Positions 1-64,000 of a DNA stretch of 64,000 bases are shown here, one piece after another. Under the pieces are notes generated by a model, which had not been told where the DNA came from, did no database searches, and saw nothing but the letters and a program-made list of their open reading frames with translations. Numbering within the stretch: the stretch's first letter is position 1; every line of letters starts with the position of its first letter. The translations under genes and the position numbers were made by a program. Source of the stretch: Haloechinothrix halophila YIM 93223 (lineage in GTDB: Bacteria; Actinomycetota; Actinomycetes; Mycobacteriales; Pseudonocardiaceae); contig NZ_KI632509.1 in the NCBI RefSeq assembly GCF_000504245.1, positions 2,833,751-2,897,750 of the forward strand, written 5' to 3'.

Positions 1-1137
1 CGACTGCTCGAGCGAGTCGTTGTTTTCTCGGGTGATGTCGTCGGTGATGCGGCCGATCGGACGGTTGGCGATCGGGGCGGCGAGCTCTCGGTAGCGCTCG
101 ATGAGGGAGGTGATCTCCGGCGACTTCTCGACGTCCCTGGTGACGATCTCGTTGTTGATCGAGGCTCCCACGACGTCCCGTGTCGCGCGGTCGATCCGCA
201 GATCGATGTCAGTGACCAGGCGGCCGTACGAGTACGCGCTGGTGACCGGCGTGCCATCGATCACGCAGTTGTAGGGCTGGTGGGTGTGTCCGGAGATGAC
301 CAGATCGACGGCGTCATCCATCCGCTCGGTGATGTCGACGATCGGGCCGGAGATCCCGGCGCAGCCGTTGATGTCGAAGTTCGCTGGCAGACCACCCTCG
401 TGCAGCAGTACGACGATCGACTCGACGCCCCGCCGCCGCAGTTCTGGGACGAGCGCGTTGACGGTCTCGGCCTCGTCACGGAACTCGTAGCCTGCGACAG
501 CGGACGGGCTCACGATTTCCGGCGTGCCTTCCAACGTCATGCCGACGAACGCGACCCTGGCCCCGTTGAAGTTCTTGATGCGGTACGGCGCGAACAGCGG
601 CTCACCGGTTTCTTCGTCGACGACGTTGGCCGCGAGGAAGTCAAAATTGGCGCCCGAGAAGCCGTCGCCATCGAGGCAACCGTCATCGGGGTGGCACCCG
701 CCTTCCTTCATCCGGCGAAGCTCGGTGACACCTTCGTCGAACTCGTGATTGCCGACCGCGTTGAGGTCGAGACCGATCTTGTTCATCGCCTCGATCGTCG
801 GCTCATCGTGAAACAGCGCCGACAACAGCGGGCTGGCACCGATGAGGTCCCCTGCCGACACCACGATGCTGTTGGCGTTCGTCGTCTCCAGCTCGGCGAT
901 GTGGGTGGCCAGATATTCGGCCCCGCCCGCGTCAACCGAGCCGACTCGCCCGCCGAAGCCGCCGGGTGGCTCGAGGTGTCCGTGGAAGTCGTTCAGCCCG
1001 AGAATCTGCACCTCGACAACCGATCCGTCCTGCAAGATCGGTGCTTGGGGAGATTGCGCACCGACCGCAGAGCCGGACACGATGGCTGATGCGGCAAGAA
1101 CCACTGAAGCCGCGACCAGGAGAAGACGGAACCTCAT
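1..1137 (-). CDS. Secreted bifunctional metallophosphatase/5'-nucleotidase, C-terminus beyond window
   Basis: Translating the minus strand from the ATG at 1135-1137 gives 379 residues that run off the window start. Residues 1-28 look like a Sec signal peptide (basic start, Leu/Val/Ala core, AGA-like cleavage near VGAQ). The metallophosphatase core follows: LNDFHGH (residues 48-54), GD (96-97), GNHEFDE (129-135) and SGHTH near residue 270, which together supply the two-metal site of the UshA/YfkN family. These enzymes hydrolyse nucleotides or cyclic nucleotides outside the cytoplasm to scavenge phosphate and nucleosides. The C-terminal substrate domain is only begun here. An AGGAGG ribosome site at 1142-1147 fixes the start. 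Substrate cannot be predicted. Confidence 0.9.
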   Translation of the reverse strand, partial: MRFRLLLVAASVVLAASAIVSGSAVGAQSPQAPILQDGSVVEVQILGLNDFHGHLEPPGGFGGRVGSVDAGGAEYLATHIAELETTNANSIVVSAGDLIGASPLLSALFHDEPTIEAMNKIGLDLNAVGNHEFDEGVTELRRMKEGGCHPDDGCLDGDGFSGANFDFLAANVVDEETGEPLFAPYRIKNFNGARVAFVGMTLEGTPEIVSPSAVAGYEFRDEAETVNALVPELRRRGVESIVVLLHEGGLPANFDINGCAGISGPIVDITERMDDAVDLVISGHTHQPYNCVIDGTPVTSAYSYGRLVTDIDLRIDRATRDVVGASINNEIVTRDVEKSPEITSLIERYRELAAPIANRPIGRITDDITRENNDSLEQS

Positions 1138-1243
1138 GTTGCCTCCTGCGTGTGAACCCGGGAGCCCGCGAGTTGGGCTACGCCAGCCTCCGCCGTTGGT
1201 GCCGCCGGTGTCTGCCATGACACGCTCCCCAAACCGCGATTAT

Positions 1244-1254
1244 TTGTCTGACAA
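1244..1254. promoter_or_regulatory. Putative GntR/FadR-type operator, copy 1
   Basis: TTGTCTGACAA is an inverted repeat of TTGTC/GACAA around one base and fits the GTNNNAC core known for FadR-subfamily GntR repressors. It lies about 105 bp upstream of the metallophosphatase start. The block continues on its right with CTACGGCGACCGG, which resembles the sequence beside copy 2. Confidence 0.45.
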
Positions 1255-1489
1255 GCTACGGCGACCGGGGTGTGCGGTCAACCCTTGGACGGTCGGCACG
1301 TTTCCTTCGCGCTCGCCCCTGTCCCGTTGACAAGGAAAGCCCGCAGTGCTTGGCTTTGGCGTAAAGTGGATGGCGATAACGGCGAGCATCGCCCGAGCTG
1401 ACCAGCAACACCGATAGCCCGGAAGCGCCACTGGGCAAGAGATGCGTGTCAACCAGGATCGGGCTCGTTATATCGAAACCTGGGCACAT

Positions 1490-1500
1490 TTGTCTGACAA
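1490..1500. promoter_or_regulatory. Putative GntR/FadR-type operator, copy 2
   Basis: Same palindrome as at 1244-1254, same orientation, with TTATGGTGTCCGG to the right. The two blocks share the sequence TTTGTCTGACAAG plus about 9 of the next 13 bases. No regulator gene of the GntR family is visible in the window, so the protein partner is unknown. Confidence 0.45.
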
Positions 1501-1821
1501 GTTATGGTGTCCGGCCATCTGACGCAAGCCGGAAACGACACGCGCTCGCACCACCTGGGCCCCGGCCAATACCACCGCTGGTCTCCCGCCGCTCCCGAAA
1601 CGCCCCGATACTCCGCGCGTCGACACCGGTCGAGATCCATTAGGACCCCAGCAGAGGAATGACGATGATCCGGCCCCGGCGACACGTGGGTGGAACCGGA
1701 GCAGCCATCGATCCCGACACGCGCACCGGACGAACACCCTCACGGCGGCAGATGAGACGTGTCGCGACTGGTCCGTCTCGGGATCCGCGTGCGAATCGGC
1801 TCGGATAGCCACCGATCGCAT

Positions 1822-1847
1822 CTGCCTGAACCCCTGGGTTCAGGCAG
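1822..1847. terminator. Hairpin at end of nitroreductase copy 1
   Basis: CTGCCTGAACCC (1822-1833) and GGGTTCAGGCAG (1836-1847) are perfectly complementary 12-base arms. The hairpin contains the TGA stop codon (1840-1842) of the minus-strand nitroreductase gene. There is no T-tract, as is usual in actinomycete terminators. The left arm is missing at the second gene copy (4957 onwards), see the repeat entries. Confidence 0.6.
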
Positions 1848-2316
1848 GGGTGAGTAGCACGAGCGGGATCTCACGCGTGGTCTTGCGCTGGTAGCTCGCG
1901 TAGCCCCGGTATGCCGCCACCACACGTGGCCAGAGCGCAGCCCGCTCGTCCGCACTAGCGATCCTGGCCTTCATCGGGCGTCGTGGCCCTTGCTGCAGCG
2001 ACACCTCGACAGCGGGGTTGTCGCGTAGGTTGAGAAACCACGCTGGATGGGTAGGGTCCCCGCCTCGGGATGCCACGACGACGATGGTGTCGCCGTCGAC
2101 GATGGGCGCGGTGAGCATGACCGATCGTGTCTCACCGGACTTCCGTCCGATCGTGGTCAGCTCCACCGATGGCATACCCGCGATCGTGCGGCCGAGCCTG
2201 CCCCCGGTGAGTGTGAGCAGCAGTCGGTGCCCGGCGTTCATCGTCTTCAGCTGGAGATCAGTCGGCATGATTCAAGCCTAGTCGGTCACACGCATCCGCA
2301 CGCCGCGCCACATACG
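1831..2316 (+). repeat. 486-bp direct repeat, copy A
   Basis: Bases 1831-2316 match 4957-5442 base for base except 1846 (a) versus 4972 (g). It contains the whole nitroreductase gene plus 48 bp upstream of its start. The left boundary falls inside the 1822-1847 hairpin, so only this copy keeps the full palindrome. No insertion-sequence ends or target-site duplications are visible. Confidence 0.95.
1840..2268 (-). CDS. F420H2-dependent nitroreductase/quinone reductase family protein, copy 1
   Basis: 142 residues, the usual length of the Ddn-like split beta-barrel family of mycobacteria and relatives. The typical stretch TIGRKSGETRSVML (residues about 39-52) is the family hallmark that contacts the deazaflavin phosphate, followed by the VVASRGGDPTHPAWFLNL motif. 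Such enzymes use reduced F420 to reduce quinones or nitro compounds, or act on small hydrophobic molecules; the true substrate cannot be told. The protein is identical to that encoded at 4966-5394. It stands alone, with its stop codon inside a hairpin. Confidence 0.85.
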   Translation of the reverse strand: MPTDLQLKTMNAGHRLLLTLTGGRLGRTIAGMPSVELTTIGRKSGETRSVMLTAPIVDGDTIVVVASRGGDPTHPAWFLNLRDNPAVEVSLQQGPRRPMKARIASADERAALWPRVVAAYRGYASYQRKTTREIPLVLLTPA

Positions 2317-2385
2317 GGCACTCAACAACCGCTCATCGGCGGAAGCGGGCGCTTCACACGTCGCTCCGGGCTCCGCGCGGTAAGC

Positions 2386-2820
2386 TCACCCTTCGGCGAG
2401 CGGGTGCGCCCGGCGGAGGCTGTCGAACCTGCTGAAGTCGTTATCCGTGGTAGCGAGTACAGCGCCCGACTCCCGCGCGACGGCCGCGATGTGCGCGTCG
2501 GTCACCAAGTTCCCGCGCGCATCGCTCTTGCGGCAGAGTGCCTTGAACAGGTCCCAGTGCCGCTCGCCTGGCTCCAGGGCGATGCAGTTGTCGTGGCCGC
2601 GGATCTCCTCGGCGAACGTCAGCGCAACGTCGAGGGGGCTTGGCGGATCGAATATCCGCGGATGGGTCACCACACGCACGAAACCGGTGAGCACCAGGCT
2701 GGTCACACCGAACAGCTCATCGCCGTTGAGGCCGGACTCCAACCATGATCGATATTCGGCGTGCCTCGGCGCATCCTCTCGATGGGCATAGACCAGGACG
2801 TTGACATCGAGGCAGATCAT
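2386..2820 (-). CDS. vapC: PIN-domain toxin VapC
   Basis: 144 residues with PIN-domain landmarks: LDVNVLVYA (Asp5), TDAHIA (Asp108) and TTDNDF (Asp126/Asp128), the acidic residues that bind Mg2+ in VapC ribonucleases. The second conserved acidic position, usually near residue 45, appears to be uncharged here (SLVLTGFVRV), as in a known VapC subgroup. The start overlaps the stop of the antitoxin gene by 4 bp (ATGA at 2817-2820), the standard arrangement. VapC toxins cleave tRNA or rRNA when free of antitoxin; the target here is unknown. Confidence 0.88.
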   Translation of the reverse strand: MICLDVNVLVYAHREDAPRHAEYRSWLESGLNGDELFGVTSLVLTGFVRVVTHPRIFDPPSPLDVALTFAEEIRGHDNCIALEPGERHWDLFKALCRKSDARGNLVTDAHIAAVARESGAVLATTDNDFSRFDSLRRAHPLAEG

Positions 2821-3056
2821 TCGGACTCGTCCATGAGATCTTGCAGTGCTGACGAGTCGTCGAGGTCAACTCCGGGCTGGAGGCCACTTCCCCGGAATGT
2901 CGTCAGCGAAACCGGACTCGCCTGCCGCTGCCGCACCCTGGCCAACGACTCACGCACCGCATCCGCGATCACGTCGTTGAGGCTTCGATGGGTCCGCGCC
3001 GCTACCGCCTTCGCCTCGGCAAGTAAGTCATCATCTAGCCGGATCGTGGTCCTCAT
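2817..3056 (-). CDS. vapB: Ribbon-helix-helix antitoxin VapB
   Basis: 79 residues. The N-terminus MRTTIRLDDDLLAEAKAVA is a classic ribbon-helix-helix strand plus helix for DNA binding, and residues 50-79 (rich in Asp/Glu, ending LQDLMDESE) are the part expected to wrap VapC. The gene precedes vapC and overlaps it by 4 bp. It appears to be leaderless or nearly so: the promoter-like and operator-like repeats run right into the start codon at 3054-3056. Confidence 0.88.
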   Translation of the reverse strand: MRTTIRLDDDLLAEAKAVAARTHRSLNDVIADAVRESLARVRQRQASPVSLTTFRGSGLQPGVDLDDSSALQDLMDESE

Positions 3057-3092
3057 GCATCAAAGTGTCATCAGCATGCATCAAAATGTCAA
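3055..3092 (-). promoter_or_regulatory. vapBC promoter with two operator iterons
   Basis: Read on the plus strand, ATGCATCAAAGTGTCA (3055-3070) and ATGCATCAAAATGTCA (3076-3091) are direct repeats 21 bp apart, two helical turns, with one mismatch. On the minus strand the distal copy supplies TTGACA (3087-3092), a good -35, and the proximal copy overlaps the start codon. This is the layout expected for autorepression by a VapB-VapC complex that binds cooperatively to two sites. Confidence 0.7.
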
Positions 3093-3221
3093 CCTTGCCT
3101 GTTCTGGATCGCCCCGACCCATCCGCTCTGACGAACGGCCCAGTGTCAGCGGCTTCACCGATCAGGAATCCTCCACCACGTCGTCAGTTCTGGTAGCCCC
3201 CTCGCACCGGTGGAAGGATTG

Positions 3222-4235
3222 ATGACCATGACCGACGCTAGACCGCTGGGCGCCGACGAGGCCACGTTCATCGCGGCGGCCCGCTCAGGCGATACGGCGC
3301 GGTTCGCGCTCATCACGGAGCGCCACCGGCGTGAGCTGCGGGTGCACTGCTACCGGATGCTCGCGAACTACGAGGACGCCCAGGACATGACGCAGGAGAC
3401 GTTCCTGCGAGCGTGGAACAAGCGGGAGTCGTTCAAGGGCAACGCTGCGCTGCGGACCTGGCTGTACCGGATCGCGACGAACGTCTGCCTTGACTTCCTG
3501 GAGAAGCGCAAGGACCGCACTCCCGTACCGTCCGAGCTGTCGGACTCCGGCTCCGAGGTGCCGTACCTGCAGCCGTACCCCGACCGGATGCTCCCCGAGG
3601 ACCCGCAGGAATCGGTGGTGGCGCGGGAGACGATCGAGCTGGCGTTCATCGTCGCCGTCCAGCACCTGCCGCCGCGGCAGCGGGCGGTGTTCATCCTGCG
3701 CGACGTCCTCGGCTGGCCGGCATCGAAGGCCGCCGACGCCCTCGAGCTGACCGTCGCATCGGTGACCAGCGCACTGCAGCGGGCGCGCGTGACGATGCGC
3801 GAGCAACTGCCCGACCGCCGCCTCGACTGGCGGAGCCCCGCCACCCACGAGCTATCGAATGACGAGCACGGCGTGGTGAAGTCGTACATCGACGCCCATG
3901 AGCGCAACGACCTCGACGGGCTGACGTCCCTGCTGCGCGACGACCTGCGCTTCGCGATGCTGCCCGAGCCGGGCACCGTGATCAGGACGGCCAAGGACGC
4001 GGTGGACGGCTGGGTCTCCGGTGGGCTCTTCCAGCGCGGCTACGACGACTGGCGCTGTATCGCCACGACGGTCAACCGCATGCCTGCCGCCGTGCTGTAC
4101 CTCCGCACCCCCGACGACCCGGAGTACCGGTTATTGAACATCGCGGTCCTGCACATCGTCGACGGGAAGATCGCCGAGCTGACCGGATTCGACGTCACCG
4201 ACAAACCATGGCTGGACCTGCCCCCGACACTGTGA
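3222..4235 (+). CDS. ECF sigma factor with C-terminal SnoaL-like domain
   Basis: 337 residues from the ATG at 3222, chosen over the in-frame GTG at 3210 because GGAAGGA at 3212-3218 is a well-placed ribosome site. Region 2 (about residues 15-90, HCYRMLANYEDAQDMTQE and LRTWLYRIATNVC) and region 4 (LPPRQRAVFILRDVLGW with the helix-turn-helix SKAADALELTVASVTSALQRAR) are clear. Residues about 210-330 form a SnoaL/NTF2-like domain, as in the long ECF sigma factors related to SigG/SigJ, where that tail modulates activity instead of an anti-sigma factor. The gene carries a TTA codon (4131-4133), so it may depend on the bldA tRNA. Converges on the reductase gene at 4296. Confidence 0.87.
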   Translation: MTMTDARPLGADEATFIAAARSGDTARFALITERHRRELRVHCYRMLANYEDAQDMTQETFLRAWNKRESFKGNAALRTWLYRIATNVCLDFLEKRKDRTPVPSELSDSGSEVPYLQPYPDRMLPEDPQESVVARETIELAFIVAVQHLPPRQRAVFILRDVLGWPASKAADALELTVASVTSALQRARVTMREQLPDRRLDWRSPATHELSNDEHGVVKSYIDAHERNDLDGLTSLLRDDLRFAMLPEPGTVIRTAKDAVDGWVSGGLFQRGYDDWRCIATTVNRMPAAVLYLRTPDDPEYRLLNIAVLHIVDGKIAELTGFDVTDKPWLDLPPTL

Positions 4236-4295
4236 TCACGATCAACGACGCCGTCGTCGTCATCTCCAGCGAGTCGGCGAGCATGTCGCCCGTGC

Positions 4296-4862
4296 TCAGC
4301 GCCTCGTCTCGTATCGGGTCAGCACCACGCCGCCGGGAAACGTCCGCGTCTCCACGAGGTTCAGGTTCACCCAGCTGTCCAGCGCGGTGAAGAACGGCGT
4401 GCCGCCGCCCACCAGGGCCGGGTGGGTGGCCAGCGCGTACTCGTCGATCAGCCCGGCCCGCATGGCAGCCCCTGCGAGCGTTGCGCCGCCGATGCGCATG
4501 GGGCCGCCGTCTTCGGCCTTGAGCCGGGTGATCTCGGCAATGGCGTCGCCGGTGACCAGGCGGGTGTTCCAGTCGACCTTGTCGATCGTCGAGGAGAACA
4601 CAACCTTCGGCGTGTCCCGCCAGTTCCGCGCGAACTCGATCTCCGCCGGGGTGGCGTTGGGCTGCTGATCGCCGGTCGGCCAGTAGGAGCTCATCGTCTC
4701 CCACAGCTTGCGCCCGTACAGCGACAGGCCGTTCGCGCGCTCCTGGTCGAGCCACCACTGGAATAGCTCGTCGCTCGGCCTGCTCCAGCCGATGTCGTCG
4801 CCGGGTGCGGCGATGTAGCCGTCCAGGGTCAGGTTCATGCCGAAGGTCAGTTTCCGCATCAT
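4296..4862 (-). CDS. RibD C-terminal/dihydrofolate reductase-like protein
   Basis: 188 residues matching the DHFR-like 'RibD_C' family: an N-terminal strand with NLTLDGYIA, then LYGRKLWETM and IGGATLAGAAMRAGLIDEY near residue 125, the NADPH-binding turn. These proteins are NADPH-dependent reductases; most free-standing members have unknown substrates. The gene faces the sigma-factor gene, and in many actinomycetes such reductases sit next to ECF sigma factors of this SnoaL-tailed type, so co-regulation is plausible but not shown. GAGGC about 6 bases before the ATGATG start serves as ribosome site. Confidence 0.82.
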   Translation of the reverse strand: MMRKLTFGMNLTLDGYIAAPGDDIGWSRPSDELFQWWLDQERANGLSLYGRKLWETMSSYWPTGDQQPNATPAEIEFARNWRDTPKVVFSSTIDKVDWNTRLVTGDAIAEITRLKAEDGGPMRIGGATLAGAAMRAGLIDEYALATHPALVGGGTPFFTALDSWVNLNLVETRTFPGGVVLTRYETRR

Positions 4863-4956
4863 GCCAGCCTCTCGTGAGTCGATCTCACACGTACAGACGG
4901 GCGCGGCGCGAAAATCTAATCGGTGCGCGATCTGCGTCCCTCAAGAGATCGGAAAC

Positions 4957-5442
4957 CCCCTGGGTTCAGGCGGGGGTGAGTAGCACGAGCGGGATCTCAC
5001 GCGTGGTCTTGCGCTGGTAGCTCGCGTAGCCCCGGTATGCCGCCACCACACGTGGCCAGAGCGCAGCCCGCTCGTCCGCACTAGCGATCCTGGCCTTCAT
5101 CGGGCGTCGTGGCCCTTGCTGCAGCGACACCTCGACAGCGGGGTTGTCGCGTAGGTTGAGAAACCACGCTGGATGGGTAGGGTCCCCGCCTCGGGATGCC
5201 ACGACGACGATGGTGTCGCCGTCGACGATGGGCGCGGTGAGCATGACCGATCGTGTCTCACCGGACTTCCGTCCGATCGTGGTCAGCTCCACCGATGGCA
5301 TACCCGCGATCGTGCGGCCGAGCCTGCCCCCGGTGAGTGTGAGCAGCAGTCGGTGCCCGGCGTTCATCGTCTTCAGCTGGAGATCAGTCGGCATGATTCA
5401 AGCCTAGTCGGTCACACGCATCCGCACGCCGCGCCACATACG
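4957..5442 (+). repeat. 486-bp direct repeat, copy B
   Basis: Second copy of 1831-2316, offset 3126 bp. Its left edge begins at the C-run 4957-4960, which corresponds to the centre of the hairpin at copy A, so the left hairpin arm is absent. The single difference (g4972) makes a new, shorter inverted repeat ACCCCC (4955-4960)/GGGGGT (4972-4977). Its right edge runs straight into the CoA-transferase remnant at 5443. Confidence 0.95.
4966..5394 (-). CDS. F420H2-dependent nitroreductase/quinone reductase family protein, copy 2
   Basis: Encodes the same 142 residues as 1840-2268. Since both the coding part and the 48-bp upstream part are copied, both genes probably share whatever promoter lies in 2269-2316 / 5395-5442. 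Beyond that, upstream sequences differ. The absence of any synonymous change between copies means that the duplication is very young, maintained by gene conversion, or an assembly error. Confidence 0.85.
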   Translation of the reverse strand: MPTDLQLKTMNAGHRLLLTLTGGRLGRTIAGMPSVELTTIGRKSGETRSVMLTAPIVDGDTIVVVASRGGDPTHPAWFLNLRDNPAVEVSLQQGPRRPMKARIASADERAALWPRVVAAYRGYASYQRKTTREIPLVLLTPA

Positions 5443-5546
5443 AGGCGTCATACCGCACCGAGCAGGCGAACGCCTGCGGCCTTGAGCTGGTCCACTGATT
5501 GGTGAGCCCTGCTGGCCGTGTCGTGGTGGCGATGACCTTGTCCATT
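5443..5546 (-). pseudogene. Remnant of a 3-oxoacid CoA-transferase subunit A start
   Basis: Just after the fumarylacetoacetase stop codon (TGA, with GGAG in CAGGAGTGA serving as ribosome site) an ATG at 5544-5546 begins MDKVIAT, the characteristic N-terminus of succinyl-CoA:3-oxoacid CoA-transferase subunit A. Homology stops after about seven codons and the frame continues as unrelated sequence (53 codons) into repeat copy B. In another frame, the stretch before the repeat ends DQLKAAGVRLLGAV and a stop, perhaps the tail of another lost gene. A CoA-transferase fits here because homogentisate breakdown yields acetoacetate. Short match, so moderate confidence. Confidence 0.4.
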
Positions 5547-5550
5547 GGCG

Positions 5551-6747
5551 TCACTCCTGAGCGGCGATGATCGTGCCGGTGACCTCGCCGAGGCCGATCT
5601 GGGCGCCGTGCGGGCCGGGTGCGGTGCCGGTGATGGTGACGGTGTCGCCGTCGGCGAGGAAGGTGCGGCTGCTGCCGTCGGCGAAGGTCAGCGGTTCGGT
5701 GCCGTTCCAGGTCAGCTCGATCAACGACCCTCGCTGGCCGGGTTCTGGTCCGGAGACGGTGCCGGAGGCGTACAGGTCGCCGGTGCGCAGCGCGGCCCCG
5801 TTGACGGTGGTGTGGGCCAGCATCTGCGCGGGCGAGTAGTACATCCGCGCATAGGGCGGGCGGGAGATCTCCTGCCCATTGAGCGCGAGAGCCAGGTCGA
5901 GGTCGAGGCCCCACGGTTCGGATTCGTGCAGGTAGTCCATGAGCTCCGGCTCCTGCGGCGGGGTGGGCACGCGGGCGTCGTCGAGCGCGTCGAGCGGCAC
6001 GATCCACGGTGAGATCGAGGTGGCGAACGACTTGCCGAGAAATGGGCCGAGCGGCACGTACTCCCAGGCTTGGATGTCACGTGCGGACCAGTCGTTGACC
6101 AGGCACACACCGAAAACATGCTCGGCGAAATCCTTAGTAGCCACACGTGAACCGAGCGGACTCGGCGTGCCGACGACGAAGCCGACCTCGACCTCGACGT
6201 CCAGTTTGGCCGAGGGCCCGAACGTCGGCGTGTCGTCGGCGGGTGTCTTGCGCTGCCCGCAGGGCCGGGCGATGTCAGTGCCCGAGACGACGACGGTGCC
6301 CGCGCGGCCGTGATAGCCGACCGGGAGGTGTTTCCAGTTCGGCAGCAGCGCCGCCGCATCAGGCCGGAACATGCGGCCGAGGTTGGTGGCGTGGTGCTCG
6401 CTGGCGTAGAAGTCGATGTAGTCGGCGACCTCGAACGGCAGATGCAGGCTGACGGTGTTGAGTGGGTGCAGCGCGGGCTCGACAGCCGACCGGTGGGACT
6501 CGTCGATGAGCAACTCCCGGATCCGCTCCCGCACCTGTGACCAGTTGGCGCGGCCCTGGGCCATAAACGGGTTCAGCGACGGCCGCGCGAAGACGTCGTC
6601 ACCCAGGGCGGCGGCGAGGTCAAGCACGTGATCGCCGATGCGGACCCCGACGCGCGGCGCGCCGCCCGGCGGGGTGAACACGCCGTAGGGCAGGTTGGCG
6701 ATGCCGAATCCGGAGCCGGCCGGTACCGGCGCCCAGGTGTCGTTCAC
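5551..6747 (-). CDS. fahA: Fumarylacetoacetase
   Basis: 398 residues from a GTG (6745-6747) preceded by AAAGGA. N-terminal SH3-like domain (GFGIANLPYGVF, about residues 12-23) then the FAH catalytic fold with YIDFYASEHHATNLG, VGYHGRAGTVV, LDVEVEVGFVVG, and SARDIQAWEYVPLGPF, which carry the Ca/Mg ligands and catalytic His of the eukaryote-type enzyme. It hydrolyses 4-fumarylacetoacetate to fumarate and acetoacetate, last step of the homogentisate route. Translated after the unknown gene 6814-7689, from which the palindrome at 6770-6825 separates it. An ATG further upstream at 6813 would translate the palindrome and is rejected. Confidence 0.92.
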   Translation of the reverse strand: MNDTWAPVPAGSGFGIANLPYGVFTPPGGAPRVGVRIGDHVLDLAAALGDDVFARPSLNPFMAQGRANWSQVRERIRELLIDESHRSAVEPALHPLNTVSLHLPFEVADYIDFYASEHHATNLGRMFRPDAAALLPNWKHLPVGYHGRAGTVVVSGTDIARPCGQRKTPADDTPTFGPSAKLDVEVEVGFVVGTPSPLGSRVATKDFAEHVFGVCLVNDWSARDIQAWEYVPLGPFLGKSFATSISPWIVPLDALDDARVPTPPQEPELMDYLHESEPWGLDLDLALALNGQEISRPPYARMYYSPAQMLAHTTVNGAALRTGDLYASGTVSGPEPGQRGSLIELTWNGTEPLTFADGSSRTFLADGDTVTITGTAPGPHGAQIGLGEVTGTIIAAQE

Positions 6748-6769
6748 AGGGAGATCATCCTTTCTCGAA

Positions 6770-6825
6770 GACCGGTCGTGAGTGCCTAACAGGGTTAGAA
6801 CTCTGATAGGCACTCACGACCGGTC
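6770..6825. repeat. Intergenic palindrome, copy 1
   Basis: Nineteen-base perfect arms, GACCGGTCGTGAGTGCCTA (6770-6788) and its complement (6807-6825), enclose an 18-base loop holding AGGGTT-AG-AACTCT. The element supplies the TCG-TGA end of the upstream minus-strand gene. The core (GTCGTGAGTGC ... AGGGTTAGAAC ... GCACTCACGAC) recurs at 10521-10568. An intra-operon role such as transcript processing, stability or attenuation fits the position. Confidence 0.8.
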
Positions 6826-7689
6826 GTGGCGGTGGTGCGCGAGTAGCCCGAACTCGCGAGCTTCGGTGACCGGTGTCGCGGTGCTGCAGGAGCCGTAGCT
6901 GACCAGCAGCCGCCGGGTCGCGGCGATCGTTGCCGCGCTGAGTCCAGCCACCCTGGCAAGCAGCGTCGCACGGTCGGTCGTCCGTAGCGTATCGGCGACA
7001 GCGATCACGTTAGCGCTCTCGACGGCGTCGGCGGCCGCGGCCAGCAGGTTGAGGTAGCCGTGGTGGACGAACCCGGTGGCGGGGTCGATGTAGCGCACCG
7101 CGTGATGCAACCCTGCGGTCGCTTTCACCGCCACGTCCGCCCTCGCAGCCGTTACAAGGGCACCCGCCAACATTTCGGGGCTGGGAAACAGCTCCGCGCG
7201 GATGCCTCCGCAGCGCAGCTTGAGCCGAAACGCGTCCCGTCGCGCCGCGATCGCGGCCACCAGTTCGGCCACCTCAGACCACGATGCCGGTTCGGCGAAC
7301 ACCGGGATGCCCGGTGCGACCCCAGCGGCGTCCAGTGCGCCGGCGACCACCTCCAGCGCGGCCGCGGGTGTGGCGGCGTCGACGCGGGCCAGCGGGAATT
7401 CCACCATTGACAACTCCAGCCGCGCATCGCCGGTGATCCCGGCGACCACCTCGGTCAATCCGTCGGAACCGGTGTCGGCGATCAGACCTAGCCGGAACTG
7501 GTCGGCGTTGGCCAACTCCGCGCGCAGCTCACCGAGGCGCGATGCCGGGCACAGGAACCGGTGTGTGAGCACCGCACTGTCCTCGGCGAGGTCGGAGCGA
7601 TGCCGCGCAACGGCGTCCGGCATGGCGAGCGCCGTCGGCGGAAACAGCCCGGCATCATCAACCAGCCCGTCCAGCAACGTCGTGGTCAT
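6814..7689 (-). CDS. Conserved protein of homogentisate operons, function unknown
   Basis: 291 residues, soluble, no signal peptide or membrane segment. It opens MTTTLLDGLVDDAGLFPP, contains regularly spaced strand/helix units such as FRLKLRCGGIRAELFPS and VKATAGLHHAVRY, and is rich in Ala, as in alpha/beta-barrel proteins. I know similar 'DDAGLFPP' proteins only as uncharacterised neighbours of homogentisate dioxygenase genes. The start overlaps the dioxygenase stop by 4 bp (ATGA at 7686-7689), so the two are translated together. A role in handling maleylacetoacetate (isomerisation) would fill a gap, because no maleylacetoacetate isomerase gene is visible, but that is inference. Confidence 0.7.
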   Translation of the reverse strand: MTTTLLDGLVDDAGLFPPTALAMPDAVARHRSDLAEDSAVLTHRFLCPASRLGELRAELANADQFRLGLIADTGSDGLTEVVAGITGDARLELSMVEFPLARVDAATPAAALEVVAGALDAAGVAPGIPVFAEPASWSEVAELVAAIAARRDAFRLKLRCGGIRAELFPSPEMLAGALVTAARADVAVKATAGLHHAVRYIDPATGFVHHGYLNLLAAAADAVESANVIAVADTLRTTDRATLLARVAGLSAATIAATRRLLVSYGSCSTATPVTEAREFGLLAHHRHDRS

Positions 7690-8891
7690 GTCGGCTCCCC
7701 TGCCGCCCAGGTCCAGGCGTAGCCGTCATCCTCGGCGGCGATGCCGCCCTCGCCGAGCTGCAGCGGACGGAAGGTGTCGACCATGACGGCGAGCTCGTCG
7801 AAGAACTCCACGCCGACGCTGCGCTCGTAGGCGCCCGGTTGTGGCCCGTGGGAATGGCCGCCGGGATGCAGGCTGATCGAGCCAGGCCCGATGCCCGAAC
7901 CCTTGCGGGCCTCGTAGTCGCCGCCGCAGTAGAACATCACCTCGTCGGAGTCCACATTGGAGTGGTAGTACGGCACCGGGATCGCCTGTGGGTGGTAGTC
8001 CACCTTGCGGGGCACGAAGTTGCAGATGACGAAGTTGTGACCCTCGAACACCTGGTGCGCCGGTGGCGGCTGGTGCACCCGCCCGGTGATCGGCTCGAAA
8101 TCGGCGATGTTGAACGTGTATGGGTACATGCAGCCGTCCCAGCCGACGACGTCGAACGGGTGCTTCGGGTAGACGTAGCGGGTGCCGGTGATCCCGCCGG
8201 GGCCTCGGTGTTTGACCAGCACATCGACGTCGGTGCCGTCGTGTAGTAGCGGCTCGGCAGGGCCGTGCAGGTCGCGCTCGCAGAACGGCGCGTGCTCCAG
8301 CAGTTGCCCGAACCGGGACAGGTAGCGGCGCGCGGGGATGATGTGCGAGTTCGCCTCGATGACGTACGCGCGCAACGGCTCATCGGCGTCCGGCAGCCAC
8401 CGGTGCGTGGTCGCCCTCGGCAGGATCACGTAGTCGCCCTGGCGCACCGGCAGCGCACCGAAGACCGTCTCCACCGTGCCCGAGCCGGACTCGACGTAGA
8501 CGCACTCGTCGCCGACCGCGTTGCGATACAGCGGCGATGTCTCTCCCGCCACGACATAGGAGATGCGCACGTCATCGTTGCCCAGCACCATTCTGCGGCC
8601 GGTGACCGGATCAACCGACTTCCACGCCATGCTGTCCACGTCACCGAACAGCTCGTGCAACCTCAAATGGCGAGGCTTGAGCGGATGATTCGCCGTCAAC
8701 GTCTGATCGGGTAGCTGCCACGGCTGCGCGTCGGAGATCGCCGACGGGATGTAGCGGTGATACAGCAGCGAGGAGTCGCTGGCGAACCCTTCCTCCCCCA
8801 TCAGCTCCTCGTAGTACAACCCGCCATCGGAACGCCGGTGCTGGGTGTGTCGCTTCGGTGGGACGTTGCCCACCTGCCGGTAGTACGCCAT
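7686..8891 (-). CDS. hmgA: Homogentisate 1,2-dioxygenase
   Basis: 401 residues from ATG 8889-8891 (GAGGAG ribosome site). Begins MAYYRQVGNVPPKRH and keeps the HGD cupin features: YVESGSGTVETVFG, GDYVILPRATTHRW, and the iron-site region FDVVGWDGCMYPYTFNI ... YYHSNVDSDEVMFYCGGDY. The enzyme opens the ring of homogentisate to 4-maleylacetoacetate using Fe(II) and O2. Somewhat shorter than the human type (about 445), typical of the actinobacterial/proteobacterial short form. Follows the FAD monooxygenase by 10 bp in the operon. Confidence 0.95.
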   Translation of the reverse strand: MAYYRQVGNVPPKRHTQHRRSDGGLYYEELMGEEGFASDSSLLYHRYIPSAISDAQPWQLPDQTLTANHPLKPRHLRLHELFGDVDSMAWKSVDPVTGRRMVLGNDDVRISYVVAGETSPLYRNAVGDECVYVESGSGTVETVFGALPVRQGDYVILPRATTHRWLPDADEPLRAYVIEANSHIIPARRYLSRFGQLLEHAPFCERDLHGPAEPLLHDGTDVDVLVKHRGPGGITGTRYVYPKHPFDVVGWDGCMYPYTFNIADFEPITGRVHQPPPAHQVFEGHNFVICNFVPRKVDYHPQAIPVPYYHSNVDSDEVMFYCGGDYEARKGSGIGPGSISLHPGGHSHGPQPGAYERSVGVEFFDELAVMVDTFRPLQLGEGGIAAEDDGYAWTWAAGEPT

Positions 8892-8901
8892 GGGTGGCTC
8901 C

Positions 8902-10503
8902 TCAGGACGTCGGTTGCGGTGCCGAGACGGCGGCGGTCGCTCGACGCAGCGCGGTGGCGACGTCGCCGCTGGCCGGGCGGGTGAGCACGGCGGCGACGTG
9001 CGCGTCGGGCCGCACGACCCAAACCTCGCCGGGCCGGGCGGCGAGCGCCTCAGCCGCGACGTCGTCGAGCTCAAGCACCCGGGCCGGTGCCGCCGTCGCG
9101 CCTGCGGCCGCGTTCCGCAGCGCGGCCTGGTCGGTCTCGTGGGTTGTCAGCAGCAGGAACCCGTCGCGGGCGACCTCGCGCAACCGCGTCGCTGATCCCG
9201 CGACGGTGATCGGAAAGTCCGGCACGATCACTCCTGGCGCAGGGTCGGGTGCGCTGCCACGTGGTGGTCGACCCGCGAACGGGCGGCGGGGATCGGGCGT
9301 CGTCAGTGGCGAGTCGACGTACCAGAACGGTTCGGCGAACCGGCCGGAGTCGACCTCGGGCCGGGCGGCGGGATCGTGGGCGGCGCGCTCAAGGACGTCT
9401 CGTCGCCGCTTGCGTTGTGCGTCGTCCTGCGGCACCAGGAAGTCCATCGTGGCCGTGGTGACCTCGATGTTCTCGTGCGCGGCCGCGTGACGCTCGGCGT
9501 GGTAGGACTCCAGCAGTTCTTCACCTGCCCAGCCGTGCAGCACGAACGCGAGCTTCCACGCGGCGTTCTCCGCATCGCCCACCCCGGAGTTCAGCCCGCG
9601 CGCGCCAAACGGCGACACCAAGTGCGCGCTGTCACCGGCAAGCAGCACCCGCCCGACTCGCATTCGATCCGCGATGCGGGAGTGGAACCGGTACACCGAT
9701 TGCCAGACGATCTCGTACGGCCGATCGCCGATGATCGCGCGGATGCGCGCGTCCAGCGCACCGCTGGACTGCTCGGCGGCAAGGTCGTAGTCGGCCGGCA
9801 CTTGCCAGTCGATGCGGAACGTCGAGTCCGGGCACGGGTGGATGAGGACCTGCCTGCCCGGGTTCCACTCCGGATCGAAGTAGAACCGCCGCTCATGGGC
9901 CCAGTCGGGCAGATCGGCGCGAATGTCGCAGATGAGGAACCGGTCGTCGAAGGAGTACCCGTCGAACGACACCCCCAACGCGCGACGCAGCTCATCGCCG
10001 CGCGCCCCGGCGCAGACGACCGCGTAGGCCGCGGTCACGGTCTCCTCGCGGTGCGGTGTCGCACAATGCACCACGACACCGGACGCGTTCTGCTCGATGC
10101 CGATCGCGGTATGGTTCCACCACACATCGATCAGCGGCTCAGCCGCGATCCGCTCGTCAAGCAGCTCCTCGGTACGTGCCTGCGAGATGTTGACGAACGG
10201 TGGCAGGCAAGACTTGCCAGGGTCGGGCAGGGCGTAGCTGAACAATTCCCGGTCACGGTAGAAGGTGCGGGCGGTGGTCCAGGTCAGCCCCTCGGCGGCG
10301 ATCCGCTTGCCCACACCGACCACCTCCCACACGTCAAGGACGTCCTGTTGCTGGCAGATCGCCTTCGAGCCGACCAGGTCCCGCTCCGGCCGCCCGTCGA
10401 GCACGGTCACGGCGACACCCCAGCGCGCGAGCAACAGCGCGGTCGTTTGGCCGACCGGCCCGTTGCCGATGACCACGACCCGGCCTGGTGATGTCTCGTT
10501 CAT
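8902..10503 (-). CDS. FAD-dependent aromatic monooxygenase (MhpA/PHBH-like)
   Basis: 533 residues from ATG 10501-10503 (GGAG ribosome site). VVIGNGPVGQTTALLLARWG (residues about 10-29) is the FAD dinucleotide fold, and GRVLLAGDSAHLVSPFGARGLNSGVGDAENAAWKL the second FAD motif of class A monooxygenases. The C-terminal 150 residues form the thioredoxin-like domain seen in MhpA and related phenol hydroxylases. Being in front of homogentisate dioxygenase in the same transcript, it probably makes homogentisate (for example from a 3-hydroxyphenylacetate) ; the exact substrate is inferred. No 4-hydroxyphenylpyruvate dioxygenase is present in the window, so tyrosine need not be the source. Confidence 0.85.
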   Translation of the reverse strand: MNETSPGRVVVIGNGPVGQTTALLLARWGVAVTVLDGRPERDLVGSKAICQQQDVLDVWEVVGVGKRIAAEGLTWTTARTFYRDRELFSYALPDPGKSCLPPFVNISQARTEELLDERIAAEPLIDVWWNHTAIGIEQNASGVVVHCATPHREETVTAAYAVVCAGARGDELRRALGVSFDGYSFDDRFLICDIRADLPDWAHERRFYFDPEWNPGRQVLIHPCPDSTFRIDWQVPADYDLAAEQSSGALDARIRAIIGDRPYEIVWQSVYRFHSRIADRMRVGRVLLAGDSAHLVSPFGARGLNSGVGDAENAAWKLAFVLHGWAGEELLESYHAERHAAAHENIEVTTATMDFLVPQDDAQRKRRRDVLERAAHDPAARPEVDSGRFAEPFWYVDSPLTTPDPRRPFAGRPPRGSAPDPAPGVIVPDFPITVAGSATRLREVARDGFLLLTTHETDQAALRNAAAGATAAPARVLELDDVAAEALAARPGEVWVVRPDAHVAAVLTRPASGDVATALRRATAAVSAPQPTS

Positions 10504-10520
10504 GTCGTCTCCGGATCCGG

Positions 10521-10568
10521 AGTCGTGAGTGCGTAGCAGGGTTAGAACCCTCATCCGCACTCACGACT
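10521..10568. repeat. Intergenic palindrome, copy 2
   Basis: Thirteen-base arms AGTCGTGAGTGCG (10521-10533) and complement (10556-10568), with a perfect inner stem AGGGTT (10538-10543)/AACCCT (10546-10551). Against copy 1 the sequence changes are paired (GCC/GGC became GCG/CGC; the mismatch AACTCT became AACCCT), so the folded structure is conserved. As at copy 1, the element provides the TCG-TGA end of the gene before it, here the MBL gene. Confidence 0.8.
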
Positions 10569-11523
10569 GCAGCTGGTCCCAGACCGCGCGGTCGCGCTCG
10601 GCGGTCCAGATCGTCGGCCGCTGGACACCGGACAGTTCCTCCCACACCCGTGCGACGTCGAACGGCAGGCAGTGCTCGAAAATCGGCCAGTTCCCATAGT
10701 CATCGGCCAACGCGGCATGGGCGGCGTCGAACGCATCCTTGAGGGCGCCGCCACGCTTCCGCACCGCGTCGACCTCGCGCAGCATCACGTCGAGGAAATG
10801 CCGGGTCTGGCCGATGGCGGCGGTGACCGCGTCGCGCCCATGTACCACCGCTCCCCTGCCACCGACCAGCGCCTCCGCACCCAACGCAGCCACAGCATCC
10901 AAAGTCGACGTCGACCAGTCACGATGAAACGCATCGCCGGTATAAAGCGCGGCCTGGGCCTCAACCAAGTCACCCGCGAACAGAATCCGCCGCCGCGGCA
11001 ACCACGCCACGAGGTCACCCTCGGTGTGACCCCGCCCCAGGTAACGCAGCTCCAACGCGCCCCGGTCACCACCAAGGTCAATAGTGACGGCATCACTGAA
11101 CGTCAACGTCGGCCACGTCAAACCAGGAATCGACTCCGGACCGTCGAACAACCGAGGCATCCGACCCAACTCCGATACCCAATCCTGCTCACCACGCTCA
11201 GCGATCAACCCACGCGTGTTGTCATGCGCGACAATCACCTCCGCGCCAAACGCGCTCGCCCCCAGCACCCGCACCGCGTGATAATGCGACAGCACCAGAT
11301 ACCGCACCCGCTTATCGGTGTACTCACGCAGCTTCCCCAACCACTTCCGCGCCGCGACCGGAGTCGCCAACGCCTCAAAACACACCAGAAAGTCCTCCCC
11401 CTCGACCGCGCCAACATTCGGATCACCCTCCGCCGTCAACGCATAGACACCGTCAGCAAGCACCTCCAGCCGCTGCTCCTTCTCGGTCAGGTCGGTTGAG
11501 GACGCGAATGCCTTGGTAGCCAT
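10561..11523 (-). CDS. MBL-fold protein with altered metal site
   Basis: 320 residues from ATG 11521-11523; AGGGAG lies 8 bases upstream. The metallo-beta-lactamase fold is clear (EGEDFLVCFEALAT, RYLVLSHYHAVRVLGAS, LGRGHTEGDLVAWLPRRRILFAGDLVEAQA), but the signature HxHxDH reads H80-Y-H82-A-V84-R85: the Asp and third His are replaced. GHTEGD and AGD keep other ligands. First gene of the homogentisate operon, so a hydrolase or lactonase role in aromatic breakdown is likely, with at most one metal bound. C-terminal 80 residues are helical. Ends in the palindrome at 10521-10568. Confidence 0.82.
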   Translation of the reverse strand: MATKAFASSTDLTEKEQRLEVLADGVYALTAEGDPNVGAVEGEDFLVCFEALATPVAARKWLGKLREYTDKRVRYLVLSHYHAVRVLGASAFGAEVIVAHDNTRGLIAERGEQDWVSELGRMPRLFDGPESIPGLTWPTLTFSDAVTIDLGGDRGALELRYLGRGHTEGDLVAWLPRRRILFAGDLVEAQAALYTGDAFHRDWSTSTLDAVAALGAEALVGGRGAVVHGRDAVTAAIGQTRHFLDVMLREVDAVRKRGGALKDAFDAAHAALADDYGNWPIFEHCLPFDVARVWEELSGVQRPTIWTAERDRAVWDQLQS

Positions 11524-11549
11524 CACGACCACTCCCTAATGATCAAAGC

Positions 11550-11915
11550 TTTTATTACGGCTGGAGCTGGCCGGGGTTCCGAGTGCTGTTCGTGCTCTGG
11601 CTGGCGGGACCGCTGGAGGCGAAGCGGATCGCCGAGCTGTCGGGCATGAGCCGCGCTGCCGTGTCCGCCCTGGTCAAGACTCTGGAACGGGATGGCATGG
11701 TGACCCGCGAACGCGCGACCCATGACCGCAGGGCGCTCCAGCTGGCCCTCACCGACAAGGGCCACGACGCCATCACCGGGGCGTTCGAGGAGCACAACAA
11801 GCGAGAGCAGGCGTGGGCAGGAACGCTCACCCGGCCCGAGTTGACCGTCCTCATCGGCCTACTGGAGAAGCTCATGCACGGCGCCCAGGCCACCGAGATC
11901 AAGCGCCGCTCCTGA
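11550..11915 (+). pseudogene. MarR-family regulator lacking its N-terminus
   Basis: From GTG 11583 a 110-residue winged-helix protein can be read: AKRIAELSGMSRAAVSALVKTLERDGMVTRE is the helix-turn-helix, RATHDRRALQLALTDKG the wing. The same frame continues upstream as FYYGWSWPGFRV, which is also MarR-like, but back to the TAG at 11517-11519 there is no ATG, GTG or TTG. About 40 residues of the usual N-terminal dimerisation helix are therefore missing, and the break lies near 11541-11555 in the promoter region of the divergent MBL gene. A short protein could still be made from the GTG at 11583, but without a ribosome site. Confidence 0.65.
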
Positions 11916-11976
11916 GCGAGCCCGGCGCCGCAAAACTAGTAAAATCTTTTCGGAAATCATCTAAGCGACGGGGAGC

Positions 11977-12750
11977 TCAGTCGCTCCCCGTTCGCTCCAC
12001 CTCGCGCAGGTCACTACCGGAAAGGCGATCCCGCAGGTCGTCGGCCGCTCCCATCGCGGTCTCGGCGACGGCAGCGGCCGACGGCTCATCGAGGTCTTGC
12101 ACGAACCCGGTCACCGACAGGGCGGCGCGGCAGTGATTACCCGCACCCAGCACAGGGACTGCCACGTCGGCGATCATCGGATCGAGTCCGCCCGCCGAGT
12201 ACGCGTAGCCCTGCTCTCTGACACGCTCGAGCCGCGCCAACAGGTCAGAAATCTCCAGGTCCGCTTGTGCGGCGCGCTCGACGAAAGGCTCGACCTGCGC
12301 TGCACCATTGAATGCGAGCAACACCAACCCACTTGCCGAGCGCCATGGCTCGAAGACCTCGCCGCCGAAACCGAGGAATCGCTGATATCGCACCGACCGC
12401 ACCGCCTCGATGACCCGGCAACCGGCCCGTTCCAGCACCTCGATGCCCGCGATCCGATCCGTCTCCCCTGCCAACCGGTTGAGGACCGGCCGCGCCACGT
12501 CCCCGAGTCCATGCCGTGCGGCCGGACTCTGCGTCATCCGCAGCAGCGCCCAGCCGAGGATGTAGCGGTCGTCCTCATCCCGGACGACGAAGTTGCGTGC
12601 GGCGAGCTCCGCGAGCGAGCGATACGCGGTCGCGCGATGCAGGTCGACTCGCTCCGCCAGCTCGGACAACCGCAGCGGACCGTCGGCCTCGGCGAGCGCG
12701 CTCAGCAGGTCGAGCGCCTTGGCCACCGCACTCCGGTCAGTTCGCGCCAC
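11977..12750 (-). CDS. IclR-family transcriptional regulator
   Basis: 257 residues from a GTG at 12748-12750 with GGAGG six bases before it. Winged helix at residues 8-70 (LRLSELAERVDLHRATAYRSLAELAARNFVV) and a GAF-like effector domain (residues about 80-245) with the family features RYQRFLGFGG and YSAGGLDPMIADVAVPV. Divergent from the amidohydrolase gene, from which it is separated by 86 bp carrying two palindromes, so it most likely controls that gene and itself in response to a small acid or amide. Confidence 0.9.
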   Translation of the reverse strand: MARTDRSAVAKALDLLSALAEADGPLRLSELAERVDLHRATAYRSLAELAARNFVVRDEDDRYILGWALLRMTQSPAARHGLGDVARPVLNRLAGETDRIAGIEVLERAGCRVIEAVRSVRYQRFLGFGGEVFEPWRSASGLVLLAFNGAAQVEPFVERAAQADLEISDLLARLERVREQGYAYSAGGLDPMIADVAVPVLGAGNHCRAALSVTGFVQDLDEPSAAAVAETAMGAADDLRDRLSGSDLREVERTGSD

Positions 12751-12787
12751 AGCGGTCCTCCCTCTTGTTGAAGCTGCATCAGCACTA

Positions 12788-12813
12788 GTAACGTTACAAG
12801 AAACGTATGTTTC
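12788..12813. promoter_or_regulatory. Putative IclR operator in divergent promoter
   Basis: Two palindromes side by side: GTAACGTTAC (12788-12797) is perfect, and GAAAC-GTAT-GTTTC (12800-12813) has 5-bp arms around four bases. They lie 24-49 bp before the amidohydrolase start and 38-63 bp before the IclR start. IclR-family regulators often bind such imperfect 12-16 bp palindromes in shared promoters. Confidence 0.5.
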
Positions 12814-12836
12814 CGTCTACGTAACGGAGCGATGTT

Positions 12837-14498
12837 ATGGCAGGGGTCGATCTCATCCTGCACTCAGGACGGGTGGCCACGCTCGACGGCAGGGACAGCA
12901 TGGCCGAGGCTGTCGCGATCGCCGGCGACCGGATCGCCGCGGTCGGCGCCAACACCGACATTCTGCCCCTTGCCGGACCAGCGACCAGAAGGGTCGATGT
13001 AGCAGGCGGGTCGGTGTTGCCCGGGATCAACGACTCCCACCTGCACCTGCAGTTCTTCGGGCTGTCCCGGCCACCGTTCAGCCTGGACGTCAGCGATCGT
13101 GTCGTGTCCGGCCTCGACGACGTCCGCAGGCTCGTCGCCGAACGAGCCGGCACGATGCCGGCTGGATCGTGGATCACGGGTTGGGGATGGACCGAGCGCT
13201 GCTTCGCCGGGTCGCGCGATCCCGGTGGGCGCCCGCGGAGCGGCGACCTCGATGACGTCAGTACGCACCACCCCGTGCTGCTGACCCACTTCTCCGGTCA
13301 CGCGGCCCTCGCCAACTCGTGCGCCCTCGCCGCGGCCGGGATCACCGCGGACACCCCTGACCCTGACGGTGGCCAGATCGTGCGCGATCCGACATCCGGG
13401 CAACCTACGGGTGAGCTGCACGAGTCGGCGGTCGCGCTGGTCGCCGACGTCGTAGGCGAGCCCACCCCGGCCGACCGGCAGGCCGCGACGCTGGCCGCGA
13501 TGCGTGAACTCAACGCCCTCGGCGTCACGGCCGTCACCGACCCGATCGTGACCCCACCGATGCTGCGCGATTACGTGGCGCTGCACAACGAGGGCACCAT
13601 GACCACGCGGGTGACCACCCTGCTGAACTGGAGCTGGCCCTCGGTAACCACGTCGACATCGGTCATCGAGGAGGCCACGCGTTATGTCGGTGCGGCGACG
13701 GGACTCGGCGACGACTGGCTGCGTGTCGGTGGCTGCAAGCTCTTCGCCGACGGCATCCCGATCCTGCGCTCGGCGTGGATGTCGCGTCCGTATGACGACG
13801 GCTGCTGCGGCTCGCTGGTCACCGACGGCCACAACGACGAGACCCGGCTGGCGACCCTCGGCTCCGTTGTGGACACACTGCACCGCAACCGGTTCCAGGT
13901 GCAGGTGCATGCCACCGGCGACCGCGCCTGCGACGCTGTCATCAACGCGTTCGCCGCCGCGATGGACGCCGACCCATGGCCGCAGGCACGGCATGTCCTG
14001 ATCCACGCGAACCTGCCGAGCGACGACTCAATCCGCACCATGGCCAAGCACGGCTTCGTCGCCAACACCAACGCATTGATCAAGTGGCAGGCTTCGGACG
14101 CGCTGCGTGGCGTCGTCGACGACGAACGGTGGCACCGGAACATACCGGTGCGCTCGCTGCTCGACGCAGGTGTCGTGGTCGCGGACAGCTCCGACGCCCC
14201 AGTGACCTATCCGGACTGGCGGCAAGCGATCGAGACACTCGTACTGCGCGAAGCCAAAGGATCACGAACACTCAGCGGCCCTGACCAGCGCATCAGCCGG
14301 AAGCAGGCGCTACGAGCGTGGACGTCGGCACCGGCCTACCAGGAGGGCAGGGAGGCAGCCAAAGGCAGCATCGCACCCGGGAAACTCGCCGACCTCACGG
14401 TGCTCGCCGAGGACTTCTTCGCCGTCGACGATCACGAGCTGCACAGCCTGACCCCGGTGATGACCATCGTCGGCGGGACCATCAGGCACGAACGTTGA
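12837..14498 (+). CDS. YtcJ-type amidohydrolase
   Basis: 553 residues; GGAG seven bases before the ATG. Composite urease-superfamily fold: N-terminal beta-sandwich (ILHSGRVATLDGRDSMAEAVAIAGDRIAAVG), metal site NDSHLHL (H68, H70), barrel with LTHFSGHAALANS, LRVGGCKLFADGIPIL, QVHATGDRA, HVLIHAN and ADSSDAPVTYPDWRQAI, then the closing sandwich. Members of this group (COG1574) deacylate or hydrolyse amides; substrates are mostly unknown. The neighbouring nitrate/taurine-type importer and IclR suggest uptake and hydrolysis of one N-containing compound. Confidence 0.88.
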   Translation: MAGVDLILHSGRVATLDGRDSMAEAVAIAGDRIAAVGANTDILPLAGPATRRVDVAGGSVLPGINDSHLHLQFFGLSRPPFSLDVSDRVVSGLDDVRRLVAERAGTMPAGSWITGWGWTERCFAGSRDPGGRPRSGDLDDVSTHHPVLLTHFSGHAALANSCALAAAGITADTPDPDGGQIVRDPTSGQPTGELHESAVALVADVVGEPTPADRQAATLAAMRELNALGVTAVTDPIVTPPMLRDYVALHNEGTMTTRVTTLLNWSWPSVTTSTSVIEEATRYVGAATGLGDDWLRVGGCKLFADGIPILRSAWMSRPYDDGCCGSLVTDGHNDETRLATLGSVVDTLHRNRFQVQVHATGDRACDAVINAFAAAMDADPWPQARHVLIHANLPSDDSIRTMAKHGFVANTNALIKWQASDALRGVVDDERWHRNIPVRSLLDAGVVVADSSDAPVTYPDWRQAIETLVLREAKGSRTLSGPDQRISRKQALRAWTSAPAYQEGREAAKGSIAPGKLADLTVLAEDFFAVDDHELHSLTPVMTIVGGTIRHER

Positions 14499-14515
14499 GT
14501 CTCGCGCTCACGTCC

Positions 14516-14607
14516 GCGTGTCCCACCTAGACGACGCCGTGTTCGACGTCGCGGATGGGACACGGCGTCGCGAGCGTGGTGCCCAGAGCCGCGAACGTGG
14601 GACACGC
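14516..14607. terminator. Nested inverted repeats between convergent genes
   Basis: Outer arms GCGTGTCCCAC (14516-14526) and GTGGGACACGC (14597-14607) enclose inner arms CGACGCCGTGT (14532-14542) and ACACGGCGTCG (14560-14570). Both are perfect 11-bp pairs. They lie just past the amidohydrolase stop and before the ATPase stop, so they can serve as a terminator for both strands. Confidence 0.6.
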
Positions 14608-14622
14608 CCACCGGCGAAGTGG

Positions 14623-15432
14623 CTAGCGAGCGCGGATCAGCTCGAAGACCCTGCTGCGCAGCTCGGTGAAGCGGGGGTCGGCCTTCGTCTTCACCTGGTC
14701 ACGGGGGCTTGTGACGTCCACGTCGATGATCTCACGCACCTGGGCGGGAGCGGAGCCGAGCACGACGACCCGATCGGCCAGGTAAACCGCTTCGTCGATG
14801 TCGTGTGTGACGAGCACGATCGTGATCCCGAACTGCTCCCGGACCCTCAGGGTGAGATCCTCGAGCTCGAAGCGAGTCTGCGCGTCCACCGACGCGAACG
14901 GCTCGTCCATCATGAGTACCTCGGGCTGGTAGGCCAGCGCCCGCGCGATCGCGACACGCTGTTGCATTCCGCCGGACAGCTGCCAGGGATACTTGCTAGG
15001 TACGTCCGCGAGCCCGACCGCCTCGAGCGCCTCCTGCGCCCGTGTCCGCCGCTCGCGTTTGGAGATGCCCTTGTTCGACAGCGGCAGGGTGACGTTCTTC
15101 TCCACCGTCAGCCACGGCATCAGCGAGCGAGTGTACTCCTGGAACACCAGCGCCAGCTTCTCCGGCGGCCCGTCGATCTGTATGCCGTCCAGGTAGGACG
15201 CTCCCGAGGTGGGCGGCAGCAACCCGGCAAGGCATTTGAGCAACGTTGTCTTGCCTGCGCCCGATGGGCCGACGATGCAGACGAACTCACCGCTGCGCAC
15301 GTCGAAGTTCAGCCCGTCAAGGACCACCTTCGCCGCCGCACCGGTGCCGTACGTCTTCCGCAGCTCCTCGATCACGAGGCGCTGGTCGGTCTGCTCCGGG
15401 ATGCTCGCTTCGGTCATGACTCCAGTCATCAT
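14623..15432 (-). CDS. ABC importer ATPase, nitrate/sulfonate/taurine type
   Basis: 269 residues from the first of two ATG codons (15430-15432). Walker A GPSGAGKTT, Q-loop LVFQEYTRSLMPWLTV, signature LSGGMQQRVAIARAL, Walker B VLMMDEPFASVD and switch His VTHDIDEA are complete. FQEYTRSLMPWLTVEKNV is typical of the SsuB/TauB/NrtD group. Last gene of a four-gene importer operon (binding protein, two permeases, ATPase), 10 bp after the preceding stop. Confidence 0.9.
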   Translation of the reverse strand: MMTGVMTEASIPEQTDQRLVIEELRKTYGTGAAAKVVLDGLNFDVRSGEFVCIVGPSGAGKTTLLKCLAGLLPPTSGASYLDGIQIDGPPEKLALVFQEYTRSLMPWLTVEKNVTLPLSNKGISKRERRTRAQEALEAVGLADVPSKYPWQLSGGMQQRVAIARALAYQPEVLMMDEPFASVDAQTRFELEDLTLRVREQFGITIVLVTHDIDEAVYLADRVVVLGSAPAQVREIIDVDVTSPRDQVKTKADPRFTELRSRVFELIRAR

Positions 15433-15442
15433 TATCTCGTCC

Positions 15443-16318
15443 CTAATGCGTCTTCGCCTGGGATCGCATGCCGATGTGCCAGTGCAGCACACGACGCTCC
15501 GCCAGTGTGAACAGCAGGTTGAACAGGTAGCCGAGGATGCCGAGCAACAACATCCCGGCCCACATGTCGGTGATCGCGAATGTCTGCTGCGCCAGAATCG
15601 TCAGATAGCCGATCCCCTCGGTGGAGGCCAGCATCTCACTGGTGATCATGACGACGAATGCGATCTGCAGACTGACCTGCAGGCCGCTGAGGATCTGGGG
15701 CGCGGCGGCCGGCAAGATCACCTTGAACAGCCGGTCCCTACCAGAGACCCGATAGACCCTTGTCACCTCAGCGAGGACCGGATCAGCCGCCCGCACACCG
15801 TCGAGGGTGGCGATCAGCGTGGCGAACACCGCGCTGAAGGCGATGATCGTCATCTTCATCTCGGGACCGAAACCCAAGACGAGGATGGCGATGGGCACCA
15901 ACGCCACCGGGGGGATCGAGCGCAGGAAGTGCACCAGTGGCTCCAGCGCATGACGGGCAATCCTGACCTGCGCGACCACGACACCAAGGCCAACGCCGAC
16001 GAGACACGACAGCGCGTACCCGACCAGCATGTTACGCAGGCTGGGAATCACATCGGTGAAGAACCGGTCGAACAGCCACAGATCTTGGAACCGGCCGAGG
16101 ATCTCGGCAAGCGGTGGGTAGAACACCAGATCCGCCCTGGCCGAGCCGACCCACCACAGCACGACGATAAGCACCGGCAGCCAGAACTCGATCGCGAACG
16201 ACCGCAGTCGCCGCCTCATGCTGGATGATTCGGACCTGCGAGCAGTCCCAGTGTTGGATGATTCGGACCTGCGAGCAGTCCCAGTGTTGGATGATTCGGA
16301 CCTGCGAGCAGTCCTCAT
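15443..16318 (-). CDS. ABC importer permease with repeat-bearing N-terminus
   Basis: 291 residues if translation starts at ATG 16316-16318, which overlaps the stop of the preceding permease (ATGA). Six membrane segments and the EAA loop (FKVILPAAAPQILSGLQVSL) mark a SsuC/TauC-type permease. Residues 3-33 are nearly three copies of TARRSESSNTG, encoded by a 33-bp tandem repeat, before the normal start-like MRRRLRSFAIEFW. An internal ATG at 16217-16219 would avoid the repeat, but has no evident ribosome site. Confidence 0.88.
   Translation of the reverse strand: MRTARRSESSNTGTARRSESSNTGTARRSESSSMRRRLRSFAIEFWLPVLIVVLWWVGSARADLVFYPPLAEILGRFQDLWLFDRFFTDVIPSLRNMLVGYALSCLVGVGLGVVVAQVRIARHALEPLVHFLRSIPPVALVPIAILVLGFGPEMKMTIIAFSAVFATLIATLDGVRAADPVLAEVTRVYRVSGRDRLFKVILPAAAPQILSGLQVSLQIAFVVMITSEMLASTEGIGYLTILAQQTFAITDMWAGMLLLGILGYLFNLLFTLAERRVLHWHIGMRSQAKTH
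16223..16314. repeat. 33-bp tandem repeat, 2.8 copies
   Basis: Units at 16223-16255, 16256-16288 and 16289-16314 are identical where they overlap. The unit contains GGACCTGCGAGCAGTCC, a possible small hairpin with one bulged base. Length is a multiple of three, so copy-number change would leave the permease frame open and simply add or remove 11 residues. Confidence 0.95.
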
Positions 16319-17136
16319 GCCACCACCTCCCTGCGTACCGAGGGGTGCCAATGCAGCATCCACTTCTCGAATGCCCCGAGCCCGGTGTTGAAGGCGAGCC
16401 CGACGACACCCATCACGAACACCAGCGCATACATCTGGGCGTATAGACCGGCGTTCTGTGCGACGAACAGGTCCCTGCCGATCCCTGGGGCGCCGCCCAC
16501 CAGCTCCGAGACCACGGCGATGACGAAGGCCGCGGCTCCCGCGATACGCACTCCCGTGACGATGAACGCCGCCGCACCCGGCAGCACGATCCGCACCGCG
16601 CGCTGCAGCCGTCCGAACCCGAACGAGCGCGCCGTGTCAAGCAGCACCGGATCGGCGTCGCGCACCCCGGCAACGGTCTGGATCAGCACCGGCCACAGGC
16701 ATCCGTAGAACACCAAGAACACGCCCATCTCCGTGGTCGGCCCGAGAAGTAGCAACACCAGCGGCATGACCACGATCGGTGGGATCGGCTTGAGCACCTC
16801 GATGATCAGCCGTGTGCTCCGGTATACGAAGTCGACGGAGCCAAGCACCACACCGAGCAGCACGCCCGAGAGGACGGCGAGCCCCAAGCCGACAAGGGCG
16901 GTCATCAGCGTCTCGCCCAGAGACGACCAGAAGGTAGCCTCGCCGACGAGCCCGACGAGCCCGCCTGCGATGGCCCCCACAGTGGGAAACGGGCCGCCCG
17001 CGAGCGGGCCGCGAGCGCCCACCTCCCACACGGCCAGGCAGATGAGGACCGCGATCGCCCCCACGACGAGGGCGTTCGAGCCCGCGACGCGTGTCTTACC
17101 CGTGGCCGGGAACCGGCGGATCGAGGTGATGGCCAT
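16315..17136 (-). CDS. ABC importer permease, nitrate/sulfonate/taurine type
   Basis: 273 residues, about six membrane segments, EAA loop RAVRIVLPGAAAFIVTGVRIAG near residue 185. Paralogous to the permease at 15443-16318; both end with a similar LHWH motif (MLHWHPSVRREVV and VLHWHIGMRSQ), so the pair probably works as a heterodimer. Five bases separate it from the binding-protein stop codon. Confidence 0.88.
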   Translation of the reverse strand: MAITSIRRFPATGKTRVAGSNALVVGAIAVLICLAVWEVGARGPLAGGPFPTVGAIAGGLVGLVGEATFWSSLGETLMTALVGLGLAVLSGVLLGVVLGSVDFVYRSTRLIIEVLKPIPPIVVMPLVLLLLGPTTEMGVFLVFYGCLWPVLIQTVAGVRDADPVLLDTARSFGFGRLQRAVRIVLPGAAAFIVTGVRIAGAAAFVIAVVSELVGGAPGIGRDLFVAQNAGLYAQMYALVFVMGVVGLAFNTGLGAFEKWMLHWHPSVRREVVA

Positions 17137-17141
17137 GGCTG

Positions 17142-18155
17142 CTACTGCACCACCAGCGGCTCGAGCTCGGGGACCTCATCCAGGTACCCCAGTTTGACCA
17201 TCTCGTCGGCGGCACGTCGAAGGTCACTGACGGCGACGGAGTCCGGCCAGTACGGCGGGTCACCCGCCTTCAGGATCTTGACCGGGATCTTGGTGATCTC
17301 GGCTGCCTTGGCGTACGCCTCGTCCAGGTTCTCGTTGGCGTAGGTGTTGGCCTTGTGCACCGCGCGCCGGAAGCCGGCAATGACCTCAGGGTTGGCGTCG
17401 ATGAACGACGACGACGCCACCCACAGCCCCACAGCTCCTTCCTTGAAGGTACCGAGGCCCGGGTAGCTGATCACGCGGGCGCCTTGGGACTTCGCCTGCT
17501 CGATGAAGGGGGTCACCTCGCCGATCGCGTCGACACGACCCTTCTGCAGCGCCGGGATCATGTCCTGGAGGCTCAGCGCGATCCACTTCACCGTGGACGG
17601 ATCCCCGCCGTCCTGCTTGACCTCCGAGGCGATGGTGATCTCCATCTGCGCCTTGCGCGCGGGTACGGCTACCACCTTGCCCTCGAGGTCGCGCGGGGAG
17701 GAAATGGGGCTGTCCTCACCGACCAGGACAGCGGTGTCGTCGGCGGGTGTGGTCTTCTTACCGCTGTCGACCCAGTCCTGATAAGCGTTCTCCGGATACC
17801 CGTCCGCCGCGGCGACCGTCTTGAGGTCGATGCCCTGCGTCGCCGCCGTCAGCATCGGCATCGACGGTGTGTAGGCGAACTGGGCCTCGTCACCCTGCAG
17901 TGCCGCCATCGCTCCCGCGGGATTGGGAATCGTCTGCACGCTCACCTCGAGGCCTTCTTCGTCGAAGTACCCCTTGTCGATGCCCAAATGCAGAGCTGCC
18001 GTCGAGCCGATTGGCAGGGCAGCGACGGTGATCTTCTGCTTGCCGCCTGCGCCCTGCTCAACATCGGTCGCATCGGACTGACTCGGTCCGCAGGCCGTTA
18101 GCGCACCCATCGTCACGGCGGCGAGGAGCGCCACGAGTCGGTTGCGTGATCGCAT
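17142..18155 (-). CDS. ABC importer substrate-binding lipoprotein, SsuA/TauA-like
   Basis: 337 residues from ATG 18153-18155, preceded by GAGGAG. Signal peptide MRSRNRLVALLAAVTMGAL with lipobox LTAC (Cys near residue 23). The mature part opens LHLGIDKGYFDEEGLEVSVQ, typical of the NMT1/SsuA family that binds nitrate, sulfonates, taurine or pyrimidine precursors; QDMIPALQKGRVDAIGEV and PGLGTFKEGAVGLWVA follow. A ligand cannot be named. First gene of the operon 18155-14623, divergent from the LysR gene. Confidence 0.88.
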   Translation of the reverse strand: MRSRNRLVALLAAVTMGALTACGPSQSDATDVEQGAGGKQKITVAALPIGSTAALHLGIDKGYFDEEGLEVSVQTIPNPAGAMAALQGDEAQFAYTPSMPMLTAATQGIDLKTVAAADGYPENAYQDWVDSGKKTTPADDTAVLVGEDSPISSPRDLEGKVVAVPARKAQMEITIASEVKQDGGDPSTVKWIALSLQDMIPALQKGRVDAIGEVTPFIEQAKSQGARVISYPGLGTFKEGAVGLWVASSSFIDANPEVIAGFRRAVHKANTYANENLDEAYAKAAEITKIPVKILKAGDPPYWPDSVAVSDLRRAADEMVKLGYLDEVPELEPLVVQ

Positions 18156-18179
18156 CGTTCTCCTCACGGTTCTGTCGTT

Positions 18180-18260
18180 CTCCCGATCCTTCGGGAGCTC
18201 TCGGCTCGCCGACGTGGTGTTACCGAGAACGAAATCGTTGTTACCTGACACGAGCAGTAA
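18180..18260. promoter_or_regulatory. Leader hairpin and operator candidates of the ABC operon
   Basis: CTCCCGA (18180-18186)/TCGGGAG (18191-18197) is a perfect 7-bp hairpin in the probable 5' leader of the binding-protein mRNA. Upstream of it AACGAAATCGTT (18228-18239) is palindromic and flanked by TGTTACC and TTGTTACC, and TTAC-N12-GTAA (18241-18260) resembles a LysR-type half-site pair. The divergent LysR protein is the natural candidate to bind here. Confidence 0.45.
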
Positions 18261-18422
18261 ATCATGTGTTCGGCGTCACTGGAAGAACATGAGCGCGCCG
18301 ATCCGGCCATCAGCCCAGACTATTTTTTGAGGTACTCGGTAGATGCTTCCTATGGGTCAGCTGCCGTCACAACGCCAGGGCAGCGTTTGACGTCGACCAC
18401 CGGTATGGCGTAATTGTGCGCT

Positions 18423-19295
18423 GTGGAGCGCCGTCAGCTCGAGTACTTCCTCGCCGTCATCGATCACGGCGGCTTCACCGCGGCCGCGAACGCTCTCCAT
18501 GTGGCACAGCCATCGCTGTCACACTCCATCAAGGTGCTCGAGCGCGAGCTCGGCGCCGAGCTCTTCCATCGGCTGCCAAGGGGTGTGCGCCTGACCGCGG
18601 CAGGCGAGGCACTCATCGCGTCCGCACGACGAACCCTGCGGGAGATGGAGACAGCACGCGCGTCCGTGCGCGATGTCGCGGGGCTCGTGGCAGGCAGGCT
18701 CGACCTGGTCAGCCTTCCCACTCTCGCACTCGATCCGCTGGCCGACGTCATCGGCAGGTTCCGGCGGAAGTACCCGGCGGTTCAGGTCCGCCTCGAACAG
18801 TCCGAGTTGGGCGACGACGTGCGCGAAGCGATCCGTACCGGCGCCGCTGAACTAGGCCTCGCTGATGCGTCACCGAGAGCGATCGACGAGCTGGAGAGCA
18901 GGCAGATCGGTACGCAAGAACTCGTCGTCACCCTGCCACCTGGCAGCCCCTCCCCGCGTGACGGCAGGATTGGCATCGAAGACTTGCTCACCAAGAACCT
19001 CGTCACCGGGTTCTCGGGCACCCTGGTGCGCGACCTGCTCGCCGCCGAGGCCGAACGACGCGGCATCGACCTCAATGTGGTCGTGGAAGTCGGTCATCGC
19101 GAGTCCGCACTGCACCTCGTTGTCGCGGGTGCGGGATGCGCCGTGCTGCCGAGGCCGCTGGCACGGGTCGCCGAGCTGGAAGGTGCCGTGCTCGCCTCCG
19201 TCGAGCCGGTCCTCGAAAGGGATATCCACCTGATTCGCAGGCCAGGGCCACTGTCGCCGGCCGCACGTGGGTTCCTCGATCTGCTACTCGACTGA
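18423..19295 (+). CDS. LysR-family transcriptional regulator
   Basis: 290 residues from GTG 18423; MERRQLEYFLAVIDHGGFTAAANALHVAQPSLSHSIKVLERELG is the winged helix (quoted in part: FTAAANALHVAQPSLSHSIK). Effector domain from about residue 90 (GRLDLVSLPTLALDPL). There is no ribosome site; a TATGGC/GTAATT stretch just before the start suggests a leaderless mRNA. Divergent from the importer operon, which it likely controls. A TTG at 18414 in the same frame is an alternative start. Confidence 0.87.
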   Translation: MERRQLEYFLAVIDHGGFTAAANALHVAQPSLSHSIKVLERELGAELFHRLPRGVRLTAAGEALIASARRTLREMETARASVRDVAGLVAGRLDLVSLPTLALDPLADVIGRFRRKYPAVQVRLEQSELGDDVREAIRTGAAELGLADASPRAIDELESRQIGTQELVVTLPPGSPSPRDGRIGIEDLLTKNLVTGFSGTLVRDLLAAEAERRGIDLNVVVEVGHRESALHLVVAGAGCAVLPRPLARVAELEGAVLASVEPVLERDIHLIRRPGPLSPAARGFLDLLLD

Positions 19296-19340
19296 GCACG
19301 GCACATCGAGCGTGCTCGGCCGGTTCATGGCTGGGTCCGT

Positions 19341-22300
19341 TCAGACCTCGTCTGCACCGGTTCTGACCAGGTTGCGCAGCCCTTCCAGCGCCACCGCCAC
19401 CATCGGCACATCCACCGCGGGCGCTGCGCGGAGCTCGTCGATCGTCTGCCGGTGCAACGCCAGCCGGTCCGCATTGCGCCGCAACCACTCGTGCGTGGCC
19501 TGCTCGGGCGCGACCGAGTGTTCGGCGCCGGCCATCACCGCCATGGTCAGCCGCCGTTGCACCGTGGCCAACTCGCCACGCAGCGAAGCCTTGCCGAGGA
19601 TGCTCCAGTGGTCGTCGGTGGCCAACTCGGCAGTCTGGCCGCGCAGCCACCGCAGGTCCAGCCATTCGCCGAGGGCGAAGTACACCGCCGCCAGCCATTC
19701 GAGGTCGCGGCCTGCCGATCCGGCCAGCTCGACGACGTCGAGGCTGATCGCCTGCACCCGCAGCAGCGCGACCGACTCCGCTAGGTCGGCAGGCGCGCCG
19801 GCGTCGACGAGCTCGGTGATGCGCCGCTCCAACTCGTCGTACTGGCCGTGTTGCAGCAGTACCGGCAGCCGCCTGCCGAGCAGCTCGACCCCCGGCCGCA
19901 GCCGCCGTATCTCATCGGCCGGATACACCCGGCCGCGATGGCGCAGCAGCCACAGCCCGACCTGCTCGACGACGCGGCGGATCTCGATCAGGGCGCGGAC
20001 CTGCACGTCCGCGTGCGTAGCGACGTCGAGCCGGTCGATGGCCGCCCACAGCTCGGGCAGGCCGAGCAGGTCGCGGGCGGCGACGTATCCGAACACGGCG
20101 CGACGCTCTGGCTCCCCCGTCAGCTGCATGAGTCGCAGCAGCAGGCCGGAACCCATATGGTTGAACAGCTCGTTGACCAGCGCGGTCGTGGCGATCTCGC
20201 GGCGCAGCGGATGCGTGCCGATCTCCTCGGCGAACTCGTCGCGCAGCCGGGGCGGCAGGTAACCGGCCACCGAGGCGGCGCTGGAGGGGTCGTCCGGTAC
20301 GTCGGAGTCGAGCAACCGCCGCTTGACCTCGTTCTTGCTCACCGCCAGCACCACCGCGATCTCCGGCCGGGTCAGCCCTAGCCCCGCGGCCTGCCGCTGC
20401 GCGAGCGTCTCGTCGTCGGGCAGGAACTCCAGTTCCCTGTCGAGCAGGCCCTCCGCCTCGACCTGCCGCATCACCTGGGTATGCCGGTCGAGGGTGAGCC
20501 CGCCGAGGGTCTCGGTGACACTGATCGCCTGGGCCTGCGCATAGTTGCCCGCGAGAACCAGCGCCGCGACCTCGTCGGCGACATCGGCGAGCAGCCGGTC
20601 GCGCTGCTGCCGGTTCAGCCTGCCTGCCGCGACCGCCGCGTCCAGCAGGATCTTGATGTTGACCTCGCGGTCGGAGGTGTCCACCCCGGCCGAGTTGTCG
20701 ATGAAGTCGGTGTTCACGCGCCCGCCCGCGAGCGCGTACTCGATCCGCGCCGGCTGAGTGAGGCCGAGGTTGCCACCTTCTGCCACCACCCGCGCGCGCA
20801 GCTGCGCGGCGTCGATCCGCACGCCATCGTTGGCGCGGTCACCCACCTGGACGTGCAGCTCATCGGCGGCCTTGATGTAAGTGCCGATGCCGCCGTTGAA
20901 CAGCAGGTCGACCGGCGCCCGCAGGATCGCCTTGATCAACTCGTCCGCCGGTAGCTGGTCCGCTGTGACGCCCAGCGCCGTACGCACCTGCGGGGACAGC
21001 GGCACTGACTTGGCCGACCTGCGGAAGACCCCACCACCAGGTGAGATCACCGTGGCGTCGTAGTCGTCCCAGGACGAGCGTGGCAGCTCGAACAGCCGTC
21101 TGCGCTCGGCGTACGAGGTCGCGGGATCGGGGTCGGGATCGAGGAAGATGTGCCGGTGGTCGAACGCGGCGACCAGCCGGATGCGGTCGCTGGCCAGCAT
21201 GCCGTTGCCGAAGACGTCCCCTGCCATGTCCCCGATACCCGCCACCGTGAACTCGTCGCGCGCCGGGTCGATGCCCAGCTCGCCGGAGTGCCTGCGCACC
21301 GACTCCCACACGCCACGAGCGGTGATACCGAGCGCCTTGTGGTCGTAGCCGGTCGCACCGCCGGAGGCGAAGGCGTCGGAGAGCCAGAAGCCGTACTCGG
21401 CGGCGATCGAGTTCGCCAGGTCGGAGAACGTGGCTGTGCCTTTGTCTGCGGCTACCACCAGGTAGGAGTCCGCCCCGTCGTGGCAGACCACGTCCGGCGG
21501 CGAAACCACATCGCCCGCGACCCGGTTGTCGGTGACATCGAGCAGACCACGGATGAACATCGCGTAGCAGGCCCGCACCTCCGCGCCCAGTTCAGCGGCA
21601 TCGGCCTGCGAGGGAGGCCGCTTCACCACGAACGCGCCCTTGGCGCCGTGCGGCACGATCACCGCGTTCTTCACCCGCTGTGCCTTCATCAAGCCGAGGA
21701 CCTCGGTGCGGAAGTCCTCCGGCCGGTCCGACCACCGGATGCCGCCACGGGCCACCCTGGCAACACGCAGATGCAGACCCTCCACCCGGGGCGAGTACAC
21801 GAAGGTCTCCACCGCGGGCCGCGGTTGCGGCAGCAGTACCAGCCTCTCCGGCGCCAGCTTGAGCACCAGCCACGGTTTCGGGTCACCGTCGGGGTCTCGC
21901 TGGTAGTAGTTGGTGCGCACGACACTGGTGAGCACGTCGAGCAGCGCGCGCAGCATGCGGTCCTCGCTGAGCGTGTCCACCTCGTCCAGCGCCCGTTCCA
22001 CCGCCTCCCTGGCTGTCTCGGCGGCAGCGGCAGCCATTCCGGGGGTGAAGCGCGCGTGGAACAGCGCGACGAGCAACTGGGCAACCCGCGGGTGGGCCAC
22101 CAGCGTGCGCTGCGCGTAGGCCTGCCCGAAGGTGGTGCCCGCCTGCCGGAGGTAGGCATACGCGGCGCGTAGCACGCCGACCTCGCGCCAGCTCAGCCTC
22201 GCCTTGAGCACGAGCTGGTTGAAGCCGTCGTCGTCCGCCGCACCTTCCCACACCGCGGTGAACGCCGCGGCGGCGAGCGCGGCCACCGCCGGATCGCTGA

Positions 22301-22730
22301 GCAGCGCGACATCGCGAGGTACCAGCCGGAACTCCTCGAGCGCCATCGCTCGCGCGTCAAGGGGACGCACGTCAAACGAGCGGTGCGCGGCGATGCGCAG
22401 GCCGAAGTTCTCCAGCACCGGGAAGACGTCGGCCAGCAGCGCTGGGGCCGGACTGGCCCACACCAGCACCAGCCTGGCATCATCGTCGGGCTCCCCGCTT
22501 TCGGTCGCGCGCGCCCTGATCAGCCGTAGCAGTGGCGAAGTCTGCTCGAGGTAGTCCTCAAGCGCCGCGACGCAGGCGACCGCGAGACCCGGCTGGTGGT
22601 CCTCAGTGAAGCCGGCCGAGAACCCGTCGGCATATCGGGCGAACAGCCGCTTGGCCGCTGGTGGACCGTGGCGGTCAACCAGCCCGGCGCGGAACTCGTC
22701 CAACCAGGTCTGCGTCGCGAGCACAGCCAT
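19341..22730 (-). CDS. gdh: NAD-specific glutamate dehydrogenase, short form
   Basis: 1129 residues from ATG 22728-22730 (GGAGGG ribosome site). The catalytic part is intact: FVYSPRVEGLHLR, ARGGIRWSDRPEDFRTEVLGLMKAQ, KNAVIVPHGAKGAFVVK, then AGIGDMAGDVFGNGMLAS for NAD, FLDPDPDPATSYAERRRLF, GGIGTYIKA and RVVAEGGNLGLTQPARIEYA. This is the large GDH2 family first found in Streptomyces clavuligerus. Its usual length is about 1600 residues; the N-terminal ACT-like/PAS-like regulatory part of some 450-500 residues is absent. It oxidises glutamate to 2-oxoglutarate and ammonia. Stand-alone gene. Confidence 0.9.
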   Translation of the reverse strand: MAVLATQTWLDEFRAGLVDRHGPPAAKRLFARYADGFSAGFTEDHQPGLAVACVAALEDYLEQTSPLLRLIRARATESGEPDDDARLVLVWASPAPALLADVFPVLENFGLRIAAHRSFDVRPLDARAMALEEFRLVPRDVALLSDPAVAALAAAAFTAVWEGAADDDGFNQLVLKARLSWREVGVLRAAYAYLRQAGTTFGQAYAQRTLVAHPRVAQLLVALFHARFTPGMAAAAAETAREAVERALDEVDTLSEDRMLRALLDVLTSVVRTNYYQRDPDGDPKPWLVLKLAPERLVLLPQPRPAVETFVYSPRVEGLHLRVARVARGGIRWSDRPEDFRTEVLGLMKAQRVKNAVIVPHGAKGAFVVKRPPSQADAAELGAEVRACYAMFIRGLLDVTDNRVAGDVVSPPDVVCHDGADSYLVVAADKGTATFSDLANSIAAEYGFWLSDAFASGGATGYDHKALGITARGVWESVRRHSGELGIDPARDEFTVAGIGDMAGDVFGNGMLASDRIRLVAAFDHRHIFLDPDPDPATSYAERRRLFELPRSSWDDYDATVISPGGGVFRRSAKSVPLSPQVRTALGVTADQLPADELIKAILRAPVDLLFNGGIGTYIKAADELHVQVGDRANDGVRIDAAQLRARVVAEGGNLGLTQPARIEYALAGGRVNTDFIDNSAGVDTSDREVNIKILLDAAVAAGRLNRQQRDRLLADVADEVAALVLAGNYAQAQAISVTETLGGLTLDRHTQVMRQVEAEGLLDRELEFLPDDETLAQRQAAGLGLTRPEIAVVLAVSKNEVKRRLLDSDVPDDPSSAASVAGYLPPRLRDEFAEEIGTHPLRREIATTALVNELFNHMGSGLLLRLMQLTGEPERRAVFGYVAARDLLGLPELWAAIDRLDVATHADVQVRALIEIRRVVEQVGLWLLRHRGRVYPADEIRRLRPGVELLGRRLPVLLQHGQYDELERRITELVDAGAPADLAESVALLRVQAISLDVVELAGSAGRDLEWLAAVYFALGEWLDLRWLRGQTAELATDDHWSILGKASLRGELATVQRRLTMAVMAGAEHSVAPEQATHEWLRRNADRLALHRQTIDELRAAPAVDVPMVAVALEGLRNLVRTGADEV

Positions 22731-22916
22731 CGCGATCCCTCCACCCGGAGCCGGTAAGGGCCCCTCGAGTCTAAACCCGAAGAACCGTGCTCGTGCTGCT
22801 GAGCGAGGGTGAGCGATAGACAGCATCTATTCAATACCTCGAAAACTGGTCTTTGTGCTGTCCATTCGATCGCGATGCAATTGGTCGCGCAGGTATCTAC
22901 TCGACTGGAGGTCTCC

Positions 22917-23753
22917 GTGACGACCAAGCTCGTACTCCTCGGTACGGCGGGCGGCCCGACGCCGCGCGGCAGCCGCTTCGCCCCATCGCAGGTCGTGATG
23001 GTCGACGGAGCCGCTTACGTCTTCGACTGCGGTAACGGGGTCGCCCACCAGTTGGCGCGGGCTGGTATCCCGTTCTCCGCCATTCGCGCGGTATTCATTA
23101 CCCACAACCACTCCGATCACAACGCCGATGTCGGCACCCTGATGCTGCTCGGCTGGTCCGGACTGAGGCCGCCGGTGCGCATCTACGGGCCAGCACCGCT
23201 TGGCGCGATGGTCAAGCAGTTGTTCGACGCCCACCGCTATGACATCGACCTCAGGGTCGACGACGAGGGCCGCGAACCGCTGCCCGGCCTTGTCGAGGTC
23301 AACGAGATCAACGAGGGAGGCGTGGTCTACCGCGACGAGCACGTCACCGTCACCTCGACGCTGGTCGACCATCCACCCGTACATCCCGCGTTCGGTTACC
23401 GCATCGACTCGGCGGAGAGGTCGATCGTGGTTTCCGGGGACACTCGGCCGTGCGACAACCTGGTCACGTTGGCCCGCGGCGCGGACGTGCTGGTCCACGA
23501 GACCATGCACGTACCCGCTATCGACGCGATGCTGGCCACACACAACGGCACCCGGGTCCGCGAGCACCTGCTGGCCAGCCACACCTACTCCGATGAGGTG
23601 GGCGAGGTGGCCGAGCGGGCGGGGGTTCCGGTACTGGTCCTGTCGCATCTGACGCCCTCCGACGGCTCGGTGGACGACGAGACCTGGCGGCGCGAGGCCG
23701 AGAAGGGCTACCGCGGGCGTGTGGTCGTCGGCCACGACCTGCAGGAGATCTGA
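22917..23753 (+). CDS. MBL-fold hydrolase, RNase Z-like
   Basis: 278 residues from GTG 22917 with GGAGG five bases upstream. FITHNHSDHNAD carries the full HxHxDH metal motif (H63, H65, D67, H68), SGDT and VLVHETMH and LSHLTPSD supply the other ligands. Related to RNase Z/arylsulfatase-like proteins but lacking the RNase Z exosite, so more likely a small-molecule hydrolase. First gene of the homoprotocatechuate operon, 10 bp before the FAH-RraA gene. Distant paralogue at 47946-49040, which also sits in an aromatic operon. Confidence 0.85.
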   Translation: MTTKLVLLGTAGGPTPRGSRFAPSQVVMVDGAAYVFDCGNGVAHQLARAGIPFSAIRAVFITHNHSDHNADVGTLMLLGWSGLRPPVRIYGPAPLGAMVKQLFDAHRYDIDLRVDDEGREPLPGLVEVNEINEGGVVYRDEHVTVTSTLVDHPPVHPAFGYRIDSAERSIVVSGDTRPCDNLVTLARGADVLVHETMHVPAIDAMLATHNGTRVREHLLASHTYSDEVGEVAERAGVPVLVLSHLTPSDGSVDDETWRREAEKGYRGRVVVGHDLQEI

Positions 23754-23763
23754 GGAGGCCAGT

Positions 23764-25239
23764 GTGATCAATCCCGTCACCACGGAACTCGGGCTTACTC
23801 CCGGCAAGGTCATCGCGGTGCACCTGAACTATCCGAGCCGCGCGGACCAGCGCGGTACCACCCCCGCTTACCCGTCCTACTTCCTCAAGGCGACCACATC
23901 CCTCGCCGCGGGCAACGAGGTCGCCCGCCCGGACGGCACCGAGTTGCTGGGCTTCGAGGGGGAGATCGCCTTGGTCATCGGCTCCCCCGCGTTCCAGGTC
24001 GACCCGGCGGTCGCGTGGCAGCACGTCGGTTGGGTGAGCGCGGCGAATGATCTTGGTCTTTACGATCTGCGCTACGCCGACCGCGGCTCCAACCTACGCG
24101 CCAAGAGCGGCGACGGGTTCACCCCGATCGGGCCAGCCTTCCTGCCCGCGGCCGACCTGGATCCCCGTGGCCTGCGGGTCCGCACCTGGCTGGACGGCAC
24201 ACTCGTCCAGTCCGACACCACCGACACCGTGCTGTTCTCCTTCGCCGAACTGGTCGCCGACCTCTCCCGGCTGTCCACCTTGGAGCCCGGCGATGTGATC
24301 CTCACCGGTACGCCGGCCGGAGCCTCGGTCGCTGAGCCGGGGCACGTGATTGAGGTCGAGGTGGACAGCGTGGACCCGGAGCGGTCCACCAGTACCGGAA
24401 AGCTCCGTACCAGCGTGGTCAAAGGTCCGCGACTGCCCGCCATCGGCGCCCCGCCGAAGGTCGATGAGGCGCTCCGGGCCGACGCCTACGGCACCGGACG
24501 ACCCGACGCGGCGCCCGCGGCGCCCGCGGTGGACGACGATCTGCTCGCCCACCTGGCCAGCGTCGGCGTGGCGACGTTGTCCGCACAACTACGCAAGCGC
24601 GGGCTCAACAACGTGCATATCGACGGCGTGCATCCGGTCCGGCCAGGAAGCACGTTCGCGGCCAGGGCACGCACTTTGCGCTTCGTCCCACTGCGCGAGG
24701 ACCTGTTCGACCGTTACGGGACGGGGTTCAACGCGCAGAAGCAGGCGATCGAGTCGATCGGTTCCGGTGAGGTCCTGGTGATGGAGGCCCGCGGTGATGC
24801 CAGCTCGGGCACGATCGGTGACATCCTGGCATTGCGGGCGCAGGTGCGCGGCGCGGCCGCGATCGTCACCGACGGTGGATTGCGAGACAGCGCCGCGGTC
24901 ACCGAGTTCGAGCTCCCGATCTTCCACGGCGGGCGCCACCCGGCTGTTCTCGGGCGCAGGCACGTGCCGTGGGAAACCGATGTCGTGATCGGCTGCGGCG
25001 GGACGACGGTCCTGCCTGGTGACGTCGTCGTTGGCGGCGACGACGGTGTCCTGGTGATCCCACCGGAGCTGGCCGCGGCTGTCGCCGAGGATGCGATGGA
25101 GCAGGAACGCCAGGAAACCTTCGTCGCCGAGCGCGTACGCGACGGTCACGGCATCGAGGGACTGTACCCACTGTCCGGCGAGTGGCAGACCGCCTATCAG
25201 GAATGGCTGCAGGCCGAAGGATTGGGAGGTACCCGTTGA
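23764..25239 (+). CDS. hpaG: Fusion of FAH-family isomerase/decarboxylase and RraA-like aldolase
   Basis: 491 residues from GTG 23764 (GGAGG upstream). Residues about 1-225 are a fumarylacetoacetate-hydrolase fold: LGFEGEIALVIG, VGWVSAANDLGLYDLR, KSGDGFTPIGP, EPGDVILTGTPAGAS, as in HpaG/HpcE (5-oxopent-3-ene-1,2,5-tricarboxylate decarboxylase and isomerase). After a short Ala/Pro linker, residues about 255-470 are RraA/HMG-aldolase-like (GDASSGTIGDILALRAQVRGAAAIVTDGGLRD). The aldolase-like half could do oxaloacetate or hydroxyacid chemistry. Both halves fit the homoprotocatechuate route. Confidence 0.82.
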   Translation: MINPVTTELGLTPGKVIAVHLNYPSRADQRGTTPAYPSYFLKATTSLAAGNEVARPDGTELLGFEGEIALVIGSPAFQVDPAVAWQHVGWVSAANDLGLYDLRYADRGSNLRAKSGDGFTPIGPAFLPAADLDPRGLRVRTWLDGTLVQSDTTDTVLFSFAELVADLSRLSTLEPGDVILTGTPAGASVAEPGHVIEVEVDSVDPERSTSTGKLRTSVVKGPRLPAIGAPPKVDEALRADAYGTGRPDAAPAAPAVDDDLLAHLASVGVATLSAQLRKRGLNNVHIDGVHPVRPGSTFAARARTLRFVPLREDLFDRYGTGFNAQKQAIESIGSGEVLVMEARGDASSGTIGDILALRAQVRGAAAIVTDGGLRDSAAVTEFELPIFHGGRHPAVLGRRHVPWETDVVIGCGGTTVLPGDVVVGGDDGVLVIPPELAAAVAEDAMEQERQETFVAERVRDGHGIEGLYPLSGEWQTAYQEWLQAEGLGGTR

Positions 25240-26162
25240 GGTTCCGCAGTGATCCACAGCAGATCGCGGGCTCGATCGCCCCCGTGATCACACCGTTCAC
25301 CGATGCTGCTGAGGTGGACTTCGACAGCCTGCGCGGGCTTATCCGGTGGCAGCTGGCCAACGGGTCGCACGGGATCTCGCTCGGCGGGTCGACCGGTGAG
25401 CCGAGTGCGCAGACGGTGACTGAGCGCGCCGACGCGATCCGGGTGGCGGCCGCCGAGGTCGCCGATCGGGTGCCGTTCCTGCCCGGCACCGGCTCAGCCA
25501 AGCTCGACGAGACGCTGGAGCTGACCGGCATCGCCGCCGAGGCCGGGGCGGACGCCGCCCTGATCATCACCCCGTACTACGCGCGCCCCACCCAGGAGGC
25601 GCTGTACTCCTGGTACGCCACCGTTGCCCGCGAGTACCCGGACCTGCCGCTGGTGATCTACAACGTGCCGTCCCGCACCGCGGTGGACGTCGCGCCCGAC
25701 ACGGTCGCCCGGCTCTTCCGCGATTTCGACAACATCGTCGGGATCAAGGAGACCACCAAGGACTTCGAGCACTTCTCCCGAGTGCTGCACGCCTGCGGTC
25801 CTGAACTGCTGGTGTGGTCCGGTATCGAGCTACTGTGCCTGCCACTACTCGCGCTGGGCGGGGTGGGGTTCGTCAGCGCGGTGGCCAACCTCGCGCCAGC
25901 CGCTGTCGCCGAGATGTATGCGGCCTACGTGGCAGGCGAGCACACCCGGGCTCGCGAGCTGCACTACCGGTTGCATCCGCTGGTGGACGTCGTCTTCACC
26001 GAGACCAACCCGGCCGCGGTGAAGTGGGTGCTCGCCCAGCGCGGGCTCATCGCCTCAGCGTTCGTCCGCCCGCCGCTGATCCCGCTGACCGAGACCGGCC
26101 AGGCGCGCGTCAAGCAGCTGCTGGCCGGCGCCGAGGACCTGTTCTCCCCCATCGAGCCATGA
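25236..26162 (+). CDS. DapA-family class I aldolase of the homoprotocatechuate cluster
   Basis: 308 residues from TTG 25236, overlapping the previous TGA (TTGA) with GGGAGG six bases before. (Beta/alpha)8 barrel of the DHDPS/NAL family: GGSTGE (50-55) binds the pyruvate carboxylate, Tyr142 (YNVPSRT) and the Schiff-base Lys171 (VGIKETT) are present. Members cleave or join 2-oxo acids. Since the classical class II aldolase HpaI is not in the window, this protein may cleave the last pathway intermediate, 2,4-dihydroxyhept-2-enedioate, to pyruvate and succinate semialdehyde; that is inference. Confidence 0.82.
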   Translation: MRFRSDPQQIAGSIAPVITPFTDAAEVDFDSLRGLIRWQLANGSHGISLGGSTGEPSAQTVTERADAIRVAAAEVADRVPFLPGTGSAKLDETLELTGIAAEAGADAALIITPYYARPTQEALYSWYATVAREYPDLPLVIYNVPSRTAVDVAPDTVARLFRDFDNIVGIKETTKDFEHFSRVLHACGPELLVWSGIELLCLPLLALGGVGFVSAVANLAPAAVAEMYAAYVAGEHTRARELHYRLHPLVDVVFTETNPAAVKWVLAQRGLIASAFVRPPLIPLTETGQARVKQLLAGAEDLFSPIEP

Positions 26163-26172
26163 CGGAGCGATC

Positions 26173-27675
26173 ATGACCCTTCCTGCTGAGCTGCCCCAAC
26201 GCATCTCCCACTACATCGACGGCGAGCACGTCGACAGCATCTCCGGCGACACCTTCGACGTGCTCGATCCGGTGTCGAACAAGCCCTACGCCACCGCCGC
26301 CGCCGGCCACGCCGCCGACATCGACCGTGCGGTCGCCGCCGCCCGCGAGGCGTTCACCGACGGCGCCTGGCCGAGGATGAAGGCCCGCGAGCGAGCACGG
26401 GTGCTGTACCGGGTCGCCGACGCCGTCGAGGCCGCCGAGGACCGGCTGGCCGAGCTGGAAAGCTTCGACACCGGCTTGCCGATCACTCAGGCGAAAGGCC
26501 AGGCCCGCAGGGCCGCGGAGAACTTCCGGTTCTTCGCCGACCTGATCGTCGCGATGAACGAGGACGCCTACTCGGTGCCCGGCACGCAGCTGAACTATGT
26601 CCTGCGCAAACCGGTCGGCGTCGCCGGGCTGATCACTCCGTGGAACACCCCGTTCATGCTGGAGAGCTGGAAGCTCGCCCCCGCCCTGGCCGCAGGCTGC
26701 CCTGTGGTGCTCAAACCCGCCGAGTTCACCCCGGCCTCGGCGAGCCTGTGGGCGGGCATCTTCGAAGCCGCCGGCCTGCCGCGCGGGGTGTTCAACCTGG
26801 TCAACGGGATTGGCGAGCAGGCGGGACAGGCCCTTGTCGAGCACCCCGACGTGCCGCTGATCTCGTTCACCGGCGAAACCACAACCGGGCAGACGATCAT
26901 GCGCAGCGCCGCGGCGCACCTCAAGGAGCTGTCCATGGAGCTGGGCGGCAAGTCCCCGGCGATCGTCTTCGCCGACGCCGACCTCGACGCCGCTATCGAC
27001 TCCACCCTGTTCGGCGTGTTCTCCCTCAACGGCGAACGGTGCACCGCGGGTTCCCGCATCCTCGTCCAGCGCGCGATCTACGAGGAATTCTGCGGCCGCT
27101 ACGCCGAACGCGCCAGCGACATCGTCGTCGGCCCCCCGCACGACCCCGCTACCGAGGTCGGCGCACTGGTCCACCCCGAACACTACGAACGCGTCCTCGG
27201 CTACGTCGAAGCCGGTAAACGCGAAGCCAGGCTGCTGGCCGGCGGCGGCAGGCCGCATCACCTGCCGGAGGGCAACTACCTCGCCCCCACGGTGTTCGCC
27301 GACGTCGCACCCGACGCGACGATCTTCCAGCAGGAGATCTTCGGCCCCGTCGCCGCGCTCACGCCGTTCGACACCGACGACGAGGCCATCGCGCTCGCCA
27401 ACGACGTGAAGTATGGCTTGGCCGGATACGTGTGGACCAATGACCTGCACCGTGGCCACCGCGTCGCCGGGTCGATCGAGGCCGGGATGGTCTGGCTCAA
27501 CTCACACAACATCCGCGACCTGCGCACCCCCTTTGGCGGCGTCAAGGCCAGCGGCGTCGGCCACGAGGGCGGACACCGCAGTATCGACTTCTACACCAAC
27601 GAACACATCGTGCACGTCGCGCTCGGCGACGTGCACACCCCGCGTTTCGGCGCAGGCAAGGAGGAACGCAGATGA
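26173..27675 (+). CDS. hpaE: 5-Carboxymethyl-2-hydroxymuconate semialdehyde dehydrogenase
   Basis: 500 residues. Complete ALDH catalytic set: Asn158 (PWNTPF), Lys181 (VVLKPAE), Glu256 (MELGGKSP) and nucleophile Cys290 (NGERCTAGSR). The NTPF and GERCTAGSR variants are typical for HpaE/HpcC. Oxidises the meta-cleavage product of homoprotocatechuate to 5-carboxymethyl-2-hydroxymuconate with NAD+. Lies between the aldolase and the ring-cleavage gene, the latter overlapping by 4 bp. Confidence 0.9.
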   Translation: MTLPAELPQRISHYIDGEHVDSISGDTFDVLDPVSNKPYATAAAGHAADIDRAVAAAREAFTDGAWPRMKARERARVLYRVADAVEAAEDRLAELESFDTGLPITQAKGQARRAAENFRFFADLIVAMNEDAYSVPGTQLNYVLRKPVGVAGLITPWNTPFMLESWKLAPALAAGCPVVLKPAEFTPASASLWAGIFEAAGLPRGVFNLVNGIGEQAGQALVEHPDVPLISFTGETTTGQTIMRSAAAHLKELSMELGGKSPAIVFADADLDAAIDSTLFGVFSLNGERCTAGSRILVQRAIYEEFCGRYAERASDIVVGPPHDPATEVGALVHPEHYERVLGYVEAGKREARLLAGGGRPHHLPEGNYLAPTVFADVAPDATIFQQEIFGPVAALTPFDTDDEAIALANDVKYGLAGYVWTNDLHRGHRVAGSIEAGMVWLNSHNIRDLRTPFGGVKASGVGHEGGHRSIDFYTNEHIVHVALGDVHTPRFGAGKEERR

Positions 27676-28718
27676 CCGCACCGCCCGACGTGATCCGCTC
27701 CGGCTACGCCGAGCTCATCGTCACCGACCTCGCGGCGGCGCGCTGGTTCTACGTCGACGTGCTCGGACTCGTGGTCACCGCCGAGGAACCCGACGCGCTC
27801 TACCTGCGCGCCTTCGAGGAGTACCTGCACCACAGCCTCGTGCTCCGCGCGGGCAGCACGCCCGCGCTGCGCGGCCTGGCTTATCGGGTACGGGGACCCG
27901 AGCAGGTCGAGGTCGCCTACCGGTACTTCACCGAACTCGGTGTGCCCACCCGCCGGGTGCCAGCGGGCACCACCCGTGGCATCGGCGAGGCTGTGCGGGT
28001 GCAGGACCCACTCGGCTTCCCCGTCGAGTTCTTTCACCACGCCGAACACCGGGAGCGGTTCACCCAGCACTACCACCGGCAACCGGCCAACGCGATCTCC
28101 CGCCTCGACCACTTCAACATCATGGTTCCCGACGTCAAAGCGGGCCATGCCCACTACACCCGCCTCGGTTTCGGTGTGTCGGAAACCATCGAGGACGACG
28201 AAGACAACATCTACGCCGCCTGGCTGTACCGCAAACCAACCGTGCACGACATCGCGGTCACCGGCGGCGACGGGCCGCGCCTGCACCACATCGCCTTCGC
28301 CACCCACGAACGCCACCAGATCCTGCACACCTGCGACGTGCTCGGCGCCCTGGGCGTCGAGCACCACATCGAACGCGGACCCGGCAGGCACGGCGTGTCC
28401 AACGCCTTCTATCTCTACCTGCGCGACCCCGACGGGCACCGCATCGAGATCTACACCAGCGACTACTACACCGGCGACCCCGACAACCCCACCATCCGCT
28501 GGGACGTCCGCGACAACCGCAGGCGCTCGTTCTGGGGCCACCAAGTTGTTGACTCCTGGTACAAGGAGGCATCGCCGGTACTCGACCTCGACGGCAACCC
28601 CGTCCCGATCACCACCCCACCGGTACGTGAAGCCGCCGCCGCGGTCGGCGCCGACGGCTTCGGTGTCCTCGACAACGGTACCGAGCGGGAGGGGTACAAG
28701 CTCGGCCACCAGGCGTGA
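27672..28718 (+). CDS. hpaD: 3,4-Dihydroxyphenylacetate 2,3-dioxygenase
   Basis: 348 residues, two vicinal-oxygen-chelate modules. The active C-terminal one holds LDHFNIMVPD (His about 151), LHHIAFATH (His about 210) and GHRIEIYTSDYYTGDP (Glu about 260), the 2-His-1-carboxylate site of HPCD. It opens homoprotocatechuate at the 2,3 bond using Fe(II) or Mn(II). The start overlaps the dehydrogenase stop by 4 bp. HpaF and HpaH homologues and a 4-hydroxyphenylacetate hydroxylase are not found in the window. Confidence 0.92.
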   Translation: MTAPPDVIRSGYAELIVTDLAAARWFYVDVLGLVVTAEEPDALYLRAFEEYLHHSLVLRAGSTPALRGLAYRVRGPEQVEVAYRYFTELGVPTRRVPAGTTRGIGEAVRVQDPLGFPVEFFHHAEHRERFTQHYHRQPANAISRLDHFNIMVPDVKAGHAHYTRLGFGVSETIEDDEDNIYAAWLYRKPTVHDIAVTGGDGPRLHHIAFATHERHQILHTCDVLGALGVEHHIERGPGRHGVSNAFYLYLRDPDGHRIEIYTSDYYTGDPDNPTIRWDVRDNRRRSFWGHQVVDSWYKEASPVLDLDGNPVPITTPPVREAAAAVGADGFGVLDNGTEREGYKLGHQA

Positions 28719-28736
28719 GCCAGCTCATCCAGCGCG

Positions 28737-29969
28737 TCACAGTTCGCGGGTCGCGACGGTCCCGCGCAGGACAAGGCCGCAGCTTGCCGCTGCGGCCGCG
28801 AGCAGCGCGGTGGCTACCGGGGTGAACTGCCACCCACCGGCGATCCCGGCGATGACGGCCACCACCGGCGGGCCGATCAACTGCCCGAGGTTGGCGCCCT
28901 GCATGGCGACGCCCGCGGTGGCTCCGACCAGCCGGGGCGTCGGAGCCACCGCCGGTACCGCACCCAGCACCGCGGACGGCAGCAGCCCGCCCGCGAACGA
29001 CATGAGCAGGCACGCCGCATACCGTGCGGGCAGCGGCAGCACCTCCGCGTAGACACCTGCCGCGGCGACGGCCATGACCACGCTCGGCCAGACGATCAGC
29101 CGCCAGCGCGCGACCCCGCGGTGCTGCAACAGCCCGCCGAGCACATTGCCGGGTGCGTTGACCGCGAACGCTATCGCGGTGAGTACGGCAGCGAGCCCGA
29201 CGCCGACGCGCTCCTCCTCCACCAGCAGGGTGGGCAGGAACCCGAGCACCGCCAGGATCTGCGCCGCGTAGGCAGCGAATGCCAACCCGAGGACCACTGG
29301 GCCGGGGGCCGAGACCACTGTGCGCAGCGACGGGCCGATCCGGGCGCGGCGTACCGGCCGTACGTGACCGAGGCCCCGGGTGCTGACCGCCACCGCCACG
29401 GCCCAGACGAGCGCGCACCCGCCCGCGGTCAGCCACAGGCCCCGCCAGCCGAGCAGACCGATCAGTGGCGAGGTCGCCAGCAGCATCAGCGCGGTCCCCG
29501 CGGGCATGTACGCCGTCCACGACCCCATCACGAGACCGCTGTCCGCCTGCGTGACGACCCGGGCGAGCAGCCCGGGCACCGCCAGCACCACCACCATGAA
29601 GGCGAAGCCTTCGGCGAATCGCGCGAGCAGCAGCGGCACGGCGCCGACCGCCGCCGCGCCGCCCGCACTGGCCAACGCGATCGCGACCAATCCGCCCACC
29701 GCGGACGCCCGGTGCCCGACGATGTCGGTGCTAGCCCCGAGAACCACCCCAAGCAGCGCGCCGACCAGATTGAAACCAGAGATGACGAACCCGGACACCA
29801 GCAGCGAGAGCCCCAGGTCTTCCCGAATCACCGGTAACGCGCCGGGCGCCTTGCCGATCTGCAGAGCGGCAACCACTCCGGCGCCCATCAGCACGAACAC
29901 CGTCGCCCAGCGGGTTGACGCGGGCGCTGTGTCCCGCTCGCATTGCCGAGCGGGCGTGGCTCGGGTCAT
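28737..29969 (-). CDS. MFS transporter
   Basis: 410 residues from ATG 29967-29969, overlapping the SDR stop by 4 bp (ATGA). About twelve hydrophobic segments; the loop 2-3 region reads VVLGASTDIVGHRASAVG, close to the MFS motif A. A CynX/YeaN-like permease is possible. Position as last gene of the aminotransferase operon suggests it moves the substrate or product of that route. Faces hpaD across 18 bp. Confidence 0.82.
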   Translation of the reverse strand: MTRATPARQCERDTAPASTRWATVFVLMGAGVVAALQIGKAPGALPVIREDLGLSLLVSGFVISGFNLVGALLGVVLGASTDIVGHRASAVGGLVAIALASAGGAAAVGAVPLLLARFAEGFAFMVVVLAVPGLLARVVTQADSGLVMGSWTAYMPAGTALMLLATSPLIGLLGWRGLWLTAGGCALVWAVAVAVSTRGLGHVRPVRRARIGPSLRTVVSAPGPVVLGLAFAAYAAQILAVLGFLPTLLVEEERVGVGLAAVLTAIAFAVNAPGNVLGGLLQHRGVARWRLIVWPSVVMAVAAAGVYAEVLPLPARYAACLLMSFAGGLLPSAVLGAVPAVAPTPRLVGATAGVAMQGANLGQLIGPPVVAVIAGIAGGWQFTPVATALLAAAAASCGLVLRGTVATREL

Positions 29970-30787
29970 TCGCGTGCGAGCACCGCGTCTGCCCCGGCGA
30001 CCGGTGAGGCGTCCGGCGGCCTTCTGCCGACGGTAATGCCGCCGTCCACCACGAGCACGTGCCCGACCACATACGATGCCGCGTCGGAGCACAGCCACAC
30101 CGCGGCCTCGGCGATCTCCTCCGGCGTGGCCGCACGGCCGACCGGTTCGGCGGCCAGTGCGGCCGCCGCCCACTCCGGGTTGTCCGCCATCGACTTCTCG
30201 GTCATGCCGGTGACGGTAAACCCGGGCGCTACCGCGTTCACCCGGATCCCGTACGGCGCTTGCTCGATCGCGGCGACCTTGGTCAGCCCGACCACACCCG
30301 CCTTGGCGGCGGCGTAGGCACCCAGAGTCGCGTTGCCGGTGATGCCCGCGACCGATGCGGTGTTGACCACCGCGCCGTGACCCTGCCGCGACATCAACTC
30401 GAGCTCGGCGCGCAGACACAGGAACACACTGGTCATGTTGACCGCGATGGTGGTGTCCCAGTCCGCCTTGCGCATGCCTGCGATCGGGCCGGCGGCACCC
30501 GAGATGCCCGCGTTGTTCAGCGCGTAATCGAGCCTGCCGTGGTTCGCGTCGATGCCACTGATCAACGTACCGACCTGGTCCTCGTCGGCGACGTCGACCC
30601 GCTGTGCCACCGCGGCGCCACCGGCATCCTCGACCAGCGCGACGGTGTCCTCAGCCCCGGCAAGGTCCAGGTCGGCGACGACCACGACGGCACCTCGCCG
30701 CGCGAATGCCAGCGCACTCGCCCGGCCGATCCCGGATGCCGCCCCCGTCACCAGCGCGACCCGGCCAGCCATCTCCTGATCACTCAT
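29966..30787 (-). CDS. Short-chain dehydrogenase/reductase
   Basis: 273 residues from ATG 30785-30787, sharing one base with the previous stop (TGATG). TGAASGIG cofactor loop, VADLDL (Asp after strand 2, favouring NAD), NNAG, TASVAG with catalytic Ser, YAAAK catalytic Tyr/Lys. Likely interconverts an alcohol or hydroxy acid with its oxo form. Downstream of a second SDR and two aminotransferases. Confidence 0.87.
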   Translation of the reverse strand: MSDQEMAGRVALVTGAASGIGRASALAFARRGAVVVVADLDLAGAEDTVALVEDAGGAAVAQRVDVADEDQVGTLISGIDANHGRLDYALNNAGISGAAGPIAGMRKADWDTTIAVNMTSVFLCLRAELELMSRQGHGAVVNTASVAGITGNATLGAYAAAKAGVVGLTKVAAIEQAPYGIRVNAVAPGFTVTGMTEKSMADNPEWAAAALAAEPVGRAATPEEIAEAAVWLCSDAASYVVGHVLVVDGGITVGRRPPDASPVAGADAVLARE

Positions 30788-31617
30788 CAAAACTCCTCTT
30801 CCAGGCCGATGGCGTGCTTCCACCGCGTAGCCGAGGTCGCTTCGTCCCGATCGCGCTCGGCGGCGACCGCGGCTTCGGCGTCACCACCGACGAGGCGCCG
30901 CACCGGAAAGACGCGATCGTCCGCGATGGCGCCGAGAACCGCGTTGGCTACCACCTGCGGATCGCCCGCCTCCGCGACGCTGGACGCCACCGTCGACTCC
31001 ATAGCCTCCCGCAGCCGGGCGTATGGCCCGTCCAGGTTCCCGTTCTCCCGCTGCCGCCGGTTCTCGCGGATGCTGGTGGCGAAGAAGCCAGGATCGAGCT
31101 GCCGTACCCGGATCCCGAACGGCTCGACTTCGAGCGCGAGCGCTTCGCTCGCTACCCCGACGGCGTGCTTGCTGGCGGCGTAGGCCCATGTCATCGGCCT
31201 GCCCGGCAGGCGGGCGTCGACCGAGCCGATGGTGACGACGACGCCACGGCGGCGCTGGCGCATACCGGGCAGCGCGGCGCGGATGACAGCAAGTGCCCCG
31301 AAGAAGTTCGTATCGAACACCAGCCGCAGCTCGGCGTCGGAGATCGTCTCCACCGCTCCGAACATGCCGATACCCGCGTTGTTGACGACCACGTCCACCG
31401 GTTCCGCCGCGGCGACGGCGACCGCCACTGACTCCGGGTCGGTGACGTCGAGGCGAAGTACGCTCAGCTCGAGCCCTGCCGCCGCGTCGCGCAGCTCATC
31501 GGCGCGCTCCGGTGCCCGGACTCCGGCGAAGACGCGGTAGCCGTTGCGCGCCAGGGTGAGGGCGGTGTGCAGGCCGATGCCGGTGGAGCATCCGGTGACC
31601 AGTGCGGTGGGCTTCAT
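30787..31617 (-). CDS. Short-chain dehydrogenase/reductase, oxidoreductase of the 17-beta-HSD/YdfG kind
   Basis: 276 residues from ATG 31615-31617 with AGGAG upstream, overlapping the aminotransferase stop (ATGA). TGCSTGIG, NNAGIGMFG, TIGSVDARLPG and YAASKHAVG are the cofactor, structural and catalytic motifs; VRAPER after strand 2 suggests NADP. C-terminal region after residue 180 is longer than in the other SDR. Its substrate is unknown. Confidence 0.86.
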   Translation of the reverse strand: MKPTALVTGCSTGIGLHTALTLARNGYRVFAGVRAPERADELRDAAAGLELSVLRLDVTDPESVAVAVAAAEPVDVVVNNAGIGMFGAVETISDAELRLVFDTNFFGALAVIRAALPGMRQRRRGVVVTIGSVDARLPGRPMTWAYAASKHAVGVASEALALEVEPFGIRVRQLDPGFFATSIRENRRQRENGNLDGPYARLREAMESTVASSVAEAGDPQVVANAVLGAIADDRVFPVRRLVGGDAEAAVAAERDRDEATSATRWKHAIGLEEEF

Positions 31618-32981
31618 GACACCAGCTCCTTCACGCACTCGGCGAACACCGCACTATGTATATCCACATCGGGCTCGGTGGTGGCTGGGCACATCAGCGC
31701 CATGTTGTGGAACGGGGTCAGCAGCACGCCCCGGTTGAGCAGGTACAGATGGATGGCCGCTTCCAGGCGCGGCACCCGGAAGCGTTTGGCTTCCCCGCCG
31801 TCGCGGGGTGCGCGGGGGCTGAACAGGTACTCGACCCGCGCGCCGAGGCGGGTGACGTGCCACGGCAGGCGGTGCTGGTCGATGACCTCGGCGACTCCGG
31901 CGTCGAATCGCTCGGCGAGTGCCGCCATGTGCCGGTAGGCATCGTCGGTCATCACCTGCTCCAGCGTGGTGCGCATGGCGCGCAGGGTGAGCGCGTTGCC
32001 CACCAGCGTGCCACCGAAACCCGCGTGGCTGATCCGGTAGTCGTCCTTGGCGGTGTAGCGCAGAAAGACCTCGGCGACCCGCTCGGTCATGCCGTACACC
32101 GCGGCGGGGACACCGCCCGCGATCGACTTGCCGAGCACGAACAGGTCCGGATCAAGGCCGTGCGCGCGGGTGTAGCCACCTGGGCCGGTGGAGATGGTGT
32201 GTGTCTCGTCGATGAGCAGCAGCGTGCCGGTACGTCGGGTGAGCTCGCGCAGCGCGTCGTGGTATCCCGGCTCGGCGGGCACTACGCCGACGTTGGTCAT
32301 CACCGGCTCGGCGAGCACACACGCCACGTCCTCGCCGGCCAGGGCTTGTTCGAGCGCCGGGACGTCATTGAACTCCACGACCTTGGTGGTGTGATCGAGG
32401 TCGACGGCGTTGGGCGCGACACCCGGTTGTGGCACCATCCGCCCGTCCCGCAGTGCCACCTGCGTCTCGTCGACCGAACCGTGATATTTGCCGTTGAACA
32501 CCAACACCTTGTCGCGGCCCGTCGCGATCCGCGCGATGCGGATCGCGAACCGGTTGGCATCGGTTGCCGAGGTCGCCAGCTGCCAGTACGGCAGGCCGAA
32601 TCGGCGCGTCAGCTGCTCGCCGACCGCGATCACGTCCTCGGTGGGCAGCATGGTGGTGCTGCCGCGCAGCACCTGCTCTCGCACCGCTTCGGCGACCACG
32701 GGGTTGGCGTGGCCGAACATCGCGCCGGTGTCACCGAGGCAGAAGTCGGCGTAGCTGTTGCCGTCGACGTCGGTCAGCGTCGTGCCGGTGGCCTCGGCCA
32801 GATAGACCGGGTACGGGCTCGGCCAGTTCGCCATCCAGTGCAGCGGGACGCCGCGCGGCATGGACGCACGCGCGCGCTCGTTGAGCTGCCGCGAAAGCGG
32901 GTGACACTGCTCGAACCGGGCGGTCTCGGCCTCGAGCAGTGCGTCCACGCGGGCCGGATCGATGCCGTGTCCAGAGGTCAT
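31614..32981 (-). CDS. Class III aminotransferase, glutamate-semialdehyde/beta-amino-acid type
   Basis: 455 residues. Layout resembles glutamate-1-semialdehyde and beta-phenylalanine aminotransferases: PSPYPVYLAEATGTTLTDVDGN opening, ATSATDANRFAIRIAR phosphate-binding turn, LLLIDETHT and PLP lysine in FVLGKSIAGG. The start overlaps the stop of gene 32978-34291 by 4 bp. Together with the second aminotransferase and aldehyde dehydrogenase this suggests degradation of an amino acid or amine. Confidence 0.86.
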   Translation of the reverse strand: MTSGHGIDPARVDALLEAETARFEQCHPLSRQLNERARASMPRGVPLHWMANWPSPYPVYLAEATGTTLTDVDGNSYADFCLGDTGAMFGHANPVVAEAVREQVLRGSTTMLPTEDVIAVGEQLTRRFGLPYWQLATSATDANRFAIRIARIATGRDKVLVFNGKYHGSVDETQVALRDGRMVPQPGVAPNAVDLDHTTKVVEFNDVPALEQALAGEDVACVLAEPVMTNVGVVPAEPGYHDALRELTRRTGTLLLIDETHTISTGPGGYTRAHGLDPDLFVLGKSIAGGVPAAVYGMTERVAEVFLRYTAKDDYRISHAGFGGTLVGNALTLRAMRTTLEQVMTDDAYRHMAALAERFDAGVAEVIDQHRLPWHVTRLGARVEYLFSPRAPRDGGEAKRFRVPRLEAAIHLYLLNRGVLLTPFHNMALMCPATTEPDVDIHSAVFAECVKELVS

Positions 32982-34291
32982 AGCGACCGCACCGCCTTGG
33001 TGACCCCGGCGACGAGCGCGTCGGCCTGTGCGTCGGTGAGCACCAGCGGCGGCGACATCACGATGGTCGACCCGGCCGCTCGCACCAGCACGCCCTCGTC
33101 ACGAGCAGCGTCGGCGACCGGCGTGGCGTCGTCGACGTTGAGCTCGACGCCGAAAGCCATGCCCTCACCGCGCACCTCGAACACCGCGTCGTCGGCCTCC
33201 AGCAGCCGCAACCCGGCGAGAATCCGCGCCCCCAGCGTCCTGGCCCGCTCCAGCAAGCCCTCGGACTCGATCAGCTCGATATTGGCCAGCGAGACGGCCG
33301 CGCCGACGGGGTGACCGTTGTAGGTGAATCCGTGCCGGAATGGAGTGCCGTCCAGCATGCCCTTCACGCCATTATCGATCAGCACCGCGCCCATTGGCAC
33401 ATAACCGCTGGACAGCCCCTTCGCGGTCACCACGACATCGGGCTCGATGCCGTACCGCTCGCAGCCGAACCAGTACCCGAGCCTGCCGAACGCCGTGACG
33501 ATCTCGTCGGCGATGAGCAGGATCCCGTGCTTGCGCAGCACCTGCTGCACCCGCTCCCAGTAGCCAGCGGGCGGCGGCACCATCCCGCCCACCCCCAGCA
33601 GCGGCTCCCCGACGAACGCCGCGATCCGCTCCGGCCCGATCTCGGCGATGGTGCGCTCCAGCTCGTCGACGAGCACGTCGGTCGCGTCGGCCTTATCGCC
33701 GGCCAGCCGCTTGCCATGCGGCTTGCTCAGGTGCACGAAGCCCGGCGTGAGTGGCCCGAAACCCTGGTGGAACGCGGGAAGCCCGGTCGCTGCCAGCGAC
33801 GCCGAACCGACGCCATGGTAGGCGCCTTGCCGGGACAGGATCACCGTACGCTCCGGCTGCCCTTGCGCGTACCAGGCCAGCCGCACCAGCTTGACCGCGG
33901 TCTCGATGCCCTCGGACCCACCGTTGGTGAAGAACACCGTGTCCATACCGGACGGCGCGAGCTCCGTCAGCCGTGTCGCGAGCTCAATCGCGGGCGGGTT
34001 CGAGAAGTGCCAGAACGATGCGTAGAACTCCAGCTTGCGCATCTGCTCGGCGGCGACCTCGGCAAGTTCGGCACGGCCGTGGCCAACGGCGCACTGCCAC
34101 AACCCGCAGGTACCGTCAATGTAGGTGTTGCCGTGGACGTCGCGCAGCAGGGCACCCTGCGCACTGTCCACGATGAACGGTTCGGGCGCCCGGCCGACCG
34201 TGGCGTGCGGATGCAGCACGTGCGCCAGGTCCAGCTCGCGCAGCTCCTCGGCGCTGTACCCGACGGATGCGCCGCTCGTCGTTTCGGTCAT
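32978..34291 (-). CDS. Class III aminotransferase, omega-amino-acid type
   Basis: 437 residues from ATG 34289-34291 (GGAGTGAGC ribosome site formed by the end of the dehydrogenase gene). FFTNGGSEGIETAVKLVRL binds the PLP phosphate, AYHGVG, LLIADEIVTAFGRLG and the PLP lysine in VVVTAKGLSSGYVP are standard for omega-amino acid:pyruvate or putrescine aminotransferases. It would convert a primary amine to an aldehyde, which the upstream-encoded dehydrogenase can oxidise. Confidence 0.9.
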   Translation of the reverse strand: MTETTSGASVGYSAEELRELDLAHVLHPHATVGRAPEPFIVDSAQGALLRDVHGNTYIDGTCGLWQCAVGHGRAELAEVAAEQMRKLEFYASFWHFSNPPAIELATRLTELAPSGMDTVFFTNGGSEGIETAVKLVRLAWYAQGQPERTVILSRQGAYHGVGSASLAATGLPAFHQGFGPLTPGFVHLSKPHGKRLAGDKADATDVLVDELERTIAEIGPERIAAFVGEPLLGVGGMVPPPAGYWERVQQVLRKHGILLIADEIVTAFGRLGYWFGCERYGIEPDVVVTAKGLSSGYVPMGAVLIDNGVKGMLDGTPFRHGFTYNGHPVGAAVSLANIELIESEGLLERARTLGARILAGLRLLEADDAVFEVRGEGMAFGVELNVDDATPVADAARDEGVLVRAAGSTIVMSPPLVLTDAQADALVAGVTKAVRSL

Positions 34292-34293
34292 GC

Positions 34294-35739
34294 TCACTCC
34301 AGCCCAATCCACACGCTCTTGACCTCGGTGTAGTCTTCGATCGCTTCCGCCCCCATCTCGCGGCCCCAGCCGCTGGCCTTCACACCGCCCCACGGCACCG
34401 CTGGATCGATGCCCGCGACCATGTTGACCCGCACGCACCCCGCGTTGATCCGCTCCGCTAGCCGATGCGCGGTGGCCAGATCGCGGGTCCACACCGACGC
34501 GGCCAAGCCGTACTGCGAGTCGTTCACGCGAGTCGCTGCCTCATCGATGTCGTCGAACGGCATCACCGTGAGCACGGGACCAAAGATCTCCTCCCTGGCT
34601 ATCCGCATCTCATCGTCGGCGTCGGCGAACACGGTTGGCTGATAGAAGCTGCCACGCGCGAGCGGACCGTCACCTCTGGCTCCCCCGGTGACAAGTGACG
34701 CTCCCTGCTCGATTCCGCTCCGCACGTAGGAGTCCACAGAGGACAGATGCTCTTCGCCGACGAGCGGGCCCATCTGGGTGCCCGGGTCAAGGCCGGGCCC
34801 GAGCCGGATGTTCTCGGCGGCCGTGGCCAGCCGATCGGTGAACTCGGAGTAGCGGGCCCGCGCCACGTAGAAGCGTGCGGACGCCGCGCACACCTGGCCG
34901 GAATTCTGGGTCGCGCTGCGCAGGTTTCCGGCCACGGCGGCTTCGATATCGGAATCCGCTGTGATCACACTTGCCGCTTTGCCGCCGAGTTCCAGTGAAA
35001 GCCGCTTGAGGTTGCCCGCCGATGCCCGCACGATGCTGCGCCCGACCTCGGTGGAACCGGTGAACGAGACCTTGTCGACGCCATCGTGCTCGACGAGCGC
35101 CCTCCCTGCCTCCGGTCCACCGGTGACGACGTTGACCACGCCGGGCGGAAAGCCCGCCTCGTGGAAGAGGCCCGCGAGTCGCAGCGCCGTTAGCGGTGTC
35201 TGCTCGGCAGGTTTGAGCACGACAGTGTTGCCGCAGGCCAGGGCGGGGGCAAGCTTCCACGCTGCGATGAGAAGCGGAAAGTTCCACGGCGTGATGAGGC
35301 CACAGACGCCGACCGGGACGCGCTTGGTGTAGTTCAGCGCATCCGGCCGGGAATGTGCGGGCACCCGGCCATCCAGTTTGGTACACCAACCCGCGAAGTA
35401 GCGGAAGTGCTCGGCGGCTCCCCCGACACTGACGCCGCGTGCCAGCGCCAGCGGCTGCCCCTGATCGCGCGACTCCAACTCAGCGAGCTCATCGGCCCGG
35501 TCCTCGATCAACTCGGCGATTCGCCAGAGCAGACGCGCCCGCTCAGCAGGTGAGATACGAGCCCACCGTGCGTCCTCCAGTGCGTCACGCGCGGCGCGGA
35601 CAGCGGCATCGATGTCGTCGCTGCCCCCATCGGGTACGACCGCGAGGACCTCGCCGGTCGCTGGATCACGGCTGTCGAACGTCGCTCCGGACGCCGCGCG
35701 GCACCAGGTATCGCCACAAAGAAAGGGGATGGTATCCAC
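34294..35739 (-). CDS. NAD-dependent aldehyde dehydrogenase, phenylacetaldehyde/betaine-aldehyde type
   Basis: 481 residues from GTG 35737-35739 with AGGAG upstream. Asn153 (PWNFPL), Lys176, Glu250 (LELGGK) and Cys284 (SGQVCAASAR) are intact. First gene of a six-gene minus operon (dehydrogenase, two aminotransferases, two SDRs, MFS). Promoter region holds a 26-bp palindrome. In context it may oxidise arylacetaldehydes or aminoaldehydes; the exact substrate is unknown. Confidence 0.9.
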   Translation of the reverse strand: MDTIPFLCGDTWCRAASGATFDSRDPATGEVLAVVPDGGSDDIDAAVRAARDALEDARWARISPAERARLLWRIAELIEDRADELAELESRDQGQPLALARGVSVGGAAEHFRYFAGWCTKLDGRVPAHSRPDALNYTKRVPVGVCGLITPWNFPLLIAAWKLAPALACGNTVVLKPAEQTPLTALRLAGLFHEAGFPPGVVNVVTGGPEAGRALVEHDGVDKVSFTGSTEVGRSIVRASAGNLKRLSLELGGKAASVITADSDIEAAVAGNLRSATQNSGQVCAASARFYVARARYSEFTDRLATAAENIRLGPGLDPGTQMGPLVGEEHLSSVDSYVRSGIEQGASLVTGGARGDGPLARGSFYQPTVFADADDEMRIAREEIFGPVLTVMPFDDIDEAATRVNDSQYGLAASVWTRDLATAHRLAERINAGCVRVNMVAGIDPAVPWGGVKASGWGREMGAEAIEDYTEVKSVWIGLE

Positions 35740-35756
35740 TGGCAGCTCCTGTTACT

Positions 35757-35782
35757 ATGTACGCAACATCTGTTGCCTACAT
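35757..35782. promoter_or_regulatory. 26-bp near-perfect palindrome in divergent promoter
   Basis: Reads ATGTA-C-GCAACA, TC, TGTTGC-C-TACAT: all but one of the twelve pairs are complementary. It lies 18 bp before the aldehyde dehydrogenase start and 56 bp before the small ORF at 35838. Size and symmetry suit a GntR, TetR or similar dimeric repressor, none of which is encoded next to it. Confidence 0.65.
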
Positions 35783-35837
35783 CGAGCATAGGACGTGCGC
35801 TGTGCGAAGTAAAGGCTCGGGTAAGAGGTGAGCGAAG

Positions 35838-36020
35838 ATGGTGAGTCAAGAAGACCGCGAACAATTGGAGCGGGCGACCGAGTTGCTTCGTGACGTGATC
35901 GCACGACACCGGGACGAGGATCTCCGGGTAGTGACGATCTTCAACGAGGCAATCCGCGACATCCACATCGGCGCCCGCTACCTCGCCGCGGCCTCAGCGC
36001 CGGCCGTCCGCGACAGCTGA
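35838..36020 (+). CDS. Small helical protein, unknown
   Basis: 60 residues, MVSQEDREQLERATELLRDVI then HRDEDLRVVTIFNEAIRDIHIGARYLAAA. Highly charged first half, amphipathic helices, no known motif. About 70% of third positions are G or C, and GAGGTGAGC stands about 5 bases before the ATG, which supports translation. Divergent from the amine-catabolic operon across the palindrome at 35757, so possibly a co-regulated accessory protein. Could still be chance. Confidence 0.45.
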   Translation: MVSQEDREQLERATELLRDVIARHRDEDLRVVTIFNEAIRDIHIGARYLAAASAPAVRDS

Positions 36021-36202
36021 GCTCAGGGTGCGTGTCGTCAGCTCGATGCTGTCGCGAGGATCATGGCCACACGATTGGTGACATCCAAACAGTTCCGGGT
36101 GCGTGTAGCGGAGCCCGTCGAACCTGCTGCAGTCGCCGTCTGTGCCGTTCACGGTGAACCCGATGTAACCTCAGATAAAGAACAGAAGCATGGGAAGACA
36201 CC

Positions 36203-37129
36203 GTGGAAAAACTGAGCAAGCTTCCGAGCTTCTCGCTTCGCCAGCTCTGGTACTTCGTCGCCACGGCAGAGACGGGAACGATCAGCGCCGCCGCGGACGA
36301 GCTGCACGTGTCCCAGTCGGCGGTGTCGCTGGCGCTCAACGAGCTGGAGCGCACACTCAAGGTGCAGCTGTGCGTGCGGCGCAAGGCGCACGGCATCACG
36401 CTGACCCCTACGGGCGCGCAGGTGTTACGACAGGCACGAGCGCTACTGCGGCAAGCAGGCGAACTTGAAACAGACGGGGCGAGCAACGAAGACGAGCTCG
36501 TCGGCCGATTGGCGCTCGGCTGCTACCTGACACTCGCACCAACGGTGCTGCCACGACTCTTGCATGGCTTCGGCGAGCGACATCCCCGGGTAGTCATCGA
36601 TTTCGAGGAAGGCACCCAAGACGCGCTGCAACGACTCCTGCTGGACGGCAAACTCGACCTCGCGGTGCTCTACGACATGGAGGTGCTACCCGACATCGAC
36701 CAGGTCGTGCTGTACCGGCGACGGCCCCACATCCTGCTGCCCGCCGACCACCGGCTCGCGGCCGAGCCCGTCGTCGCGCTGCACGATCTGGCCGGCGAGC
36801 CGATGGTGCTGCTGGACGCACCACCGAGCTCGCACCACACGCTCCGGCTGTGCGAAGACGCGGGGGTCAAGCCGCTGGTGCGGCACCGCACCAGCAGCTT
36901 CGAAACCGCTCGGGCCCTCGTCGGTCGTGGCCTGGGGTACGCGATGCTGATTCAACGGCCCGCCAACCAGCGCACCTACGAGGGGCTGCCGGTGGTCCAG
37001 AAGGACATCGCCGAGTTGCCCGACTACGAAGCCGCGGTGTTACTGACCTGGCCGCGACACACCCGGCTGACCCGGCGCTCGCTGGAGTTCAAGCGGTTCT
37101 GCCTGGAGACGTTCCAGGACGTTACCTGA
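36203..37129 (+). CDS. LysR-family transcriptional regulator of the P450 genes
   Basis: 308 residues from GTG 36203. N-terminal winged helix (FSLRQLWYFVATAETGTISAA, then LHVSQSAVSLALNELE), effector domain from about residue 95. Two TTA codons in frame (36425-36427 and 37040-37042) are striking in such GC-rich DNA and may make it bldA-dependent. Located directly before the P450 gene; its own stop codon lies inside a T-N11-A box (37123-37143). Confidence 0.9.
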   Translation: MEKLSKLPSFSLRQLWYFVATAETGTISAAADELHVSQSAVSLALNELERTLKVQLCVRRKAHGITLTPTGAQVLRQARALLRQAGELETDGASNEDELVGRLALGCYLTLAPTVLPRLLHGFGERHPRVVIDFEEGTQDALQRLLLDGKLDLAVLYDMEVLPDIDQVVLYRRRPHILLPADHRLAAEPVVALHDLAGEPMVLLDAPPSSHHTLRLCEDAGVKPLVRHRTSSFETARALVGRGLGYAMLIQRPANQRTYEGLPVVQKDIAELPDYEAAVLLTWPRHTRLTRRSLEFKRFCLETFQDVT

Positions 37130-37143
37130 GTTTTTCTGAGGTA
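37123..37143. promoter_or_regulatory. LysR-type T-N11-A box before the P450 operon
   Basis: TACCT-N11-AGGTA, with interior GAGTTTTTCTG, is an exact LysR box symmetric at both ends. The complement contains ACCTCAGAAAAA; the LysR gene's own promoter has ACCTCAGATAAA at about 36169-36180, so the same regulator probably binds both. It lies 104 bp upstream of the P450 start. Confidence 0.6.
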
Positions 37144-37246
37144 TTTGGCCGAAAACCTGTGCTTTTCGAATGGTTCCCGAGGCGTCACCGTGGACCGCAG
37201 GAGCTAACGGCGGCTCCGCCGTCGACTCAACAGCGAAAGGCGAACC

Positions 37247-38431
37247 ATGGCTGCCATCACCGAGGACTTCGCGAGCACGATCCGTCTGCAGGATCTCTGG
37301 GACGACCCCTACCCCATCTACCGGACGCTGCGAGAAACCCAGCCAGTTGCCTGGGTTCCCGCCGCCAACCGGTACCTGGTCACTCGGCACGCCGACATCA
37401 ACTACCTCGAGAAACACCCGGAGGTCTTCAGCGCGGCCGAACGGGACTCGCTGATGATCCGCGTCATGGGCAAGACCATGCTTCGCAAGGACGGGCCCGA
37501 ACATCTGCGGGAACGCAAAGCCGGTGAACCCGCGCTCCGGCCGCGCATGGTCAAACAGCACTGGACCCCTCTCTTCCAGCGGATCGCCGACGACCTGATC
37601 GACGGCTTCTACGACCGCGGCGAGGCCGACCTGTTCGGCGAGTTCGCCGGTCCTATGGCAGCACTGTCGCTGGCAGCCGTGCTGGGCTTGCGCGACGTTT
37701 CCGCCACCGACCTGCAGACCTGGTCGCAGGCGATGATGGACGGGACCGGCAACTACGGCGACGATCCGGTCGTGTGGCAGCGCTCCGAAGCGGCCGCCGC
37801 CAGCGTGGACGAAGCCGTCGACACGGCGATTACGTACCTGCGCGCCCATCCGGACGAGTCGGTGATCTCCGCGATGCTGCACGCCGCGGATCCGCTGTCG
37901 CCGGAAGAGATTCGTAACAACGTCAAGATGTTCATTGGGGGCGGGCTCAACGAACCACGGGATGCGACCACGGCCGGCACCTACGCCCTCCTGACGCACC
38001 CGGAACAGCGGGCACAGGTCGAAGCCGATCGCACCCGGTTCAAGGACGTCTTCGAGGAGGCGGTGCGCTGGGTAGCGCCGATCGGCATGTATCCGCGGCA
38101 GACAACCAGCGAGACAGAGCTTGGCGGCACCACGCTGCCGGCAGGCGCCCGGCTCGGGGTCGTGCTCGGCTCGGCCAACCGCGACGAAGCGGTGTTCGAC
38201 GATCCCGACACCTTCGACATCAATCGCGCCGACCGCACACACCTCGCCTTCGGCGGCGGGCCCCATTTCTGCCTCGGTACGTGGGCCGCCCGCGCGCAGG
38301 TCGGCGCCGTCTCCCTGCCGACGCTGTTCCGCCGGTTGTCAGGCCTGCGACTCTCCGATACCGAACCCGCCCGATGGGGCGGATGGGTGTTCCGCGGACT
38401 GCTCAACCTGCCGGTCCGCTGGGACCGCTGA
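37247..38431 (+). CDS. Cytochrome P450 with atypical I-helix
   Basis: 394 residues. ExxR motif at E271-R274 (EEAVRW), PERF-like stretch DDPDTFDINR, heme loop FGGGPHFCLG with Cys342. The I-helix reads GGGLNEPRDATTAG (231-244); where most P450s have (A/G)Gx(D/E)T the acid-alcohol pair is replaced by Asn-Glu-Pro, as in some P450s acting on small aromatics (the guaiacol demethylase group has a similar 'EP'). Followed by its own ferredoxin and reductase, so a complete class I system. Substrate likely aromatic or terpenoid. Confidence 0.92.
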   Translation: MAAITEDFASTIRLQDLWDDPYPIYRTLRETQPVAWVPAANRYLVTRHADINYLEKHPEVFSAAERDSLMIRVMGKTMLRKDGPEHLRERKAGEPALRPRMVKQHWTPLFQRIADDLIDGFYDRGEADLFGEFAGPMAALSLAAVLGLRDVSATDLQTWSQAMMDGTGNYGDDPVVWQRSEAAAASVDEAVDTAITYLRAHPDESVISAMLHAADPLSPEEIRNNVKMFIGGGLNEPRDATTAGTYALLTHPEQRAQVEADRTRFKDVFEEAVRWVAPIGMYPRQTTSETELGGTTLPAGARLGVVLGSANRDEAVFDDPDTFDINRADRTHLAFGGGPHFCLGTWAARAQVGAVSLPTLFRRLSGLRLSDTEPARWGGWVFRGLLNLPVRWDR

Positions 38432-38463
38432 CCACCCTCCTGCGACCGAAGAAAGGCCAACTC

Positions 38464-38787
38464 ATGCCCAAGATCGTCTATGTCCAACCCGATGGCAGGC
38501 AGGACACGCTCGACGTGGCCGAAGGCAGCAGCGTGATGCAGGCCGCGGCAGCAGCGGGGATTGCCGGGATCGTCGCCGAGTGCGGCGGCAATGCGATGTG
38601 CGCGACCTGCCACGTCTACACCGATACCGACGATCAGAATCGATTGCCCGAGATCAGCGTCGACGAGGACGAAATGCTCGACTGCACGGCCGCTTCCCGC
38701 CAGGACGGGAGCCGACTGAGCTGCCAGCTCGTGGTCACCGGTCAGCTGGATGGCCTGGTCGTTCGAGTTCCCAGGGGCCAAACGTGA
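38464..38787 (+). CDS. [2Fe-2S] ferredoxin, adrenodoxin/putidaredoxin type
   Basis: 107 residues with cluster cysteines C40, C46, C49 and C87 in the C-x5-C-x2-C-x37-C spacing of vertebrate-type ferredoxins. Passes electrons from the reductase at 38784 to the P450. Its stop overlaps the reductase GTG (GTGA). The start ATG is 32 bp after the P450 stop, with AAAGG nearby as ribosome site. Confidence 0.93.
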   Translation: MPKIVYVQPDGRQDTLDVAEGSSVMQAAAAAGIAGIVAECGGNAMCATCHVYTDTDDQNRLPEISVDEDEMLDCTAASRQDGSRLSCQLVVTGQLDGLVVRVPRGQT

Positions 38788-40037
38788 CGGCGTCGGCAGG
38801 CACTACGGTCATCGTCGGGTGCGGCCAGGCCGGAACCCAAGTCGCCGCATCACTCCGCCGGGATGGCTACCCCGGCCGGATCGTGCTGGTCGGCGACGAA
38901 CCCGAGCTGCCGTACCAACGGCCGCCGCTGTCCAAATCCTTCCTGCTCGACCAGAAAGGCGAGGATGCCCTGCGGTTGCGGCCGGAGGCCTACTACCGGG
39001 ACAACGACATCAACCTGCTGATCGGCGAACGGGTGCTGGAGATCGACCGCTCCCGGCGACGCGTGCGCATCGCCAACGGCACCGAGTACCACTGGGATCA
39101 CCTGGTGCTCGCCACCGGAGCGCGGCCCCGGCGCCTCGGCATCCCCGGCGAGGACCTGGACGGTGTGACCCCGCTCCGCGGGGTGGCCGATGCCCGTCGG
39201 CTCCGCACACAGCTGATCGGCTCCCGTCGGGTCGTGATCATCGGTGGCGGCTTCATCGGGCTGGAGCTGGCCGCTTCCGCCGTGGCAGCGGGCAACGAGG
39301 TGGTGCTGCTCGAGGCGACCGAACGGGTAATGGGTCGGGCGGTCACCGGCACGGTATCGTCGTTCTTCGCCGCCGCCCACACCAACCGGGGCGTCAACAT
39401 CGAGTTGCGAACCGCAGCAGCCGAGTTCGTCGGCAAAGCTGGCCGGGTCAGCGCGGTACGAGACACCGAGGGTCGCACCCATCCGGCCGATCTCGTCGTA
39501 GTCGGCGTCGGCGTCCTGCCCAACACCGAACTCGCCGAGGGCGCCGGACTAGCCAGCGACGACGGCGTCCTCGTCGACAGCTCACTGCGCACGACAGACC
39601 CGCAGGTGTACGCGATCGGGGACTGCGCACGCTTTCCCAACGTCCATACTCAAACGCTGACGAGGCTGGAGTCCGTGCAGAACGCCTCCGATCAGGCCAG
39701 CCACGTGGCGCGCCAGATCACCACCGGAAAGCTTGCCGCGTACCGCGAGCTCCCCTGGTTCTGGAGTGACCAGAAAGGACTCAAGCTGCAGATCGCCGGG
39801 CTGACGTGCCACCACAACCGGCTTCACCTGCTCGGCGAACCCGATGACGGCCGCTTCTCGGTACTCGCGTTCCGAGACGATCAGCTGGTCGCGGTCGAAT
39901 CGGTGAACCGACCGAGCGACCACATGGCCGCTCGGCGACTGCTCTGCTCCGGCCGCACGCCGAGCCCGTCCGATGCCGCACGACCAGGCTTCGACCTCAA
40001 GTCCTTCGCTTCAGCGATACCAGGTGTTGCCGCATAG
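38784..40037 (+). CDS. NAD(P)H-ferredoxin reductase, putidaredoxin reductase type
   Basis: 417 residues from GTG 38784. VIVGCGQAGTQVAASLRRDG (FAD), GEDLDGVTPLRGVADARRLR, VIIGGGFIGLELAASAVAAG (NAD) and YAIGDCARFPN (FAD) mark the PdR/RhlG family. Takes hydride from NADH and reduces the 2Fe-2S ferredoxin before it. C-terminal 100 residues form the usual interface domain. Confidence 0.93.
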   Translation: MTASAGTTVIVGCGQAGTQVAASLRRDGYPGRIVLVGDEPELPYQRPPLSKSFLLDQKGEDALRLRPEAYYRDNDINLLIGERVLEIDRSRRRVRIANGTEYHWDHLVLATGARPRRLGIPGEDLDGVTPLRGVADARRLRTQLIGSRRVVIIGGGFIGLELAASAVAAGNEVVLLEATERVMGRAVTGTVSSFFAAAHTNRGVNIELRTAAAEFVGKAGRVSAVRDTEGRTHPADLVVVGVGVLPNTELAEGAGLASDDGVLVDSSLRTTDPQVYAIGDCARFPNVHTQTLTRLESVQNASDQASHVARQITTGKLAAYRELPWFWSDQKGLKLQIAGLTCHHNRLHLLGEPDDGRFSVLAFRDDQLVAVESVNRPSDHMAARRLLCSGRTPSPSDAARPGFDLKSFASAIPGVAA

Positions 40038-40110
40038 CGACGAATCCGCGCCAATCGCCGCACGTCAGCGACCTCCCCTCCGCCAACACCGGTGGGCTAC
40101 GGTGACGGCT

Positions 40111-40884
40111 GTGGCGGCAGCGCGCGGACGGAACACGCACTCCGGCCCAGGGCCGGTGCTTGCGCGTGCGCTGGAGATCTTGGGTGCCTTCACCGCGCAG
40201 CATCCCGTGATGACGTTGAGCGAGGTGTCGCGGCAGTCCGGCCTGCCACTGTCGACAGTGCATCGACTGATCGGTGAGCTGGTCGCCTGGGGCGCGATCG
40301 AACGGGGCGATGACGGGCGTTATCGCGTCGGGCTGCGGCTGTGGGAGGTGGGATCGCTAGCCCCGCGAGGCCTGGGCCTTCGGGAGCGTGCGTTGCCGTT
40401 TCTGGAGGACCTGTCCCAGATCACCCGGGAGAATGTGCAGCTCGCGGTGCGTGAGGGCACCGAGGTTGTCTACGTCGAGCGCATCGCGGGCACCAGAGCG
40501 GTTCCGGTACTCACCCGGGTCGGTGGACGCTTCGCACTCACCGCCACAGGTGTCGGGTTGGTCCTGCTCGCCCATGCTTCGCCCGAAGTGCAGGACGAGG
40601 TGCTGGCGGGCCCGATCGAACGATTCACCGAACGCACCGTCACCGATCCTCGTCAGTTGCGGCGCATGCTCGCCGACGTCCGCACGAACGGCTTCTCGAT
40701 CAGCGACCGGCAGGTGACGATGGACGCCGTGTCGGTCGGCGCCCCCATCTACGACAGCCGGGGCCAGGTCATCGCCGCGGTCTCCCTGGTGGTGCACCAC
40801 GGCACGGCATCACCGCACGCCCTGGCGCCGCTGGTGCGTACCAGCGCCCGCTCTATCTCCCGCGCCGTCTCTGGACCCGCCTGA
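40111..40884 (+). CDS. IclR-family transcriptional regulator, paralogue of 58276-59079
   Basis: 257 residues from GTG 40111; a leaderless start is likely because TACGGT (40098-40103) sits where a -10 box would, and no ribosome site exists. GTG 40102 is an alternative. Winged helix LSEVSRQSGLPLSTVHRLIGEL, effector domain from about residue 85. LWEVGSLAPRGLGLRERALPFLEDL and TRVGGRFALTATGVGLVLLAHA closely parallel the regulator at 58276 (LFEISSLCPRGPGLRQVALPYMADL), so the two are paralogues within one island. It may serve the P450 genes before it or the transporter and vanAB genes after it. Confidence 0.88.
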   Translation: MAAARGRNTHSGPGPVLARALEILGAFTAQHPVMTLSEVSRQSGLPLSTVHRLIGELVAWGAIERGDDGRYRVGLRLWEVGSLAPRGLGLRERALPFLEDLSQITRENVQLAVREGTEVVYVERIAGTRAVPVLTRVGGRFALTATGVGLVLLAHASPEVQDEVLAGPIERFTERTVTDPRQLRRMLADVRTNGFSISDRQVTMDAVSVGAPIYDSRGQVIAAVSLVVHHGTASPHALAPLVRTSARSISRAVSGPA

Positions 40885-41097
40885 CCCTCACGGCATCCCG
40901 AGCCGCGATTTGTCTTCCGGCATCCGGAAGGGCTGCTGCGCCGTCGTCGTGACGAACCACACCATTGTCGGCACCGGACGGACGCGAATCAGGCGCCTCA
41001 CGAACGGCCGGATCACCGACAGAAGAGAGCTGACCGGGCTGTCAAGTCCGGCACATCGTCGCGACACGACCATCCAACGAACAAGGGAGTTCTATCC

Positions 41098-41133
41098 ATG
41101 CGCCCGCAACCGATCACGGAGACGCTCCGATGA
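41098..41133 (+). CDS. Eleven-codon upstream ORF overlapping the transporter start
   Basis: ATG 41098-41100, preceded by AGGGAG at proper distance, reads MRPQPITETLR and its TGA (41131-41133) overlaps the ATG of the transporter gene (ATGA at 41130-41133). Translation of this mini-ORF could deliver ribosomes to the transporter start, which otherwise has only a GGAG within the mini-ORF. A very similar arrangement occurs at 52510-52539. Confidence 0.5.
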   Translation: MRPQPITETLR

Positions 41134-42476
41134 GCGCGCTACGCACCGCGCTCGCAGACGGCCCGATGACCCGCTTCCAGTGGAGCGCCGTGGCGGTGTG
41201 CGTGCTGCTCAACATGCTCGACGGGTTTGATGTGCTTGTGATGGCCTTCACCGGCAAGTCGGTGGCCACCGAGTGGGGGTTGTCCGGTTCCCAGCTCGGG
41301 CTGCTGCTATCGGCGGGGCTGGTCGGGATGGCCGCCGGCTCGATGCTGGTGGCGCCATGGGCGGACCGTATCGGCAGGCGCCCGATCATCCTGGGATGCC
41401 TCGCGGTGGCCAGCGCCGCGATGGTGCTGTCGTCGATGAGCCAGTCGGCCGCGCAGCTCGGCGTGCTGCGCGTGATCACTGGGATCGGCATCGGCGGCAT
41501 CTTGGCCAGCAGCAACGTCATCGCGGCCGAGTACGCGTCGAACCGGTGGCGCGGGCTGGCGGTGAGCCTGAACTCCACCGGCTACGCGATGGGCGCCACC
41601 CTGGGTGGGCTGTTCGCGGCGGTGCTCATCGGCGACTACGGCTGGCGGTCGGTATTTCTGGTCGGCGGCATCGCCACCGCGCTGTCCATCCCGCTGGTGT
41701 GGGCGCGGCTGCCCGAGTCGCTTGACTTCCTGCTGACACGCCAACCCGCCCGCGCGCTCGAGCGCGCCAACGCCCTGGCCGCCCGGCTCGGCCTGCCTGC
41801 CCTGGAGCGGCTGCCCGAGCCTGCCGTGAGCACCAGCGGGGTCGTGGCCGGGTATCGCAGCCTGCTCGGGCCGCGGCTGCGGCGGGCGACGGTGTTGTTG
41901 TGGGTGGCGTTCTTCTGCGTGATGGCAGGCTTCTACTTCGTCACCAGCTGGACACCCACCCTGCTGGTGGAGGCTGGCCTTTCCAATGCCCAGGGCATCA
42001 CCGCTGGCACGCTGCTCAACTTCGGTGGCATGGCAGGCGCCGCCCTGCTTGGGCTGCTCGCCGCGCGGTTCGCGCTGCGCAATGTGCTGATCGGCTACCT
42101 GGTCGCCACCGCCGTGCTGCTCGCGGTGTTCATCGCATCCACATCGGCGCTCGGAGTGGCGTTCGCACTCGGCGTGGTCATCGGCCTGTTCGTCAACGGC
42201 TGCGTCGCGGGCCTGTACGCACTGACCCCCACCATCTATGACCCCACCGTGCGCACCACCGGGGTCGGCACCGCGCTGGCCGTCGGCAGGGCCGGGGCGA
42301 TCTTGGCACCGGCCGCGGCAGGCGCCCTGCTCGACTTCGGCTGGAGCCCGCAGCAGCTCTACCTCGCGGCAGGCGTGATCTTCGTCGGTACCGCGGCCGC
42401 GTTGACGCTGCTCCGCACCCAGACCCAGGCGCAAGCACCCGAGCCAGAACTGGAACCCGCGCCGACGTCGAACTGA
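41130..42476 (+). CDS. Aromatic acid:H+ symporter (AAHS family MFS)
   Basis: 448 residues, twelve membrane segments. LNMLDGFDVLVMAFTGKSVATEWGLS in segment 1 and ADRIGRRPIILGC in loop 2-3 are the AAHS signatures known from PcaK, VanK and BenK; the Asp residues in segment 1 are needed for proton coupling in PcaK. With vanA/vanB behind it, uptake of vanillate or related methoxy-benzoates is the best guess. Confidence 0.92.
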   Translation: MSALRTALADGPMTRFQWSAVAVCVLLNMLDGFDVLVMAFTGKSVATEWGLSGSQLGLLLSAGLVGMAAGSMLVAPWADRIGRRPIILGCLAVASAAMVLSSMSQSAAQLGVLRVITGIGIGGILASSNVIAAEYASNRWRGLAVSLNSTGYAMGATLGGLFAAVLIGDYGWRSVFLVGGIATALSIPLVWARLPESLDFLLTRQPARALERANALAARLGLPALERLPEPAVSTSGVVAGYRSLLGPRLRRATVLLWVAFFCVMAGFYFVTSWTPTLLVEAGLSNAQGITAGTLLNFGGMAGAALLGLLAARFALRNVLIGYLVATAVLLAVFIASTSALGVAFALGVVIGLFVNGCVAGLYALTPTIYDPTVRTTGVGTALAVGRAGAILAPAAAGALLDFGWSPQQLYLAAGVIFVGTAAALTLLRTQTQAQAPEPELEPAPTSN

Positions 42477-42509
42477 CAGGAACTCGACCCTCAAGAGAGG
42501 AGACCCACC

Positions 42510-43565
42510 ATGACCGCCATCCCCCGCAACCAGTGGTACGTCGCCGCCTACGGCCGTGAGATCGGCAACGAGTTGTTCTCCCGCACCATCTGCGACGAAC
42601 CCATCCTGTTCTGGCGCACCGCCACCGGCGAGGTCACCGCGATGGCCGATCGGTGCGTGCACCGCCGTTTCCCGCTGTCGCAAGCCCCCAGCCGCCTCGT
42701 GGACGACCAGGTCATCTGCGGCTACCACGGCTTCACCTACGGCACAGATGGCCGCTGCGTCGCGGTCCCAGGCCAGACCCGGGTGCCTCGCACCGCCCGG
42801 CTGACCCGGTATCCGGTCGTGGAACAGGACTCCTTCGTCTGGGTCTGGATCGGCGACCCTGACCGAGCCGACGCCACCCGCATCCCGCGTGCCCCGTGGC
42901 TGGACTCGCCGAACTACACCACGGTGTCCGGAATGGAGCCGCTGGCCGCCCGCTTCGGCCTGCTCGTGGACAACCTACTCGACCTTTCTCACGAGACCTA
43001 TCTGCACGGCGGCTACATCGGCACCCCTGAGGTCGCCAGCACACCGATCACCACCGAGGTCGATGACGACGCGGGCATCGTCTACGTCAGCAGGCACATG
43101 GACGACGCGGAATGCCCACCGTTCTACGCGAAGTCCACCGGGCTGTCCGGGCGGATCAGCCGCTGGCAAGACATCGAGTACACCCCACCGTGCCTGTACA
43201 AGCTGCATTCCCGCATCGCCCCGGTCGGAGTGCTGCCCAACGACGACGGCACCGACCCGGACGCCTTCCACGTCGAGGTCGTCTACGCGATCACCCCCGA
43301 GACCGAGCACAGCACGCACGACTTCTGGGCCGTCGCGCGCGACTTCGCCCTCGACGACGACGAGGTCACGGACTTCCTCGCCGAAAGCAACCGCACCGTC
43401 GTGCTGCAGGACGTCGAGGCCCTCGACGTCCTGGAGCAGGTCGTCGCCGGCGAACCGGAGCGCTATCAGGAGCTGTCGATCAACATCGACACCGGCGGGC
43501 TCGCCGCCAGGCGCATGCTCAAGCGCATGATCGACGACGCCACCACCCCGGTCGCCGCATCATGA
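42510..43565 (+). CDS. vanA: Rieske oxygenase, vanillate O-demethylase alpha subunit type
   Basis: 351 residues. Rieske [2Fe-2S] ligands C49-x-H51 and C70-x2-H73, mononuclear iron site D158/H161/H166 (NLLDLSHETYLHGG). Length and HGGYIGTPEV agree with VanA. Removes the methyl group of vanillate or similar aryl methyl ethers as formaldehyde, with electrons from the reductase at 43808. AAGAGAGGAG before the ATG is a strong ribosome site. Substrate assignment rests on family resemblance and the AAHS transporter. Confidence 0.88.
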   Translation: MTAIPRNQWYVAAYGREIGNELFSRTICDEPILFWRTATGEVTAMADRCVHRRFPLSQAPSRLVDDQVICGYHGFTYGTDGRCVAVPGQTRVPRTARLTRYPVVEQDSFVWVWIGDPDRADATRIPRAPWLDSPNYTTVSGMEPLAARFGLLVDNLLDLSHETYLHGGYIGTPEVASTPITTEVDDDAGIVYVSRHMDDAECPPFYAKSTGLSGRISRWQDIEYTPPCLYKLHSRIAPVGVLPNDDGTDPDAFHVEVVYAITPETEHSTHDFWAVARDFALDDDEVTDFLAESNRTVVLQDVEALDVLEQVVAGEPERYQELSINIDTGGLAARRMLKRMIDDATTPVAAS

Positions 43566-43786
43566 ACCTGCCCATGCTCACCGGCGACCGCGTCTACCGC
43601 ATCCATTGGGTACTGGGCACCGACCGGCTGCGCGCGGTGTGTCACTGCTCCGCCGTACGCGAGTTCGATGACCCGGTCGAGCTGTGGGAGTGGCTGCTCG
43701 CCCATCCCGACGGACACGACCAGCAGATAGCGGCCCCGGACCCGCCCGCACCGGACCGGGCCATCAGCTCCGGGGCACTCCACTAG
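43562..43786 (+). CDS. Small protein between vanA and vanB, unknown
   Basis: 74 residues: MNLPMLTGDRVYRIHWVLGTD, then CHCSAVREFDDPVELWEWLLAHPDGH and a Pro/Ala-rich end. The start overlaps the VanA stop by 4 bp (ATGA), so it is translated with it. Two close cysteines (CHC) and a following His might bind metal. I recall similar small ORFs next to actinobacterial ring-hydroxylating oxygenases but no function for them. Confidence 0.7.
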   Translation: MNLPMLTGDRVYRIHWVLGTDRLRAVCHCSAVREFDDPVELWEWLLAHPDGHDQQIAAPDPPAPDRAISSGALH

Positions 43787-43807
43787 GTCAAGCCGAACGG
43801 ACCACCG

Positions 43808-44779
43808 ATGACATCACCATCCACCGAGCACGAACTCGACGTCGTGCTGGATCGTAAGGAAACCGTCGCTGACGGCGTCGTGGAGCTGACCCTGCGCCAC
43901 CCCGACGGACACCCGCTACCGACCTGGGAGCCAGGAGCACACCTCGACCTGGTGCTCACCGACGACCTGGTACGGCAGTACTCGCTGTGCGGAGATCCGG
44001 GCGATACCACCACGCTTCGGGTCGCGGTGCTGCGCGAACCCGCGAGCCGCGGTGGCTCCCAGCACGTGCACGACCGGCTCACCGAAGGGCAGCGGATCCG
44101 CATTCGGGGGCCACGCAACCACTTCGCCCTCGTTGACGCCAAGCGGTACCTGTTCATCGCGGGCGGCATCGGAATCACCCCCATCCTGCCGATGATCGCC
44201 GAGGTCGCCGGAAGCGGGGCGGACTGGCAACTGCTCTACGGTGGACGCACCCGCCGGTCGATGGCTTTCCGCACGCGGCTCGAAGCCGAATACCCCGAGC
44301 ACGTCCGCATCCACCCGCAGGACGAGGCAGGCCTGCTCGACCTGCCCGGCTTGCTGGCCGAGCCCGGCGAGAACGCGCACGACACCGCGATCTATTGCTG
44401 CGGGCCCGAACCGTTGCTGCAAGCAGTGGAAGAGCACTGCGTCACGTGGCCGGAGGGCACCCTGCACGTCGAGCGGTTCAGCCCCAAGGCCGGTGTGGAC
44501 GACGGCCCCAGGGACGCGTTCGAGATCGAGCTCGCACAGTCCGGCACGACGCTGACGGTTCCCGCTGACCGGTCCATCCTCGACGTGGTCGAGGAATCCC
44601 GGGTCCCGGTGCTGTTCTCCTGCCAGGAAGGCACCTGCGGCACCTGCGAGACACCCGTGCTCGACGGGATCCCCGACCACCGCGACTCCGTGCTCACCGC
44701 GGACGAACAGGCGGCCAACGACACCATGATGATCTGCGTGTCCCGCTCGTGCTCGGACCGGCTGGTCCTCGACCTGTAA
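43808..44779 (+). CDS. vanB: VanB-type oxygenase reductase
   Basis: 323 residues in the order flavin domain (RQYSLCGDP, residues about 55-63), NAD domain (FIAGGIGITPILPMI, about 116-130; YCCGPEPLL, about 197-205) and C-terminal plant-type [2Fe-2S] domain (C272, C277, C280, C310). This is the phthalate dioxygenase reductase/VanB arrangement. Supplies electrons from NADH to the VanA Rieske centre. Confidence 0.93.
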   Translation: MTSPSTEHELDVVLDRKETVADGVVELTLRHPDGHPLPTWEPGAHLDLVLTDDLVRQYSLCGDPGDTTTLRVAVLREPASRGGSQHVHDRLTEGQRIRIRGPRNHFALVDAKRYLFIAGGIGITPILPMIAEVAGSGADWQLLYGGRTRRSMAFRTRLEAEYPEHVRIHPQDEAGLLDLPGLLAEPGENAHDTAIYCCGPEPLLQAVEEHCVTWPEGTLHVERFSPKAGVDDGPRDAFEIELAQSGTTLTVPADRSILDVVEESRVPVLFSCQEGTCGTCETPVLDGIPDHRDSVLTADEQAANDTMMICVSRSCSDRLVLDL

Positions 44780-44940
44780 CCCGCGGCCGCCACATCATGA
44801 GCGAACCCAGCGCTCGACAGCGATGGCGTCGCCTTGGTGGCGAGCGCGGCTCGCAAGGTCGCTATCGCGGCCACGAGGTCGACAGCAGCCGTGTGCACGG
44901 CGATCTTGACCGCTGCCGCCCGTCCCCGTAGGAACGCGGG

Positions 44941-45615
44941 CTAAGCGATCTGGGGCCAGTCCTCGCCCCGCCATGCCATCTCCCAGAAGGCCAGTTCGTA
45001 TCGGCTGCTGGTGTCGAACACGTCGGACACGCGAGTTCGCGCGGCCTCGGGGAGATCGGTGCCGATCCGGTCGGTGAGCGCGCGCAGCCAGTCAACCAGG
45101 CTGGTGAACTCCGCGGAGGCGTACATGTCGATCCAGCGTGCGTAGTGCTCGTCGTCGGGGACGCCTTCCGCGTGCAGTCGAAGTCCGACCTCGTTGAACC
45201 CCCACATGCACGGCAGCAGTGCGGCCAGCAGTTCGGCGAAGTCGCCGACGGTCGCTGTGCGCAGCATGAAGTCGGTGTAGCCCCTTGTGGTGGGCGCCAT
45301 CCGCTCCCGTTCGAGGTCGGCCGCGACGATGTCGAGGTCGGCGCAGTACGACCGGTGCAGGTCCATCTCCTCGTGCAATGTTTCGTGCAGTAGCCCGGCG
45401 AAGCGACTCATCGTGTCAAGGTCGGGTGCGCGGGCGGTGGCCAGCGCGAGCAGACGCGAGTACTCGATGAGGAAGAGGTAGTCCTGCCAGATCCAGAAGC
45501 GGAACTTGTCCTTGTCAAGGGTGCCGTCCCCGATCCCGCGTACGAAAGGGTGATCTCGCTGGGCATTCCAGATCTCGGCCGCGCTCGACCGGAGCTGACC
45601 GCTGAGTCCACTCAT
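44941..45615 (-). CDS. tenA: TenA-family thiaminase II-like protein
   Basis: 224 residues, all-helical. Catalytic residues of TenA are recognisable: Asp45 in WQDYL, Cys136 in LPCMWGFNEVG and Glu212 in FWEMAW. TenA salvages the pyrimidine part of degraded thiamine by hydrolysing aminopyrimidines. No thiamine riboswitch or thi gene is visible nearby, and the gene is convergent with vanB, so its link to the island is unclear. Its ATG overlaps the stop of an unrecognised frame running down from 46100. Confidence 0.85.
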   Translation of the reverse strand: MSGLSGQLRSSAAEIWNAQRDHPFVRGIGDGTLDKDKFRFWIWQDYLFLIEYSRLLALATARAPDLDTMSRFAGLLHETLHEEMDLHRSYCADLDIVAADLERERMAPTTRGYTDFMLRTATVGDFAELLAALLPCMWGFNEVGLRLHAEGVPDDEHYARWIDMYASAEFTSLVDWLRALTDRIGTDLPEAARTRVSDVFDTSSRYELAFWEMAWRGEDWPQIA

Positions 45616-45813
45616 GACCCCGACACTGCCATCGCAGCGCCAACGACGACACCGCTAGCGGTCCCGATCTCACCCGCGCCGCGGACGTCATCAAGCTGGT
45701 CGGCGGCGGCGTCGAGCGCGATGACCGGGCACACCGGGACCGTCCGCCTGCCTCGATGCAGCCGTTCGCGGGCAGCTTCCCGGCGACGTCCGCGCGTCCG
45801 CCACACTGTCGGA

Positions 45814-45835
45814 CCCGGCCTTTCGTGAGGCCGGG
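45814..45835. terminator. Orphan hairpin between divergent genes
   Basis: CCCGGCCT (45814-45821)-TTCGTG-AGGCCGGG (45828-45835) is a perfect 8-bp stem. It looks like a terminator, yet the flanking genes point away from it, so it may mark the end of a gene lost from this place or act as a leader element of the hydrolase gene. Confidence 0.45.
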
Positions 45836-45897
45836 CCTCATGGTCGTTCGGCTGCCGGTCCTGGTGTCCGGCTCGGTGCCCGACGACAATCGATCCC

Positions 45898-46845
45898 ATG
45901 AGCGGTGAGGCCCGGACCGGACTGGTCTTCGCGGAGCGGGACACCGGCCCGCTGGTGATGGACGTCGTCCTGCCGCCCGCGACCGGAGGGCGCCGTCCCG
46001 TTGTGCTGTGGCTGCACGGGGGTGGCTGGTTCACCGGCGACCGCACCATGGCGCCGGATCTGACCCGATACTTCGCCGCACGGGGGATCACGATGGCCAC
46101 GGCCGAGTACCGCCTCAGTGGGCAGGCGCTCTTCCCGGCGCAGCTGCACGACGTGCGTGCGGCGGTCCGCTACCTGCGCCGCAACGCCGACTGGCTCGGC
46201 CTCGATCCGGGCGCGATCGGGCTGTGGGGTTCCTCCGCGGGCGGTCACCTCGCGGCGTTGGCCGCATTGACCGGGCACATCGCCGCGCTACCTGATGAAC
46301 CCGACGCCGGTGACGGCCCGGACACGCGGGTGCGGGCGGTGTCCGAAGGTTACGGTCCGGTCGACCTCGAACTCGTGATCGCCGAGGCGCAGCAGGTGAT
46401 TCCGGCGTTGTCCGGAGCGAACGCACCAGAGGCGCGACTGCTCGGCGGGTTACCGGACCGGCTGCCTGAGCGAGCGAAGCAGGCCAGCCCGCTGTCCTAC
46501 GTCACGTCCGAGGCGCCCCCGTTTCTCATCGCACACGGCACCGCGGACGAACTCGTGCGACCGAAGCAGAGCGTGCTGCTGCATGAGGCACTGGCCGCGG
46601 CAGGCGTGGAGAGCACGCTGTACCTCGTGGACGACTTCCGTCACGGGTTCCTCAATCCAGCCGGAACCGTCGAGGTGGACGGGCCCAAGGTCATGGACGA
46701 CGGTCGGCTCGAAACCGAACCCGAGCCACCCGCGACGCGCCATCACAGTGCTCCCGGGATGCGCCACACCGAACGAACCACCTTCTCCTTCGACACGATC
46801 GGCGAGTTCTTTCAGCGACACCTACAGCAGGGAGACAATCGATGA
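45898..46845 (+). CDS. Alpha/beta hydrolase, hormone-sensitive lipase/BD-FAE type
   Basis: 315 residues. Oxyanion motif LHGGGW (39-44), nucleophile Ser113 in GSSAGG, catalytic Asp in HGTADELV (about residue 219) and His in FRHGFL (about residue 249). An esterase on a small aromatic or acyl ester is likely. Ends with a 4-bp overlap to the bicupin gene. One TTA codon (46450-46452). In the proposed pathway it could hydrolyse the depside made by the dioxygenase. Confidence 0.87.
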   Translation: MSGEARTGLVFAERDTGPLVMDVVLPPATGGRRPVVLWLHGGGWFTGDRTMAPDLTRYFAARGITMATAEYRLSGQALFPAQLHDVRAAVRYLRRNADWLGLDPGAIGLWGSSAGGHLAALAALTGHIAALPDEPDAGDGPDTRVRAVSEGYGPVDLELVIAEAQQVIPALSGANAPEARLLGGLPDRLPERAKQASPLSYVTSEAPPFLIAHGTADELVRPKQSVLLHEALAAAGVESTLYLVDDFRHGFLNPAGTVEVDGPKVMDDGRLETEPEPPATRHHSAPGMRHTERTTFSFDTIGEFFQRHLQQGDNR

Positions 46846-47912
46846 CAACGACCGACCTTGAGGCCATCCACGATCTCACACCGGTGCGCGATCGCTTGCC
46901 GGGCGAGCCCGTCCCCTACTACCTGTCTTCCGGCGAAGGATTGCGGTACGAAGTGGACGGTCAGTTGTGGACCGTGATCGCTCGTGCGCAGGACACCGGC
47001 GGGTTGTTCGACGCCGCCTACATCAGCGGTGGACGAGGAGCGCACACCGGCTACCACGCACACCGCGACCAGCAACGGTCGTTCTTCGTGGTCGACGGAA
47101 CCGTCCAGGTGTGGCTGGGAACCCAGAGCCGAGTCCTTGTTCCCGGAGACACCGTGCACGTGCCGCCGGGAACTCCGGTGGCCTACCGGATGCTCTCCCA
47201 CGTCACCCGGCTGCTGACCTGGGCGGCACCGGGCGGCTCGCTCGCCTACATCGAACAGCTCGGCGAGGCCGTCGACGCACACATTCACCCTGCCCGGCCG
47301 AGACATCACAGCACCGCAGAGAGCCGCGCAGAGCTCGGCGGGCCGCTCGGGATCACCTTCCCGGATCTCGATGAGGTGCGCGCGAGCGAGGAATGGGACG
47401 CGTCCCTCCCCGCTGGAGCGGAGCCGTACTTCCTGCGCGCCGGGGAGGGCGACCGGGTCACGCTGGCCAACGCCCTCTACACCTACCTCACCCGCGGCCG
47501 CAACACCGACCACCGATACTTCGCGATCAACACGCTCGGCGGCCACAGCCCCTACATCATCCGGCACTTTCACGAGCAGCACACGGAGAACTTCCTGTGC
47601 CTGTCCGGCCGGGTCTGGCTGTATGTCAACGGCGAGGAGCTGCTGCTCACCCGCGGTGACCTCGTGCACGCCCCGGCGGGCACGATTCACTCCTTCTCCT
47701 TCGACGCGCACAACACGCAAATGCTCGGCATCCTCAGCCCGGACGTGTTCGAGAAGTTCTTCGAGACACTCGGCCAAACCACGGAGGACTACGTTCCCCC
47801 GGAGGGCACCGACCTGGTCATGCCACCTCCCCCGTCGCCAGAGCTTCAGGCAGAGCTGGATCTCGTTGTGACGGGACCACCGCCCGAACGCCGTGCCGGA
47901 CTCGACATCTAA
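46842..47912 (+). CDS. Quercetin 2,3-dioxygenase-like bicupin
   Basis: 356 residues, two cupin domains. The C-terminal one carries HFHEQHTENFLCLSG (about residues 228-242), which keeps His-His-Glu metal ligands; the N-terminal one has H72-A-H74 followed by RDQQRSFFVVDG, lacking the ligand Glu. Length and the VQVWLG/VWLYVNG strands resemble bacterial quercetinases such as YxaG/QueD (337-350 residues). Such enzymes open the C-ring of flavonols with release of CO. Only one active metal centre is expected. Confidence 0.82.
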   Translation: MTTTDLEAIHDLTPVRDRLPGEPVPYYLSSGEGLRYEVDGQLWTVIARAQDTGGLFDAAYISGGRGAHTGYHAHRDQQRSFFVVDGTVQVWLGTQSRVLVPGDTVHVPPGTPVAYRMLSHVTRLLTWAAPGGSLAYIEQLGEAVDAHIHPARPRHHSTAESRAELGGPLGITFPDLDEVRASEEWDASLPAGAEPYFLRAGEGDRVTLANALYTYLTRGRNTDHRYFAINTLGGHSPYIIRHFHEQHTENFLCLSGRVWLYVNGEELLLTRGDLVHAPAGTIHSFSFDAHNTQMLGILSPDVFEKFFETLGQTTEDYVPPEGTDLVMPPPPSPELQAELDLVVTGPPPERRAGLDI

Positions 47913-47945
47913 CCGCGAGCACTCGTCTACCTGATCGGAGATGCC

Positions 47946-49040
47946 ATGACCGAAACCGAGTCCTGCTGCACGACGGAACCCGCGCCTGTGGCTGGCAGCG
48001 CGGGCCCCGCGCCCGCCGAGCCGACCGCGCTCTCCGGCGACATCAGCGGGTTCCGCACCAAGCTCATCCTGCTCGGCACGGCTGCCGGACCGGTCTTCTC
48101 GCCCGGCCGTTCCGGCATCTCCACCGCGGTGGTGGTGGGTGAGAAGCACTACCTGGTCGACGCGGGCCTCGGTGCGGCACGTCGGCTTGGCCAAGCAGGG
48201 TTAGCACCAGAAGCGCTCGGCGCCGTGTTCCTCACCCACCTGCACTCCGATCACCTGTTCGACCTGTTCAACATCCTCTGGATGACGCCGGGCAAGTTCG
48301 GTCGGCCGGTGCCGATCTACGGTCCGGGCCCGGCCGGGGCCCTCCCGGAACCATTCGGTGACGCCTCATCCGTGCCGCTGGTCCAGCCGGACCGGCCGAC
48401 ACCGGGAACCACTGACCTGATCCACGGGCTGCTTTCCTCCTACGCCTATGACATGAACATCCGCAACATCGAGACCGGCGCGCAGATCGATCACGCCAAC
48501 CTGTTCGAGGCACACGACGTCCATGCGCCCGCCGGAACCGGCGCGTCCGCTACCCACACCGCGCCGGACATGCAGCCGTTCGCTGTGTTCGAGGACGACC
48601 GGGTCCGGGTGAGCGCCATTCTGGTGCCGCACGGCCCGGTGTTCCCGTCCTTCGCGTTCCGATTCGACACCGATGACGGCGCGGTGACGATCTCGGGCGA
48701 CACCGCATACAGCGATAACGTCGGCCGACTGGCGTCCGGCAGTGACGTGCTGGTACACGAGGCGATCGACGTGGACTGGTTCGCCTACACAGCAGCCACC
48801 CGGAAGGGGTTCGGCCCGGGCTTCCTGCATCACATGGCGGCGGCTCACACCACCCCGCGAGATGTCGGCAAGATCGCGACGACGGCCTCGGTCAAACACG
48901 TCGTGCTGAGCCACATCGGACCAGGCGACCCGCGCGCGGTGCCCGACGAGCGGTGGCGCGACGGCGTCGGCGCGACGTACTCGGGGCCGATCACCCCGGG
49001 CCACGACCTCACGGCGTTCGGGATCGGCGTGACGTCGTGA
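47946..49040 (+). CDS. MBL-fold hydrolase, RNase Z/AtsA-like
   Basis: 364 residues. FLTHLHSDHLFDL gives the complete HxHxDH site (H98, H100, D102, H103); SGDTAYSDN and LVHEAIDVDW supply further ligands. N-terminal 35 residues are low-complexity with a CC pair and no lipobox-type signal. Paralogue of the MBL protein at 22917 (TKLILLGTAAGP versus TKLVLLGTAGGP). Belongs to the hydrolase-bicupin operon and could act on an aryl ester or lactone. A TTA codon at 48201-48203. Confidence 0.82.
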   Translation: MTETESCCTTEPAPVAGSAGPAPAEPTALSGDISGFRTKLILLGTAAGPVFSPGRSGISTAVVVGEKHYLVDAGLGAARRLGQAGLAPEALGAVFLTHLHSDHLFDLFNILWMTPGKFGRPVPIYGPGPAGALPEPFGDASSVPLVQPDRPTPGTTDLIHGLLSSYAYDMNIRNIETGAQIDHANLFEAHDVHAPAGTGASATHTAPDMQPFAVFEDDRVRVSAILVPHGPVFPSFAFRFDTDDGAVTISGDTAYSDNVGRLASGSDVLVHEAIDVDWFAYTAATRKGFGPGFLHHMAAAHTTPRDVGKIATTASVKHVVLSHIGPGDPRAVPDERWRDGVGATYSGPITPGHDLTAFGIGVTS

Positions 49041-49118
49041 CGACGGGAGGCATATCGCGCGAACAACCTCGTCCCGCTCGGGCATAGTCGCCACACGACG
49101 GAACGGAGTCGACCGACC

Positions 49119-49892
49119 ATGCCGATCCATCCGGCATTCGCCGACCACCTGCACCTGCTCGACGGCTTGCCGTCATTCGTCGAGATCGGCGGCGACCCGG
49201 CCGCCCTGCGGAGGCTCGACGAGTTCGAACGCGCCACGACGTTCGGGGAGCCGCCGACAACGCCGACTCGAGCCGATGCCGCACCCGGCCCGCACGGCCC
49301 GGTGCCGGTTCGCGTGTACGAGCCTCCCGACACCGTCGCGGACCGGCCGTGCCTGGTATGGATGCACGGCGGCGCGTTCATCAGCGGGGGCTTGGACATG
49401 CCGGAGGCGGACTGGGTGTCCCGGGCGGTCGCCACCCGCGCCAGGGCGGTGGTCGTGAGCGTGGACTACCGCCTCGCGGTCAACGGGGCCCGGTATCCGG
49501 TGCCACACGACGACGTGGTTGCCGCGATCCGGTGGGTGCGTGACGAGGCGGCCTCGCTCAAGGTGGACCCGGCGCGGATCACGATCGGCGGCGCCAGTGC
49601 CGGCGGCAACCTCGCCGCCGGTGCGGCACTGCGCTTGCGCGACACCGACGACTGGCTGCCCGCGCAGCTGCTGCTCGCCTACACGACTGTGCACGCCATC
49701 GTGCCGCCGCCGTCGCTGGCGATCGCGGGTGTCGACGTCCGGCAGGTGCTGGCTCGCGGCCTGCTGCACGGTTTCCTCAACCACTCGGCCGAGATCGAAC
49801 CTGTTTCCCGAGCATTGGACGTCATCTCCGACGTCGTCATCGGTAACAGTCGCCGCACCACGGGTTACGTTGCCGACAGCGCCGCCCGGTAG
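49119..49892 (+). CDS. Alpha/beta hydrolase with internal deletion
   Basis: 257 residues instead of the family's about 310. HGG (83-85) and Ser160 in GGASAGGN are normal, and the C-terminal GLLHGFLN with catalytic His217 is recognisable. The roughly 60 residues that should lie between LAYTTVHAIVPPPS (to 199) and LAIAGVDVRQVL (from about 200), including the catalytic Asp, are absent, yet the frame is kept. The protein is probably inactive. The last 28 bp overlap the end of the rhamnosidase gene on the other strand. Confidence 0.75.
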   Translation: MPIHPAFADHLHLLDGLPSFVEIGGDPAALRRLDEFERATTFGEPPTTPTRADAAPGPHGPVPVRVYEPPDTVADRPCLVWMHGGAFISGGLDMPEADWVSRAVATRARAVVVSVDYRLAVNGARYPVPHDDVVAAIRWVRDEAASLKVDPARITIGGASAGGNLAAGAALRLRDTDDWLPAQLLLAYTTVHAIVPPPSLAIAGVDVRQVLARGLLHGFLNHSAEIEPVSRALDVISDVVIGNSRRTTGYVADSAAR

Positions 49893-52513
49893 CTGTGCCT
49901 GCCTGGCCCCGCGTCGAGCGTTCGCCCGTCCGGCAACACGACTTCGGCCGACGTGCCCGCGGGGACGGTGACCCGCACATCGAGTTCGGCACCATCGATC
50001 CGCCAGGACACCTCGATCCGCCCATACGGCGAATCATGCGCCGCCTCGGCCCATGTCAGCGCGCCGCCAGGGCGCGGCCGGACTCGAAAGCGGCGGTACG
50101 CGGGTGCCCCGTCGAGCAGCTGGATCCCGGCGGTGTAGCGGTGCAGGAACGAGATCACAGCGCCCTTGGAGTGGTGGTTCAGCGACTCGTGGGCGACCCC
50201 ATCGGCGTCCACCCCGTCCCAACGCTCCCACATCGTCGTGGCCCCGCGGTCGACCATCACCAGCCACGACGGCTCGGTGTCCTGGAAGAGCAGCTCATAG
50301 GCCACGCCGAGGTGTCCGGTGTCGGCGAGGACCGGCAGCAGGTACGGCGTGGCGAGGAAACCGGTGCCCGGGTGGGTTCCGGCCTCGCGGATCAGCTCCA
50401 CCAGCCGCTCGGCCACGGCTGGGCGTTGCTCGTCCGGCACGAGCCCGAATGCGAGCGCCCTGACGTGGTTGGCCTGGGTGTCCGGCGTCAACCGCCCCTT
50501 GTCGTCGACGTACTCCGCCCGCCATGCGTCGCGGACCCGCTCGCTCAGGCGCGAATAGCGGGGCGCGTCGCCCAGACCGAGGATCCGCGCGATCCGCGCC
50601 ATGAGACCCGCGCTGTAGGCGAAGTATGCTGTCGCGACATCGCCCTTGTCGGCCGCGGCGAACGCGGCGAAGTCCGTGGGCTCCTCCCCTGGCACCAGCC
50701 ACTCGCCCCAGTGGAAGCCTGCGTCCCACAGGTACTGCTCGTGCGCGGCTGGCTCGGGTCGGCGGGCGGCACGGGCCTGGTGGCGCTGGCCGCGGGCGGT
50801 GCGTTCCACCTGGTCCAGCCACGCGACCATCGTTGGCCACAGCTCGGCAAGGACCGCCCTATCGCCGTAGGCGCGGTACAGCTCCCACGGCACGATCACC
50901 GCCGCGTCGCCCCACCCTGCCGAGCCGTTCAAGGAGGCGATCACGCTGTCCTTCCCCTCAGCCGCGGCGGTCGGGCTGATGTTGGCGATCGTGCCGTCGG
51001 CCCACTGGTCGGCGGCAACGTCGCGCAGCCATTTGGTCGACAAGCCCGCCACGTCGTAGAGGAAGGCCGCAGCCGGGACGAACAGCTGCCAGTCGCCGGT
51101 CCACCCGGCGCGTTCCCGGTGCGGGCAGTCGGTCGGGATGTCGCAGGCGTTGCCGCGCAGGCTCCAGACGGCCGCATCGTGCAGCTGGTTGATCCGTTCG
51201 TCACTGCAGCGGAACCAGCCGGTGCGGCGCATGTCCGTGTGCACCACGACGCCCGTCACGTCCGTTGGCGTCAGGTCATGCGGGTGCCCTTCCACCCGTA
51301 CGTACCGAAACCCGTGTGTCGTGCGGCGTGGCTCGAACACCTCGCCGGTAACGCCAGCGGAGACGACGTGGTCAACCTGGCCAGCAGGCAACGGCTCCGG
51401 CAGGAACGGCACCGCGGGCCGCAGATGCTCGGTCGTCACGTCGCCAGCGGCATCCAGGTGCTCGCCGTGGGTCAGCGTGACGGTGGTGCCAGCGGGGCCG
51501 AGGTTGGCCAGCCGCACCCAGCCGTTGATGTTCTGGCCGAGGTCGACGACCTGCCGGGTATCGTCCAGCCTGGTGATCGCGACCGGCGTGAGCTCATCGA
51601 CGCGGCGAACCGGTGGTGCCGGTGAGCCCACGAGGCCAGCGAAGCCGTTGTTGGCGAGCACGACGCGGGACCAGCGGGCGTCGTCGAAGCCCGGTTCGGA
51701 CCATCCGCGCGGCAGCAAGCTCAGGTCCCACCGCTCGCCTGCGATCAGGTCGGCTGCCATGACGTGGCCGACGGCGCTACGCCAGTCCGGACCGGTGCCG
51801 AGCGTGGTCCGCGTCCCGTCTGCGTGGGTCAGCTCCAGCTGGGCCAGCAGCCCAAGGCGCTTGCCCCACTGATCGGCGGCCCGGGTGATCCCGATCTGGC
51901 CGCGGAACCAGCCGTCGCCCAGAATCACGCCGAAGGCGTTGCGGCCTTCGGCCAGCGAGGCAGCGACGTCGTAGGTCTGCACCTGCAGCTGGGCGTCGTA
52001 CTGGGTGAAGCCGGGCGTCAGCTCCGCGTCGCCGATCCGGTCACCGTTGAGGAATCCCTCGTAGATCCCGTGGGCAGTGGCGTAGAGCCGGGCGGTGGCA
52101 ATTGGACGGTCCACGTCGAACTCGACCCGCAGCAGCACGGCCGGCCGGTTGCCGGGTCCCCCTGCCGGGTCCTCACCGGACTCGATCCACTCGGCGCGCC
52201 AGTCCGCGCTGTCCAGCAGGCCCATCTCAAACCAGCACGGTGGTGACCACTCGCTGGCTCCCAGGTCCGTCCACACCTTGACACGCCATACGACCCGCTG
52301 GGCGGAGGCCAGCGTAGGACCGGCGTACGGCACCAGGACGCTCTGGTCGCTGACCACGCGGCCGGTGTCCCAGCCGTTGTCGGCCGTGATGCGGTAGGCG
52401 ACTTGCTGGGCCGCGCCATCGGGCAGCCGCCAGGACAGTCGTGGCTGGGCGACAGAGATCCCCAGCGCCCGGTCGAGATGTTCGACACGCAAACCGTGCG
52501 GCGTAGTGGTCAT
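49865..52513 (-). CDS. Alpha-L-rhamnosidase, GH78
   Basis: 882 residues without signal peptide, so cytoplasmic. Order: N-terminal beta domain (LRVEHLDRALGI ... QPRLSWRL), Bac_rhamnosid_N carbohydrate-binding part (ARLYATAHGIYEGFLNGDRIGDAELTPGFTQYD), then the (alpha/alpha)6 catalytic barrel with PTDCPHRERAGWTGD and GWGDAAVIVPW (acidic catalytic residues) and HESLNHHSKGAVISF near the end, then the C-terminal domain. Releases L-rhamnose from glycosides such as rutin or naringin. Follows the importer genes in one operon, suggesting intracellular use of imported rhamnosides. Confidence 0.92.
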   Translation of the reverse strand: MTTTPHGLRVEHLDRALGISVAQPRLSWRLPDGAAQQVAYRITADNGWDTGRVVSDQSVLVPYAGPTLASAQRVVWRVKVWTDLGASEWSPPCWFEMGLLDSADWRAEWIESGEDPAGGPGNRPAVLLRVEFDVDRPIATARLYATAHGIYEGFLNGDRIGDAELTPGFTQYDAQLQVQTYDVAASLAEGRNAFGVILGDGWFRGQIGITRAADQWGKRLGLLAQLELTHADGTRTTLGTGPDWRSAVGHVMAADLIAGERWDLSLLPRGWSEPGFDDARWSRVVLANNGFAGLVGSPAPPVRRVDELTPVAITRLDDTRQVVDLGQNINGWVRLANLGPAGTTVTLTHGEHLDAAGDVTTEHLRPAVPFLPEPLPAGQVDHVVSAGVTGEVFEPRRTTHGFRYVRVEGHPHDLTPTDVTGVVVHTDMRRTGWFRCSDERINQLHDAAVWSLRGNACDIPTDCPHRERAGWTGDWQLFVPAAAFLYDVAGLSTKWLRDVAADQWADGTIANISPTAAAEGKDSVIASLNGSAGWGDAAVIVPWELYRAYGDRAVLAELWPTMVAWLDQVERTARGQRHQARAARRPEPAAHEQYLWDAGFHWGEWLVPGEEPTDFAAFAAADKGDVATAYFAYSAGLMARIARILGLGDAPRYSRLSERVRDAWRAEYVDDKGRLTPDTQANHVRALAFGLVPDEQRPAVAERLVELIREAGTHPGTGFLATPYLLPVLADTGHLGVAYELLFQDTEPSWLVMVDRGATTMWERWDGVDADGVAHESLNHHSKGAVISFLHRYTAGIQLLDGAPAYRRFRVRPRPGGALTWAEAAHDSPYGRIEVSWRIDGAELDVRVTVPAGTSAEVVLPDGRTLDAGPGRHSYRAALSAT

Positions 52514-52539
52514 GTCTCGGTCGCGCCGGTCTCGCTCAT
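52510..52539 (-). CDS. Nine-codon mini-ORF linking ATPase and rhamnosidase genes
   Basis: ATG 52537-52539 overlaps the stop of the ATPase gene, and its own TGA (52510-52512) overlaps the rhamnosidase ATG. It reads MSETGATET. No ribosome site is seen before the rhamnosidase ATG, so ribosomes that finish the ATPase may reach it through this bridge. Confidence 0.45.
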   Translation of the reverse strand: MSETGATET

Positions 52540-53555
52540 CCGGGTGTCGCTCCTAGCGGCTCCGGTGGTCCGTCGGAGGTGGCGTGGTGGCACGCGACCA
52601 GGCTCTCGCCGAGCAGGCGCAGGGCCGGTCGCTCAGTGCGAGTGAGCTCGTCCGCGGCAGGACAGCGGGTGGCGAACGGGCAGCCGGTCAGCGACGGCGC
52701 GGCGGCGCCTGCCGCGCCGACGCCAAGCGCTTCGCGAGCCTCCCGCCGTTGCGCCTGCTCAGCGGGCCGCGGCACGGGAGCGGACGCGGTGAGCGCGGCC
52801 GTATACGGGTGTTTCGGCCGTTCGGTCACCGCGTCGACCGGCCCGGCCTCCATGATCTGGCCCCGGTAGAGGACCACGGCGCGCTGGGCGAGGAAGCGGA
52901 CGACGCCGAGATCGTGCGCCACGAACAGAAACGAGTACTGATGCTGGTCGCGCAGGTCGGCGAGCAGGTTGAGCACCTGCGCCTGGGTGGACAGGTCGAG
53001 AGCGCTGACCGGTTCGTCCAGCACGACGACCCGCGGTTGGCAGACCAGCGCCCTGGCGACCGCGATCCGCTGCCGCTGGCCGCCGGAGAACTGGTCGGGG
53101 TAGTGGTGCAGCGCGTCGGCGGTCAATCCCACCGACCACAGCGTCTCGCCTGCGCGCCGCCAGCCGTCGGCCTTGCCAACGCCCAGTATCCGCAACGGCT
53201 CGATCAGCGTCTCACCGATCGTCTGCGCCGGGTTCAGCGACGAGTACGGGTCCTGGAACACCACCCGCAGGTCCGCGATGACGCTGCGCCGCTCCCGCAG
53301 TGGCATGTGAGTGATGTCCCTGCCGTTGAGCCGGATGGTGCCCGAGGTCGGCGGCTGCAGGCCGAGGATCGCCTTGCCGATCGTGGACTTGCCCGATCCG
53401 GACTCGCCGACGAGGCCCACGGTCTCCCCGGGGCCGATGTCGAAGCTCACGCCGTCCACGGCCGGCTCCGTCCTGCCGCGCCGCCGCTTGGGGCCGTAGT
53501 GCACGACCAGGTCGCGTACCTCGAGCGCAGGGGGCGCGATCGTCTCTGCGGTCAT
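52536..53555 (-). CDS. Dipeptide/oligosaccharide-type ABC ATPase, DppF/OppF-like
   Basis: 339 residues from ATG 53553-53555, which overlaps the preceding stop (ATGA). Walker A GESGSGKST, signature FSGGQRQRIAVARAL, Walker B VVVLDEPVSALD, and the oligopeptide-type C-terminal end GCPFATRCPAADELTRTERP with cysteines typical of OppD/F. Energises the importer together with the ATPase half of the fused protein 53552-55579. Confidence 0.92.
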   Translation of the reverse strand: MTAETIAPPALEVRDLVVHYGPKRRRGRTEPAVDGVSFDIGPGETVGLVGESGSGKSTIGKAILGLQPPTSGTIRLNGRDITHMPLRERRSVIADLRVVFQDPYSSLNPAQTIGETLIEPLRILGVGKADGWRRAGETLWSVGLTADALHHYPDQFSGGQRQRIAVARALVCQPRVVVLDEPVSALDLSTQAQVLNLLADLRDQHQYSFLFVAHDLGVVRFLAQRAVVLYRGQIMEAGPVDAVTERPKHPYTAALTASAPVPRPAEQAQRREAREALGVGAAGAAAPSLTGCPFATRCPAADELTRTERPALRLLGESLVACHHATSDGPPEPLGATPG

Positions 53556-55579
53556 GATGACACCCCCGTGTCGGCAGCTTCCTCGGCGCCGAGCGACTCG
53601 GCCTCCCACGTCAGGTGGGTGCGGTCGATCTCGTCCACACGCACGCAGCGCACTGAACCGGATTCATGGGCGGAGAACAACGGGATGGGTGCGCTGCACT
53701 CCGGTGCGGCGAACCGGCAGCGGTCGGCGAACCGGCACCCCGCAGGCCAGTCCGCAGGCGGCGGGACGGTACCGGGGATGCAGGCCAACCGCTCCGGAAC
53801 GGGCTGTCCTTCCGGGACGTGCGGATTGGCGGCCAGCAAGGCCATGGTGTACGGCATCCTCGGGTCATCGAGCACGGCGGCTGCGGCGCCGGATTCCACG
53901 ACCTGGCCCGCGTACATCACGGCGATGTCGTCGCAGATGTCGGCCACCACGCCGAGATCGTGGCTGACGATCAGCACCGAGAGCCCGGTGTCGCGGACCA
54001 GAGCGCGGAGCAGGCTGAGGATCTCCGCCTGCACCGTCACATCCAGGGCTGTGGTCGGCTCGTCTGCGATGAGCAGCTTCGGCCTGCCGGTCAGCGCCAG
54101 TGCGATCGCGACGCGTTGCGCCATGCCGCCGGACAGCTGGTGCGGGTAGCTCCGCAGCACGCCCTCCGCGTCGACGATGCCCACCTGGTTCAGCAGCTCG
54201 GCGGCGATGCGACGGGCCTCGCCCCTGCCGACCCCGCGGAACCTGCGGATCGGGACGGTGAGCTGATACGCCACGGAGAACATCGGGTCGAGCGCGACCA
54301 TCGGCTCCTGCGAGATCATCGCGATCTCGCGGCCGCGGATCGCCCGCAGCCCGTCCTCCGGGAGAGCGGCCAGATCGCGGCCTTGCCACCCGATCGAACC
54401 GCCGCTGACCGCGACGCCGTCCGGAAGCAGGCCGATCAACGCGCGAGCCGTCATCGTCTTGCCGCACCCCGACTCCCCGACCAGGCCGAGCACCCGGCCG
54501 GCCCGCAGGCTGAAGGACACATCGGTGACCGTCGCAGGCCCGTCATCGACGGCTACGGTCAGATCGCGGACGTCGAGGACGGGCGCTCGGTCGGCAGGCA
54601 CGGTGTCGGCAGGCACCTGGTCGGCGGGCACGGTGTCCGCGGCGAAGGTTTCGCCCTCCCGTGCCTCGGCACCGCCCCGGGTCGCCTTGCGGCGTCTGCG
54701 CCTCGCGACCGGCCGCTCGCCTGCCACTTGGCCTGCGATGGCGTCGGCAAGCGCGTTGGCGGCGACCACGGTGAGAGCGAGCACGACACCGGTAGGAACC
54801 ATCAGCCACGGCGCGTTGTAGACCTGTTGCGACGCGTCGCCGATCATGCCGCCCCAGCTGGGCTGCGGCGAAGGGGGCCCGAAGCCCATGAACGCCAGGC
54901 CGGACTGGATCAGGATCGCGATCCCGAACAGCTGCGCCGCCTGCACCGCCATCACGGTCGCCATCCCGGGCACCACGTACTTGACGTTCACTCGAAGCGA
55001 GCCGAGACCGTTGACCCGGGCCGCGTCCACGTACAGCCGTTGCCGTACCGACTTCGCGACACCCAGCATGACCCGGTAGACGGCTGCGCTGATCATCACG
55101 CCGAGCACGGTCATGACGATGTTGAGCCGGACGCCGACCGCGCCGATGACGGCGAGCAGGATGATCATGCCGGGCAGCGCGAGCAGAATCTCGGACAGCC
55201 GGCTGAACCACCGCTCGAACCTGGGGCCGTGCTCGGCAGCCAGCAACGCCATCGGGATACCGAGCCCGAAGGCGACCAGCACGGTCAGCGCCGATGTGAG
55301 CAGTGGCTGGGCGCCTGCGGTGAGGATCCGGCTCAGCAGGTCTCGCCCCATCTCGTCGGTGCCGAGCCAGTGATCGGCCCCTGGCAGCGCGAACCGGTTG
55401 GCCAGGTCCTGTTCGTTGATCCCGTACGGACGCCAGAACCCAGCTGTGAAAGACAGGACGATGACGAGGACCAGCCAGCCGGCTCCGAAGACGCCACCAG
55501 GACTCCGCAGGAACGCGGGCAGGCGTCGGCGATGAACAGCAGGGACGGTCACGACGTGGTCGGCGTCATTGATACTCAT
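53552..55579 (-). CDS. Fused ABC permease-ATPase (DppC-DppD)
   Basis: 675 residues from ATG 55577-55579. Residues 1-290 are a DppC/OppC permease (HWLGTDEMGRDLLSRIL, EAA-type VNVKYVVPGMATVMAVQ). A hydrophilic linker (about 291-340) holds basic residues and repeats of VPADT/VPADQ. Residues about 345-675 are a DppD/OppD ATPase with GESGCGKTM, LSGGMAQRVAIALAL, LLIADEPTTALD and the Cys-rich end CRFADRCRF. Such fusions occur in actinomycetes. 4-bp overlaps on both sides. Confidence 0.92.
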   Translation of the reverse strand: MSINDADHVVTVPAVHRRRLPAFLRSPGGVFGAGWLVLVIVLSFTAGFWRPYGINEQDLANRFALPGADHWLGTDEMGRDLLSRILTAGAQPLLTSALTVLVAFGLGIPMALLAAEHGPRFERWFSRLSEILLALPGMIILLAVIGAVGVRLNIVMTVLGVMISAAVYRVMLGVAKSVRQRLYVDAARVNGLGSLRVNVKYVVPGMATVMAVQAAQLFGIAILIQSGLAFMGFGPPSPQPSWGGMIGDASQQVYNAPWLMVPTGVVLALTVVAANALADAIAGQVAGERPVARRRRRKATRGGAEAREGETFAADTVPADQVPADTVPADRAPVLDVRDLTVAVDDGPATVTDVSFSLRAGRVLGLVGESGCGKTMTARALIGLLPDGVAVSGGSIGWQGRDLAALPEDGLRAIRGREIAMISQEPMVALDPMFSVAYQLTVPIRRFRGVGRGEARRIAAELLNQVGIVDAEGVLRSYPHQLSGGMAQRVAIALALTGRPKLLIADEPTTALDVTVQAEILSLLRALVRDTGLSVLIVSHDLGVVADICDDIAVMYAGQVVESGAAAAVLDDPRMPYTMALLAANPHVPEGQPVPERLACIPGTVPPPADWPAGCRFADRCRFAAPECSAPIPLFSAHESGSVRCVRVDEIDRTHLTWEAESLGAEEAADTGVSS

Positions 55580-56517
55580 GCGGTACGCACCTTCGGGTCC
55601 AGCGCCGCGATCACCAGGTCGAGCAGCAGGTTGGTGATGACGACGACGAGCGTGGCGACGATCACGACGCCTTGCAGGGCGGGAAAGTCGTGCGCGGCGA
55701 CGGCGCTTTGGCTGGCCTGGCCGAGGCCGGGCAGCGCGAACAGGTTCTCGATGATGACCGAGCCGCCGAACAGCACGATGAACTGGATGCCGAGGACGGA
55801 CACGATCGGCACGCTGGCATAGCGCAACGCGTGCAGGTAGCGGATCCGCCATGGTGGCGTTCCCACGGCCTGCAGGGTGCGGATGTGCTCCTGTCGCAGC
55901 GCGCCCCGCATGCTTGCCCTCGCGGTCCTGGCAACGACCGCCGCGCCGCCGACGGCCAGCGTGATCACCGGCAGCAGCAGGCTCTGCAACCAGCCGACCG
56001 GGTCGACCGTGAACGGCACGTATCCCGTGGCCGGGAGCAGGTCGGCGCGGACCGCGATGACGTAGACGAGTAGGACGCCGACCCAGAACGCGGGCAGTGA
56101 CAGCGCGATGCCGCTGCCCACGGTGATTCCTCGGTCGGTGTGTCCGCCACGGACGGCGGCGGTCACGCCAAGTGCCACGCCAACGACCGCACTCAGGATC
56201 GTGGCGAACAAGGCGATGAAGAAGGTGACAGGGAGGCGGGTGAGCAGGTCTGCCTGGATCGGCTGGCCATCGATGATGGACGTCCCCATATCACCCTGGA
56301 GCAGGTTCTTCAGGTATGCGGTGAGCTGGGTCCACAGCGGCTGGTCCCAGCCCAGCTCCGCGTTGGCCTTGGCGACCTCCGCTTCCGTCGCATCCGCACC
56401 GGCCACGATCGCTCCCGGGCTGCCCGGGGTGAGGTGCACAAGCAGGAAGCTGATCACGATGGCGGCGAACACGGTCGCGACCGCCATCGCGAGCCGACGT
56501 ATGACGTAGCCGAACAT
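55576..56517 (-). CDS. ABC permease, DppB/OppB type
   Basis: 313 residues: MFGYVIRRLAMAVATVFAAI start, HLTPGSPGAIVAG, PLWTQLTAYLKNLLQGDMGTS and the EAA loop RTARASMRGALRQEHIRTLQAVGTPPWR. Six membrane segments. Pairs with the permease half of the downstream fusion, with which it overlaps by 4 bp. GGAGGGAAGG before the start is a strong ribosome site. Confidence 0.93.
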   Translation of the reverse strand: MFGYVIRRLAMAVATVFAAIVISFLLVHLTPGSPGAIVAGADATEAEVAKANAELGWDQPLWTQLTAYLKNLLQGDMGTSIIDGQPIQADLLTRLPVTFFIALFATILSAVVGVALGVTAAVRGGHTDRGITVGSGIALSLPAFWVGVLLVYVIAVRADLLPATGYVPFTVDPVGWLQSLLLPVITLAVGGAAVVARTARASMRGALRQEHIRTLQAVGTPPWRIRYLHALRYASVPIVSVLGIQFIVLFGGSVIIENLFALPGLGQASQSAVAAHDFPALQGVVIVATLVVVITNLLLDLVIAALDPKVRTA

Positions 56518-56602
56518 GTCCTTCCCTCCTCCCCCTCGGTGAGTTGGCGGTCGGTGGCCGTGGCCTTGCGGTCACGGCCACCGACAGATCCAAGAGCGCT
56601 CG

Positions 56603-58180
56603 TCAGCCCGCTGGCCGCAGGCTCGACAGCATGATGTAGTTGTTGGTGCCGCCGAACTTGGGCTCCGTGACCTTGCTGGCGTTGTAGCCCGCGTAGGTGA
56701 ACGACTCATACATCGGGATGTACCAGCCCTCGGTGACGATCGCGCGGTTGAGATCCTGCACCGCCTCGGTCCTGCCGCCTCCGGCTGCCTCGGCCGCCGC
56801 CGCCATTGCCGCCTCGATCTCCGGGTTGGTGGCTTCTTGCAGGTTCATGAACCCGCCGTAGACCACTCCCTGGACGAAGCCGAGCAGATCGTTGAACGCG
56901 AAGGGCCCGAAGCCCAATGGCTGCGTCCTCGCCGCGGCGAACACAGCATCGGTGGAAGACGCCGGGTTGAGGTTCATCGTGACCCCGATCTGCTCCCACT
57001 GCCGCTGCACAGCCACCTCGTCCGCAGTGGGCTTGCCGGGTGTGACCTTGTCGAACGAGAAGCCGTCCGGGTAACCGGCCTCGGCGAGCAACTGCTTGGC
57101 CCGGTCCGGGTCGTAGGCGAACTCCTCGTCGAGCGAGGGGTCGTAGGCCGAAGACTCGGACGAAACCATGTTGGCGGTCGGCTTGTCACCGGGGTGCAGG
57201 TTGTCCACGATCGACTGACGGTCGATCGCGTAGCTGAGCGCCTTCCTGACACGCACGTCGCCGAACGGCTCGGACGTCGCGCCGGTCTTGTCGAACACCA
57301 GGAACCCGAATAGCGTGCCGCCGTTCTCCGCCACCGTCTGCTGCGACTCGACCATGTCTACGGTGTCCGGATCGAGGGGGAGCGCGACGTCCGCCTGCCC
57401 GGAGACCACGGCGTTCGCCAGGGCCTGGTCGTCGGTGATCGTCTTGTAGACGACCGTCTCGAACGGGTAGTTGTCGGCGTTCCACGCATCGGGTTTCTTG
57501 TCCAACGTGTAGGTGTTGGGCTTGGTGGTCTGTCCCTTGTTGAGGGTGTACGGGCCTGATCCGGCCGGGGTGGTGGTCAACGTGCCCGGGTCCTCGATGG
57601 CCGTGGCGCCGACGATCATGCCCGCGGTGTCCGCCAGGTTGTTCTGACCGGCGGCCTGGGGCTCTGCCCATGTGATGACGACCGTCCTCGGGTCGGGCGC
57701 GGCGACCTCGGCGATCTCGGCCGAGTCACCCTCCGCGAAGACGCCGTAGGACGTCAGTTCCGGGTTGTCGCGCCGGTCCAGGTTGTCCTTGACCAACGTC
57801 GAGTCCAGCGTCGAGCCGTCGGTGAACGTGACGCCCTCGCGCAGCTTCAGCGTCAGCTGCGTGTTGTCCTCGCTGGTGGAGAACTCGGTGACCAGGCTGG
57901 GCGCCACGCTGCCGTCTTCCTGCGTGACGAACAGCGAGTCGTACAGGGCGCTGAAGAACTGGGACTGGTACTGGGCGTAGACCAGTGGGTCGTACCCGTT
58001 GGGTGCGGCGTCGGCGTCGAGCGCGATCGTCATGGTCTTGGCATCGCCCGCAGCGCCGCCATCGCTACCACCTGCGCCGCCGCAGCCCGTCAATGCGACG
58101 GCGGCGGCCACGGCCAGGGCGCCGAGTTGGGTTAAACTCGTTCGGGAGAGCAACGATCGGGCGGTCGGAAGAATGGTCAT
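56603..58180 (-). CDS. ABC importer solute-binding lipoprotein, SBP family 5
   Basis: 525 residues from ATG 58178-58180. Signal peptide ends in lipobox LTGC; mature part has LRDGVTF-like TLKLREGVTFTDGS, VRKALSYAIDRQSIVDN and other family 5 features (dipeptides, oligosaccharides, nickel). Being in an operon with a cytoplasmic rhamnosidase, it likely binds a rhamnoside rather than a peptide. First gene of the five-gene operon 58180-49865, divergent from IclR 58276. Confidence 0.9.
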   Translation of the reverse strand: MTILPTARSLLSRTSLTQLGALAVAAAVALTGCGGAGGSDGGAAGDAKTMTIALDADAAPNGYDPLVYAQYQSQFFSALYDSLFVTQEDGSVAPSLVTEFSTSEDNTQLTLKLREGVTFTDGSTLDSTLVKDNLDRRDNPELTSYGVFAEGDSAEIAEVAAPDPRTVVITWAEPQAAGQNNLADTAGMIVGATAIEDPGTLTTTPAGSGPYTLNKGQTTKPNTYTLDKKPDAWNADNYPFETVVYKTITDDQALANAVVSGQADVALPLDPDTVDMVESQQTVAENGGTLFGFLVFDKTGATSEPFGDVRVRKALSYAIDRQSIVDNLHPGDKPTANMVSSESSAYDPSLDEEFAYDPDRAKQLLAEAGYPDGFSFDKVTPGKPTADEVAVQRQWEQIGVTMNLNPASSTDAVFAAARTQPLGFGPFAFNDLLGFVQGVVYGGFMNLQEATNPEIEAAMAAAAEAAGGGRTEAVQDLNRAIVTEGWYIPMYESFTYAGYNASKVTEPKFGGTNNYIMLSSLRPAG

Positions 58181-58266
58181 AGTCGCGGCCTTTCGAGTGC
58201 CGGTTTGGTTGGCGTCGGGGCGTGGCCGCAACGATGAACCAGCCGGTTCCCACCCGACAGGCATAA

Positions 58267-58281
58267 TGCCAATCAATGGCA
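58267..58281. promoter_or_regulatory. Operator overlapping the IclR start, site 1
   Basis: TGCCA-ATCAA-TGGCA includes the IclR ATG (58276-58278) and lies 87 bp before the binding-protein start. Read on the minus strand it is TGCCATTGATTGGCA, identical to 63079-63093, and similarity extends on both sides (GAT-G/C-T before, T-T/C-AT-G/C-CC after). Fits autorepression by IclR and control of the divergent importer operon. Confidence 0.7.
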
Positions 58282-59079
58282 ACATCACCGTTTCGCGGCA
58301 AGCGGCCCCCGCGGGGTGACCCGGTCATCGACCGCGCGCTCAAGGTGCTCATGGCCTTTGACGCCGAGCACCGCCGGTTGAGCCTGGGTGAACTGAGCAG
58401 GCGCAGCGGCATCCCGACCAGTTCCGCGTTGCGGCTGGCCAAGAAGCTGGCGGAGTGGGGCGCCCTTGAGCGTGACGAGCACGGCCAGTTCTCGATCGGC
58501 CTGCGGCTGTTCGAGATCTCCTCGCTCTGCCCCCGGGGACCGGGCCTGCGCCAGGTGGCACTCCCCTATATGGCGGACCTCGCCGAGGTCATCCACCAGC
58601 ACGTGCTGCTCGCGGTGCGCGAGGACACCGACGCCCTGCTCGTGGAACGACTGTCGGCACATCGTGCGATGCCGATTCTGTACCGGGTCGGCGGCAGACT
58701 GCCGCTGCACTCCACCGGGGTGGGCCTGGTCCTGCTGGCCTTCGCCGAGGCAGACTTCCAGGAGGACTACCTGTCCCGGCCGCTGACCCACGAGCCCGAG
58801 AAAACCCCGGTGTCGGTGGCCGCGCTGCGCCGGACCCTCGCCGAGATCCGCCGGGACAGGGTGCTCACCTTCCGCCGCAGGGTCCCCGAGCCCCTGATGT
58901 CGGTGGCCAGTCCGATCTTTGGCTCGGATGAGCGGGTGGCCGCCGCTCTCTCGGTCGTCGTGCCAGAGCAGCATGCCGATCCCCGCCCGCTTCGGCCCGC
59001 GGTCCAGACCGCTGCCAGGGCGATATCCCGCGGCCTCGGCGCCCGCAACGCCAGCATCTTGTCTCGGCCGGACGGCTGA
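58276..59079 (+). CDS. IclR-family regulator of the rhamnoside importer
   Basis: 267 residues. Winged helix at about 12-75 (LSLGELSRRSGIPTSSALRLAKKLAEWGALE), GAF-like effector domain LFEISSLCPRGPGLRQVALPYMADL onwards. Leaderless or nearly so, with its start inside the 58267-58281 palindrome. Closely related to the regulator at 40111-40884. The duplicate of its palindrome at 63079 suggests the SDR at 63265 is also a target. Confidence 0.9.
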   Translation: MATSPFRGKRPPRGDPVIDRALKVLMAFDAEHRRLSLGELSRRSGIPTSSALRLAKKLAEWGALERDEHGQFSIGLRLFEISSLCPRGPGLRQVALPYMADLAEVIHQHVLLAVREDTDALLVERLSAHRAMPILYRVGGRLPLHSTGVGLVLLAFAEADFQEDYLSRPLTHEPEKTPVSVAALRRTLAEIRRDRVLTFRRRVPEPLMSVASPIFGSDERVAAALSVVVPEQHADPRPLRPAVQTAARAISRGLGARNASILSRPDG

Positions 59080-59141
59080 ACCGCTGCTACTGGCGGGAGA
59101 CCGGAGGCCCGCCGTCGACGGGCGGCCAGTGGCGCTGGCCG

Positions 59142-59522
59142 TTATACAGCCGGGCCGGTGCGTTCCACGCGGATGGTCTCACCGCCGCCGACAGTGGCCA
59201 GCGCTCGCGCGTCACCGGTGAGCTGTCCGAGCACGTTGGCCGCCGACGCGAGACGGCACTCGTCACCTCGGGAGGCCGGAGTGGCACCGAACGGAATCGC
59301 CAGGGCGCTACCCGGCGGCCAGTAACAGATCGCACCGGCATCGACGACCTCGACCGCATCGGGCTCCAGCTGGAGATCAAGACCTATGTCGAAGTAGACC
59401 TCATCGCCCCACGTCTGCGCGCGCGACTCGACCGGCAGGGCTTCCCATACCGCTCGTGCCGATGAAGTGTCACGCAGTTCCGCCGTAGCCTCTCCGGATG
59501 GCCATGTGATCTTGATGCGCAC
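59142..59522 (-). CDS. Cyclophilin-like fold protein (TM1367 family)
   Basis: 126 residues: MRIKITWPSGEATAELRDTSSARAVWEALP, then AQTWGDEVYFDIGLDLQ, GAICYWPPGSALAIPFGATPASRG. This matches the small cyclophilin-like proteins of the TM1367/DUF3830 group, beta-barrels without proline isomerase activity and with no settled role; they are commonly beside amidase or decarboxylase genes. AGGAGGTGAGC before the ATG is a strong ribosome site. Divergent from deoR-galT-galK. Confidence 0.8.
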   Translation of the reverse strand: MRIKITWPSGEATAELRDTSSARAVWEALPVESRAQTWGDEVYFDIGLDLQLEPDAVEVVDAGAICYWPPGSALAIPFGATPASRGDECRLASAANVLGQLTGDARALATVGGGETIRVERTGPAV

Positions 59523-59640
59523 GTGCTCACCTCCTGAACGAGAATAAAAGCCATCGCCTTCCCGCGGCTAGTTGGACAGCGATACTTCGTGATCTTCGTG
59601 TCTGACGGCGCCGGGGCCATGGCCGCCGTCACGGAACGTT

Positions 59641-59660
59641 CACTATTCAACACTATCAAG
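59641..59660. promoter_or_regulatory. Direct repeats in the deoR-gal promoter region
   Basis: CACTATTCAA and CACTATCAAG are adjacent decamer repeats, followed by CATAGTCGAC. DeoR-family repressors often bind direct repeats of 8-10 bases. It lies 141 bp before the regulator start and 119 bp before the cyclophilin-like start, so either gene may be affected. Confidence 0.35.
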
Positions 59661-59800
59661 CATAGTCGACCATTACGTCAGATGTTTTCTGTTTGCATAT
59701 GTGTGATTGTGATACGGTCTGGTGGGCGAGCAGCGCCGCTGGGGTCGATGCGGGTACGGCAGCTGCATCGCTGTGGTCCGAGGTAAGGAGTGAGGCGAAC

Positions 59801-60598
59801 GTGCTCGCGGCGCAACGTCAGGCGCACATCCTGGAGCAGGTCCGGCGAAACGGCGGTGTCCGGGTCACCGACCTCACCCTGGAGTTCGGCGTGTCCGACA
59901 TGACCATCCGGCGCGACCTCGACGCGCTGGCCCGGCGTCACCTGGTCGAAAAGGTGCACGGCGGCGCCACCGCGGCGGCCCCAGGCAGTGCCGAGGAGCC
60001 CGGATTCGAAACAAAGGCAACGCACGCGCAGGCGGAGAAGGAGGCCATCGCAGCCGCAGCCTCCCGGCTGGTGTATCCGGGCGCCGCGATCGGGCTGTCC
60101 GCGGGCACGACCACGTGGCGGTTGGCGCATCGACTCCGCGACATCCCCGATATCACGGTGGTGACCAACTCCATCCGGATCGCGGAGGTCTTCCATCATG
60201 CGCCGCGCGCGGACCAGACAGTGGTGCTGACCGGCGGGGTGCGGACACCCTCGGACGCGCTTGTCGGCCCGATCGCCGTGTCGGCGCTGCACTCGCTCAA
60301 CCTCGACCTGGTCGTCGTCGGCGCCCACGGGATGGACGAGCGGGCAGGCTTCACCACACCGAACCTCCTGGAGGCCGACACCGACCGCGCACTCGTCACT
60401 GCTGGGCGCCGGCTCGTCGTCGTGGCAGACCACACCAAGTGGGGGGTCGTCGGTATCAGCACCTTCGCCGATCTCGGCGAGGCCGACGTCGTCACCGACG
60501 CTGGCCTCGCCGAGCAGGCACAGCGGCTGTTGGAGGAGCGGGCAGGCGAACTGATCGTGGTGCCGGTGGGCGACCCCGGCCATGAGGAGGCGTCGTGA
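59801..60598 (+). CDS. DeoR-family transcriptional repressor of the gal operon
   Basis: 265 residues from GTG 59801, with AGGAG about ten bases upstream. N-terminal helix-turn-helix (RVTDLTLEFGVSDMTIRRDLDALAR), the linker VEKVHGGA typical of sugar-phosphate-sensing DeoR proteins, and effector domain with GLSAGTTTWRLA, VVTNSIRIAE, VVLTGG. Probably sensing a sugar phosphate of galactose metabolism. Stop overlaps galT start (GTGA). Confidence 0.9.
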   Translation: MLAAQRQAHILEQVRRNGGVRVTDLTLEFGVSDMTIRRDLDALARRHLVEKVHGGATAAAPGSAEEPGFETKATHAQAEKEAIAAAASRLVYPGAAIGLSAGTTTWRLAHRLRDIPDITVVTNSIRIAEVFHHAPRADQTVVLTGGVRTPSDALVGPIAVSALHSLNLDLVVVGAHGMDERAGFTTPNLLEADTDRALVTAGRRLVVVADHTKWGVVGISTFADLGEADVVTDAGLAEQAQRLLEERAGELIVVPVGDPGHEEAS

Positions 60599-61676
60599 AG
60601 CGCACGACCGCGCGGCTGGCCGACGGCCGGGAGATCATCTACTTCGACTCCGCCGATGACGCCGTCCGGGACCTCGACGATCCACGCGACTTGCCGGAGA
60701 CGGCGACGGCATCCGAGATCCGCTACGACCCCCTCCTGGACGAGTGGGTAGCGATCGCATCACATCGGCAGACCCGTACCCACCTGCCGCCCGCGGCGGA
60801 GTGTCCACTGTGTCCATCCACTACTGAGCGACAGACCGAGATCCCCTCCCCGGACTACGACGTGGTGGTGTTCGAGAACCGCTTCCCCTCCTTCGCCGGG
60901 AACGTGGCCGACGTGCCCGGCACGGTCGATCCAGGCGAGGACCTGTTCCCCCGCCGGCCCGGCATCGGCCGATGCGAGGTGGTCTGCTTCACCAGCGACC
61001 ACGAAACCACGTTCAGCCAGCTGACCCCCGAGCGGGTGCGCTTGATCGTGGAGGCGTGGACGGACCGGACGAGCGAGCTGACCACGCTCGCGAACGTGGA
61101 GCAGGTGTTCTGCTTCGAGAACAAAGGCGAGGAAATCGGCGTCACGCTGCACCACCCGCACGGGCAGATCTACGCCTACCCGTTCGTCACCCCACGCACC
61201 CGGCGCATGCTGGACGTCGCGCACCGCCACCGCGAACGCACCGGGCGAAACCTGTTCGCCGATGTGCTCGCGGCCGAACGCGCCGCACGCACCCGGATCG
61301 TCGCGGAAACCGTGCACTGGACCGCGTTCGTGCCCGCCGCGTCACGATGGCCGATCGAAGTCCATCTCTACCCCCACCGGCACGTTCCCGACCTGCCCGC
61401 GCTCACCGACGACGAACGGGACGACTTCGCCCGCCTCTACCTCGACGTGCTGCGCCGGATGGACGGCCTCTACGGCATGCCGATGCCCTACATCGCGGCC
61501 TGGCAGCAGGCACCCGTGCGCATCGACCGGGACCTCGCCTACCTGCACCTGCAGCTGTTCTCGATCCGCCGCGCCCCCGGCAAGCTGAAGTACCTCGCCG
61601 GCTCCGAGTCCGGCATGGGCTCGTTCATCAACGACGTCATTCCCGAGGAAGCCGCCCGCCGCCTCCGGGATGCCGG

Positions 61677-61680
<4 letters not shown>
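60595..61680 (+). CDS. galT: Galactose-1-phosphate uridylyltransferase
   Basis: 361 residues from GTG 60595. Zn site C70-x2-C73, nucleotidylated His189 in HPHGQ (187-191), and IEVHLYPHRHVPDL for the second His site; QLFSIRRAPGKLKYLAGSE is the family's substrate loop. Transfers UMP from UDP-glucose to galactose-1-phosphate in the Leloir pathway. Overlaps galK by 4 bp. Confidence 0.95.
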
Positions 61681-62723
<1,043 letters not shown>

Positions 62724-63078
62724 ACGGCAAGCCTGCCCGCAGCGCGGATCCGGACCTCACCGTGACCGATCTCGCTGACCTTGCGGCGCTGAACCCGCTC
62801 GGGTTCCCCTTCGAGTCGCTCGTCGTACGCGACTTGCGCGTGTACGCGCAAGCCCGCAAGCCACTGACGCCGAGGTGTTGCAGTACCGCGACAACACCGG
62901 ACTCGAAGTGGATGCGGTCGTCGAGGCAGCGGATGGCCGGTGGGGCGCCTTCGACGTCACCGCCGCCACGACGGTGTCTCCGTCACCCCTATCGGCGCCC
63001 TGGGACCCTGACCACGTCGACCCTGACCACGTCGGATGACAGATATGGCCGCTTGCCACGCACGTGAAATGGCGATCT

Positions 63079-63093
63079 TGCCATTGATTGGCA
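63079..63093. promoter_or_regulatory. IclR operator, site 2
   Basis: TGCCATTGATTGGCA is the exact complement of site 1 (58267-58281), with flanks conserved at most positions. It lies 171 bp before the SDR start at 63265. A nearby TGGC-GATCTT-GCCA (63069-63083 region) overlaps it and may be a weaker half. Confidence 0.65.
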
Positions 63094-63264
63094 TCATCCC
63101 TGTCGCGAGGAAGCCGGCTCGTCCATCGTTGCGGCCACGCCCCGACGCTCACCGGACCGGCTCACCCGAAAGGCCGCGAGTATGACCCTCCTTCCGGCCT
63201 AGGTCTTGTGCGGGACGTATCCCTTCACCAGCAGGTACTAGCCAGTTTCCAACGGAGGTAATCC

Positions 63265-64000
63265 ATGACGGATCAGGAGTCGACGGGTCGCAAGGTCGCG
63301 CTCGTGACCGGCGGGGGGCGCGGCATCGGCCGGGCCACCGTCCTGGAGTTCGCGCGCGCCGGTTTCGATGTGGTGATCAACTACAGCCGTAGCGAGACAC
63401 CCGCGCAGGAGGTCGCCGGCCTTGCCGAGGGGCTTGGCGCGAAGGCGATGCCGGTGCGGGCCGATGTCACCGACGACACCGCCGTACGCGAGATGGCGGC
63501 AGCCGTGGCCGAGCGGTTCGGGCGCCTCGACGCGTTGGTGAACAACGCGGGCATGACCACGGACACTCCGCCGTCCGATCTCGACGGCCTGTCTATGGCC
63601 GAATGGGACCGGATCTTCGCGGTGAACGTGCGCGGCACGTTTCAGGTGACCAGAGCTTGTGTGCCGCTGTTGCGTGACTCGGCCCCCGCCGCCGTTGTCA
63701 ACCTGTCCAGCGTCGTCGGGTTGCGTCCCGGCCCGCAGCCGTTTCCCTACGCGGCCAGCAAGGCCGCCGTAGCGAACCTGACCCGCACCTTCGCGGGCGC
63801 ACTCGGCCCGGAGATCCGGGTCAACGCCGTCGCGCCCGGCTGGATGGAAGGTGAGTGGATGGAACACGCTCTCGGCGACTCCTACGACGAGCTGATGGCT
63901 AGGAGGGCCAAGCGGACGCCGCTGCGCCGGTGCGTCACCTCCGATGAGGTCGGTACGACGATCGTCAACTTGGCGACCGCCAACCCGTTCGTCAACGGCG
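63265..64000 (+). CDS. Short-chain dehydrogenase/reductase, C-terminus beyond window
   Basis: ATG 63265-63267 with GGAGG at 63254-63258. 245 residues visible: TGGGRGIGRA cofactor loop, YSRSE after strand 2 (NADP-like), NNAG, LSSVVG with catalytic Ser, YAASK with Tyr/Lys, and VNAVAPGWMEGEW. FabG-like sugar or alcohol dehydrogenases such as L-rhamnose or L-fucose dehydrogenase belong to this family, and the upstream operator shared with the rhamnosidase operon makes an oxidative rhamnose route attractive. The last 15 or so residues lie outside. Confidence 0.88.
   Translation, partial: MTDQESTGRKVALVTGGGRGIGRATVLEFARAGFDVVINYSRSETPAQEVAGLAEGLGAKAMPVRADVTDDTAVREMAAAVAERFGRLDALVNNAGMTTDTPPSDLDGLSMAEWDRIFAVNVRGTFQVTRACVPLLRDSAPAAVVNLSSVVGLRPGPQPFPYAASKAAVANLTRTFAGALGPEIRVNAVAPGWMEGEWMEHALGDSYDELMARRAKRTPLRRCVTSDEVGTTIVNLATANPFVNG

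Follow-up and report, generated by a model that had tools for sequence, protein, structure and literature searches.

The window, a 64,000-nt stretch of the Haloechinothrix halophila YIM 93223 genome (5.55 Mb; G000 below), carries two copies of a 46-bp palindrome among minus-strand genes whose Pfam matches make the name homogentisate operon, given in the first-pass annotation, a reasonable one. The elements and the genes around them are as follows.

5551..6747, minus strand: fumarylacetoacetase, the gene downstream of copy 1 (Pfam FAA_hydrolase, FAA_hydrolase_N)
6775..6820, plus strand (GTTAGAAC read on plus): palindrome copy 1, 46 bp, GTCGTGAGTG-N9-GTTAGAAC-N9-CACTCACGAC
6814..6816, minus strand: TGA stop of gene 6814-7689, element bases 5-7 in gene-strand reading
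6814..7689, minus strand: gene upstream of copy 1, 291 aa, no Pfam match
7686..8891, minus strand: homogentisate 1,2-dioxygenase, between both elements (Pfam HgmA_N, HgmA_C)
8902..10503, minus strand: FAD-binding aromatic-ring hydroxylase (Pfam), the gene downstream of copy 2
10522..10567, plus strand: palindrome copy 2, 46 bp
10561..10563, minus strand: TGA stop of gene 10561-11532, element bases 5-7
10561..11532, minus strand: metallo-beta-lactamase superfamily protein (Pfam), the gene upstream of copy 2

Both palindromes lie where the first-pass annotation had placed them (6775-6820 and 10522-10567), and their predicted folds beat those of shuffled sequences on the two strands, with z-scores of -9.6 and -11.5 for copy 1 and -6.1 and -5.3 for copy 2. 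As had also been described, the TCG-TGA (Ser-stop) of the upstream minus-strand gene coincides in both copies with element bases 2-7, and the elements precede the next gene, by gaps of 27 nt (copy 1) and 18 nt (copy 2). The further claim that the differences between the two copies are paired did not hold up: five pairs differ, of which one is compensatory (C-G to G-C), the other four comprising one change from G.T to G-C, two pairs broken in copy 2, and one unpaired in both. Copy 2 has a twin (G000:C1:3394400-3394445), identical at 46 of 46 bases and located in a diverged duplicate of the operon segment, where the surrounding flanks are alike at 270 and 289 of 300 positions.

The two-arm pattern is not a product of chance in G000, because its exact form has 19 occurrences in the genome, against none for its backwards control. 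Allowing up to three mismatches gave 33 places, all of which were used in the context counts below. A genome-wide covariance search of both strands, with a model built on 38 copies from G000 and other genomes, bore out the repeat by returning the same 33 places with nothing further at E ≤ 1, having scored 150 of the 1934 first-look candidates. In each unit, 9 + 9 variable bases separate a conserved base (GTCGTGAGTG/CACTCACGAC) from a near-invariant apex (GTTAGAAC). The G000 copies deviate from their consensus at 5 of 660 positions in the paired 10-bp arms that form the base, at 1 of 264 apex positions, and at 144 of 594 positions of the 18-nt variable stem. Partly decayed copies were found in G000 neither with the mismatch pattern nor with the covariance model, both of which favor intact arms; the three-mismatch limit would still admit approximately 7% of copies decaying at the stem rate, and hidden decayed copies are possible. 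Predicted minimum free energies of the G000 hairpins range from about -18 to -46 kcal/mol, and the folds are strong on both strands. Pairing of the flanks beyond the 46 bp is somewhat above chance at a few positions in the named loci (see below) and no better than chance in G000, and a larger hairpin was rejected.

Of 200 genomes sampled from the same bacterial family, 33 (G000 among them) have matches; these represent 11 of the 46 genera, and the number of matches per genome runs from 0 to 466. The sampled genomes of the window's own genus have 33, 1, 0, and 0 matches. A smaller sample of 100 relatives contained 11 genomes with a match, again including G000, and in a class sample of 296 genomes G000 alone matched, the other 295, one of which is from the same family, having none. 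A named set comprises at least 135 copies in at least 117 loci, many of them from the same species. Its named members, among the matches listed, belong to Amycolatopsis, Qaidamihabitans, and Prauserella. The first two are Pseudonocardiaceae by taxonomy, and Prauserella is placed in the same family. So far as sampled, the repeat is restricted to one family, which we infer to be the Pseudonocardiaceae. A search with one Amycolatopsis copy of plasmid (72,556) and phage (50,697) records at E 0.01 gave no match, and plasmid or phage carriage was rejected for this copy.

Gene context was assigned with a home-made codon-model gene finder that missed at least one open reading frame (ORF), making the counts approximate: the 33 G000 copies comprise 20 between tandem, 7 between convergent, and 3 between divergent genes, and 3 inside genes, and the 135 named copies listed comprise 71 convergent, 45 tandem, 6 divergent, and 1 inside a gene, with 12 at locus ends left unused. 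Convergent or tandem gaps hold 27 of 30 intergenic copies in G000 and 116 of 122 among the named copies listed. Relative to a length-weighted expectation, the named intergenic copies listed are in excess between convergent genes (71/122 vs. 22.6) and scarce between divergent ones (6 vs. 40.2), and G000 deviates in the same direction (7 vs. 3.4 and 3 vs. 11.2, respectively). Tandem copies are usually closer to the upstream stop (16/20 in G000, 36/45 among the named copies listed). Adjacent gene 3′ ends in G000 are within 25 nt of the copy in 32 of 34 cases, the remaining two being at 80 and 719 nt; for the named loci listed, these distances extend past 1 kb and many exceed 100 nt. The orientation of the apex relative to the mRNA is even (12:8 in G000, 22:23 among the named copies listed).

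Where a gene end overlaps a copy, the stop is the TGA at element bases 5-7, that is, in the TCG-TGA frame, in 16 of 16 cases in G000 (p 2e-8 against one frame in three) and in 20 of 28 among the named ends listed, the others stopping at -24 (five) or at -18, -14, and -11 (one each). A frame scan made without the gene finder agrees in direction (13/16 in G000, 17/26 among the named ends listed), and two of its three G000 exceptions stay open through the element. Moreover, a 336-aa ORF missed by the finder and lacking a Pfam match ends at the TCG-TGA of a copy scored as divergent. The suggestion that these palindromes supply stop codons stands for most overlapping ends and fails as a family rule, because the element TCG-TGA is not the stop for 18 of the 34 adjacent 3′ ends of G000 or for 167 of 187 among the named ends listed.

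These overlaps, including the missed ORF, are what would be expected if the hairpin were selected at the stop codon as a form of translational control, stalling or recycling ribosomes, and Escherichia coli REPs up to 15 nt from a stop are reported to stall ribosomes in the available text of PMC12306157. We consider such control unlikely, however, because just 20 of the 187 named 3′ ends listed terminate at TCG-TGA and many are more than 100 nt distant, because the stop was not new at two of four G000 junctions, where an element-free sister has it at the same codon position, and because tolerance alone would leave the same favored frame, that with the shortest tail.

The junctions in question were compared with sister genomes, in which the element is absent from all four orthologous sites. 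At the copy 1 site in G003 the gene stops seven codons earlier. The copy 2 site reads CAG-TCG-TAA in G003, at the same codon position, and this copy is absent also from G001, G002, G018, G019, G021, and G071, with TGA at the same codon in G001, G002, and others. At the G000 copy 3430098, TCG-TGA stands against GGC-TGA at the same codon position in G002/G003, and at copy 3416752 the gene has 11-12 fewer codons in G000 than in the G002/G003 comparison. The element made a new stop at two of the four junctions and occupies an old stop position at the other two. Together with the 3 of 33 copies located inside genes, these sites contradict the description of the palindromes as fixed to gene ends. 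Copy numbers from 0 to 466, sometimes differing in this way within one genus, combined with element-free sites, make it possible to test effects on RNA 3′ ends, on translation termination, and on protein tails for individual copies.

Three copies at two junctions of A. azurea were compared with other Amycolatopsis genomes, hairpins being called by eye. At the first junction, A. orientalis and A. pittospori have neither the element nor an evident hairpin, hairpins unlike the element occur in A. keratiniphila and A. oliviviridis, and A. decaplanina carries a family member with a different stem. At the second, copies are present in A. oliviviridis and, at the end of a contig, in A. thailandensis, and nothing was seen in A. 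orientalis, A. pittospori, or strain WAC 01376.

It is possible, although we think it rather improbable, that the elements are dedicated bidirectional, I-shaped transcription terminators that lack a U-tract and share a sequence, their position at gene ends being their function. Strong hairpins on both strands, the convergent majority among the named copies listed, and the even orientation would suit such a role, as would the other hairpins seen at the first A. azurea junction; in Streptomyces clavuligerus, structured 3′ ends without a U-tract are reported to outnumber those with one (353 vs. 182; available text of PMC8269248). Over the 10 nt that follow the element, however, the fraction of T is just 0.127 in G000 and 0.136 among the named copies listed, and 0.167 on the other strand, and a canonical intrinsic terminator was rejected for this want of a U-tract after the hairpin. 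A dedicated terminator also sits poorly with the 167 of 200 family genomes that have no match, with A. orientalis and A. pittospori, which by eye have neither element nor evident hairpin at both A. azurea junctions, with copies between co-oriented genes (the window's included) and inside three genes, and with the invariance of base and apex, which should be unneeded.

Kinship among copies inflates the pairing and covariation counts that follow. The variable stem is paired in 196 of 288 cells in G000 against 182 if columns were independent, a value reached in 7 of 2000 shuffles (32 distinct copies). The G000 consensus is a perfect palindrome, yet 0 of the 32 distinct copies is fully Watson-Crick over pairs 1-20. 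The G000 stem resembles a formerly paired one that has decayed, rather than one maintained by compensation, and base and apex are intact. In the named loci, which were selected by exact base and apex such that decay of these parts is invisible there, the variable stem is paired in 734 of 927 cells against approximately 411 by chance, with 0 of 500 shuffles as high (103 distinct copies). Many different stem sequences occur in these loci, and 31 of the 103 distinct copies are fully paired. The argument from paired differences is accordingly weak for G000, and what survives of it is the strongly preserved pairing of the named, mostly Amycolatopsis, copies. A mixed alignment (A3) has change on both sides in 100 cells against 36 when shuffled, with low values in slid controls; the number of pairs with both-sided change, 9 against 8.3 shuffled (173/500), does not stand out. 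The close covariation of the Amycolatopsis stems indicates that more than mobility is at work there, either selection on the fold or arm-to-arm repair.

The second of these options would derive the complementarity from template switching between the arms (quasipalindrome correction) instead of from selection on the fold. Template switching is a known mutational process at palindromes, and the stems of subfamilies differ by whole blocks; the G000 stems, on the other hand, have gone uncorrected despite their paired consensus, and we regard this origin as possible but doubtful. A still less credible alternative is that the element acts at the DNA level, as a double-stranded protein-binding site with two 10-bp half-sites and a central GTTAGAAC, read for example by a nucleoid or recombination protein, and that no RNA hairpin is involved. 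The near invariance of base and apex at a fixed 46-bp spacing while the G000 stems lose pairing is in accord with such a site, and so is the even apex orientation. A double-stranded site would nevertheless have no need for a stem that stays complementary across many sequences in the named loci, or for the excess of both-sided changes in A3, and we give the idea very little credence.

Evidence for a mobilizing activity was sought in 28 genomes. The Y1 transposase (PF01797) has no match in G000, G005, G017, G022, G029, G042, G043, G055, and G059, of which G017, G022, G029, G055, and G059 are rich in copies; it is present in G030 (33 element matches), G002 (1), and G001, G009, and G014 (0 each). 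A RAYT origin is not supported, given the absence of PF01797 from G000 and the five copy-rich genomes, G030 being the exception. Inspection by eye of the flanks of all 33 copies and of the element-free sites used for comparison revealed no target-site duplication, no target motif was evident by eye or in flank composition, and no GTAG/CGTC tag appeared in the flank base composition of G000 and named copies. The base at flank position -1 is mixed in the 33 G000 copies, and 110 of the 133 named copies listed have G there. Some sites look replaced, not cleanly interrupted, which fits a classical transposon poorly. A composite transposon found no support either: 7 of the 29 listed genes between paired named copies were scanned, and no transposase was among them (they encode a cellulase, a subtilase, an alpha/beta hydrolase, a glycosyltransferase, an AlkZ-like DNA glycosylase, a P450, and one protein without a match); the 336-aa ORF, which lies between two G000 copies, has no match. 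Points counted against mobility are the lack of a mobilizing enzyme and of target duplication in these searches, the replaced-looking sites, the presence of copies common to sister species, and the covariation of the Amycolatopsis stems.

The reading we favor, and hold to be probable, is a mobile REP-like extragenic palindrome, without the GTAG/CGTC tag or a consistent RAYT-type transposase, that is tolerated by its hosts and possibly serves as an mRNA 3′-end hairpin. Mobility is supported by the dispersed copies, the patchy bursts, the element-free sites, the tripartite conservation, the 3′-end bias, and the one favored frame. Copies would spread by an activity recognizing base and apex, and insertion would often replace some target bases. 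They would survive mainly where harm is small, just after stops, but also in gene tails whose frame reaches TCG-TGA after two codons and, rarely, inside genes in an open frame; the placement can be explained by tolerance. Whichever strand is transcribed, the mRNA would then carry a strong hairpin that coincides with the stop codon or closely follows it, and this hairpin would probably act as a 3′-end barrier that protects or ends transcripts or slows terminating ribosomes. Such a role at mRNA 3′ ends is likely by analogy, because published REPs have a similar placement, provide stop codons, and are reported to stall ribosomes when near a stop, and because 3′ ends lacking a U-tract are common in S. 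clavuligerus.

TRIT or I-shaped terminators (RNIE, Gardner 2011) are reportedly conserved U-tract-less hairpins at gene ends of an actinobacterium, and are likened here to the element by description, not by sequence. This TRIT/RNIE work is among the citations in the available text of PMC3526491.

The first-pass annotation had called the elements REP-like, and they are extragenic palindromes in the broad REP sense: short, dispersed, present in 33 copies in G000 and up to 466 elsewhere, and near 3′ ends. They are not GTAG/CGTC-tagged REPs, not consistently RAYT-linked, and not canonical terminators, and they have no Rfam match, nothing in the window exceeding a gathering threshold and sub-threshold matches alone appearing in four loci. 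The element seems to be a family separate from known REP repeats. The GTAG/CGTC REPs described in the available text of PMC3733652 (Di Nocera et al. 2013) lie mostly between convergent or co-oriented genes, close to 3′ ends, with some in ORFs, and those with the GTAG tag “often provide” the TAG that terminates neighboring ORFs, so that the supply of stop codons by REPs is already on record for that class. Our element shares with them the short, dispersed, multi-copy palindromic form, the 3′-end placement, the stop provision, and the occasional location in ORFs, and differs in its symmetric GTCG..CGAC ends without a tag, its near-invariant 8-nt apex, its length (46 bp vs. 20-40 bp), and its occurrence in Pseudonocardiaceae. 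The words “Actinobacteria” and “Streptomyces” have 0 occurrences in the text of PMC3733652. Literature searches by sequence strings and by Amycolatopsis or Pseudonocardiaceae repeat terms, which covered few subscription papers, showed no report of the element among the papers listed. REP-like biology is hereby extended to a soil-dwelling actinobacterial family that includes antibiotic producers.

Like the REP/BIME repeats of E. coli and RAYT-REPs, the elements are extragenic palindromes at 3′ ends; unlike both, they bear no tag and are mostly single in the loci seen, and unlike RAYT-REPs they are unaccompanied by a Y1 (RAYT-type) transposase in G000 and the five copy-rich genomes. They resemble MITEs in being small, non-coding, dispersed inverted repeats with element-free orthologous sites, and depart from them in that no target-site duplication was seen and no parent transposon turned up among the genes scanned. 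A form without the tags and, in most tested genomes, without the transposase that mark known REPs raises the question of how such palindromes spread. One answer, to which we attach a small probability, is a RAYT-independent class of palindrome in which an unknown host factor reads base and apex; copies would enter by replacing local sequence, including other hairpins, and be kept as a “stop codon plus 3′-end” module. That other hairpins may be replaced at the same spot is suggested by the A. azurea junctions and by the NuoG linker described next.

The palindrome also changes the way some C-termini and, in a few proteins, internal segments are encoded. The three G000 copies inside genes are translated, all with a common frame and orientation; their host genes encode NuoG, a tetrapyrrole methylase protein, and a DhaK-DhaL fusion. 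Orthologues of the NuoG linker contain different palindromes in G003 and G002 and none visible in G001, and the methylase linker is shorter in the sister genomes, without an evident palindrome. Translation of a palindrome in frame within host proteins, here in 3 of 33 copies, recalls the Rickettsia palindromic elements (RPE) as portrayed in the available text of PMC3733652; the likeness is one of description, not sequence, and the present elements, unlike RPE, are mostly extragenic. In NuoG and DhaK-DhaL the element sits between Pfam domains, and in the tetrapyrrole methylase it comes after the first domain and, judging by the sequence, before the second. The translated element peptides are VVSAHQGSNPDQHSRP in NuoG, VVSADHGSNSDQHSRP in the tetrapyrrole methylase protein, which has two matched stretches, and VVSADQSSNPDQHSRP in the DhaK-DhaL fusion.

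Three copies of the 46-bp element in the YIM 93223 genome (G000) are translated within proteins, namely NuoG, a tetrapyrrole methylase protein and DhaK-DhaL, with frame and orientation identical in all three. Their positions within the extracted loci (L-numbers) are:
L158:5001-5046, protein-internal element copy
L166:5001-5046, protein-internal element copy
L172:5001-5046, protein-internal element copy

The NuoG linker holding the element has, in sister genomes G003 and G002, longer palindromes that differ from it; GTCGTGA/TCACGAC ends are common to the G002 palindrome and the element.
L303:1966-2022, NuoG-linker palindrome, G003
L304:2029-2085, NuoG-linker palindrome, G002

Part of the homogentisate operon is duplicated in diverged form (83%) at G000:C1:3392800-3395078, and the duplicate carries element 2 in identical form. 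The interval from element 2 to the following start codon (10503, minus strand) contains a 14-nt palindrome, CTCCGGATCCGGAG (window 10509-10522), which overlies the likely ribosome site of the gene beginning there.

Another palindromic family, GAGGCGTT..AACGCCTC, is present in the same genome:
L164:9000-9059, second-family palindrome
L168:9887-9934, second-family palindrome
L176:1645-1686, second-family palindrome

Among the named, mostly Amycolatopsis loci, longer subfamily-specific palindromes seem to enclose the 46-bp core at their middle in several copies. Additional dispersed repeats occur at L107:3854-3971 and in the flanks of many A. orientalis-group copies.
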